A DNA stretch of 39,340 nt, taken from Lachnospiraceae bacterium. GTDB lineage: Bacteria; Bacillota; Clostridia; Lachnospirales; Lachnospiraceae. The notes beneath the pieces were generated by a model. It was not told the origin of the DNA, did not search any database, and saw only the letters and a list, made by a program, of their open reading frames with translations. The stretch is from the NCBI GenBank assembly GCA_017552985.1, contig JAFZNO010000022.1, positions 1 through 39,340 of the forward strand, written 5' to 3'. This document shows, piece after piece, positions 1-39,340 of this stretch (positions are counted from its first letter, which is position 1; each line of letters starts with the position of its first letter). Both the position numbers and the translations under genes were made by a program.

Positions 1-200
1 CTAGACATGACCGCAAACAAGAAAACCGGGAAATGAGTCAAATGAATAGGGGCCTAGACATGACCGCAAACAAGAAAACCGGGAAATGAGTCAAAGAAGC
101 AAGGCCCAAGGCATGACCGCAAACAAGAAAATCGGAAAATGGGTCAAAGAAGCAAGGCCCAAGGCATGACCGCAAATGAAGAAATCGGAAAATGAGTCAT
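1..200. repeat. 53-bp tandem direct repeat, four copies
   Basis: The core beginning CATGACCGCAAA recurs at 6, 59, 112 and 165, an exact 53-bp period. The first two copies each hold a nine-codon reading frame (MTANKKTGK then stop); the third reads on to a later stop. Since 53 is not a multiple of three, the array is not a continuous in-frame protein repeat. It may be a multiplied 3' end of a gene lying to the left of the window, as is seen for two other genes here, but that gene is not visible. Confidence 0.85.
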
Positions 201-229
201 AAATTAGCATAGGATGGCGGAGACGGAGC

Positions 230-1210
230 ATGGACGAAAAACAGTTGCTTGAGATATTGAAGATGCAATATGGGATGGAAGATGCTTCCGTGGAATTTCT
301 GCGGGAGGGCGGCGGGCATACGTACGTCGTAAATGCAAAGCAAGAGAATGCAAAGCAAGAGAATGCGAAGCAAGAGAATGCGAAGCAAGAGAATGCAAGG
401 CAAGTAATCATGCAGCAAGAGAATGCGAAGCAAAAGTATCTTGCAAAGGTGATTGGCGACGCGTTTGCAGATACGGCAAGGCAGTCCGTATCCGTCATGA
501 GATACTTGGAAGAAAATGGATTTCCAGTGCCCAAAACCATCCTGACGAAGGATGGAGATGCATTTTTTGAAATGCACGGGGACTTATTCGTTCTCATGGA
601 GTTCATCGACGGTGATGAGCCGGACATGGAAAAATATGCAGCGGAGGTTGGCGAGTTGGTTGGGAGATTTCATCAACTGATGGAGAAATATCCCAGAGAA
701 ACCGTCACGCGCGGCAAGGAATTTTTTATCGGACGGTACCTGGAGTTCCTTCGGAAAAAGGGATATCCTCGGCTGGCAGATTACGAAGAGTTGGGAGATC
801 GCCTGTGGGAAAAGGTCGGAAGACAGTCGCTTGGAATTTGCCACGGGGATCTGCACAGGGGAAATCTTATGCAGAGCGCGGACGGAAAGATTTACTTAAC
901 GGATTTTGACACCATCTGCCGGGCTCCCATCATGTTTGACCTCATGGTCGCATGCGACGTGACGAATTATTTTAATCTACAGCCGGAGGACGTGGAAACC
1001 ACAAAACAGGTGTGGAAAGAATTCCTGGCTGGTTATTCGAAGTATCATGCGCTTAGCCCTGAAGAAATAGGATCATTTCCTGATTGGGTGTCGATCAGGC
1101 ATTTTCAGCTTCAGGCCACGATACTTGAAATCTATGGCATCGACTGCATCGATGAAGGCTTTATCGATTCACAGTTAAGCTGGCTTCGCAAATGGAAACA
1201 GGAGGTTTGA
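230..1210 (+). CDS. APH-fold phosphotransferase (aminoglycoside/choline/homoserine kinase-like)
   Basis: The 326-residue product has the hallmarks of the APH/choline-kinase family: an N-lobe with a lysine strand (KYLAKVI near residues 69-75), the catalytic loop HGDLHRGN and the metal-binding segment LTDFDT. It should transfer phosphate from ATP to a small hydroxyl compound in the cytosol; the substrate cannot be read from sequence. An insertion of NAKQE-type pentapeptides sits just before the lysine strand, where family members normally have a short turn. The ATG follows a GGAGA-like site. The next gene begins within or just after its end, suggesting co-transcription. An antibiotic-resistance role is possible but not supported by context. 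Confidence 0.85.
   Translation: MDEKQLLEILKMQYGMEDASVEFLREGGGHTYVVNAKQENAKQENAKQENAKQENARQVIMQQENAKQKYLAKVIGDAFADTARQSVSVMRYLEENGFPVPKTILTKDGDAFFEMHGDLFVLMEFIDGDEPDMEKYAAEVGELVGRFHQLMEKYPRETVTRGKEFFIGRYLEFLRKKGYPRLADYEELGDRLWEKVGRQSLGICHGDLHRGNLMQSADGKIYLTDFDTICRAPIMFDLMVACDVTNYFNLQPEDVETTKQVWKEFLAGYSKYHALSPEEIGSFPDWVSIRHFQLQATILEIYGIDCIDEGFIDSQLSWLRKWKQEV
332..435 (+). repeat. 15-bp in-frame repeat (NAKQE pentapeptides)
   Basis: Four near-identical 15-bp units coding NAKQE run from 332. They are followed by a variant NARQ, a spacer VIMQ, and another QENAKQ. The tract lies inside the kinase gene and keeps frame. It is polar, glutamine/lysine-rich and likely disordered or helical. Almost identical DNA units point to recent slippage. 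Confidence 0.9.
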
Positions 1211-1218
1211 CGGGCGGG

Positions 1219-1713
1219 ATGAGTTTTGCCGGCAGTCCGAGAAAGAAAATAAGGGGTCAAAAGAGAAGGCTGAACGCGCTGCTTCGGCAGATTGACGATC
1301 TGCAAATCCCGGCTGGGAGAGATGACGTAATGAAGCATCTTCACGTTCCGTCCTCGCAATGGATTGAAATGCCGAAGACTTCAGGCAAGGTGAAAACGGA
1401 ATTTTGCCGCAAATGGATCTCTAAAACAGAAGAGTTCGTGCGTCAAATGGCAGATCAGGAAGGATTCCACAGAGTGGTGGCCGTGATTTCCTATCCAGAA
1501 TTGTGGAATTCAGAAATCATCTTTTTCTATGATGAGGAATACTACCAATCCTTCTGGGATCGCAAGGGGCCCTATCAAACCTGGACGCGCTTGGAGAATC
1601 GATCATTTGCCGCGGAGAGAGGAATCAAAACGAAACTAACGGAAAGCGGATACCTTGAGGAATTGATGGATGAAGACTTTACCTACAGAGGGTTTCTGTG
1701 GTTTTACGAGTGA
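1219..1713 (+). CDS. DUF3916-like protein of unknown function
   Basis: A soluble protein of about 164 residues. It shows the pattern I associate with DUF3916: a basic start (KKIRGQKRR), an H-V-P-S turn (HLHVPSSQW), SPxLW-like YPELWNSEIIFFYDEEYY, and a C-terminal EDFTYRGFLWFYE. Function is unknown. A longer start at 1192 would overlap the upstream gene by 19 bp but lacks a ribosome site. ATG 1219 has GGAGGT at 1201-1206, inside the end of the kinase gene, so the two are probably translated from one message. Family assignment is from memory of the motif pattern. Confidence 0.7.
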   Translation: MSFAGSPRKKIRGQKRRLNALLRQIDDLQIPAGRDDVMKHLHVPSSQWIEMPKTSGKVKTEFCRKWISKTEEFVRQMADQEGFHRVVAVISYPELWNSEIIFFYDEEYYQSFWDRKGPYQTWTRLENRSFAAERGIKTKLTESGYLEELMDEDFTYRGFLWFYE

Positions 1714-1719
1714 GCCACG

Positions 1720-1820
1720 CACTGCTGGAATTGAGAAAGAGGAAATCCAGCAGAGGAAAAAGGCGGGAAAACACTGCCGGGATTGAGAAAGAGGAAATCC
1801 AGCAGAGGAAAAAGGTTGGA
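1720..1820. repeat. 52-bp tandem direct repeat, two copies
   Basis: Two near-identical blocks containing ATTGAGAAAGAGGAAATCCA start at 1720 and 1772. They lie just after the stop codon of the DUF3916-like gene and before the promoter of the next gene. No coding role is seen. Confidence 0.85.
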
Positions 1821-1821
1821 A

Positions 1822-1850
1822 TTGACCGTGGTTTCCAAGTTTGATACACT
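1822..1850 (+). promoter_or_regulatory. Candidate sigma-A promoter
   Basis: TTGACC at 1822-1827, a 17-bp spacer and TACACT at 1845-1850 preceded by TGA (extended -10 character). It lies about 37 bp upstream of the start at 1887 and immediately after the second 52-bp repeat. Confidence 0.5.
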
Positions 1851-1886
1851 GAAAATGGTGGGGATATTTCCGAGGAGGTATGGGAT

Positions 1887-2654
1887 ATGGGGCTTGATAT
1901 TTATGCGGGAACGCTTACAAGGTATTATGCGCGGAATTGGAAGACCGCCGTCCAGCAGTGGGGCGAGAGAAATGGGGTTCAAGTCAATATGATCCGGCAG
2001 AATGAAAAGGCGGACGAGGAAGTTGTGCCTCCGGAAGAAATCCTGCAGGACGTGACGGCTTGGCGGGATCAGATGATCGTGAATCTTGGCGACAATCTTG
2101 TGGAAAAGCCTTTGTGGAAGGAAGACATTGACGAGACGCCTTATTATACGGACAAGCCGGATTGGGATGCCCTGGCGGCGCTTTTGCTATATAGCATCTG
2201 CAAGTTTACCAGACGGGAAGTGCCAGAAAACTTCCCGAAGAATTATAATGTTTTTGGGTCAGAGATCTATAAGAGCTTCATGGAGAGGAAAAATGCCGCG
2301 GTTTCGTTATTCGACTGCGACGGGTGGTGGCTTCCGATCAACGATGCGTTCATGTTCCATTATACTTTGCCGACGGGTCATCAGCGCGTGCTTGCAACGG
2401 TAGGCATGCTTAAGGCTGAGCTGCAGGCGATTAATTCCCTGGAATGGAACGCGGACGAAGAGACGATCCTTAAGTGGAGCGATGAAGAGGGGTATCCGAC
2501 GGATGCCGTTTGGGGGAAGGATAAAAAGCCGCAGTTTATTGAAAAGCATGACATATACAACACGGTCTCCCTTGCGAAATTTGCCTTTTCCATCCTGTGG
2601 CAGGCGGTGAAGCATTCGGAGGAGCATGGCACGCTGATCATATACGATTTTTAA
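1887..2654 (+). CDS. Conserved-looking hypothetical protein (MGLDIYAGT start)
   Basis: A 255-residue soluble acidic protein with no signal peptide or membrane segment. I do not recognise a characterised family. The start MGLDIYAGTLTRYYARNWKT resembles a group of uncharacterised clostridial proteins I have seen, and there are many aromatic residues (for example DGWWLPIN). No catalytic motif is evident. A strong ribosome site (GAGGAGG at 1872-1878) and an own promoter candidate suggest independent expression. The next operon starts 90 bp downstream. Confidence 0.8.
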   Translation: MGLDIYAGTLTRYYARNWKTAVQQWGERNGVQVNMIRQNEKADEEVVPPEEILQDVTAWRDQMIVNLGDNLVEKPLWKEDIDETPYYTDKPDWDALAALLLYSICKFTRREVPENFPKNYNVFGSEIYKSFMERKNAAVSLFDCDGWWLPINDAFMFHYTLPTGHQRVLATVGMLKAELQAINSLEWNADEETILKWSDEEGYPTDAVWGKDKKPQFIEKHDIYNTVSLAKFAFSILWQAVKHSEEHGTLIIYDF

Positions 2655-2699
2655 GCATAAGACAAGAAATACGCGTGCGTTTGCGCGGAGGAAGACGTT

Positions 2700-2729
2700 A
2701 TGGGAAGCGTAACGGGAGATTTTACGTAG
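2700..2729 (+). other. Possible nine-codon leader ORF
   Basis: ATG at 2700 follows GGAGGA (2688-2693) with 6-bp spacing and encodes MGSVTGDFT before a stop at 2727-2729, 15 bp before the receiver-GGDEF gene. It may be a translated leader, but such short frames arise easily by chance. Confidence 0.25.
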
Positions 2730-2744
2730 TGAGGGGAATTACAA

Positions 2745-4094
2745 ATGACAAAGTGGATCATTGTTGTTGATGATGACATTTCAAATTTGAAGATCGCAGG
2801 TCACATCTTGAGCAAGAATAACATTCGCGTTACGGCGCTCAAGTCCGGCAAGGCTTTTCTGGAATACGTGGAAGAAAAAGGCATGCCGAATCTGATTCTT
2901 CTGGACGTCAAGATGCCTGAGATGGACGGCTTTGAGACGCTCATGAGATTGCGTGAGCTCGAGGAGAGTAAGGGGCTTATGAAAACTCCCGTGGTTTTTC
3001 TCACGGCGGATGAGGACGTTGACACGGAGACCAGGGGCTTTGAGGTTGGCGTGGCGGATTTTATCCGTAAGCCTTTTAATCCCGAGGTTCTTCTAAGGCG
3101 CATCGACAACGTCATGTCAAGCAATCAGGAGATGCGGGATCTCAGGAGCGAGGCCTCCATGGACAAGCTGACGGGGCTTTTGAACAAGGCTGCCACGAGG
3201 ACGGAATTGTCCAGGATTTGTTCGAACGCCGCGGGTTGTCTTATGATGATCGATCTCGATTCCTTTAAGCTCGTAAATGACATCTACGGCCACGAGATGG
3301 GTGACAAAGTACTTATCACGTTTTCCGACCTGATCCGCAAAAGCGTTCCGGAAGGAAGCCAGTGCGGGCGCATCGGCGGTGATGAGTTTGTTGCCTTTGC
3401 GACGGGCGTGACGACGGAGGAGCGGGTAAAAGAAATCGCGGTCAAGCTAAATGATGATCTGGTTGCAGCGGCGAAGCGGCTGATGGGTGAGGACATGGTG
3501 ATCCCCCTTGGAACCTCCGTGGGCGCGATCTTTGTTCCCAGATACGGCAATGATTACGCATCCCTCTTAAAGCTGGCCGACAAGGCTCTTTACAACGTCA
3601 AGAAGTATGGTAAGCACGGCTATGAGCTCTACGATGAAGACGCGTTTGATGAGGGTGATAACGTGGAACTGGACATCAAGGCGATCTCAGAGATCCTGGG
3701 GGAGCGTTCCATCCCGGACGTGGCACTCCAGCTGGACAGGGAAGCTTTCGCGTACGTTTACCGTTACGTGATCAGATATGCCATCAGACACAACATCCAA
3801 GTCTGCAAGGTTCTGTTCACCCTGAATCCTGCGGACGGCGAACCGGATGCCGCTTACGCCAATCTTGTTGATGAATTCGGGACCCATATCAGAAAGTCCC
3901 TTCGCAAGTCGGACATTTTCATGAGAAACAACAAGAAGCAATACTTTGTTTTTCTCTCTGACGTCAGGGAGGATTCTTACAGGAAAGTGGCTGAGCACAT
4001 TGTTGCCAGCTGGGAAGAAAAACATAACGGGGAGCTCCGGATCACGTATTCAACCGAGTTCGTCAAGGCCAAAAACGAAGGTACAAGATTATGA
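2745..4094 (+). CDS. Response regulator with GGDEF diguanylate cyclase domain
   Basis: The 449-residue protein starts with a receiver domain (VVDDD near the N-terminus, phosphoacceptor D54 in LLDVKMPEMDG, KPF near residue 110). A GGDEF domain follows with the intact motif GGDEF at residues 211-215, so cyclic di-GMP synthesis from two GTP is expected. The usual RxxD inhibitory site upstream of GGDEF is absent (PEGS in its place). The C-terminal ~140 residues look like a second, degenerate GGDEF fold (LDREAF..., RKSDIFMRNNKKQYFVFL) without catalytic residues. The start has GAGGGG at 2731-2736. It overlaps the downstream kinase gene by 4 bp (ATGA), and is probably the output of the kinases encoded next to it. 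Confidence 0.9.
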   Translation: MTKWIIVVDDDISNLKIAGHILSKNNIRVTALKSGKAFLEYVEEKGMPNLILLDVKMPEMDGFETLMRLRELEESKGLMKTPVVFLTADEDVDTETRGFEVGVADFIRKPFNPEVLLRRIDNVMSSNQEMRDLRSEASMDKLTGLLNKAATRTELSRICSNAAGCLMMIDLDSFKLVNDIYGHEMGDKVLITFSDLIRKSVPEGSQCGRIGGDEFVAFATGVTTEERVKEIAVKLNDDLVAAAKRLMGEDMVIPLGTSVGAIFVPRYGNDYASLLKLADKALYNVKKYGKHGYELYDEDAFDEGDNVELDIKAISEILGERSIPDVALQLDREAFAYVYRYVIRYAIRHNIQVCKVLFTLNPADGEPDAAYANLVDEFGTHIRKSLRKSDIFMRNNKKQYFVFLSDVREDSYRKVAEHIVASWEEKHNGELRITYSTEFVKAKNEGTRL

Positions 4095-6634
4095 TAAAGA
4101 ATGACGCGAATGATATCTTTAAGTCTTCACATTTGACAGTCCTGATCAGCTATGCGATCTTTTCGGCCGTTCTCATAGGCGAATCCCTGATCATGGGCTG
4201 GGAATTCTGGATGATTCTTTTGATCGCGGTGAGCAACGTCATCTGCTGGATCCTTCACATCCAGCATGACGTGCCTGATAACGTAAGGATTTGGATTTAT
4301 TCCATTCTCATGTCATGCACTTATTTCTTTTATGGCATTCATCTGACCAGCACGTTCGATCTCGCACTGGTCATGGCTGCCATCATTCTCATTTTCACGA
4401 CAACGGGCAAGAAAGGCCTGATCACCCTCTGCCAGTTCACCTACTTGGGGACAATGACGTACGAAGTTGTCCAGCTGGTGATGGCGCATGAGACTTTCGA
4501 TGCCCTGATGATCACAAGATTGATCTTGCATTTCTTCATGGTATTATTCATCAGCCAGTTCTCAAAAACCTTTATTGACAGATGGAATCAGGTATTGCTC
4601 CGCTCCGGTGACGAGGTTGCCCAGCTCACGGAAGCCACGGAGAGACTAAATGATTTCCTAGCCAACGTGTCCCACGAGATCCGAACGCCCGTGAATGCCA
4701 TTATCGGACTCACCGGCATCTGCATTGAAAAATCCGTGGATAAAGAGATCACGGACGAGATGATCAACGTGAGAAACGCAGGCCACAAGGTTGCGGAGCA
4801 GATCAGCGACATTTTGGATTATTCCGAGATCGATCGGAACAAGGCCGTTCCAAACAACGAAGACTACATGCTTTCTTCCGTGCTGCAGGATCTCGTAAAC
4901 GACGTGAAGCAATATAAGTCTAAGAACATTGAGCTGATCATCGACGTGGATCCTTCCATTCCCGCAGTGATGAATTCCGACGTTTCCAAGCTCAAGAAGA
5001 TCCTTAAGGCCTTGATCTCCAACGGCCTGAAATACACGCAGAAGGGCGGCGTGTACGTAAGGATCACCTCCGAGGCGCAGGAATACGGCGTGAACCTTTG
5101 CATTGAGATCACGGATACCGGCATAGGCATGTCGGAATATGAGCTTGAGAAAGTCTATGACAATTTCTATCAGGCGGACTCCGGAAGGGCAAGAATGGGC
5201 GGCGGGCTTGGCCTTGGCCTGGCGATCACCTCCGGATTCGTGTCCCTTCTCGGCGGTTTCATGACCATCGAGAGCAAGCCGGACGTTGGCACGACGGTTC
5301 ACGTAAGCCTTCCCCAGAAGGTGGTTGACCCCACCAGCTGCATGTCCGTTGCAAATCCTGACCAGCTTTGCCTCGGCGCGTATCTCCACTTCGAAAAGTA
5401 TGCCACCCCTGCCGTCAGGGATTATTATAACTCCATGGTTCTTAACATTGTTAAGGGACTTGGGGTCCAGATGCACCGCGTAAACAATGCGGACAACTTA
5501 AAGCTTTTGCATGAGACCCTGCATCTGACGCACCTTTTTGTGGCGGAAGAGGAATACGGCGAGAATGTTGAACTGATCGAAAAACTCGCAAAGGATATGG
5601 TTGTGGCGGTGGTTGCCAACGGCGATTTCGTGCTTCCCAAGAACACGAACGTGAGAGTGCTTGAGAAGCCGTTCTACTGCTTCCCCGTGGTATCCATTTT
5701 GAATTCCAGTCCCAGTGATAAGAAAGAGGCGGAGAAGAAGCTGCGCTGTGACGGCGTCAGGGCCCTTGTCGTGGATGACGAGTCCATGAACCTTGTGGTT
5801 GCAAAGAGCATCTTCAGACGCTATGGCATGAAGATCTGGACGGCCACGTCCGGCCAGGAATCCATTGAAATCTGCCGTGAGAAGGTGTTCGACGTCATCT
5901 TTATGGACCACATGATGGGCGGCATGGACGGCGTGGAAGCCATGAAGAGGATCCGCACGGACGTCTCCGGATTAAACGGATCCATACCGATCGTTGCCCT
6001 CACCGCGAACGCCATGAGTTCCGCCAAGCAAATGTTCCTTGCAGAAGGCTTCGACGGCATTGTCAGCAAGCCCGTTGACATAGAAGAGCTGGAGCGCGTG
6101 CTGAAGCAGGTGCTGCCGAAATCTGCCATATCCTTTGCGAAGGAATACGTAAAGGACGTGCCTGACGAGGCGCCGGAGACCGAAGAACCAGCGGAAGAAC
6201 CCGTCATCGAAAAGGACGTGATCGAGAAGCTGAAGGAGAGCGGGATCGATACCGACGCAGGCATCAAATACTGCATGGGCGACAGGGAATTCTATCAATC
6301 GCTCCTTGCACAGTTTGCTTCCGAAGCGACTGAGAAGACGGCGTCCATGAAACAATTCTTTGGCGATCGCGACTGGCACAATTATGAGATTCTTGTCCAC
6401 GCGTTGAAGAGCACGGCCAAGATGATCGGCATGGGGGATCTGTCCGAGAAGGCCAAGGACCTGGAGATGGCCGCGAAGGAAGGCAAGGAAGACTTCATCC
6501 TTGAACATCACGAGGAAGTGATCAAGCGTTATTCCCGCATTGCTGCCGACGTGAAGGAATTGCTGGATGCGGGCTCTGGGGAGGAAGACGAGATCCTGGA
6601 GTTTGAGCCGCAAGATGAAGATTATTTTCAATGA
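4091..6634 (+). CDS. Membrane hybrid histidine kinase with receiver and HPt domains
   Basis: The 847-residue protein begins with about six membrane segments (residues 14-160) and a short coiled linker. It has a HisKA domain with H195 in SHEIRTP and an HATPase domain with N-box SNGLKYT, DTGIGMS and GGGLGLGL. A receiver-like stretch without acidic pocket follows (about 415-545), then a true receiver with VVDDE and phosphoacceptor D606 in FMDHMMGGMDG. A C-terminal HPt domain carries H770 in HALKSTAKMIG. It should autophosphorylate and relay phosphate D606 to H770. No extracellular sensor domain is present, so the membrane bundle is the likely input. It is translationally coupled to the receiver-GGDEF gene and 16 bp ahead of the next kinase. 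Confidence 0.92.
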   Translation: MIKNDANDIFKSSHLTVLISYAIFSAVLIGESLIMGWEFWMILLIAVSNVICWILHIQHDVPDNVRIWIYSILMSCTYFFYGIHLTSTFDLALVMAAIILIFTTTGKKGLITLCQFTYLGTMTYEVVQLVMAHETFDALMITRLILHFFMVLFISQFSKTFIDRWNQVLLRSGDEVAQLTEATERLNDFLANVSHEIRTPVNAIIGLTGICIEKSVDKEITDEMINVRNAGHKVAEQISDILDYSEIDRNKAVPNNEDYMLSSVLQDLVNDVKQYKSKNIELIIDVDPSIPAVMNSDVSKLKKILKALISNGLKYTQKGGVYVRITSEAQEYGVNLCIEITDTGIGMSEYELEKVYDNFYQADSGRARMGGGLGLGLAITSGFVSLLGGFMTIESKPDVGTTVHVSLPQKVVDPTSCMSVANPDQLCLGAYLHFEKYATPAVRDYYNSMVLNIVKGLGVQMHRVNNADNLKLLHETLHLTHLFVAEEEYGENVELIEKLAKDMVVAVVANGDFVLPKNTNVRVLEKPFYCFPVVSILNSSPSDKKEAEKKLRCDGVRALVVDDESMNLVVAKSIFRRYGMKIWTATSGQESIEICREKVFDVIFMDHMMGGMDGVEAMKRIRTDVSGLNGSIPIVALTANAMSSAKQMFLAEGFDGIVSKPVDIEELERVLKQVLPKSAISFAKEYVKDVPDEAPETEEPAEEPVIEKDVIEKLKESGIDTDAGIKYCMGDREFYQSLLAQFASEATEKTASMKQFFGDRDWHNYEILVHALKSTAKMIGMGDLSEKAKDLEMAAKEGKEDFILEHHEEVIKRYSRIAADVKELLDAGSGEEDEILEFEPQDEDYFQ

Positions 6635-6650
6635 TGGAGGTGCGTAACAA

Positions 6651-9377
6651 GTGAAAGAGTTATTTGATTATCTTTTCAAGCCCTTCAAGCATGATCGCGA
6701 AGCCGTAAAATCAGCCTATCACGGGTCGCTTCGGCCTACGCACGTGATGCTGTCCATCACCTTCATCATGTGTATGCTCTTTTTGCTTCTGTCCTTTATC
6801 AGGCCAGATCTGTTTGGAGAGACAGTTTTCTATCACCGCATTTGCTATGCGATCCTTTTTGCCGCCACCATCCTGTGGTTTATCTATGCAAGGCATGCGG
6901 AATTGGATTATGAGAACAGATATCGCACCGTATTTATCGTGAACGCCGTGATCGGATCCTTCACCTACGCTTGGGCCATTGGGCTGGCATTCGTAAATCT
7001 GCTGGTCAGAAAAGGGATGGACACGACGATCTTTATGACGGTGTCGCTCATCGTGCCCCTTTGCGTGTACTTGAACCCGCTGGAGTACATTCTCATTGCG
7101 TTGCTGTCCAATGCGGCCATGATCTTCCTGCTGTTTTCGGCGCCGTTTTTCGGTTGGGAATATAGCTTTACCAATTCCGTAAACTTCGTCGTTTTCTCCA
7201 TTTTCCAGATCGCCATGGGCGTGACCATGCTCTACACCAAGTACCGGCTTCACAAGCAGATCGTGACGGCGGCAAGGCAACATGACGAAATCGAAATGCT
7301 CAACAAGGCGCAGAACCGTTTCTTCTCCAACATGAGCCACGAGATCCGGACGCCGATCAATACGATCATTGGCCTTAACGAGATGATCCTTCGCGAGAAC
7401 GTAAGCGAAGAGGTCGCAGAGGACGCCGCCAACATCAAGGCTGCCGGCAAGCTCCTCCTCAACCTCATAAACGACATTCTCGACATGTCAAAGATCCAGT
7501 CCGGCAAGATGCAGCTAACTTACGCGCCTTACCGTTCCGGCAACATGCTCTCGGACATCGTCGGCATGCTGTGGATCAGGGCGAAGGAAAAGAAGCTGGA
7601 GTTTCACGTTGACGTGTCACCCGACGTTCCCGCAGAGCTTGTGGGCGACGAGGTCCGGGTGAAGCAGATCCTCATCAACGTGCTCAATAACGCCATCAAG
7701 TACACCAAGGAAGGCAGCGTGTCACTCTCCGTGCAGTGTGAGAGGAAAGAGAACAAGGTCTGCAACGTGATCTATACGGTTTCCGACACGGGCATTGGCA
7801 TCAAGACGGAAGACATCCCTTATCTTTTCTCAGCATTTAAGCGCGTGGACGAGAGCACGACGCGGCACATTGAAGGTACGGGACTGGGCCTTTCCATCGT
7901 GAAGCAGCTGGTGGATCTCATGGGCGGAAAGATCACTGTCAACAGTGTTTACACAAAGGGTTCCACCTTCATCATCGAGATCCCGCAGAGGGTTGAGAGA
8001 GAAGGAAACGTGGGCGAATATGATTTCTCGAAGATCGACGTAAAGACAAGGCCGGAGTACGTTCCAAAGTTTGAAGCGCCGGAAGCCCGGATCCTTGTTG
8101 TTGACGATAATGAAGCGAATCTTATGGTCGTGTCCAAGCTGCTTCGTGACACGAAGGTCAGGATCGATACGGTGAGCAGCGGCGCCGAGGCGCTAAAGCG
8201 GACGCTGAACGTGAAGTACGACGTTATTTTCATGGATCACCTGATGCCCGAGATGGACGGCATTGAATGCCACAGAAGGATCAAGGAACAGACGGGAGGC
8301 AGATGCCGTGAGACCAGCGTCGTGATCCTTACAGCCAACGCGGACGAGGAAAGCAAGGCGCTCTATGCGAAGGAGAATTTTGACGGTTATCTTTCAAAGC
8401 CCGTCAGCGGCGATGAGCTTGAGAACGAGCTCTATCAGTTCCTTCCCAAGGAGCGGGTGCGCATCACGGGACACAGGACGGATCTTGCGGAAGAGACCAT
8501 CTCCTGGATGAATGCAAACAAGCAGCGTAAAAGCGTCGTGATCACCACGGAGAGCGTGGCCGACCTGTCTCCGGAAATCATTGAAAAGTATGGGATTTCC
8601 GTGTTGCCCCACAGGGTTAAGACTGCGGACGGCATCTTCAAGGACGGCAAGGAGATCGAGACCCGTGGCGTGCTGAAATACATGGAAGATCCAAATCATT
8701 TGGTATTGCCCGTGGGCCCCGTGGTAAAGGATGCGGAGGAATTCTTCGCAAAGCTTTTGGCCTATGCGAATAACGTGATCCACGTCTCCATTTCCAGCAA
8801 GCTTGAGAATTCGGGCTATGGTGCGGCCCTGGAGGCTTCCAAATCCTTTGACAACGTGTTTGTGGTTGACTCTGCCCATCTCTCCAGCGGTCAGGGGCTT
8901 CTGGCCATTGAAGCCTGCAGACTGGCGGAGGAAGGAATGAGCGCGGAGGAGATCATCCAAAGGCTCGGGGAGGTTCAAAAGAAGATCCACACAAGCTTTA
9001 TCGTGGACAATCTGGACTTCCTTGCGCGTGCGGGCCAGGTCAGCAACCGCGTTGCCAACATCGTGAAATCCCTTATGGGCAAGCCCGTTCTGCGACTGAA
9101 GAAGGGTAAGATGGGCGTTGGCAGGACGTTCTTCGGCTCCCGCGAAAATGCCTGGAGGGCATACATCAACTCCATTCTCTCTTCCGGCAAGGCCATTGAC
9201 ACGCGGATCCTTTTCGTGACTTACGTGGGACTTAGCAAGCGCGACGTGGATTGGATCCGGGCGCAGATAGAGAAAAAGATGAAGTTCGACGAGATCATAT
9301 TCAAACAGGCGTCCCCCGCGATCGCCGTAAACTGCGGGCCCGGCACGTTTGGATTGCTCTACCGGGAGAAGGATTAA
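6651..9377 (+). CDS. Membrane hybrid histidine kinase fused to C-terminal DegV domain
   Basis: A 908-residue protein with GTG start and GGAGGT at 6636-6641. About six membrane segments (30-205) lead to HisKA (H230 in SHEIRTP), HATPase (NNAIKYT, DTGIGI, GTGLGLSI) and a receiver domain (VVDDN, D529 in FMDHLMPEMDG). From about residue 628 to the end, 280 residues match a complete DegV/FakB fold (VITTESVADLS, KYGISVLPHRV, SISSKLENSGYG, VVDSAHLSSGQG, IVDNLDFLARAG, KPVLRLKKG). DegV proteins bind fatty acids. Here the usual Thr-Ser pair is V688-G689 and the LSGTY motif is replaced by LENSGY, so ligand choice may differ. There is no HPt domain; the neighbouring kinase supplies one. Its output and ligand are unknown. 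Confidence 0.9.
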   Translation: MKELFDYLFKPFKHDREAVKSAYHGSLRPTHVMLSITFIMCMLFLLLSFIRPDLFGETVFYHRICYAILFAATILWFIYARHAELDYENRYRTVFIVNAVIGSFTYAWAIGLAFVNLLVRKGMDTTIFMTVSLIVPLCVYLNPLEYILIALLSNAAMIFLLFSAPFFGWEYSFTNSVNFVVFSIFQIAMGVTMLYTKYRLHKQIVTAARQHDEIEMLNKAQNRFFSNMSHEIRTPINTIIGLNEMILRENVSEEVAEDAANIKAAGKLLLNLINDILDMSKIQSGKMQLTYAPYRSGNMLSDIVGMLWIRAKEKKLEFHVDVSPDVPAELVGDEVRVKQILINVLNNAIKYTKEGSVSLSVQCERKENKVCNVIYTVSDTGIGIKTEDIPYLFSAFKRVDESTTRHIEGTGLGLSIVKQLVDLMGGKITVNSVYTKGSTFIIEIPQRVEREGNVGEYDFSKIDVKTRPEYVPKFEAPEARILVVDDNEANLMVVSKLLRDTKVRIDTVSSGAEALKRTLNVKYDVIFMDHLMPEMDGIECHRRIKEQTGGRCRETSVVILTANADEESKALYAKENFDGYLSKPVSGDELENELYQFLPKERVRITGHRTDLAEETISWMNANKQRKSVVITTESVADLSPEIIEKYGISVLPHRVKTADGIFKDGKEIETRGVLKYMEDPNHLVLPVGPVVKDAEEFFAKLLAYANNVIHVSISSKLENSGYGAALEASKSFDNVFVVDSAHLSSGQGLLAIEACRLAEEGMSAEEIIQRLGEVQKKIHTSFIVDNLDFLARAGQVSNRVANIVKSLMGKPVLRLKKGKMGVGRTFFGSRENAWRAYINSILSSGKAIDTRILFVTYVGLSKRDVDWIRAQIEKKMKFDEIIFKQASPAIAVNCGPGTFGLLYREKD

Positions 9378-9380
9378 AGA

Positions 9381-10964
9381 ATGCAAAGTATGTTTGGTTT
9401 AGGTTTTTCCTACGTAGGCGTGATCTTTCTTGTGATGCTCTTTGTTCCTAACATCATTTGGACCAAGAACAAGCCGGAAGGATATGAGGAGAGCAGCAAG
9501 AAGGAGAACAAATTCCTGTTGGCGCTGGAGCGCATCGGAGAAGTGATGGCCTGCTCCATCGTGGCCATCGCGGATTGCAACGTGAGGATCCATTCCATCT
9601 GGCTTGGATGGCTGATGCTGGCGGCGCTTCTCATGATATTGTACGAGGGCTACTGGATCTGTTATTTCAACAGTCCGAAGATCCTGGCGGACATGTATTC
9701 CTCCTTTGCCGGATTTCCCGTGGCAGGGGCGAGCCTGCCGGTGGTGGCGCTTTTGTTCTTGGGGATTTACGCATGTAGTCTGTGGATCATTGTGACGTCT
9801 CTGATCCTTGGGATTGGCCACGTGGGAATTCATCTGGCCCACAGGAAGGAAGCGCTCGGGAACGCGAAAGGGAATGGCGATAAGAAGCCAAAGAAAAACA
9901 AAGTTTTTCGCATCGTAAAGGGCGTTCTTGTTGCCCTCATGGCAATCCTGATCCTGGAACTCACGGTCGTTATCGGCGTGCGCAACGTAAACCGCATCCG
10001 CTGCTTTATTGACACGAGCAAGGGGATCGATGAGGAAACCTACGTTGAGATCAATGGCCAGAGCCAGTTTATCACGATCCGGGGCCGCGATAAGAATGCG
10101 CTGGTCCTGCTTTATCTTCACGGCGGACCCTGCAGTCCGGACAGCTTTTATGCCTTCAGTTTCACGAATGAATTGATCGATGATTACGTGGTGGTTTGTT
10201 GGGACCAACGCGGCTGCGGGCGGACCTACGTGAATAACGATGACAAGGATAATCAGACCGTAAGCTTTGATCAGGCCTTGATGGATTTGAACGCGCTTGC
10301 GGATTACCTTAGGGAGACGTTTGGGCAGGACAAGATCATCATCCTGGGGCACTCCTATGGCTCCGTTCTCGGCAGCAGGTTTGCCTACGATCATCCGGAA
10401 AAAGTGGCGGCATTTATCGGGATCGGACAGTACGTAAATGCGGCGACGGCATTAAAATACGAGTATGAAGATGCGTTTTCGAAAGCCATGGCGGCAGGAG
10501 ATGACGTGACGGCGCTGAAGAAAGCTTATGAGACCTTTTTGCAGGATAAGACGCTGGAGAATTCAACGGCGGTAAGTGATCTGGCAGCGCCCTATCATCC
10601 GGCGCCCCGTGCAAAAAATCTTATATTGGCGGCCCTCGCTTCACCGACTCTTTCCACCCAGGACATAACGTGGTATGCAAACATGACGAGCTACGAGGCG
10701 TTTCTCAAATATGCGGGCAGCCTGATGGATTACCTGATGGGCGTGGATCTGAGAGCCTCCCAGCCGTCCTACGAGGTTCCCGTATTCTTTGTCTCGGGAG
10801 ACTGTGATTATAACTGTGCATGGGAAGACGTGGCGGATTATGCCAAGATGCTTGGTGCGAAATGCGACCTGATCCAAGGCTGCGGGCATAACGTGCACTA
10901 TGATGATCCTAAAGCATTTGCAGCGATTGTAAAAGAGAATCTGAAGAGTATCGAAAGGAAGTAA
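9381..10964 (+). CDS. Membrane-anchored alpha/beta hydrolase (prolyl aminopeptidase-like)
   Basis: The 527-residue protein has an N-terminal membrane region of about four segments (residues 5-25, 72-95, 110-155), a lysine-rich loop, and one more segment near 175-198. A soluble alpha/beta hydrolase domain follows. The catalytic set is visible: oxyanion HGGPCSPD, WDQRGCGRT as in proline iminopeptidases, nucleophile Ser in GHSYGS, an acid in SGDCDY and a base in GCGHNVH. Active-site topology relative to the membrane is uncertain; a peptide or ester substrate is equally possible. The start lies 3 bp after the DegV-kinase stop with the ribosome site inside that gene, so it belongs to the same operon. 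Confidence 0.85.
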   Translation: MQSMFGLGFSYVGVIFLVMLFVPNIIWTKNKPEGYEESSKKENKFLLALERIGEVMACSIVAIADCNVRIHSIWLGWLMLAALLMILYEGYWICYFNSPKILADMYSSFAGFPVAGASLPVVALLFLGIYACSLWIIVTSLILGIGHVGIHLAHRKEALGNAKGNGDKKPKKNKVFRIVKGVLVALMAILILELTVVIGVRNVNRIRCFIDTSKGIDEETYVEINGQSQFITIRGRDKNALVLLYLHGGPCSPDSFYAFSFTNELIDDYVVVCWDQRGCGRTYVNNDDKDNQTVSFDQALMDLNALADYLRETFGQDKIIILGHSYGSVLGSRFAYDHPEKVAAFIGIGQYVNAATALKYEYEDAFSKAMAAGDDVTALKKAYETFLQDKTLENSTAVSDLAAPYHPAPRAKNLILAALASPTLSTQDITWYANMTSYEAFLKYAGSLMDYLMGVDLRASQPSYEVPVFFVSGDCDYNCAWEDVADYAKMLGAKCDLIQGCGHNVHYDDPKAFAAIVKENLKSIERK

Positions 10965-11051
10965 ATATCCAAGATACAGTAATGACAATAAGCAGTTTCC
11001 AAAAATGAAATACCGTAATATCTAAAATTATTATAAACTTCTGCTTTCATG

Positions 11052-11081
11052 GTGACAAATAAAACTTCTTGTTGTTATAAT
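11052..11081 (+). promoter_or_regulatory. Candidate sigma-A promoter for the LytS/LytTR pair
   Basis: GTGACA at 11052-11057, an 18-bp spacer and a perfect TATAAT at 11076-11081. It lies in the 197-bp gap after the hydrolase gene and leaves a leader of about 75 nt before the kinase start. Confidence 0.7.
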
Positions 11082-11106
11082 GGAGAAGGAAAAGTTTCCA
11101 TTAACT

Positions 11107-11141
11107 GGCAGCGTCCGCCGGGGGGGATCGCGGGCGTTGCC
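11107..11141 (+). promoter_or_regulatory. Leader hairpin upstream of LytS-type kinase
   Basis: Positions 11107-11118 pair with 11130-11141 over 12 positions (two of them G-U in RNA) around an 11-nt G-rich loop. There is no T-run after it, so it is not a standard terminator. It ends 20 nt before the kinase ATG, where it could affect ribosome access or message stability. Confidence 0.5.
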
Positions 11142-11161
11142 TGAAAGCAGAGAAGCATATC

Positions 11162-13162
11162 ATGTTAATAAACAAATCTTATCGCATTGTCGCATCGACA
11201 GTTCTTTTTGTTGCAGTTATTTTGTTAATTGTCTTCTCTTATTCTAACTATAACCTTCGGGTCAATCAGATTACCGGGGGATTTCTTGATTTGTCCGGAA
11301 TGGATCTGGAAAGCACCATATATTCCTTGGACGGAAACTGGATTTTCTGGCCAGAGGAATACGTGGATCCGGTCGCGGCAGTTTCGTTGCAAACAACGGA
11401 GCAGGGCGGCGCGGATCATCAGGCTTATCCAGGCATTGCGGACGCGGCGGCTCTTCCGGCGGCGCAGGAAATCGAGGTTCCCGGCTCCCTGTATCAACTT
11501 TCCCCTAATCAAAAAGATAAGATCAAAACAGGCACGTATCAGTTGAAGATCCGGCTGGACGAGCCCGGCACTTATGGCCTCAAAACGTCCTTGGTGTCTG
11601 GCGCGTACAAGCTTTATTGCAACGGCGAGCTGGTCAGTGAGGTTGGCGTTCTCGGCAAAGCGGGAAACGAGGGCGCTGCCGGAAAAGCCGGCGAAGCAGG
11701 AAACGGTGCTGCGGAGAAAGCCGGCGCTGAGGAGGACACGGAAAAGAGTGTCTGGCAGCCGAAGGTGTGCCTCTTGCATACGGACGAGCGGGACCTGACG
11801 ATCACCGTTCACGTGTCCAATTATCACTGCCAGCACGGCGGTCTGATAAAGAGTCTGTACTTTGGCACCACGGAAAACGTGTATTATTTCCAGACCATGC
11901 AGACCATCAAAAGCGCTGCGATCATAGGCATTTTCGTGGGTCTTGGCATCTATCTTCTCCTGCTCACCTGCGCCACGTCGCACCGCAAAACGGGTCTTTG
12001 CCTGAGCACTCTTTGCGTGGGCAGCGCGCTTTTGGAGAGTCTTTTGGATGAAACCATTTTCTTTTACTTTTTTAAGAATCTGCCCTTGATCATTCCCATG
12101 AAGGCGCAGTTCATTGTCTGCACCATATTGATCATTTCCGTCTTTTATTTTTACAAATACATCTACCCGAATCAAAAAGGGAAAACGCTTTATTACGTCG
12201 TGGAGTACGTGAACCTGATCTATCTGGTGCTTTTGATCTGCGCGCCCACCTACGCGACGGCTTCGATGATGGGTGGATTTTGCTTCGTTTTGCTGGTCCT
12301 GAATCTCATACCGCACCTGATCCAGACCATCCATGAGATCCGCCGGCCCAACAGTTACGCGGGGGTGTCGCTCCTAAGCATCATCGTGCTGTTTTTACTG
12401 TCCTGCGCGCAGTTTTATTTCGTGGACACGGGAAAGAGCCTGCACCTTTACGTCAGGGAAAATGCGTTCATTATCGGCATTCTCTTCTTTATCCTGTGCC
12501 AGATCAACATTCTGCTGAAGGACGTGGACCGGGCTTATCAGAACGCGAAGCTGGCGGATTCCATGGAGATCGCGTACCTGCAGGCACAGATCTCGCCCCA
12601 CTTTATGTTCAACACCCTGAACAACGTGTCGTACTTTATGAATCAGGACGTGACGAAGGCGCAAACGCTGCTCCTGCAGTTCTGTGACTTTTTGAAGGTT
12701 AAGCACAAGTTTGATTACCGGAAGCAGGTCTTTTACACGCTGGGAGAGGAGTTCGATTTTTTGAAATCCTACGTGGCGATTGAAAACATCCGGCTTCAGG
12801 ATGCGATCAAGCTGGAAATCCACGTAAAAGAAAAGCTGAAGGCCATTAAGATCATGCCGCTGATCCTGCAACCGCTGGTGGAAAACGCCATTAAGCACGG
12901 GTATGATTCGAAGCCCCTGACCATCGCAATCTCCGTGACGGAAGTGCAGGGGAGCTATCATTTCACGGTGAAGGACAATGGAAAGGGCATGAATGAGATT
13001 CAGCTCCGGAATCTTGGCAGTGCCGGGAGCAAAGGCGTTGGCATCTCAAACATCAATTATCGCTTGGGGAAATACTGCGGCGAGAAGCTGCATTTTGAAA
13101 GTCAATTGGGGGAAGGAACTACCATTTCGTTTTCTTATGCAAAGGAGGGGCAACAACTATGA
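11162..13162 (+). CDS. LytS/YesM-type sensor histidine kinase with 7TM-type membrane domain
   Basis: The 666-residue protein has an N-terminal membrane segment (10-27) and an extracytoplasmic beta-rich domain (about 40-240) resembling the sensor domains paired with 7TMR-DISM regions. A seven-segment membrane domain (about 245-450) and a His_kinase/HATPase module follow. H480 lies in QISPHFMFNTLNN, with LVENAIKHG and DNGKGM for ATP binding. A Gly/Ala/Glu low-complexity tract (GKAGNEG, GKAGEAG, EKAGAEE) interrupts the sensor domain near residues 163-195. The signal sensed is unknown; the fold often binds carbohydrate-like ligands. It overlaps the LytTR regulator gene by 4 bp, which identifies the partner. 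Confidence 0.9.
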   Translation: MLINKSYRIVASTVLFVAVILLIVFSYSNYNLRVNQITGGFLDLSGMDLESTIYSLDGNWIFWPEEYVDPVAAVSLQTTEQGGADHQAYPGIADAAALPAAQEIEVPGSLYQLSPNQKDKIKTGTYQLKIRLDEPGTYGLKTSLVSGAYKLYCNGELVSEVGVLGKAGNEGAAGKAGEAGNGAAEKAGAEEDTEKSVWQPKVCLLHTDERDLTITVHVSNYHCQHGGLIKSLYFGTTENVYYFQTMQTIKSAAIIGIFVGLGIYLLLLTCATSHRKTGLCLSTLCVGSALLESLLDETIFFYFFKNLPLIIPMKAQFIVCTILIISVFYFYKYIYPNQKGKTLYYVVEYVNLIYLVLLICAPTYATASMMGGFCFVLLVLNLIPHLIQTIHEIRRPNSYAGVSLLSIIVLFLLSCAQFYFVDTGKSLHLYVRENAFIIGILFFILCQINILLKDVDRAYQNAKLADSMEIAYLQAQISPHFMFNTLNNVSYFMNQDVTKAQTLLLQFCDFLKVKHKFDYRKQVFYTLGEEFDFLKSYVAIENIRLQDAIKLEIHVKEKLKAIKIMPLILQPLVENAIKHGYDSKPLTIAISVTEVQGSYHFTVKDNGKGMNEIQLRNLGSAGSKGVGISNINYRLGKYCGEKLHFESQLGEGTTISFSYAKEGQQL

Positions 13163-13911
13163 AGGTCGTGATCGTGGACGATGAGAATACTTCCGTCCAA
13201 CATCTAAAAACGCAATTGGAAAATTATCCGGACGTGGAAATCGCTGCGACGTTTACGGATTCCGTGGAGGCGCTTTCTTACTTGATCCGGACGCCCTGTG
13301 ACCTTCTTTTTCTGGACATTGAGATGCCCAACATCAGCGGTCTCTACATAGCGGAGCAGATCACGCTCCTTCATCCCGGCGTGAAGGTCTGCTTTATCAC
13401 GGCCCATCCGGAAGGGGCACTGAAGGCATTTGAACTGAATGCGCTGGACTACATTCCAAAGCCCTTCACAAAGGAGCGTCTGGAGCAATGTTTGAGCCGC
13501 ATGCGGAGGGACGTGGAACGGCGCAGGGAGGCGGAGGAGGAATCCGTGAATTTCGATGCGCTGGGGCAGGGGTTGGATTACGCCTTGAACATTATTTGCG
13601 GCTATCATGATGAGGACGTGGTGCTCATCAACACGCAGGACATTTATTATTTCGAGACCGTGCAGAGCAGCGTGTTCATTCACACGAAGACGCAGGTCTA
13701 TCGCGGCAACAAACCCCTTAGCTTTTACGAGGAAAAGCTAAAGCCGCTCTATTTTTTCAAGACGCACAAATGCTTTCTGGTCAACCTTTCCAAGGTGGAC
13801 CGCTTCAGCCCGCGGATCAACTATACTTATGACTTATTTTTCAAGGACTTGAAGGACCGGATCCCGCTGAGCAGGAATAACGTGAAAGCGCTGAAGAGTT
13901 ACTTACATTGA
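13159..13911 (+). CDS. LytTR-family response regulator
   Basis: A 250-residue regulator with an N-terminal receiver (VDDE, phosphoacceptor D53 in FLDIEMPNISG, KPF near residue 104). The C-terminal LytTR DNA-binding domain (about 145-250) shows INTQDIYYFETVQSSVFIHT and FFKTHKCFLVNLSKVDRF. It should be phosphorylated by the kinase encoded directly upstream and bind direct repeats in target promoters. The 3' end of the gene is repeated twice more just downstream, outside the reading frame. Targets are unknown; the nearby 14050 gene is a candidate by position only. Confidence 0.93.
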   Translation: MKVVIVDDENTSVQHLKTQLENYPDVEIAATFTDSVEALSYLIRTPCDLLFLDIEMPNISGLYIAEQITLLHPGVKVCFITAHPEGALKAFELNALDYIPKPFTKERLEQCLSRMRRDVERRREAEEESVNFDALGQGLDYALNIICGYHDEDVVLINTQDIYYFETVQSSVFIHTKTQVYRGNKPLSFYEEKLKPLYFFKTHKCFLVNLSKVDRFSPRINYTYDLFFKDLKDRIPLSRNNVKALKSYLH

Positions 13912-13998
13912 GGGGAAATAACGTGAAGGCTTTGAAGAGCTACTTACATTGAGGGGAAATAACGTGAAGGCTTTGAAGAGTGATTTGCACTGAGAAGA
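13876..13998. repeat. 41-bp tandem repeat copying the 3' end of the LytTR gene
   Basis: The block beginning AATAACGTGAA starts at 13876 (inside the gene, coding NNVKALKSYLH and stop), 13917 and 13958, an exact 41-bp period. Each extra copy keeps the stop codon, so the protein is unaffected. The third copy is the most diverged. Confidence 0.9.
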
Positions 13999-14003
13999 AA
14001 ATC

Positions 14004-14021
14004 ATCTGCAAGGTTGCAGAT
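14004..14021. promoter_or_regulatory. 18-bp perfect dyad, possible operator
   Basis: ATCTGCAA and TTGCAGAT flank a GG centre, giving a perfect inverted repeat 28 bp ahead of the start at 14050. The two-base centre is too tight for a good RNA hairpin, so a dimeric protein site is the better guess. No convincing -10 element was located around it. Confidence 0.4.
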
Positions 14022-14049
14022 ACAATAACAAATATGAGGGAGGTTATCT

Positions 14050-15150
14050 ATGGCAGACACAATTAGTATCAACGAACTGAAACCTGGAGACATCATGCTT
14101 TTTTCACCGTCGGACGAATGGATTTCGAAAGTGATTGTTTTTCTGACGCAATCCTCGGTCAGCCACACGGGACTGGTGGATCGGAATCCCGCTTATCTCG
14201 TCAATGAGGAGGGCGACGGCACGATCAGAAAGATGCTGCCGGATCCCGGGGAGCGCACGATCTACATTCGCAGATTAAAGAACGCACCGGACACTTCCGT
14301 GGTCGTGGATTACGCGATGGAATACGTAAAGCAGAAGGTGCCCTATCCCAAGAGCAACCTTGTATTTCTGGGGCTCTACATCATTATCGGCGACTTTATC
14401 CCGGACACCCTGACGGGAGAGCTTGTCAAGAACGTGGTGCGGCTGGCCTGCTATGAACTGATCCGGCTTGCGAATGAGATACAGTTCCATGATCCGGACA
14501 AGCCCATGGTCTGCTCGCAGTTCGCGGCGGCCTGCTATGACGAGGCAGCCTTGAAAAACGGGCCGGAATACAAGATCCATTACAATGAAAAGGTGACCAC
14601 CGTACCGAATCTCATCAGGAAGATCATTGATCAGCTTGAGAAGAATCCTGAGAAGAAATACTGCGTGGAAGCGCCGGAGAAAAAGCATTTGTTAGGAGCA
14701 ACAAACCATCTGGCGGAGGCCGAGGATTGCTGTAAGGAATTGTTCGGGCACCTGACGAAACAGAAAGAGGATCATAAGCTGGCAGTGGCTGCGCATGCCG
14801 GAAGTGCGGAGGTTTCGGACGAGTTCATCGCGGAAATTTACCAGTTTGGAAAGCATTTCTTGAAAATATTCGGAGCGAAGGATGCGTGCTGCGCATCTGC
14901 AGAGGGATGCGTGAAAGAGGTTAACGAGTGTGCGGGCGCGAACGAAATGGTCTCCGGGAGCCTGGAGGCTCGCGGCGGAAGCTTCGTGTCGGCGGAGGAG
15001 ATCAAGAAGGTTCTGGAGGATCTCTTGAAGTACCAGGAAGCCTTTGTGACGCCGCAGGATCTTCTTGTCAACACCACCAACCTGGAGGACATGGGAATCC
15101 TGACGTACACGAAGGATGAATTGATCTTGCATAAGGAAAAAGAGAACTAA
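14050..15150 (+). CDS. Permuted papain-like (YiiX/NlpC-P60 superfamily) hydrolase
   Basis: The 366-residue protein starts with LKPGDIMLF and SSVSHTGLV, then has VCSQFAAACYDEA. This order (H39 first, C155 later) fits the circularly permuted papain-like branch of the NlpC/P60 superfamily, as in YiiX and LRAT-like proteins. Known members act on amide or ester bonds; the substrate here is not apparent. Residues about 1-200 form this domain. The remaining 165 are helical and acidic with a cluster of cysteines (DACCASAEGC, NECAGAN), which I do not recognise. No signal peptide is present. GAGGGAGGT before the ATG fixes the start. Confidence 0.75.
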   Translation: MADTISINELKPGDIMLFSPSDEWISKVIVFLTQSSVSHTGLVDRNPAYLVNEEGDGTIRKMLPDPGERTIYIRRLKNAPDTSVVVDYAMEYVKQKVPYPKSNLVFLGLYIIIGDFIPDTLTGELVKNVVRLACYELIRLANEIQFHDPDKPMVCSQFAAACYDEAALKNGPEYKIHYNEKVTTVPNLIRKIIDQLEKNPEKKYCVEAPEKKHLLGATNHLAEAEDCCKELFGHLTKQKEDHKLAVAAHAGSAEVSDEFIAEIYQFGKHFLKIFGAKDACCASAEGCVKEVNECAGANEMVSGSLEARGGSFVSAEEIKKVLEDLLKYQEAFVTPQDLLVNTTNLEDMGILTYTKDELILHKEKEN

Positions 15151-15195
15151 CGAAAGACGCATTTACCATTGTCCCCTTGTTTTTTACCTTTCAGA

Positions 15196-15252
15196 GCGAA
15201 TTTTTGCCTGATGGCGGAAATCGCCAACAAATTTTGGAGATTCGCTTATAAT
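15196..15252 (+). promoter_or_regulatory. Possible -10 element with nested inverted repeats
   Basis: TATAAT at 15247-15252 has no good -35 at 17-18 bp. Upstream are nested inverted repeats: GCGAAT (15196-15201) with ATTCGC (15240-15245), and inside them TGGCG-GAAAT-CGCCA. This could be a regulated promoter for the small gene at 15317. Confidence 0.35.
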
Positions 15253-15316
15253 TCAAATTGTCAGGGAGATCAAGAATTGGCTTGACTCAAAAAACAATGA
15301 GAAAGGGGAAAAAGAG

Positions 15317-15697
15317 ATGGTTGACAGATCGTATTTCGTAAGTGACAAGGGTAAAAATGGGGGTTCTGCAGAACCGCAGTATAAGAATCAGAATTGGAAA
15401 GTGAACAGCGACTTGATAATCGATGGTCAGGAGAATCTGAGCAAGACCGTTACCTTCAATGACGAAGGTTGCGTATATGGCATGACGCTTACGGGATCCC
15501 CCGGATACTATGATTACGTTGTAAACGTTGACGCCCAGGGACCTAAGGGAGCCTTCTCCGGCAGCGGTCACCTGCGTTTCACGGATAAGTCTGGTGACAG
15601 TTACGAGCTGAGCATCTATTCCTCCACCAGAAGTACCCATACGGTACGCTACAACAGCGACGATCCTGAAATCGTAAAAGTGGAGTGGTGGTACTAA
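15317..15697 (+). CDS. Small hypothetical beta-rich protein
   Basis: A 126-residue protein without signal peptide or membrane segment that I do not recognise. The composition (many Ser, Gly, Tyr, Asp; alternating segments such as YYDYVVNVDAQGPKG, ELSIYSSTRSTHTVRY and the end VKVEWWY) suggests a single beta-sandwich domain. The start follows AAAGGGGAAAAAGAG. It is a monocistronic unit: an upstream -10-like element and a strong terminator 40 bp after the stop frame it. Confidence 0.7.
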   Translation: MVDRSYFVSDKGKNGGSAEPQYKNQNWKVNSDLIIDGQENLSKTVTFNDEGCVYGMTLTGSPGYYDYVVNVDAQGPKGAFSGSGHLRFTDKSGDSYELSIYSSTRSTHTVRYNSDDPEIVKVEWWY

Positions 15698-15736
15698 TCA
15701 GCGAAGGCTTGAACATATTTACTTTCGCCTCTCAAG

Positions 15737-15772
15737 AAAGGCCCGGAACCAAAGGTTCCCGGGCCTTTTACT
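15737..15772. terminator. Rho-independent terminator, probably bidirectional
   Basis: AAAGGCCCGG-AACC, loop AAA, GGTTCCCGGGCCTTT: a 14-bp stem with one bulged base and A/T-rich flanks on both sides. It sits between two convergent genes and can serve both. Confidence 0.9.
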
Positions 15773-15801
15773 TTCCGTGTGCGTGTCGCGGTCAATTAAC
15801 T

Positions 15802-16701
15802 TTACTCGCGGAGGAGTTTTTGGACTTCGGCCAGGGTGGGCGGGTTCAGGGGCAGGGGGAAGCGGGAGATGGCGATGGCGGAGCAGGCGCTTGCGAAGCG
15901 CACAAGCTCATCGTCGCTCATGCCATGCAGGATCCCGTAGGTACAGCCAGCCTTGAAGGTGTCACCGGCACCGAGGGTGCTCTTTACTTCAACGGAGAAG
16001 GGCTTCATGCGATGGATCTCGCCGCCCTTCCGGCCATAGAGCATGTCGCCGCCGCCCTGGGTCAGGATCGTGAGACCCTCAGCTTCATTCATGAGCTGCT
16101 CCATGATGGCTTCGGGAGCCTGGCCTGCATAATGCTCGGAGACGCACTCCTTTGACACGACGTTGACTGCAGCATGCTGATGCAAAGGCGAGAAATGAGG
16201 GCTGTCGATGGTGACGTAGGGGATGCCGAGGCGCTGGCAAAGCTGCGAGGCAAGCATCGTCTCCTCGCCAAAGAAGGGATCGATGGCAGCAGCCTTACAA
16301 CCCGCGAGATCCTCCTCCTTCGGAACGTTCCACCAGCGCTTTCCAGTTGAAAACAGGGTTTGGAACTTACCCATGGGGGAGCGCACAAGTCCAGCGATCA
16401 CGACGTAATCCATGACGCCGGGATCATTTTCCATATATTCCAAAAGGGAAAGATCCACCTTTTTGTCTGCGTAAAAGCTCTTTAACATCGGCGCAACCTG
16501 CGTGCCGATCCAGGTGCCGGCCATCTTGACGGAGACACCGAGGGAATCCAGGACCGTCGCCGCAGTGCCCGTCTCGCCGCCGGGAAGGAAATACTGATCT
16601 TTGATCTCTGAATATTCATCCGGCTGAAGAAAGCCGTCCTTTAGCAAAAACGAATGGGTGCCAAGAATCTGACCAAACAAATAAACCTCTGAATTTTGCA
16701 C
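15802..16701 (-). CDS. PfkB-family carbohydrate kinase
   Basis: The 299-residue protein phosphorylates a sugar or nucleoside using ATP in the cytosol. Family signatures are the glycine pair motif LPGGETGTAA near the N-terminus and the C-terminal anion-hole/catalytic segment STLGAGDTFKAGC with the catalytic Asp. The substrate is not determinable; ribokinase-, fructokinase- and KDG-kinase-like members look alike here. I chose the GTG at 16701-16699, which follows AAGGAGGG at normal spacing. The longer open frame would run upstream through the gene's own promoter and into the divergent gene. It lies opposite a GH2 glycosidase, suggesting a sugar-use pair. Confidence 0.88.
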   Translation of the reverse strand: MQNSEVYLFGQILGTHSFLLKDGFLQPDEYSEIKDQYFLPGGETGTAATVLDSLGVSVKMAGTWIGTQVAPMLKSFYADKKVDLSLLEYMENDPGVMDYVVIAGLVRSPMGKFQTLFSTGKRWWNVPKEEDLAGCKAAAIDPFFGEETMLASQLCQRLGIPYVTIDSPHFSPLHQHAAVNVVSKECVSEHYAGQAPEAIMEQLMNEAEGLTILTQGGGDMLYGRKGGEIHRMKPFSVEVKSTLGAGDTFKAGCTYGILHGMSDDELVRFASACSAIAISRFPLPLNPPTLAEVQKLLRE

Positions 16702-16743
16702 GTGAATCCCTCCTTTGCGATGGGGCTGAAAGCCTTTGATAAA

Positions 16744-16772
16744 ATTATAGGTTTGCGGGTTGCGGAAGTCAA
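16744..16772 (-). promoter_or_regulatory. Strong sigma-A promoter for the PfkB kinase
   Basis: On the minus strand, TTGACT (16772-16767), a 17-bp spacer and a perfect TATAAT (16749-16744), 43 bp ahead of the GTG start. Only this direction shows a clear promoter; for the divergent GH2 gene I found no convincing pair. Confidence 0.85.
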
Positions 16773-16888
16773 GAAAAGACAGGAAAAATGCAAGATTGTA
16801 ACTATCTCTCACGCGCCCTAAGTGGTATGATGATATTGGGTCTGAGGCCCAAACCGAGAAAAAGGAAATTCGTGGAGGATGAGCGAGT

Positions 16889-19516
16889 ATGCAGAGCTTG
16901 GCATTGGATCGGGAGTGGACGTTTCGAAGTGGATTTTTGGATAGTCTGGGGATGATCCGGGAGGATCCCGGGGCGGTGGTGAATCTGCCGCATGACGGCA
17001 TGATCGGCACGGCAGTGACGCCGGATGCGCCTGCCCAGATGGACATGGGATATTTTACCGGAGGAAATTCAAATTATACGAAGTACGTGCTCTTTCCCAA
17101 GGAGTGGGAGGGAGAGTGCGTTGGACTGCAGTTTGACGGGGCGATGCTGAATGCGACCGTGGACGTCAATGGTTGCAAGGCGGGGCAGCAGCATTACGGC
17201 TATGCGTCGTTTTTCGTGGACCTGACGGACCTTGTGACTTTTGGGAAGGAGAACCGCATCACGATCAACGTCAATGCCAGCATGCAGCCAAATTCCCGCT
17301 GGTATACTGGCTCCGGGCTGTACCGCGGCGTGAAGCTCGTGCATGGGCCGAAGGTTCACGTTCCCGTGGACGGCATTTTCGTTTCGACCAAGGAAGTGGC
17401 GGAGGGATTTGCCTTTTTGGAGGCGCAGGTGGACGTGCAGAATGATAAGGCGCAGAAGCGCATGGTGGAGGTTGAGCTTACGCTGAGGGAGGAAAGCGCT
17501 GGACAAGGCGAAACTGGCGGATGCACGGGGCCGAAGGAAGCAGGGCAGGCTTGCGGGCCCGTGGCGGCCGTAACGCGGCGCGTGATCTGCGTGGGCGCCA
17601 GGACGACGGAGACGGCGCGGATGGCGTTTTCCGTGGAGAATCCCATGCTCTGGGATGCGGATCATCCAAACTTATACCGGGTGACGGCGAAGGTGACGGA
17701 TCTTGGCACGTACCGTACGCACTTTATTCCGACTGAAGCTGGAACATCGCAGAGCGATGAAGCTTCCGTTCTCTTTGGTATCCGGACGATCACGGCAGAC
17801 GTGGCGCGCGGCCTTAGGATTAACGGAAAAACGGTGAAATTAAAGGGCGGATGCCTGCATCATGACAACGGTCTGCTCGGTTCGGTTTCGCTCTATGAGA
17901 GCGAGGCGCGAAAGGTGAAGAAGCTGAAAGAGGTGGGATTTAACGCGATCCGTACGGCCCACAATCCGCCGTCCGCGGCTCTGATCGAGGCCTGCGACAG
18001 GCTCGGCATGTACGTGTTTGACGAGGCGTTTGACGCCTGGGGAATGGCGAAGCGCGGCGGTGATTACAACCAGTTCTTTGATGCGTACTGGGAGAAGGAT
18101 CTGACGGCGTTTGTCCGCAGGGACCGCTCGCACCCCAGCGTGATCCTTTGGTCCACGGGCAATGAGATTCCCGAGCGCGGAGGCTTGAATGACGGATATG
18201 CGCTGGCGACAAAGCTTGCAGAGAAGATGAGGAGCCTGGACGGCACGAGGCCCGTCAGCAATGGAATTTGCTCCTTTTGGAGCGGACTTGACGACGAGCT
18301 CATGGAGGGCCAGAACAGCCAGCAAAACGCGGCGGACGATGCCTCGAAGAATTTCTGGGAAAAAGGGACGGAGCCTTTTACGAACGGGCTTGACGTCGTT
18401 GGATACAACTACATGGAGGATCTTTACGAGAAGGATCACGAGCTGTTTCCTGACCGCGTGATCCTCGGATCGGAGAATTTCCCGAAGGAGATTGGCTTCC
18501 GCTGGCCCCTGGTGGAAAAACTCCCGTACGTGATCGGAGACTTTACGTGGACGGCATGGGACTATCTGGGGGAGGCGGGCATCGGAAAGTCCGTTTATCT
18601 GGATCCGGAAGATCCCTTCCTGCAAAAGGGTCCCTGGGCGTTGATGCCCCAGGGCACGTCGCCATTCCCTTGGCGGACGGCGAATGACGCGGATTTTGAC
18701 ATTACCGGGCGTAAGCTCCCCCAGGGCGCATATCGCAGCGTCGTTTGGGGAAGTGAGGCGACGCACCTGTTCGCCGTGCACCCGGAAAACTATGGCAAGA
18801 AAGAACTCATCAGCCCTTGGGGATTCACGGCGGTGCTTTCTGACTGGAGCTTTGAGGGCTATGAAGGAAAGCCCGTGGAGCTGGTTGTCTTCTCGAAGGC
18901 AGAGGAAGTGGAGATTTTCGTGAACGGCACTTCCATCGGCCGCAAGCCCGTTTCCAAAGAGCGGCCGCTCCCCCAGAGCGTGCGGTTTGACGCGGTTTAT
19001 CAGCCCGGAGAGGTGGTGGCGGTCAGCTACGACGGCGGAAAGGAAGTTAGCCGGGACGAGCTTGCGACAACAACAAAACCCGCCGGTATCAGGTTCACTC
19101 CTGAGAAGCTGAGCATGAAGGCAGACGGGCATGACGTGATTTACGTTACCGTTGAAATTGTGGACGCGCAGGGCCGCGTCGTTCCAGATGCGGCGGTGAA
19201 GCTGGAGGCGGAGATATGCTGCGCGGGCGAGGGGACAAAGCTTGGCGCGGAGGCATGTTGCGCAGGTGCGGAGACAAAGCTTGGCGCAGAGGCATGTTGC
19301 GCGGATGCAGGTGTGTCGGCGGGCGCCGTGGCCACCCTTGCGGGCTTTGGTACGGCCAACCCCATAACGGAGGAAGATTATACGGACAATGAGACCGTTT
19401 CGTATCGCGGGCACGCGCTTGCCATCCTGCGCGCGGGCTATGAGGCCGGGGAAGTCACGCTGACCGTGCGCGCGCAGGGACTTCCGGAGGCAAGCTGCAA
19501 AGTTGACGTGATCTAA
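16889..19516 (+). CDS. Glycoside hydrolase family 2 (beta-galactosidase/glucuronidase-type)
   Basis: An 875-residue, apparently cytosolic enzyme (no signal peptide) that cleaves a beta-linked sugar from oligosaccharides. The order is a jelly-roll sugar-binding domain (about 5-160), an Ig-like domain (to about 300) and a TIM barrel with RTAHNPPS, the acid/base E426 in STGNEIPERG and the nucleophile E529 in LGSENFPKE. C-terminal beta-sandwich domains follow. Two low-complexity insertions are present: a Gly/Cys-rich stretch near residues 208-230 and a cysteine-rich 13-residue repeat near 775-807. GGAGGA at 16873-16878 supports the ATG. The divergent PfkB kinase may handle the released sugar. The exact specificity is unknown. 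Confidence 0.9.
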   Translation: MQSLALDREWTFRSGFLDSLGMIREDPGAVVNLPHDGMIGTAVTPDAPAQMDMGYFTGGNSNYTKYVLFPKEWEGECVGLQFDGAMLNATVDVNGCKAGQQHYGYASFFVDLTDLVTFGKENRITINVNASMQPNSRWYTGSGLYRGVKLVHGPKVHVPVDGIFVSTKEVAEGFAFLEAQVDVQNDKAQKRMVEVELTLREESAGQGETGGCTGPKEAGQACGPVAAVTRRVICVGARTTETARMAFSVENPMLWDADHPNLYRVTAKVTDLGTYRTHFIPTEAGTSQSDEASVLFGIRTITADVARGLRINGKTVKLKGGCLHHDNGLLGSVSLYESEARKVKKLKEVGFNAIRTAHNPPSAALIEACDRLGMYVFDEAFDAWGMAKRGGDYNQFFDAYWEKDLTAFVRRDRSHPSVILWSTGNEIPERGGLNDGYALATKLAEKMRSLDGTRPVSNGICSFWSGLDDELMEGQNSQQNAADDASKNFWEKGTEPFTNGLDVVGYNYMEDLYEKDHELFPDRVILGSENFPKEIGFRWPLVEKLPYVIGDFTWTAWDYLGEAGIGKSVYLDPEDPFLQKGPWALMPQGTSPFPWRTANDADFDITGRKLPQGAYRSVVWGSEATHLFAVHPENYGKKELISPWGFTAVLSDWSFEGYEGKPVELVVFSKAEEVEIFVNGTSIGRKPVSKERPLPQSVRFDAVYQPGEVVAVSYDGGKEVSRDELATTTKPAGIRFTPEKLSMKADGHDVIYVTVEIVDAQGRVVPDAAVKLEAEICCAGEGTKLGAEACCAGAETKLGAEACCADAGVSAGAVATLAGFGTANPITEEDYTDNETVSYRGHALAILRAGYEAGEVTLTVRAQGLPEASCKVDVI
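19210..19311 (+). repeat. 39-bp in-frame cysteine-rich repeat
   Basis: ACAAAGCTTGGCGC recurs at 19235 and 19274 (39-bp period), coding TKLGAEACCAGAE-type units; a partial unit (AEICCAGEG) precedes them. The tract gives three CC pairs within about 30 residues in a C-terminal domain of the GH2 enzyme. Confidence 0.85.
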
Positions 19517-19524
19517 GAAAAATT

Positions 19525-19809
19525 TACCGCAGATTCCTGCTTTTGAGCTTTCCTGCGGTAGGATTTTTTTAAAAGTTTCATTTAGTGTACCGTAGAATTA
19601 TTATTTCCGTTTAATCTACGGTAGCAATCAAAAAAAGGTCAATTTTTCCTACCGCGTAATTCACAATTATGGCTAATTTGCGGTAAGATTTTTAAAAAAT
19701 ACATTTTTGCGCTACCGCATAATTTAGTTATTTGACTTACCTGCGGTAGGAATTTTAAAATGGACTTTTTTTCTACCGCAAGTTATTCCGTTACGGATTA
19801 TTTGCGGTA
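19525..19809. repeat. Array of five 36-bp inverted-repeat units, ~62-bp period
   Basis: Five units of exactly 36 bp start at 19525, 19588, 19650, 19713 and 19774. Each begins TACCG[C/T] and ends G/A-CGGTA as the reverse complement, with a variable 24-bp core. In unit 2 both arms change together (TACCGT with ACGGTA), which preserves pairing. Linkers of 25-27 bp are A/T-rich and similar to each other. The array fills most of the gap between the convergent GH2 and metallopeptidase genes. It may act as terminators, a protein-binding array or a REP/BIME-like element. Confidence 0.88.
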
Positions 19810-19821
19810 ATTTTTGCGAGA

Positions 19822-19939
19822 GTTAGGGAGGCCAGAGGCCCAACGGTTTGACTCGAGTCATGCAGACTGTGCGCGATGCGGTTAGGGAGGCCGGAGGCCA
19901 AACGGTTTGATTCGAGTCATGCTGACCGCACGCGCGGCG
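19822..19939. repeat. 59-bp tandem direct repeat, two copies
   Basis: GTTAGGGAGGCC begins at 19822 and again at 19881. The copies share CAACGGTTTGA-like and TCGAGTCATGC segments. They are non-coding and lie between the inverted-repeat array and the duplicated GH2 tail. Confidence 0.8.
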
Positions 19940-20022
19940 GGGCTTCCGGAGGCAAGCCGCAGAGTTGGCGTGATCTAGATAAAGTTAACCGAGGATTCTC
20001 TGCGTTTGAGAATTGTGCGGTA
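19921..20022. repeat. 102-bp duplicate of the GH2 3' end plus one 36-bp unit
   Basis: Positions 19921-20022 align without gaps to 19459-19560: the last ~58 bp of the GH2 gene, its stop region and the first 36-bp inverted unit. The copy has diverged by scattered substitutions and its left arm (AACCGA) no longer pairs perfectly. It ends 10 bp before the stop of the convergent lipoprotein gene. Confidence 0.82.
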
Positions 20023-20032
20023 ACGTGCGCGT

Positions 20033-21259
20033 TTATTGGTCTTTGTGGGTTTGATACCAGGCACCGAACTTTGTGAAGACGTCGTCACCGAAGGTTGTCT
20101 TCATCAGGTCCGCCATTTTGTTAATGTCATTTTGGTTAGGATCGCCAATGAATTTGGGATAAGCATAACCTGCATTTGCCACTGCAGCGATATAATCATG
20201 CAGGGAGGATTCGCCATAGTTTTCCTCGAGGAAAAGGCACATCATCCTTCCAAGAGTATATTCGTCGCCGCGCTCCATTTGGGACAAATCGGAATAATCG
20301 TTCCGGAAAACGGCCTCTGCGTTCTCGGCAGTCACTTCATTCTTTACGTGATATGATAAGTCCATGCGGGCAGCGGATTCCACGAAATCATATTGCCCGG
20401 TGACGTCCGCGAGCTTTTTAATAACCTTTTCCGCAACGTAATCCGCGCTGCCTTCCGTCATGATCTTTGTGAGGGCTGCGCGCCTGCACGTCAGCACGTG
20501 CGTCAATTCATGAGCGACGGTATCATAGTTGACGTGATCGTCGCGGCGCCAAGGATTGTCGCGGTATGCGGGCACGGAATTCCACAAGTCCATGCTGTAT
20601 AATTCATAAAGCTGCAGGTTCATAAACTCTGACGAAGCGCTGGAAATGTATCCAGTGCTATCCCTGTCCGGATAAAGGTAAATAGGCACTTTCATGCCAA
20701 AATCAAATCCATCCCAGGGATTATACCCAAACGTGACAGTGCTGTTGTCACACGTAAAAAGCTTCGCCGGAATGCTGAACGTAAAGCCGGTTACGTTTTC
20801 GATCTCATCGATGATGAGTTCTACGTTGTCGCCAAAATCTCCTGGCAGGTCAACGTCCTTGTCCAAAAGCAGAAAATACTTTTCTCCCTCGACGTAACAA
20901 AGCTTGTCCGTGATGACGTGATCATCGTGATTACCGCTCAGAGTGATCCGGGGCGGGTACTCCTTGGGCTCTTCCGGGGCAGAAGCCTCTGATGATGCAA
21001 CTTCGGAAGAAGCTATCTCTGAAGAAACAACTTCCAAGGAAGCGATTTCCGCGGCCTCTTGTGAAATGGTTTCCTGTTCCTTCTCTGCCGCAGACTCTTT
21101 CACGGTCTCCTGTACCTGCGATTCTGCCGCAGACTCTTTCACGGTCTCCTGCACCTGCGATTCTGCCGCGCCCGAGCTTTCATTTGACGTGGCCGGACCG
21201 CAGGAAACCAATAACAGCGTTGCTGTCAGTAACGTGATCAAAAACTTTTTCCTTTTCAT
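20033..21259 (-). CDS. Lipoprotein with HExxH metallopeptidase motif
   Basis: The 408-residue protein has a lipoprotein signal peptide (MKRKKF, hydrophobic core, LLVSC with lipidated C20), so it should be anchored outside the membrane. A linker rich in Glu, Ser and Ala (about 22-95), including a repeated 13-residue unit, leads to the folded domain. H250-E251-L-T-H254 and E269 in TEGSADY give a gluzincin-type zinc site. The exact peptidase family is not recognised. GGAGGG (21276-21271) lies 11 bp ahead of the ATG. A promoter candidate is present and the gene converges with GH2. Confidence 0.82.
   Translation of the reverse strand: MKRKKFLITLLTATLLLVSCGPATSNESSGAAESQVQETVKESAAESQVQETVKESAAEKEQETISQEAAEIASLEVVSSEIASSEVASSEASAPEEPKEYPPRITLSGNHDDHVITDKLCYVEGEKYFLLLDKDVDLPGDFGDNVELIIDEIENVTGFTFSIPAKLFTCDNSTVTFGYNPWDGFDFGMKVPIYLYPDRDSTGYISSASSEFMNLQLYELYSMDLWNSVPAYRDNPWRRDDHVNYDTVAHELTHVLTCRRAALTKIMTEGSADYVAEKVIKKLADVTGQYDFVESAARMDLSYHVKNEVTAENAEAVFRNDYSDLSQMERGDEYTLGRMMCLFLEENYGESSLHDYIAAVANAGYAYPKFIGDPNQNDINKMADLMKTTFGDDVFTKFGAWYQTHKDQ
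21084..21168 (-). repeat. 39-bp in-frame repeat in the lipoprotein linker
   Basis: Period-39 units at 21084, 21123 and (partial) 21162 code ESQVQETVKESAA twice. The unit lies in the flexible linker between lipid anchor and metallopeptidase domain, so copy number would change only tether length. Confidence 0.88.
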
Positions 21260-21300
21260 GATCGCAATTTCCCTCCTAAAAGAAACAAATGATATATAGA

Positions 21301-21329
21301 AGTATATCTGACGGCGGCCAGACTTGCAA
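21301..21329 (-). promoter_or_regulatory. Candidate promoter of the lipoprotein gene
   Basis: Minus strand TTGCAA (21329-21324), 17-bp spacer and TATACT (21306-21301), 42 bp from the ATG. Confidence 0.6.
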
Positions 21330-21486
21330 GAAACAACGTGCTACGCAAACTGCCTCCAAAATGAGAAGTTTCGCACGATAAACACTGCTATCGTGAACCG
21401 CTTTAGGTCGAATACTGCATGGAATCAGGGCGAAATATGCAAGGTGGGTAGAACCCGGCCCGGAAACGTGGTAAAATTTAAGGGAC

Positions 21487-21514
21487 TTGCGGCGTGGCAA
21501 CCTAGACGCCGCAA
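21487..21514 (+). promoter_or_regulatory. 9-bp stem hairpin in the leader of the VOC gene
   Basis: TTGCGGCGT (21487-21495) pairs perfectly with ACGCCGCAA (21506-21514) around a 10-nt loop, 26 bp before the ATG at 21541. A-rich rather than T-rich sequence follows, so a leader structure or operator is likelier than a terminator. Confidence 0.45.
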
Positions 21515-21540
21515 AGTACAAAAGGGAAAGGAGATGACAG

Positions 21541-21927
21541 ATGGCAACAGGATTACACCACATTTCGCTCATTGCATCGTCAGACAAGACGATCGACTTT
21601 TACTTGGAACTAGGTTTTCGGGAGACGAAGCGTCGCAAACGGCTTGATACTACCGAAGTAACTTTGGAGGGTTACGGCCTCGTTCTGGAATTTCTCGTGG
21701 AGCGCTTCCGCCCCAAGCGGGATTGCATTCCGGAACCCCTGGGAATCCGATATTTCTCCATCGTCGTGGACGATTACGAAAGCATCGTCCGTAACAACTT
21801 CGACGCGCACAGAATGCGGGACATGAGCGGCGAGCGGTATTGCTACCTATGGGATCCTGACGGACAGAAGATCGAAGTCCGGGAGGATATGGAAGCTAAG
21901 AATGCCAGAAATGCCGCACTAGTGTAA
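21541..21927 (+). CDS. VOC-superfamily (glyoxalase/bleomycin-resistance fold) protein
   Basis: A 128-residue single-domain VOC protein: GLHHISLIASSDKTIDFYLELGF at the start and YLWDPDGQKIEVRE at the end are the paired beta-alpha-beta-beta-beta ends typical of the fold. Members are metal-dependent lyases, dioxygenases or binding proteins; the activity here is unknown. AAAGGAGA precedes the ATG. The gene stands alone, with its own leader hairpin and a strong terminator. It is more distantly related to the two VOC copies at 22331 and 24282 than those are to each other. Confidence 0.85.
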   Translation: MATGLHHISLIASSDKTIDFYLELGFRETKRRKRLDTTEVTLEGYGLVLEFLVERFRPKRDCIPEPLGIRYFSIVVDDYESIVRNNFDAHRMRDMSGERYCYLWDPDGQKIEVREDMEAKNARNAALV

Positions 21928-21947
21928 AACTGAATGATGAACATTAC

Positions 21948-21985
21948 AAAAATAGAAGGACCTGATTGCAGGTCCTTCTATTTTT
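21948..21985 (+). terminator. Rho-independent terminator
   Basis: A perfect 17-bp stem (AAAAATAGAAGGACCTG with its complement) closes on the loop ATTG and ends in TTTTT, 21 bp after the VOC stop codon. The A-run on the left makes it potentially bidirectional. Confidence 0.95.
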
Positions 21986-22330
21986 GTGATAAAAAGCATT
22001 TCCCCGGCTTTTGTCAGTCTAACGCTTTTACCGGCGGGGAAACATGTCAGTAGGCATGTTCCGGTGGCCCAAATGGTGGGGCAAGCGTGGACCGGGAGGG
22101 CAAAAATTGGGAGGGGCGGGCAAAAATTGAATAAAATTGTTGTAAAAAGAAGAAAACATGTAGACGATTTACTAAAACTGTGATAAAATCTTAAGGATTA
22201 TGGGATAGTGGGTTATTGTGGGGTATTATAGGTAGCGAAGAGGAAACGATTGCGACTAAAAAAGGCGAGAAATGCCGAATAGACAGTGGCTTTGATGGAA
22301 ACGCTGCGAAGAAAAGACGAGGACGCATTG
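21986..22330 (+). promoter_or_regulatory. Intergenic leader of the polysaccharide locus with extended -10
   Basis: No gene is seen in most of this stretch. It contains a bulged hairpin (ACCGG...AACATG at 22030-22046 with CATGTTCCGGT at 22055-22065), a short direct repeat (GGGCAAAAATTG twice near 22100-22130) and TGATAAAAT at 22181-22189, an extended -10 element without a good -35. This is the likely transcription start area for the genes that follow. Confidence 0.45.
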
Positions 22331-22711
22331 ATGATAAGTGGATTACGGCACTTGGCGATCATAGTCTCGGAAGAGAAGTCAATTGCCTTTTATAAGTGTC
22401 TCGGGTTTGAGGAGACGTTCCGGACAGAGCGGGAGCACGACAAGGTCGTGAGGTTGGAAGGGCATGAGATTACACTCATGCTGTTTGTGGATCCGAAGCA
22501 CCCGGCGCGGGCGGCGTGTCCTGAGAATTATGGGCTTAGGAACCTGGCGCTTCAGGTGGATCAGCTGGAGAACAGCATGGAAGAGGTCCGGAAGACCATG
22601 GAGGAGGCAGGGTTTGATATTAAGTTTGATCCCATTCTTGTTAGTTGGAATGGAGCTAGGTACACTTACTTCAAAGATCCCGACGGTCAACCAATCGGAT
22701 TAATTGAATAA
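22331..22711 (+). CDS. VOC-superfamily protein next to initiating sugar transferase
   Basis: A single VOC domain of 126 residues: ISGLRHLAIIVSEEKSIAFY at the start, LFVDPKHPAR in the middle, YFKDPDGQPIGLIE at the end. The frame is open from a GTG at 22286, but the domain and the paralog at 24282 both begin at the MI(S/R)GL position, so I favour ATG 22331 with a weak GAGGA site. Function is unknown. It sits 33 bp ahead of a membrane sugar-phosphate transferase gene, and a paralog (frameshifted) sits upstream of the second such transferase, hinting at a functional link. Confidence 0.82.
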   Translation: MISGLRHLAIIVSEEKSIAFYKCLGFEETFRTEREHDKVVRLEGHEITLMLFVDPKHPARAACPENYGLRNLALQVDQLENSMEEVRKTMEEAGFDIKFDPILVSWNGARYTYFKDPDGQPIGLIE

Positions 22712-22744
22712 AAGATATCTTCGGAATAGGATTTGGAGAGAATT

Positions 22745-23584
22745 ATGCGGATACTGTTAATTATTCTTTTGATATTAGTCGTTATGGCTGTGGGAATTAG
22801 CTTTATGGCTATTCTAAAAAAGCCAGATAGCATTTATAAACGGCAGCAAAAGGAATGGAATCCCTTGGAAGGGAAAAAAGTAGTCTTTGTCGAGAACGAA
22901 GAAGAACCAGAGAATGCGGATGGCGTGAGAGGCCATTTGGAAGCAGTCGGAGATTCGGAATATCACGCGGGTATTTATGAGAAATATGTGAAAAGGTGTT
23001 TTGACATTGTACTAAGCCTAGGAGGTTTGATCGCTTTGTCGCCCGTATTTTTGGGGATATCCCTGGCAATCAAGATTGATGATCCAGGACCAGTGATGTT
23101 TACGCAAAAACGAGTTGGACAGAACAAAAAGTATTTCAAACTACATAAGTTTCGCAGCATGAAGATGAGTACGCCAAACGATCGGCCGACGCACATGTTG
23201 GAAAATCCTGAGCAGTACATAACGAAGGTGGGGAAATTTATCAGAAACCATTCCCTAGATGAATTACCGCAGATCTGGGACATCCTGCTGGGTAACATGA
23301 GTATCGTCGGACCAAGACCAGGACTTTGGAATCAAGATTTGCTAACGGCAGAGCGAGATAAATGGGGTGCGAATGGCGTGAAACCAGGACTCACCGGATG
23401 GGCGCAAATTAACGGCCGGGATGAGTTGGAAATTCCAGAAAAAGCGGAGTTGGACGGGTTTTATTGTAAGAATTTAGGATTTAAGATGGATGTTAAGTGC
23501 TTTCTGGGATCTGTTGGTGTTTTTTCCGGAGACAAGAGTGTTGTTGAAGGAGGCACGGGCGAGATTAAAAGGAATAAAAGATAG
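22745..23584 (+). CDS. Initiating sugar-phosphate transferase (WbaP/PglC-like)
   Basis: The 279-residue protein has an N-terminal membrane segment (RILLIILLILVVMAVG), a soluble spacer, then the bacterial sugar transferase domain. That domain has a re-entrant hydrophobic helix after KRCFDIVLS, the DDPGPV and FTQKRVG turns, FKLHKFRSM, LDELPQIWD, GPRPG and KPGLTGWAQING. Such enzymes move a sugar-1-phosphate from a UDP-sugar to undecaprenyl phosphate and start repeat-unit synthesis at the inner membrane face. A TTG at 22733 also opens the frame, but ATG 22745 follows GGAGAG at short spacing. Codon usage shifts to the AT-rich style of the downstream locus from here on. Confidence 0.92.
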   Translation: MRILLIILLILVVMAVGISFMAILKKPDSIYKRQQKEWNPLEGKKVVFVENEEEPENADGVRGHLEAVGDSEYHAGIYEKYVKRCFDIVLSLGGLIALSPVFLGISLAIKIDDPGPVMFTQKRVGQNKKYFKLHKFRSMKMSTPNDRPTHMLENPEQYITKVGKFIRNHSLDELPQIWDILLGNMSIVGPRPGLWNQDLLTAERDKWGANGVKPGLTGWAQINGRDELEIPEKAELDGFYCKNLGFKMDVKCFLGSVGVFSGDKSVVEGGTGEIKRNKR

Positions 23585-23631
23585 AGATTTATCTGCAAGG
23601 AGTTACGACTGAGACGAAAAGGAGTTAGGAC

Positions 23632-23769
23632 ATGAGAGATTATTTGCAGGATCCAAGATTTGAAGGAATTAAACCGTTTGAAAACATAGTATGGCTTTCT
23701 TCTCCTACCATGCATGGAGAAGAGCAGAAATGGATCAATGATGCCTTTGAGACGCTGGTGAAATTTTAG
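23632..23769 (+). pseudogene. N-terminal fragment of a DegT/DnrJ/EryC1-type aminotransferase
   Basis: A 45-codon frame with a good ribosome site (AAGGAG). It reads ...PFENIVWLSSPTMHGEEQKW then INDAFETLVKF and stop. The WLSSPTMHGEEQ...AF pattern matches the start of PLP-dependent sugar aminotransferases (PglE/EpsN-like), which are ~370-400 residues; the rest is missing. A mature sugar-amine step was probably lost here. Identification rests on one short motif. Confidence 0.55.
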
Positions 23770-23991
23770 GGTGCAAAAGGCTTCGAGACTTATTGTAAAA
23801 GCACTTTTGGATAATCGAGACATGAAATTGTACTCCTGAAAAGGCTGAACGGGCCAAAATGAAGAAAAACGATTTGTCCCTAGTAAAACAGCAGCGAAGA
23901 GATTTGCGGTTTTGGAATTTGAGATTAATGGTAGAACGCATCTGAGAAATGTCGTTAGAAGTCAAGGATTAGCGAGAGAAGGTTGGTGTTA
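23770..23991. other. Gene debris between sugar transferase genes
   Basis: No intact gene. Short open stretches in different frames (for example KKNDLSLVKQQRR, and AAKRFAVLEFEINGRTHL ending in a stop near 23988) look like broken coding sequence rather than a regulatory gap. I could not assign either to a family. Confidence 0.35.
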
Positions 23992-24207
23992 ATGCAATTT
24001 GATGAATTATGGAAAGAAGTTATGGCTATGCAAGTTCTTCCTGAGGCCGCACATCTTGATCTCCCTAGCGCGTTGTCGAAGGAAACTAAGACACGAATGT
24101 GCGCTAAAAATCCTAAAGAGGCAGCACGCATATTTTTGGATGTGATTTCAGAAATAGATCAAGGCTCAGTAGAAACAATTAATAGTCTTGTAGATAAGAG
24201 ATTATAA
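23992..24207 (+). CDS. Small hypothetical protein in polysaccharide locus
   Basis: A 71-residue acidic, helical protein without membrane segment. It reads FDELWKEVMAMQVLPEAAHL at the start and ends SVETINSLVDKRL. A TTG at 23983 would add three residues; ATG 23992 follows GAGAGAAGG. I do not recognise a characterised family. Clean length and amphipathic pattern suggest a real gene, perhaps an accessory factor of the neighbouring transferase or deacetylase genes. Confidence 0.6.
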   Translation: MQFDELWKEVMAMQVLPEAAHLDLPSALSKETKTRMCAKNPKEAARIFLDVISEIDQGSVETINSLVDKRL

Positions 24208-24281
24208 GGGAATAGTGCCTGAAATGTTTTTGCGTAAATTGTAAAAACTAAGGCACAACGATGGATTCAGAGGATGAAAAG

Positions 24282-24663
24282 ATGATAAGGGGATTAAAAC
24301 ATATATCGTTGATAGTTTCATCAGAAAAATCAGTAACCTTTTATGGAATGCTTGACTTCAAAGAGAAATTTTAGGAAGGAACGAGGTTACGATACGGTTG
24401 TCGTTCTTGAGGGATTTGATATCAAGTTGGTTTTGTTTATAGACCCTACGCATCCTGCTCGATCAACCAATCCAGAGAACCTTGGAGTTAGGAATTTTGT
24501 TTTACATGTAGATGACTTGGAAACAACCATTGAAGAGATTAAAAAAAATGCTGAAGAATCAAAACTGTCTATAGAATTTGGACCAATTATGAAAGACTGG
24601 CAAGATTCGAGGTTTGTTTTCTTTAAGGATCCAGACGGTTTACCCGTTGGATTACATGAATAG
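24282..24663 (+). pseudogene. VOC-superfamily gene with a single-base frameshift
   Basis: The frame from ATG 24282 reads MIRGLKHISLIVSSEKSV then TFYGMLDFKEKF and stops at the TAG overlapping 24372-24374. The rest of the domain continues in the +1 frame from RKERGYDTVVVLEG to FFKDPDGLPVGLHE. Alignment with the intact paralog at 22331 shows that one extra T in the run at 24369-24372 accounts for the break. It is either a recent pseudogene, a phase-variable run (only four Ts, so unlikely) or a sequencing error. Otherwise every domain segment is retained. The deacetylase gene follows after 28 bp. Confidence 0.8.
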
Positions 24664-24691
24664 GCATTAGCTTGGGAGGAAAGAGTATTCT

Positions 24692-25363
24692 ATGAACATT
24701 TTGTTTGTTGTAGCACACCCTGATGACGAGGTTTTAGGCGCTGGCGCAACGATTCATAAGCTTATTGGTGAAGGAAATAAGGTTGCTGTGGCTACCTTGG
24801 TAAATCAAGCGGGAGCAAGGGCCAATCTTTCGGATACATTGTCTGAAGATCAAGCTAAGGCATTTGAAATCATGGGGATTCATAAAGCATACGCGGGAGA
24901 CTTCCCGAATATTCAGATGAACACGATACCGCACCTTAAGCTAGTTCAGTTTGTTGAACATGCTATTGAGGATTGGAAGGCTGAGGCTATATATACTCAT
25001 CATCCGTCAGACACTAACAATGATCATGTAATGACGAGTTACGCGGTTCAGGCAGCATCACGGCTTTTTCAAAGAAAACCAGATGTACCAGCACTTAAGC
25101 GGCTTATATACATGGAAGTGCCTTCAAGCACGGAATGGTCCTTTGATTCTTCATCCAATCGTTTCTCGCCAAACATGTTTGTTGAGATCGGTAAAGAGGG
25201 AGTAGAGGTAAAACTTCAAGCTCTTAAGTGTTATAAAGGCGTTATGCGCCCATATCCACACCCGCGCTCGAAGGAGGCAATCGAAGGACTTGCAGCTTAT
25301 CGCGGCGTACAGGCTGGGTGCAATTATGCAGAAGCATTCGAATCAGTATTTTATAGAACATGA
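24692..25363 (+). CDS. PIG-L/LmbE-family zinc deacetylase
   Basis: The 223-residue enzyme opens with a Rossmann-like strand and the zinc motif AHPDDE (residues 8-13). A second ligand cluster is HHPSDTNNDH near 110-119. Members remove N-acetyl groups from GlcNAc-type sugars or related amides. In this locus it probably deacetylates a lipid-linked or nucleotide sugar, giving a free amine. GGAGGA lies 12 bp ahead of the ATG. The stop overlaps or abuts the start of the second sugar transferase, so the two are likely coupled. Confidence 0.9.
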   Translation: MNILFVVAHPDDEVLGAGATIHKLIGEGNKVAVATLVNQAGARANLSDTLSEDQAKAFEIMGIHKAYAGDFPNIQMNTIPHLKLVQFVEHAIEDWKAEAIYTHHPSDTNNDHVMTSYAVQAASRLFQRKPDVPALKRLIYMEVPSSTEWSFDSSSNRFSPNMFVEIGKEGVEVKLQALKCYKGVMRPYPHPRSKEAIEGLAAYRGVQAGCNYAEAFESVFYRT

Positions 25364-25374
25364 GGGAGTTAGCT

Positions 25375-26061
25375 ATGAGACCAAGCTTGGCCTACCGAGT
25401 CATAAAACGATTGTTTGACATATTATCTTCTGGACTAGCACTAATTATATTATTACCGATATGGATAATAGCTATTATAGGAATTCTTGTATCCGATCCA
25501 GGACCACTATTTTATTTCGCAAATCGTGCAGGTAAGGATAATAAAACATTCAAAATGTACAAATTTCGCTCCATGCGAGTGGACAAAAGTGCAAATGAGA
25601 AGAGCCTAAGACCGGATCAGGACAGAATTTTCCCTTTTGGACGATTTATTCGCGCAACGAAGATTGATGAGTTACCTCAGCTTTTAAATGTTTTTTTTGG
25701 TGATATGGCAGTAGTAGGACCGCGGCCTGCGGCTGTTGATCAAATATCAATTACGAGAGGCGGAGAGAATGCAATTGTTGCACAAGTGAAGCCTGGTTTA
25801 ACAAGCCCGGCGGCTCTTTATGATTATCTTTATGGCGATGAGATTGAGGATGAAAATGAATACATGGCCAAGGTGGCGCCAACAAGACTTGCCTTAGATC
25901 GATTTTATCTCAGAAAACAAAAGCTGGGTTATGATATGAAGCTTATTGTGTATACAGTAATTGCTATCGTTGGTACGATCATTCACAAGCCTGCGTTGTT
26001 TATCCTAAAAGAGATGGTTGAAAACGTAAACGGAGATGTAAGGGCTATGGAAAATTTATAA
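25375..26061 (+). CDS. Second initiating sugar-phosphate transferase
   Basis: A 228-residue compact bacterial sugar transferase: FDILSSGLALIILLPIWI hydrophobic helix, SDPGPLFYFANRAG, FKMYKFRSM, IDELPQLLN, GPRPA and KPGLTSPAAL. It lacks the extra N-terminal membrane segment of the copy at 22745. An ATG at 25360 overlaps the deacetylase stop by 4 bp, but GAGGGAG just before ATG 25375 favours the shorter form. Two initiating transferases in one locus would allow two starting sugars or reflect a merged cluster. Confidence 0.9.
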   Translation: MRPSLAYRVIKRLFDILSSGLALIILLPIWIIAIIGILVSDPGPLFYFANRAGKDNKTFKMYKFRSMRVDKSANEKSLRPDQDRIFPFGRFIRATKIDELPQLLNVFFGDMAVVGPRPAAVDQISITRGGENAIVAQVKPGLTSPAALYDYLYGDEIEDENEYMAKVAPTRLALDRFYLRKQKLGYDMKLIVYTVIAIVGTIIHKPALFILKEMVENVNGDVRAMENL

Positions 26062-26211
26062 ATAATAAAGCGGATTTACATTTGCCTTTAAAGTGTTTTA
26101 TCTTGCAGAGTATACTTTTTCTTCTCAAATTATTAATCCTACGCAAAGGTGTTTTGCACGAAAGAAGAGTAATATCACAATCAGAAGAATATCAAATCTA
26201 GGGGCACACAG

Positions 26212-27078
26212 ATGGAAAGAATAATTATATCGGGAGCAGGAAGTTATATAGGGAAGTGCATCATGGAGTGGTTCGCAAAAAAGAATTCCTCTTGTTTAAT
26301 TAAGGAAATGGATGTCCAGACTAATAGTTGGCGAGATTTATCGTTTTCTGAGATAGATACAATAATTCATGTGGCTGGTATTGTTCACATTAAAGAAAAG
26401 AAGGATATGTGGCCACTTTACCATTCTGTAAATTGTGATTTGACTTATGAGATAGCTCAAAAGGCGAAAAAAGAAGGTGTTAAACATTTTATTTTTATGA
26501 GTACTAAGGCGGTTTATGTACCTAACACTCCATATATTTGTAAAGATACACCTGCAGACCCCCAAAAGATGTATGGGAAAAGCAAACTTGAGGCAGAAAA
26601 AAAACTACAAACTTTAGTTGATGAAAGTTTTAAGATTTCTATAGTACGTGCTCCAACAGTATATGGAGAAGGATGCAGAGGAAATTTTCCGCGCTTGGTA
26701 GAAATGTCAAAGAGGATTCATGTGTTTCCGAGATTAGCAAATAAAAGAAGCATGATATATATTTGGAATCTTTGTGAATTCTTGTATCGTATTGTTTTTT
26801 ATCCTATACCGGATATTATTTTGTTTCCACAAGACAAAGAATATGGAGGAACATTAAAAATGATGGAGGGATTATGGCATGCTAGAGGAGAGAAGTATTA
26901 TCTTAGTGTGCTAATGGCTTTGGTAGTTAGGATTATTTTGCCAATCAAAGTTAAAAGTTCCTTGCATACTATGTTTATGGATTCAGTTTATGATTATGAT
27001 ATGTCGAATTACTATGATTATGAATACTGTGTGTATAGCTTCGGTGAAGCAATGAAAAAAGTAATTCAGAAAGGATAA
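26212..27078 (+). CDS. NAD-dependent epimerase/dehydratase (extended SDR)
   Basis: The 288-residue protein has the nucleotide-binding GAGSYIG (8-14), HVAGIVHI after strand 4, FMSTKAVY with the active-site Ser/Thr region, and the catalytic Y121-x-x-x-K125 in YGKSK. VRAPTVYGEG follows, as in sugar-nucleotide epimerases. It is somewhat shorter than the usual 310-340 residues and the C-terminal substrate domain is divergent, so the sugar and reaction are uncertain. A 150-bp AT-rich gap without obvious signals precedes it; the next gene follows after 6 bp. Confidence 0.85.
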   Translation: MERIIISGAGSYIGKCIMEWFAKKNSSCLIKEMDVQTNSWRDLSFSEIDTIIHVAGIVHIKEKKDMWPLYHSVNCDLTYEIAQKAKKEGVKHFIFMSTKAVYVPNTPYICKDTPADPQKMYGKSKLEAEKKLQTLVDESFKISIVRAPTVYGEGCRGNFPRLVEMSKRIHVFPRLANKRSMIYIWNLCEFLYRIVFYPIPDIILFPQDKEYGGTLKMMEGLWHARGEKYYLSVLMALVVRIILPIKVKSSLHTMFMDSVYDYDMSNYYDYEYCVYSFGEAMKKVIQKG

Positions 27079-27084
27079 ACCTTA

Positions 27085-28230
27085 ATGGGAAGCTATAAGG
27101 TCTTGATATTTGAAGGGAGAGCTAGGCAAAGTCTTCCATTGGCGAAAGCATTTAAGAAAATGGGCTGTGATGTAACAGCACTATGTGAATCTAGGTTAGA
27201 TGTATCATATGTGAGTAGATATGTAGATCATAAAGTGTTAAGAACAGGTAAAAATGCAGATGAAACAGAAATAACAGAAGAATTGCTTCATTTGATTAAG
27301 AGCGAAAAATACAATTTAGTTGTTCCGACGACAGATTTTTCGGCAAAAATACTCTCAAAAAACAAAGAAGAGATTGCTCGCTACAGTAAGGTCGCTTCAA
27401 ATGAATGGTCAGTTTATAAAATTGCAGCCGATAAGAATATGACTATGAGGGTATGCACGGAAAATGGAATTCCGTGTCCAAAGACTTTTTTTGACATAGA
27501 TGATATATCTCAAATAAAGGGAATAACGTATCCGATTGTCGTAAAACCTTCCGTTGGGTATGGTGCAATTGGCTTTCATATTGTCAATAGCGAAGAGGAA
27601 TTGCGTCATCTTTTTAATAATTCTGCTAAAAATGTCAATGATTTTGTGTTTCAAGAGTACATTCCACAGACAGATTTGCAGTACGAATGTGCTATGTTCA
27701 TGGATCAGAATAATAAGCCCAAAACGGCTCTTGTTTTCAGTAAAAATAGATGGTTCCCTGTTAATGGTGGATCAAGCACCTTGAATATAACGGTTGAACG
27801 CCCCGATATTGTTGAAAGTTGTACTCGGCTTCTTCAGGCAATTAATTGGCGAGGGGCGGCTGATATTGATCTGATCCAAGATCCTCGGGATGGGAAAGCG
27901 AAAATAATGGAGATTAATCCTCGAGTATCTGGAAGCGTGAAGATTGCATTTATTTCTGGAGTAGATTTGGCTAGACAAATGATAGAATTGGCAGAAGACA
28001 AGGTGGTTACAGAATATAAAGAATATGAAAAAGGATGGAGACTTCGGTGTATTCAAACGGATATTTTATGGTTTTTAAAATCGAAAAATAGGTTTAAAGC
28101 TAAGCCATCATGGTTCAGTTGGAAAAAAACAAGGGAACAGATATTCTCGTGGAGTGACCCTATTCCGTGGTTCGCTTTTACTGTTAAAGGTATTAAAAAT
28201 TATAAATCCGAGATTAAAAAAAGAAGTTAA
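27085..28230 (+). CDS. ATP-grasp ligase
   Basis: A 381-residue ATP-grasp enzyme. It has an N-terminal pre-ATP-grasp domain (VLIFEGRARQSLPLAKAF), the ATP clamp YPIVVKPSVGYGAIG, the hinge FVFQEYIPQ, and the metal-binding MEINPRVSGS. The class joins a carboxylate to an amine via an acyl phosphate. Within a polysaccharide locus it may attach an amino acid or similar group to a sugar amine, for which the deacetylase upstream could supply the acceptor. That role is an inference. It lies between an epimerase and an acetyltransferase gene with near-zero spacing. Confidence 0.88.
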   Translation: MGSYKVLIFEGRARQSLPLAKAFKKMGCDVTALCESRLDVSYVSRYVDHKVLRTGKNADETEITEELLHLIKSEKYNLVVPTTDFSAKILSKNKEEIARYSKVASNEWSVYKIAADKNMTMRVCTENGIPCPKTFFDIDDISQIKGITYPIVVKPSVGYGAIGFHIVNSEEELRHLFNNSAKNVNDFVFQEYIPQTDLQYECAMFMDQNNKPKTALVFSKNRWFPVNGGSSTLNITVERPDIVESCTRLLQAINWRGAADIDLIQDPRDGKAKIMEINPRVSGSVKIAFISGVDLARQMIELAEDKVVTEYKEYEKGWRLRCIQTDILWFLKSKNRFKAKPSWFSWKKTREQIFSWSDPIPWFAFTVKGIKNYKSEIKKRS

Positions 28231-28240
28231 AGGTAATGAG

Positions 28241-28747
28241 ATGAAGGAAAAATTTAATTCATTTATTGAGGATGGCTTTTCTTATACTCTATTCAGACCG
28301 AAGCCATGGAAGCTTTTTATTGTCTGTTTTCAGGATATGACAATTTCTAAAAGGATAAGGTTTATCCTTTCATCTATTACGGGCGATGTGATTTATTATA
28401 TGATGAATGAGAAGAATGTCTATTTAGGATACTGTCTTTTGGAAAGAAAGAATTGGAGATATCCGTTTTTGAAGAAAAACGATTATATTATATCTCCCTA
28501 TGTTATTAACCCAGAATACAGAGGAATGGGACTTGGAACGCAATTGTTAAGGAATGTTGGGAATGCGTTTACGAATTTTGCTACGGGTAGGCTTTATGCC
28601 ATGGTAAAGATAGACAATACACCGTCTATACGTGCATTTGAAAAGGTCAATGCTACGCAAATGGGATATGCAAACATAGACGGGGTGTTTAGAAAGTATA
28701 AGAAGTGTTCACGGGATTCAGCTGAGTTTTTGATTTATATGATTTGA
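28241..28747 (+). CDS. GNAT-family N-acetyltransferase
   Basis: A 168-residue protein with the acetyl-CoA-binding motif A NPEYRGMGLGTQLLRNVG (about residues 88-105), then IDNTPSIRAFEKVNA typical of motif B. The frame is open back into the ATP-grasp gene from a TTG, but ATG 28241 follows AAAGG and begins 10 bp after that gene's stop. It probably acylates an amine on a sugar or on the ATP-grasp product. No membrane segment. Confidence 0.85.
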   Translation: MKEKFNSFIEDGFSYTLFRPKPWKLFIVCFQDMTISKRIRFILSSITGDVIYYMMNEKNVYLGYCLLERKNWRYPFLKKNDYIISPYVINPEYRGMGLGTQLLRNVGNAFTNFATGRLYAMVKIDNTPSIRAFEKVNATQMGYANIDGVFRKYKKCSRDSAEFLIYMI

Positions 28748-28897
28748 ATTCGCCAGAAAGATTTTTATTCAGATGAGTAATCAAATGCACATTATAAAGT
28801 AAAGAGTTTGAAGCTACAATGAATATTTTTGTTGTTTTATGAGTTGTTGATTGAAGAAAGTCATTCGCAAAAAAATTTTTATGTTAGGAGACTGGCA

Positions 28898-30052
28898 ATG
28901 AGTGAACCAATTAGGGTATTAAATGTGGTTGGAAGAATGGGACTTGGTGGAATTGAGACTTTAATTATGAATATTTATAGAAATATTGACAGAGATAAAG
29001 TTCAGTTTGATTTTTTGATCCACAAAGGATTAGGCGGTGCATATGAAGAGGAAATACGGTCTTTAGGTGGAAAGCTATACGAAATGCCGGTTCTAAGAGA
29101 TGGTGCAACGGGAGAAAAACTAAAAACATATTATTGGAAAGTATTTCAATATCGTTCTGCACTTAAACATTTCTTTGCATCGCATCCGGAATATCATGTC
29201 ATTCATGGACACATGACTAATACTGCCGCCATATATATGCCTATAGCAAAAAAATATGGGAATGTAAAATGCTGTATAGCGCATAGCCATTTAACTCAGG
29301 CCAGACCAGGATTGACAGGGGTTGTAACGGATTTACTTCATAGACAAATTCCTAGAGTTGCAACAGATTTTTTTGCATGTTCGGAGATGGCTGCGAAGTG
29401 GATATATCCTGAAAAAATTTTAAAGAGCGGGAAAGTGAAAATAATAAAGAATGGCGTTGATCCCCAAAAATTCTACTTTGACGGAGAAAAAAGAGAGCGG
29501 ATTCGTGAACAATTAGGCGTATCTAATAAAATAGTAATAGGCAATGTTGCACGATTTAAGAAAGAAAAGAATCATGAGTTTCAGATAGATGTTTTTAATG
29601 AATTGTTTAAATCCAATAACAAGTATGTTTTATTGCTTATAGGAGACGGAGAACTTAGACCAATAATACAGGATAAGGTTGATCGGCTTGGGCTGAATGA
29701 TTCTGTCATATTTCTTGGCTTACGTAATGATGTACCGGATTTGATGTTAGCTATGGATTTGTTTTTTTTGCCTTCGCTGTATGAGGGACTTCCGGTAGTG
29801 GGAGTTGAAGCCCAGGCTTCTGGGCTTCCTGTTATAACATCGACTGGTGTGACAAAAGAGGTGGATATAACTCAAAATGTTACATTCTTGGATTTATCAG
29901 AAAAAGCTGATGTTTGGGCACGTGAAATTGATCAAGTGATTAGAAATTTCGAACGAAAAGATATGAGTGAGTATATCAGAAGCAATGGTTACGATATTAC
30001 TCAGACAACTGAATGGCTGGAAAAATTTTACTTAGATAAGCACAATTGTTAG
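28898..30052 (+). CDS. Glycosyltransferase, GT4 type
   Basis: The 384-residue GT-B enzyme shows the N-lobe GRMGLGGIETLIMN and HGHMTN, and the C-lobe nucleotide-sugar motif E-x7-E in YEGLPVVGVEAQASGLPVI. It adds one sugar from a nucleotide donor to the lipid-linked repeat unit at the cytoplasmic membrane face. The long open frame from a TTG at 28829 has no ribosome site; ATG 28898 follows AGGAG by 7 bp and the family N-terminus starts right after it. It begins 150 bp after the acetyltransferase stop. Confidence 0.92.
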   Translation: MSEPIRVLNVVGRMGLGGIETLIMNIYRNIDRDKVQFDFLIHKGLGGAYEEEIRSLGGKLYEMPVLRDGATGEKLKTYYWKVFQYRSALKHFFASHPEYHVIHGHMTNTAAIYMPIAKKYGNVKCCIAHSHLTQARPGLTGVVTDLLHRQIPRVATDFFACSEMAAKWIYPEKILKSGKVKIIKNGVDPQKFYFDGEKRERIREQLGVSNKIVIGNVARFKKEKNHEFQIDVFNELFKSNNKYVLLLIGDGELRPIIQDKVDRLGLNDSVIFLGLRNDVPDLMLAMDLFFLPSLYEGLPVVGVEAQASGLPVITSTGVTKEVDITQNVTFLDLSEKADVWAREIDQVIRNFERKDMSEYIRSNGYDITQTTEWLEKFYLDKHNC

Positions 30053-30070
30053 ATTTGTTCGGAGAAGAAA

Positions 30071-31528
30071 ATGGCAAAAATTCTTTTGAAACTAATAGCG
30101 TTTTTACTTATGCTATTTGCAATAATACAGTTTGTTTCAGGTTATATCTCTAATGATTTCGGTTTGTTGTGTGTATCAAGTTTTGTCGCGTGGAGCGCTG
30201 CCCTGATAAATTCTCTAGGTGATAAAAAAGTTAATAGAATATATGTTTTGTTTCTTGTCAGTTTTTTTATCTTTTTGTTGTCTAGAATAATGATTAGATG
30301 GATTAATACCCGCGAAATATATTTGCCGTTCGATCAAGATGTAATGAAAACGGTTTATTCATTATTATTTATCAGCACAGTAGGATTATTTGTAGGAGCA
30401 ACTATAAGAGTTACTCCGAAACGATATAATATTATCGAAGCTGGCATTTCGCGTGAACATGTGGATAATAAAGGCCTTCAAATGGCAACAGGTTTTTTAA
30501 CTATGGTCTGTGGTGTGGCACAAATAGTGGTAAATGTAGAAAAATATTTTTTTTGGGCTAGGATTGGAGGAGCAGCTGGAGGCGCACTTAGAATATCGTT
30601 TGTATCTTCTTTACCTGCTGTTATATCCAGAATTTCATATGTATATATTCTGATGTTGTGTATTTATTTAGCTACTTTGCCCCCTAAAAAAAATGTATGC
30701 TTTGTACTGGGAGAATACCTTTTGATTTGTGCCGTAAAGATGATGTATGGTTCGAGAGGGGATTTTATACTAGGTTTAATGTTCGCATTTATATATTTTA
30801 CGATTCGCGATAATCAAAGCGAAAAATGCGACAATAAAACGGTTAAGTGGATTGGTAGAACCGAAAGGCTATTCATCGTTATTTCAATTCCAATATTGAT
30901 AATACTTATTGTCTTTATTAGTTATTATAGAATAGGCACATCATTTCAATTCACAAGTTTTAGGGATACATTAAATGATTTTTTTGAATCACAAGGTACA
31001 ACAGTAGATGTATTGGGTTACACAAAGAAATACGAAAATAGTTTTCCTATGCCGAAACAATTGTATTTGTTTGATAATACATATTCTTTTTTGGCGACTA
31101 ATCCATTAAGTAGTGTTTTGTTTGGACACCATGCATATAAGGTTAATACTATTGAACGCGCATTGTATGGAACTTCGCTTGATCAAACCATATACTATCT
31201 TATTAATCCTGCCTCATATTTAATGGGGCGAGGTTGCGGATCCTCTTATGTTGCCGAGGCATGGCTTGGATATGGATTTATAGGAGTTTTTTTGATTAAT
31301 GTATTCCTGGGCGTTGTAATAAATCTACTTAATGATTATTCGTTCAATAAAATATTCAATAATACAGTAGCGTTTGCATTTCTGCAATCGCTGTATTTTG
31401 TTCCAAGGGCTGGATTTGATGAGTTTGTTGGTGACATCTTGAGCGTAACACATATTATTTCGTTAGCTGTAGTTTGGGTTGCTTACAAAATGGTTATGCA
31501 ATTAAGGAGGCCAATAATTAATGAATAA
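30071..31528 (+). CDS. Wzy-like repeat-unit polymerase
   Basis: A 485-residue, very hydrophobic protein with about 12 predicted membrane segments. A large hydrophilic loop runs at about 295-395 (RIGTSFQF... to the GRGCGSSYVAEAWLGYGFIG segment). YGSRGDF in an inner loop and the late loop fit O-antigen/oligosaccharide polymerases that join repeat units outside the membrane. Sequence of such proteins is weakly conserved, so position between glycosyltransferases and upstream of a flippase is part of the evidence. Its last 8 bp overlap the next gene, whose AAGGAGG site lies inside it. Confidence 0.8.
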   Translation: MAKILLKLIAFLLMLFAIIQFVSGYISNDFGLLCVSSFVAWSAALINSLGDKKVNRIYVLFLVSFFIFLLSRIMIRWINTREIYLPFDQDVMKTVYSLLFISTVGLFVGATIRVTPKRYNIIEAGISREHVDNKGLQMATGFLTMVCGVAQIVVNVEKYFFWARIGGAAGGALRISFVSSLPAVISRISYVYILMLCIYLATLPPKKNVCFVLGEYLLICAVKMMYGSRGDFILGLMFAFIYFTIRDNQSEKCDNKTVKWIGRTERLFIVISIPILIILIVFISYYRIGTSFQFTSFRDTLNDFFESQGTTVDVLGYTKKYENSFPMPKQLYLFDNTYSFLATNPLSSVLFGHHAYKVNTIERALYGTSLDQTIYYLINPASYLMGRGCGSSYVAEAWLGYGFIGVFLINVFLGVVINLLNDYSFNKIFNNTVAFAFLQSLYFVPRAGFDEFVGDILSVTHIISLAVVWVAYKMVMQLRRPIINE

Positions 31529-32759
31529 AAAGATTGTGTTGCTTACAACTGGTTATCCATATGGAACCGGAGAGAATTTCATTGAAGATGAGATGCATTA
31601 TGTACCATCTTCAGTGTCGATGGATATAGTCCCTTATTTGGCTGATAAGTTAAAATCTGGTAGAAGAGCAGTGCCGGAAAATGTAAAGATTAACGACAAC
31701 TGTGTAATTAGATTAAGTAGATTAAAAAAAATTGTCTACTCTTTTCTTGTTTTGATATCAAAGGACTATTGGGATGAAGTTTTTACTACTGTCAAAAATC
31801 AGGGATATACGGTTAAACGATTAAATGTTACATTAGGTTTTTTTGCTAGAGCTCAGTTCCTTAGCAAAGCGTTGGAAAGAGAGTATAGAGATGAATTATT
31901 GAGTAATAACATTATTCTTTATTCCTATTGGTTCCTTGAAGGTGCCTATGCTGCGTCGCTCTTAAAGAAAAAGTATAAGTGTAAAGTGGTTTCAAGAGCA
32001 CATCGGGTGGACATATGGGATGGAGAGAGCGCTTATGAAGTAGTTCCTGCTCAAAAATTGGTGTTGCAAAATGTTGATGAGATATTTGTTTGTAGTGAGG
32101 TAGGGAAAAATTATTTAACTAAGAAATTTCCAGAAGTAAAAGATGTTTTTAAGTGTAGTTATTTGGGTACCAGGGATCAAGGAAAAGATTTGGAATTTAA
32201 ATCAAAAAAAGAATTTGTTATCGTAAGTTGTGCTCGAATAGAACCTGTGAAAAGGGTTGACTTATTAGTCAACGCATTATGCTTGATTAAAGATGTAGAA
32301 ATTTTGTGGATTCATTTTGGAAATGGTTCAGAAAGAGCGAAGGTAGATGAGGCAATAAAAAAACTTCCGAGCAATATATGTGTTGATATGAGGGGAACTA
32401 CGCCACATGAAAAGGTAATGGAGTTTTATTGCAACAACCATGTAGATTTATTTATTAATACAAGTTCTAGTGAAGGACTTCCTGTTTCTATAATGGAAGC
32501 AAATTCTCATGGTATTCCGGCCATAGCTACAGATGTTGGTGGAACATGTGAGATAACTAACTCGGAAACAGGTATTCTCATAGATAAGGATTTTAGCAGT
32601 GAGGAATTGGCGAACTGTATTTTGAGATTTGTATTAATGGATGAAACAGAGTACTTATATAGACGTAAAGCTACTCGTATGTATTGGGAACAGCATTTTT
32701 CGGCTACAAATAATTACAAACAATTTTACGAACAGATTATCAAAGAAAATGATAACTAG
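31521..32759 (+). CDS. Glycosyltransferase, GT4 type
   Basis: A 412-residue GT-B protein. N-lobe: TTGYPYGTGENFIEDE, then SYWFLEGAYAASL. C-lobe: SCARIEPVKRVDLLVNAL, FGNGSER, and E-x7-E in SSSEGLPVSIMEANSHGIPAIATDVGG. It should transfer a sugar during repeat-unit assembly in the cytosol at the membrane. AAGGAGG 11 bp ahead of the ATG marks the start despite the 8-bp overlap with the polymerase gene. Donor and linkage are unknown. Confidence 0.9.
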   Translation: MNKKIVLLTTGYPYGTGENFIEDEMHYVPSSVSMDIVPYLADKLKSGRRAVPENVKINDNCVIRLSRLKKIVYSFLVLISKDYWDEVFTTVKNQGYTVKRLNVTLGFFARAQFLSKALEREYRDELLSNNIILYSYWFLEGAYAASLLKKKYKCKVVSRAHRVDIWDGESAYEVVPAQKLVLQNVDEIFVCSEVGKNYLTKKFPEVKDVFKCSYLGTRDQGKDLEFKSKKEFVIVSCARIEPVKRVDLLVNALCLIKDVEILWIHFGNGSERAKVDEAIKKLPSNICVDMRGTTPHEKVMEFYCNNHVDLFINTSSSEGLPVSIMEANSHGIPAIATDVGGTCEITNSETGILIDKDFSSEELANCILRFVLMDETEYLYRRKATRMYWEQHFSATNNYKQFYEQIIKENDN

Positions 32760-32780
32760 TATTATGCGGGATGATTTGTT

Positions 32781-34256
32781 ATGAATGAAAAAAAGAAAAA
32801 GAGTTTTTTATCGCATTTTATTGCTATAGGATTTGGAACAGGATTAAATTTGGTTCTTGGTCTAATTACAACTCCAATAATTACAAGAATCGTGGATCCG
32901 GAAGAAAATGGTCAATTTTCTATTTTTCAGATGTATTCTAGCATTGCAGTTATGGTTTTGTGTTTGGGGTTAGATCAAGCACTTGTTCGCTACTATTACG
33001 AGCATGATGAAAATGATTATAAGCGTGCTCTGTTATATAAATGCATATTATTACCAATAATGTTTAGTATTATCTTGGGTTTTATATTTATCCTTGGTAT
33101 TAAATTTGGAATAATTCATTTTGAATTTAATTTGTTTTTATCCTTACTACTCTGTTTTTTTACATTAATCCAATTGTTATATAGATTTAGCCTTTTGTTA
33201 GTTAGATTAGCTTATCAGAGTAAATTGTTTTCGGAATTAAGTATTTTACACAAACTTGTTTATATTATTGTGGCCATTCCGCTATTATTGTCGCATCAAA
33301 GTTTTTACTTATTTATTCTGATAATGGCATTAATGATTTCCTCAGCTGTGTGTTTATTAATTAGTGTTATTGCTCAAAGAGAGATATGGAATCCAATTGG
33401 GGTTAATGGTAGTGCATGTGATATTGCACAAAAGGAATTATATAGATATGGATTTCCGTTTATATTATCTATGGGTATCACTACGGTTTTTCAAGCTTTG
33501 GATAAAATCGCACTGAACCATTACTGCACCTATGCTGATGTAGGAGTGTATTCTTCTACAATAACCTTGGTGAATATTTTTGCAATACTTCAAACAACTT
33601 TTAATATGTTGTGGTCGCCAATGGCGATAGAGCATTATAAGAAGAACAAAGAGGACAGGTCGTTTTATCAAAAAGGGAATCAAGTTATTACGGTGGTAAT
33701 GTTTGCCGCTGGTTTTTCGCTTATTTTTTGTAAAGATGTATTTGCAATACTGTTAGGAGAAAAATACCGTGCAGCTGCATATATTTTACCTTTTTTAATA
33801 TTTCATCCAATAATGTATACTATCTCGGAAACAACAGTTACGGGCATAGCATTTATGAAAAAAAGCAAGATGCAAATATTGATTGCTGCAACTGCGTGTA
33901 TTACTAATTTTGTTGGAAATACTTTACTTGTTCCGAAATATGGGTGTCAAGGTGCGGCTATTTCGACAGGGGTGTCATATATTGTGTTTTTTTCGATGCG
34001 AACATTAATATCTAATCGGTATTTTTATGTTGATTGGAAATTAAAAAAGTTTTATTTTCTTACGGCGATTGCTGTTTGCTATTCATTTTACAATACATTT
34101 GTTCGCTTCAATTATTTATCCATTGTGGGATATGCATTGTGTATGATTTCGATGGTTATCCTTTATAAGAATACAATAGTTTGGATGGCCGTCTATGGGT
34201 ATAAAATAATCAAAGACTTTATACAAAGAAGAATAAAGCAAGAGGAAAAACAATGA
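32781..34256 (+). CDS. Wzx-like oligosaccharide flippase
   Basis: A 491-residue membrane protein with 12-14 predicted segments. The start FLSHFIAIGFGTGLNLVLGL and TTPIITRIVDPEENGQFSIF is typical of the polysaccharide transport (Wzx/RfbX, MATE/MVF-like) family. It turns completed undecaprenyl-linked repeat units to the outer face, where the polymerase at 30071 would act. The ribosome site is weak (GGGATGA). Its stop overlaps the next glycosyltransferase start by 4 bp. Confidence 0.9.
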   Translation: MNEKKKKSFLSHFIAIGFGTGLNLVLGLITTPIITRIVDPEENGQFSIFQMYSSIAVMVLCLGLDQALVRYYYEHDENDYKRALLYKCILLPIMFSIILGFIFILGIKFGIIHFEFNLFLSLLLCFFTLIQLLYRFSLLLVRLAYQSKLFSELSILHKLVYIIVAIPLLLSHQSFYLFILIMALMISSAVCLLISVIAQREIWNPIGVNGSACDIAQKELYRYGFPFILSMGITTVFQALDKIALNHYCTYADVGVYSSTITLVNIFAILQTTFNMLWSPMAIEHYKKNKEDRSFYQKGNQVITVVMFAAGFSLIFCKDVFAILLGEKYRAAAYILPFLIFHPIMYTISETTVTGIAFMKKSKMQILIAATACITNFVGNTLLVPKYGCQGAAISTGVSYIVFFSMRTLISNRYFYVDWKLKKFYFLTAIAVCYSFYNTFVRFNYLSIVGYALCMISMVILYKNTIVWMAVYGYKIIKDFIQRRIKQEEKQ

Positions 34257-35437
34257 ACATCTTACTATTAACACCGCTGTATAAAATTTCTGGACGAGAA
34301 TCACTAGAGAGAAATACGGAAGCCATTCATCATTTAGTTAAATATTGGGAAAATGTAGAATCAGTCAATTTATATGTAGTTAATACATATTTGAATCCAG
34401 GACGAAACATTAAGTTCCTCTTAAAACGAGATGAACTGAAGCATTTTAGAGATGATTATGAGTATGTAGTTGATGGAGTTAATGTCTATCTAACCGAAAT
34501 ACAACAAATCCCTTTCCAAAAAAAATTTTGGAAGTTCCAGAATCGAAAAATGATTAATGCGGTTAATAATGTTATTATAAATAAACAATTCAATCCCGAC
34601 ATAATTATAGCACATTTTCCGGTTAGATATTTAGGAGTAATTGAGAAGATAAAAAGTGATGCGCCCAGGATAGCTGTTTTGCATTTTACGGATATTAGAA
34701 TATGCAAAAAATATCCACATTATGTGTCGGCCATCAATAACATATTTACAAAAGTGTATGCCAGATCAGCTTCTATTAGAAATATGGCTGACGAAATTGG
34801 GATTGAGAGGTTGTCAGATTTTATTATCAACTCGGGTGTACCTCAAGAGCAAAATGTCATTCGTGAAAAAGAAAGAAATATAGATAGATGGCGAATACTT
34901 TATGTTGGAAAGCTTATCGAACGAAAACATCCTGAATACATTGTTAAGGCATTAAGCAAGTTAATAAAAGAATATGATTTCGAAATGCGGTTTGTTGGAT
35001 CCGGACCAATAAAGAATAACCTGGAAAGACTAGTACATGAAGGGGGACTAGAAGGAAAAACAAGTTTCTTCGGTGTATTGCCGAGGGGAAAGGTATTTGA
35101 AGAAATGGCAAATGCTGATATTTTTATTATGCCTAGCGTTCAGGAAACATTGGGTTTGGTTTATCTGGAAGCCATGTGTCAAGGATGTATTACCATAGGT
35201 ACAGAGGGTGAAGGAATCGATGGTGTTATAGTTAACGGTAAAAATGGATTTTTGGTTCGTCCGTTAAGTGAGGATAGTGTATACCAGTGTTTAAAGTATG
35301 TTTTCGATATGCCTTCGGAAGAGAGAAAGCGTATATCCGAAGAAGCTGTTAAGAGTGGCGGTTATTATAATGAAAAAGATATGAGTATTGCATATTTAAG
35401 GGAGATGGAATCTTTTGTAGAGGGGGCTAAATCATGA
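34253..35437 (+). CDS. Glycosyltransferase, GT4 type
   Basis: The 394-residue enzyme has a Rossmann-type C-lobe: ILYVGKLIERKHPEYIVKAL, FVGSGPIKNNLERL, and E-x7-E in SVQETLGLVYLEAMCQGCI. The N-lobe (LLLTPLYKISGRE) resembles other polysaccharide glycosyltransferases. It is translationally coupled on both sides, by 4-bp overlaps with the flippase and the following gene, so it belongs to the core assembly operon. The sugar donor is not determinable. Confidence 0.9.
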   Translation: MNILLLTPLYKISGRESLERNTEAIHHLVKYWENVESVNLYVVNTYLNPGRNIKFLLKRDELKHFRDDYEYVVDGVNVYLTEIQQIPFQKKFWKFQNRKMINAVNNVIINKQFNPDIIIAHFPVRYLGVIEKIKSDAPRIAVLHFTDIRICKKYPHYVSAINNIFTKVYARSASIRNMADEIGIERLSDFIINSGVPQEQNVIREKERNIDRWRILYVGKLIERKHPEYIVKALSKLIKEYDFEMRFVGSGPIKNNLERLVHEGGLEGKTSFFGVLPRGKVFEEMANADIFIMPSVQETLGLVYLEAMCQGCITIGTEGEGIDGVIVNGKNGFLVRPLSEDSVYQCLKYVFDMPSEERKRISEEAVKSGGYYNEKDMSIAYLREMESFVEGAKS

Positions 35438-36639
35438 AGATTTGTTTTGTGGTTTACAGAGAAGACAATGTAATGGTTTTTGATTCTCAAGTATTAGAAT
35501 ACTTAAGCAAACTTACCGAGAGAGCAGATGTTGATGAAGTTAAGCTTGTGCTTTTTAGACATCAAGATAATTTACGGAAAAAGGCAGAAGTAGAGGACAA
35601 GATTAAAAATTATATTTCCGACTATAAAACATTTAGTTCCATTGCTCCACCATTATCAATGCTTCAATTGAACATAGATGCAAAACGATTAAGAGCGTAT
35701 ATTCACAAAACATATGCAAAGAATGAAAAGATAGGTGTTATTTGCAGAGGTGATTTCGCTACAGTGTTGGCGGCAAAAGCGTTCTATAATTTCCCCAATA
35801 GTAGAATTTTGTTTGATAATAGAGGGTTACCAGTAGAAGAATCTGAGATGGCGCATCCTGCTAGTTTGCTTCACAAGATTAACCGAAGAGTAAAAAAGAA
35901 ATCTATTTTATTTGCTAAAGATCATTGTGATATGTATAACTTTGTTACATGTTCTTTGCGCAAATACGATATCGTAAAATATAAGTATTCAGAAACTATT
36001 CCTTATACGGTTATTCCTACATTATGTAAAGCAGAAGTGATAGATTCGGGTGAAATGAAAGAAATTTCAGAGAGGGAACGCTATGATCCTCAACAATATG
36101 TGGTTAGTTACGTGGGTTCCGCAGCTGCCTGGCAACAGACATCCGAAATAATTCAATTGGTGAAAAGCATGGATAAGAATTATCCGAATATCCGTTATTT
36201 TATTTTGACAAATGGTGATATAAACGGGTTAAGGGATCTATCAGATGACTTAAAGTCAAGAATCACGGTTAAAAGTGTTCCGCATAGAGAGATGAAATAT
36301 TACCTCAAAATGTCAAACATAGGAATCGTTATAAGAGACAAAAGCATAGTTAATAAAGTGGCAGCTCCCACCAAAATAGCGGAGTATTTGATTAGCGGAG
36401 TTAATATATTATATAAAGGCGACATAGGCATTTTATCGGATTTAAAAGAAATTTCTAAAGAAGTGAGACTTATTCACATCGATGAAGACGGCAATTGGCT
36501 TAAAATGATTGATAGTGATATAAGAAATCCGCAGAAGATGATTGATAAGCATATCATTCAGTATTTTGATTTAAATAATAGGTTGAATGATACGCTTGCA
36601 ATGATAAATAATAGTTTTTCAAATAGAAAAGTGAGGTAG
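35434..36639 (+). CDS. Divergent GT-B (GT4-like) glycosyltransferase
   Basis: A 401-residue protein with two Rossmann-like halves: ICFVVYREDNVMVFDSQVL and CRGDFATVLAAKAF in the first; VVSYVGSAAAWQQTSEI, YFILTNGD and the SNIGIVIRD...APTKIAEYLISG region in the second. The usual E-x7-E motif is not seen; the K-x-x-E in TKIAEYL occupies the expected place. It is therefore a more distant member, or a transferase with a different donor. It is coupled to the upstream gene by a 4-bp overlap and ends 6 bp before wecC. Confidence 0.75.
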   Translation: MKICFVVYREDNVMVFDSQVLEYLSKLTERADVDEVKLVLFRHQDNLRKKAEVEDKIKNYISDYKTFSSIAPPLSMLQLNIDAKRLRAYIHKTYAKNEKIGVICRGDFATVLAAKAFYNFPNSRILFDNRGLPVEESEMAHPASLLHKINRRVKKKSILFAKDHCDMYNFVTCSLRKYDIVKYKYSETIPYTVIPTLCKAEVIDSGEMKEISERERYDPQQYVVSYVGSAAAWQQTSEIIQLVKSMDKNYPNIRYFILTNGDINGLRDLSDDLKSRITVKSVPHREMKYYLKMSNIGIVIRDKSIVNKVAAPTKIAEYLISGVNILYKGDIGILSDLKEISKEVRLIHIDEDGNWLKMIDSDIRNPQKMIDKHIIQYFDLNNRLNDTLAMINNSFSNRKVR

Positions 36640-36645
36640 AAAGAA

Positions 36646-37866
36646 ATGATTAACGTAATTGGTCTAGGCTATATTGGCCTTCCTACAGCCCTAATGATGG
36701 CATCTCATGGTGTCGAAGTTATTGGTACGGATTATAACAAGGAATTAGTTGCAACTTTAATTTCAGGTCATACTACATTTAAAGAAACAGGACTGGATGA
36801 ATTGTTTCAAGAAGCGCTTGCAGCAGGCATTAAGTTTACAACAGAGTATCAAGTAACTGACATGTATGTAGTATCAGTTCCTACACCGTATGACAAATTT
36901 AGCAAAAAGGTTGACGCATGTTATGTGATAGCGGCTGTGAAAGATGTTCTTCAGGTCGCACCTAAAGGAGCCACTATAGTTATTGAGTCTACTGTATCTC
37001 CAGGAACAATTGAGAAATATGTACGCCCCGAGATTGAAAAAGCTGGGTTTGTGATAGGTAAAGATATCAATTTAGTACATGCACCTGAGAGAATTATCCC
37101 TGGAAACATGGTATATGAATTGCTTCATAATAATCGTACGATAGGAGCGGATGATAAAGCTATAGGTGAAAGGGTTAAGAATGTGTATGCATCCTTCTGT
37201 CAAGGTGAAATTGTAGTGACTGATATCAAAACTGCTGAGATGACAAAGGTTGTTGAAAATACATTTCGCGCTGTCAATATTGCGTTTGCTAATGAATTGG
37301 CGAAGATTTGTCGGCATGACAATATGGATGTGTATGAGATAATTAAGATTTGTAATATGCATCCTAGAGTAAATATATTACAGCCTGGCCCTGGCGTGGG
37401 AGGACATTGTATATCAGTTGATCCTTGGTTTTTGGTTGGAGATTACCCTAGCTTGGCTAAGGTTATTGATGAGTCAATGAAAACCAACGATGGAATGCCT
37501 GACTTTGTGCTAAATCGTATATATGAAATAATGAGGGATAACGGCATGAGCGATTTATCACGTGTAGGATTATATGGTTTGACTTACAAGGAAAATGTTG
37601 ACGATATGAGAGAGTCGCCCACATTACAGCTTCTTGAATCTCAAGCACGTCATTTGGCTAAGGGGCTGAAGGTTTATGATCCTTTTATTGATAAGGATGT
37701 GGTACCTGGTCAATATCATGATCTAAATGACTTTTTGGCTGAGGTTGATTTAGTTGTTATTATGGTAAAGCATAATGAGATTAAAGAAAACATGAACAAG
37801 CTTGTCGGTAAAGTGATTCTAGACTGTCATAATATCTGCGACCTACCAGGAGTTTATCACATTTAG
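36646..37866 (+). CDS. wecC: UDP-N-acetyl-D-mannosamine dehydrogenase
   Basis: The 406-residue enzyme oxidises UDP-ManNAc to UDP-ManNAcA with two NAD+. It has the Rossmann motif GLGYIGLP near the start, SVPTPYD, ESTVSPGTIEKYVRPEIE, HAPERIIPGNM, and the active-site C255 in GPGVGGHCISVDPWF. The C-terminal domain contains GLTYKENVDDMRESPTLQL. The family also includes UDP-Glc and UDP-GlcNAc dehydrogenases, but wecB downstream makes UDP-ManNAc the likely substrate. The ribosome site GAGGT lies within the gap after the glycosyltransferase. A run of Ts follows the stop. Confidence 0.93.
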   Translation: MINVIGLGYIGLPTALMMASHGVEVIGTDYNKELVATLISGHTTFKETGLDELFQEALAAGIKFTTEYQVTDMYVVSVPTPYDKFSKKVDACYVIAAVKDVLQVAPKGATIVIESTVSPGTIEKYVRPEIEKAGFVIGKDINLVHAPERIIPGNMVYELLHNNRTIGADDKAIGERVKNVYASFCQGEIVVTDIKTAEMTKVVENTFRAVNIAFANELAKICRHDNMDVYEIIKICNMHPRVNILQPGPGVGGHCISVDPWFLVGDYPSLAKVIDESMKTNDGMPDFVLNRIYEIMRDNGMSDLSRVGLYGLTYKENVDDMRESPTLQLLESQARHLAKGLKVYDPFIDKDVVPGQYHDLNDFLAEVDLVVIMVKHNEIKENMNKLVGKVILDCHNICDLPGVYHI

Positions 37867-38181
37867 TTTTTTTATGCATTTTTTTTGCATTCTGTAAACA
37901 TATATTTTAAGTATAAGATGGGATTATTTTAGTAATGGTGATTATTCCAGACAACAAGGGGCATGTATTCCGGAGCATGAGGCACAAGATGTAAAAAAGT
38001 GCTCCGGCATACAGAGTCACACTTGTCAGAGATTTCCGCGCAAGCGGTGCAAAGTAGCAATTTGCAAGTAACGAGGCCATAAGCATAATTCAAAGCGTTC
38101 AAAAAAAGGTTGGTTTTCCCATCGAATTTGATAGCTCTCAAGAGTAGGAATATTTACGAATGGGAAAAGGAAGGATTGAAT
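37867..38181. other. Structured intergenic segment, possible leader RNA or mobile-element remnant
   Basis: No convincing gene. T-runs around ATGCA...TGCAT follow wecC. Then a long imperfect hairpin: TGTATTCCGGAGCA (37964-37977) pairs with TGCTCCGGCATACA (38000-38013) with one mismatch and a 22-nt loop. After it come CCGC-GCAA-GCGG (38036-38047), a stem closed by a GNRA-type tetraloop, and GCAAA...TTTGC. The local base composition is higher in G+C than the flanking genes. Both strands have short open frames that I judge spurious. It may be a leader for wecB, an independent RNA or a decayed repeat element. Confidence 0.45.
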
Positions 38182-39303
38182 ATGAAAAAGGTGATGTTGG
38201 TCTTTGGTACAAGACCTGAAGCAATTAAAATATGCCCTTTAATTCTAGAATTAAGGAAACGCCCTTCTATAAAAACAATTGTTTGTGTAACGGCCCAGCA
38301 TCGCCAAATGTTGGATCAAGTTTTAGATACATTTGGAATTGTCCCCGATTATGATTTGAATGTTATGAAAGAGAGACAAACTCTTTTTGATATTACTATT
38401 AATGTACTTAACGGAATTAAGAAAGTGCTGGAGCGGGAAAAACCGAGTATAGTATTGGTTCACGGGGATACATCTACGACTTTTGTAACATCGTTGGCAT
38501 GCTTTTACCTTCAAATTCCAGTGGGACATGTGGAAGCAGGTCTGCGAACTTATAACATTTATAGCCCATTTCCTGAAGAGTTTAACAGAGAGGCTGTTTC
38601 AATAGTGGCAATGTATAATTTTGCCCCAACTCCGTTAAGCCGTGACAATTTATTGAAAGAGGGACGAAAAGAACAAAGTATCTATGTTACAGGGAATACT
38701 GTTATAGATGCAATGCAACATACAGTTAGAGCAGATTATTCTCATCCTGAATTAGAGTGGGTAGGAGATTCAAAATTGATTTTTATCACTGCTCATAGAC
38801 GAGAAAATTTAGGTGAGCCGATGCATCATATGTTTAGAGCAATTCGTCGTGTCCTTGATGAACACCCTGAATGTAAAGCAGTATATCCTATTCATATGAA
38901 TCCTGTTGTAAGGGAGGCAGCGGAAGCGGAACTTGGTGATTGCAAACAGATTCATATCATAGAACCTATAGAAGTTTTTGATTGTCATAATTTTGAAGCA
39001 AGATCTTACTTATGTTTAACGGATTCAGGTGGCATACAAGAAGAGTGTCCCTCATATGGTGTTCCGGTTTTGGTAATGAGGGATACAACTGAGAGACCAG
39101 AGGGAGTCAAAGCGGGTACGCTAAAACTTGTAGGAACAGATGAGGAAACTATTTACAGGACTTTTAAGGAGCTACTCGAAAATGAGGATGAGTATTATCG
39201 GATGAGTCGAGCGTGCAACCCATATGGAGATGGTCACGCATGCGAACGGATAGCAGATATTCTGGAAGGTAAGGAATATACTCCTTGGCAACCGAAGCTT
39301 TAG
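38182..39303 (+). CDS. wecB: UDP-N-acetylglucosamine 2-epimerase (non-hydrolysing)
   Basis: The 373-residue enzyme interconverts UDP-GlcNAc and UDP-ManNAc, the substrate of the upstream dehydrogenase. Clear family motifs are FGTRPEAIK at the start, HGDTSTT, GHVEAGLRT, FPEEFNR, TAHRREN, and SGGIQEECPSYGVPVLVMRD with TERPEG. The frame is open from 38110, but AAGGAAGG precedes ATG 38182 and the family N-terminus begins exactly there. It is separated from wecC by 315 bp with structured sequence, so it may have its own promoter. The window ends 37 bp after the stop. Confidence 0.96.
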   Translation: MKKVMLVFGTRPEAIKICPLILELRKRPSIKTIVCVTAQHRQMLDQVLDTFGIVPDYDLNVMKERQTLFDITINVLNGIKKVLEREKPSIVLVHGDTSTTFVTSLACFYLQIPVGHVEAGLRTYNIYSPFPEEFNREAVSIVAMYNFAPTPLSRDNLLKEGRKEQSIYVTGNTVIDAMQHTVRADYSHPELEWVGDSKLIFITAHRRENLGEPMHHMFRAIRRVLDEHPECKAVYPIHMNPVVREAAEAELGDCKQIHIIEPIEVFDCHNFEARSYLCLTDSGGIQEECPSYGVPVLVMRDTTERPEGVKAGTLKLVGTDEETIYRTFKELLENEDEYYRMSRACNPYGDGHACERIADILEGKEYTPWQPKL

Positions 39304-39340
39304 TGTAGAGGGCGACTAGTGTCATGAATGCAAAAAGTGA

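Follow-up and report, generated by a model that had tools for sequence, protein, structure and literature searches.

Carriers of the FakB family are known mainly for supplying membrane synthesis, and in the gut and rumen fatty acids occur abundantly, both as signals and as a stress. According to the accessible part of PMC8892158, FakB1 holds its fatty acid via Thr62, Ser95, Ser171 and His270, catalysis by the fatty acid kinase requires Arg173, and Arg205 is needed to bind FakA; mutation of the carboxylate network makes FakB unstable, and lipid exchange takes place at membranes. The portion of PMC9136124 available describes a FakB-related domain, FakA_C, which is without the tunnel-roof segments. 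A precedent for a lipid-controlled two-component system comes from S. aureus, where SaeRS signalling is inhibited by fatty acids (PMC5539427, accessible part). The gene described here differs from these in that its DegV domain is tethered to a histidine kinase, whereas FakB (FakB1 and FakB2 of S. aureus) is free. It is like FakA_C in that a FakB-related domain closes a kinase polypeptide, but FakA is a fatty acid kinase, and all three roof segments absent from FakA_C are present in the fused DegV domain. DhaQ, the co-activator of the L. lactis dha operon with a DhaK-like fold, is a separate protein working with a transcription factor, whereas the DegV domain here is part of the kinase chain. 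The HisKA-HATPase-REC core is like that of BarA-type HK-REC-Hpt kinases (of the NCBIfam models, that of BarA matched the kinase best, but its 323 bits fall far short of the cut-off of 890), but these carry Hpt where DegV stands here, and Hpt comes from a second kinase next door.

We examined a stretch of 39,340 nucleotides (the window) with an HK-REC-DegV hybrid kinase gene and two signalling genes upstream of it (Table 1). The kinase gene starts with GTG, and GGAGG lies ahead of it at 6636-6640. His230 was His in 80/80 aligned rows with a residue at the site, and the receiver acidic pair, Asp485 and Asp486, along with Thr561 and Lys583, was kept in 81/81 rows; by these residues, with HisKA, HATPase and receiver all present, the protein is a hybrid histidine kinase. 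The membrane region was the least conserved part, with a mean pairwise identity of 26%, compared to 79% for the kinase, 74% for REC and 63% for DegV. The last membrane-region helix continues into the HisKA helix in the structure model, and the linker ahead of DegV, modelled at low confidence, is probably flexible. The domain arrangement of this whole-protein model (pTM 0.49) is not trusted, and the model serves for helices and linker only.

Table 1. Positions in the window of the HK-REC-DegV kinase gene, its parts and the two genes upstream of it.
Feature	Position	Strand	Basis or remark
REC-GGDEF response regulator, 449 aa	2745..4094	+	Pfam
Partner: membrane HK-REC-Hpt, 847 aa	4091..6634	+	Pfam, neighbour comparison
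Hpt of partner, residues 738-817	6302..6541	+	Pfam
HK-REC-DegV hybrid kinase	6651..9377	+	908 aa, single open frame
N-terminal membrane region, residues 16-200	6696..7250	+	hydropathy; six helices in structure model
HisKA, residues 220-285	7308..7505	+	Pfam
Phosphoacceptor His230	7338-7340	+	assigned by motif
HATPase_c, residues 332-446	7644..7988	+	Pfam
Receiver (Response_reg), residues 481-593	8091..8429	+	Pfam
Phosphoacceptor Asp529	8235-8237	+	assigned by motif; invariant, 38 rows
REC-DegV linker, residues 607-623	8469..8519	+	pLDDT <50 in structure model
DegV domain, residues 629-906	8535..9368	+	Pfam, NCBIfam, fold
Pro687, FakB1 Thr62 place	8709..8711	+	alignment
ENSGY, residues 719-723, SGTY motif place	8805..8819	+	one-residue insertion
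Gln796, FakB1 Arg173 (catalytic) place	9036..9038	+	alignment
Asn894, FakB1 His270 (carboxylate) place	9330..9332	+	alignment

The sequence-only reading of this gene had claimed a complete DegV domain on one uninterrupted kinase frame, and the domain search bore this out. The Pfam match to DegV (PF02645) scored 159 bits against a cut-off of 27 and covered profile positions 2-279 of 280; NCBIfam TIGR00762 scored 173.6 bits against a cut-off of 99.7, and DegV was the only model over its own cut-off among the best 25 of 147 NCBIfam rows for the kinase protein. The C-terminal domain has the DegV-family fold, which matches fatty-acid-bound structures. Scanning a single genome for each species yielded at least 595 candidate stretches, at least 583 of them encoding some relative of the query (many surely match through the kinase domains alone), and we retained the 80 best. 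A frameshift or an artefact of assembly was ruled out, since all 80 carried DegV on the kinase open reading frame (ORF); among them, the L092 frame starts only at query residue 320, those of L060 and L074 are interrupted by contig ends, and three records (L028, L036, L071) are strain-named and not titled as MAGs. The fusion is real and old. That DegV proteins normally stand alone fits the own genome of the window, where 7 of 8 DegV matches lie on short ORFs of 294-331 aa. One of these stand-alone matches lies about 2 kb from the single FakA-like match (G000, contig C32, 158314-162016), and this genome probably has an ordinary Fak system as well.

We mapped the FakB residues by alignment through FakB2 (4x9x), the FakB1-FakB2 equivalences being inferred from motif order. 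The 107 fused rows (81 core rows and 26 more distant ones) are related to each other and hence not independent, and the 28 stand-alone rows were not drawn at random but comprise the closest relatives and copies from the own genome; five of the seven own-genome stand-alone copies entered the tree and the residue counts (L002 and L007 were lost at a score or length filter), and L108-L111 and L113 were omitted as duplicates of L134 and L136-L139. The carboxylate network of FakB was not found in the window copy, where Pro687, Glu719, Ala794 and Asn894 stand at Thr62, Ser95, Ser171 and His270; judged from the alignment, Glu719 adjoins the insertion, and Ser721 may stand in for Ser95 (Ser721 and Gly722 were each kept in 78/81 core rows). 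Of the 81 core rows, 52 had Pro and 25 had Thr in the Thr62 column. In place of the catalytic Arg of FakB, the core family had Gln in 81/81 rows, and the 26 distant fused rows had Arg in 9 and otherwise L, Q, K, H, I, Y or F. Asn replaced the carboxylate His in 80/80 core rows and, counting every fused row that has a residue at this site, in 104 of 106. Arg205 fell on Phe828 in an unsure register, with Arg in 0/81 core rows versus 27/28 stand-alone rows; among the 26 distant rows the eight commonest letters (23 rows) did not include Arg. The phmmer alignment puts Ser830 at this place, next to Arg831, again in an unsure register.

The altered motifs named previously are real: AGQ does replace GGR and LENSGY, which includes a one-residue insertion, does replace LSGTY; the Thr-Ser positions were one off, as T61-S62 of FakB2 aligns to P687-V688 and not to V688-G689. 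The most consistent change of the domain, His to Asn894, had been missed. The suggestion of a possible change in the ligand or in its role is now well supported, as carboxylate His and catalytic Arg were both kept in 1/107 fused rows (L134) versus 28/28 stand-alone rows. These replacements support well a loss of the FakB carrier role, and with the counterparts of His270 and Thr62 gone, the domain could be unable to hold a fatty acid. The tunnel-roof segments were kept, with 37, 22 and 10 residues in the window versus 36, 22 and 10 in FakB2, and the core DegV family had invariant residues of its own. The median dN/dS was 0.083 (from the first 120 of 223 close pairs, counting those among them whose dS lay between 0 and 2.5; the pairs are not independent), a value by which the domain is under purifying selection.

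The sequence-only reading did not include the setting of the gene, which belongs to a conserved set of phosphorelay genes sharing one Hpt. An HK-REC-Hpt partner was found upstream in 74 of the 75 loci (80 in total) with more than 2.7 kb of upstream sequence; the DegV kinase of L091 had no partner within 7.6 kb upstream. In 53/78 cases the partner and DegV kinase ORFs had exactly 4 nt in common (starts taken mechanically), which suggests coupled translation; the window has a 16 nt gap and no overlap. In L151 (4277-9877), the partner is split into two ORFs (520 and 305 aa) before a DegV kinase with a 108-residue tail. A GGDEF-type regulator came next upstream in 63 of the 68 loci with more than 5.2 kb of upstream sequence. 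This regulator was 740 aa or longer in 48/66 relatives, and the two long ones scanned (L026, L156) were REC-GGDEF-REC-HD_5; the window copy ends after GGDEF, and short regulators were also seen in L024 (468 aa) and L045 (456 aa). At distant loci the place of the regulator was taken by REC-HD_5 (L137, L157, L158, L160), REC-GGDEF (L144, L148), REC-GGDEF-REC (L153) or a lone receiver-sized protein (L134, L155, L159, L139; only L134 was scanned by Pfam). HD_5 (HD-GYP-like) domains break c-di-GMP, and the conserved gene set probably controls this nucleotide.

We clustered the neighbours within about 8 kb of the 80 loci and judged the clusters by eye. The two signalling genes occurred in 76/80 and 66/80 loci and the next neighbour cluster in 12; no lipid gene was a constant neighbour within this distance, and the sole recognised lipid-related cluster was a patatin-like gene in 5/80 loci. 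A lipid operon next door was rejected on this by-eye reading of the clusters within about 8 kb. Directly downstream of the kinase in the window, outside the conserved neighbours, lies a gene for an alpha/beta hydrolase whose N-terminal part is hydrophobic (9381-10964).

The two kinases appear to use one Hpt between them. In the ordinary form, Hpt was matched in 12/13 scanned partners when E values up to 0.05 were accepted (7 of these matches exceed the Pfam cut-off and 5 fall below it; Pfam found no Hpt in the L138 partner), and Hpt was found in 0/16 untailed DegV kinases scanned by Pfam. An extra tail is seen in ten DegV kinases (open frames 1,115-1,166 aa long), and Hpt was present in 10/10, placed after the DegV domain; their nine readable partners (676-695 aa) end after REC with Hpt in 0/9, and the partner of the tenth, L149, was not found on its available stretch. 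The moved Hpt of L146 was 42% identical over 99 aa to the Hpt of the window partner (E 3e-22). The tailed proteins formed one clade (SH-aLRT 99, quick tree with L161 omitted), which points to one Hpt exchange kept since and not to ten events. There was one Hpt per gene pair in whichever protein, with L138 the exception, as predicted by a single shared relay; a relay shared by the two kinases is thus well supported by comparison of their genes. Such switching of Hpt between proteins is clean evolutionary evidence for neighbouring hybrid kinases acting in one relay.

Genomes were also scanned with a profile of the fused DegV domain, counting ORFs of 724 aa or more as long. In the family of the window, long ORFs occurred in 45/299 genomes from about as many genera, and 58/71 matches were long; DegV and HATPase were present in all 26 of the 58 long ORFs that were Pfam-scanned, and HisKA and REC in 25/26. 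The class gave 10 long ORFs in 9/391 genomes (E 1e-45 or better); the phylum gave long ORFs in 3/299 sampled genomes, all of the same family (E 1e-55 or better), and its other 14 matches were ORFs of 286-336 aa. As these scans are bounded by the genomes sampled and the E thresholds, the fusion could still occur elsewhere. In a tree of 53 DegV domains, one branch with support 100/100 split the 25 fused from the 28 stand-alone rows; one fusion event is the simplest account, and the fusion apparently arose once. In L161 (5790-8375) DegV is fused to a partner-type kinase without a HisKA or REC match; this kinase was 27% identical to the window partner over 585 residues, and its DegV end was 34% identical to that of the window. 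For the module (2745-9377), the nearest named relative was L024, titled Acetatifactor, and the closest named after it, among the best 80, were Saccharofermentans, Ruminococcaceae and Clostridiales records (76-78%); a genome of the same genus as the window (G202) has two distant copies (49% and 36%). Horizontal transfer or a mixed bin may account for these odd relatives. We found no description of a DegV-histidine kinase fusion in the open-access literature, c-di-GMP angle included, nor in the accessible portions of PMC12688256, PMC3533761, PMC9912610, PMC8931315, PMC10146087, PMC3146951 and PMC9385722. Among the open-access papers listed for DhaQ, none bore on the subject.

We favour by a modest measure the reading that the tethered, non-catalytic DegV domain binds an amphipathic ligand and thereby biases the shared c-di-GMP phosphorelay, as a receptor best explains a domain that has lost the FakA hand-over residues, kept the tunnel segments and stayed under selection. 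Two membrane hybrid kinases would use a single phosphorelay in common, with phosphate passing from His to Asp inside the hybrid kinases, then to the one Hpt of the module (that of the partner in the window) and on to the receiver of the regulator, which would make and/or break c-di-GMP as the output. The DegV domain would derive from a stand-alone FakB-like protein that has given up its substrate-carrier role for FakA, and the membrane region and linker would hold it close to the inner leaflet. The retained tunnel would most likely take up a fatty acid or another amphipathic ligand, and reading of this ligand would shift the kinase/phosphatase balance or REC-Hpt transfer. A narrower form is put forward tentatively, as somewhat short of an even chance: a lipid-gated phosphorelay of gut and rumen Clostridia, in which a FakB-type carrier, disarmed by His-to-Asn and, in the core family, Arg-to-Gln changes, would be a tethered membrane-lipid sensor setting c-di-GMP and acting from within the relay (in one clade its place is between REC and Hpt). 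Lipid-responsive signalling is an inference that the kept fold and tunnel-roof segments favour. Against the favoured reading stand the lack of a constant lipid-gene neighbour, the lost His270 and Thr62 equivalents, the catalytic Arg still present in 9 of the 26 distant fused rows, the single clade behind the Hpt exchange, the L138, L091 and sub-cut-off Hpt cases, and the lower conservation of DegV compared to kinase and REC. To our knowledge the SaeRS kinase has no DegV domain.

The DegV domain could instead be a docking or scaffold element that holds no ligand and binds a stand-alone FakB, a partner kinase or its own twin. The available part of PMC9136124 offers a precedent in FakA_C, a kinase-borne relative of FakB that has no tunnel and binds FakB; the FakB pocket residues are gone from the fused domain, a FakA-like gene and seven further DegV matches occur in the own genome, and a probably flexible linker of low model confidence lies ahead of the domain. 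However, the roof segments that FakA_C lacks are all present here, and a pure scaffold would not need new residues fixed at the pocket motifs (Gln796, Asn894), so that we regard docking as unlikely, if worth keeping in mind. That DegV directly follows REC, the usual place of an output domain, and is far better conserved than the membrane region would suit a domain whose fatty-acid loading or release is governed by receiver phosphorylation, the protein then regulating lipid traffic and not sensing lipid. This we doubt strongly, because Gln at the catalytic Arg in every core row excludes cargo hand-over to FakA in the known way, and because the clade with Hpt after DegV places the domain between relay elements and not at the end. 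Decay of DegV into an inert passenger after the fusion would agree with the lost FakB signature residues and the wide divergence of the distant fused rows, but it is highly improbable given the low dN/dS, the family's own invariant residues, the kept fold and the presence of long ORFs in 45/299 family genomes, from about as many genera.

A carrier fold has thus become part of a histidine kinase, and many genera have retained it there even though residues of its old chemistry changed. If the DegV domain binds lipid, it would offer a lipid-sensing module that is soluble, open to testing and coupled to c-di-GMP; the lipid-gated form, if true, would link fatty acid state directly to c-di-GMP and show how a substrate carrier can turn into a signal receptor.

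Elsewhere in the window, a His_kinase gene with a weak 7TMR-DISM match is followed by a LytTR response regulator gene (11162-13911), a separate two-component pair, and an APH-type phosphotransferase gene overlaps a DUF3916 gene (230-1713). Promoter-like sites numbered 19 versus 6.8 expected by shuffling, and terminator-like sites 8 versus 9.3 expected.
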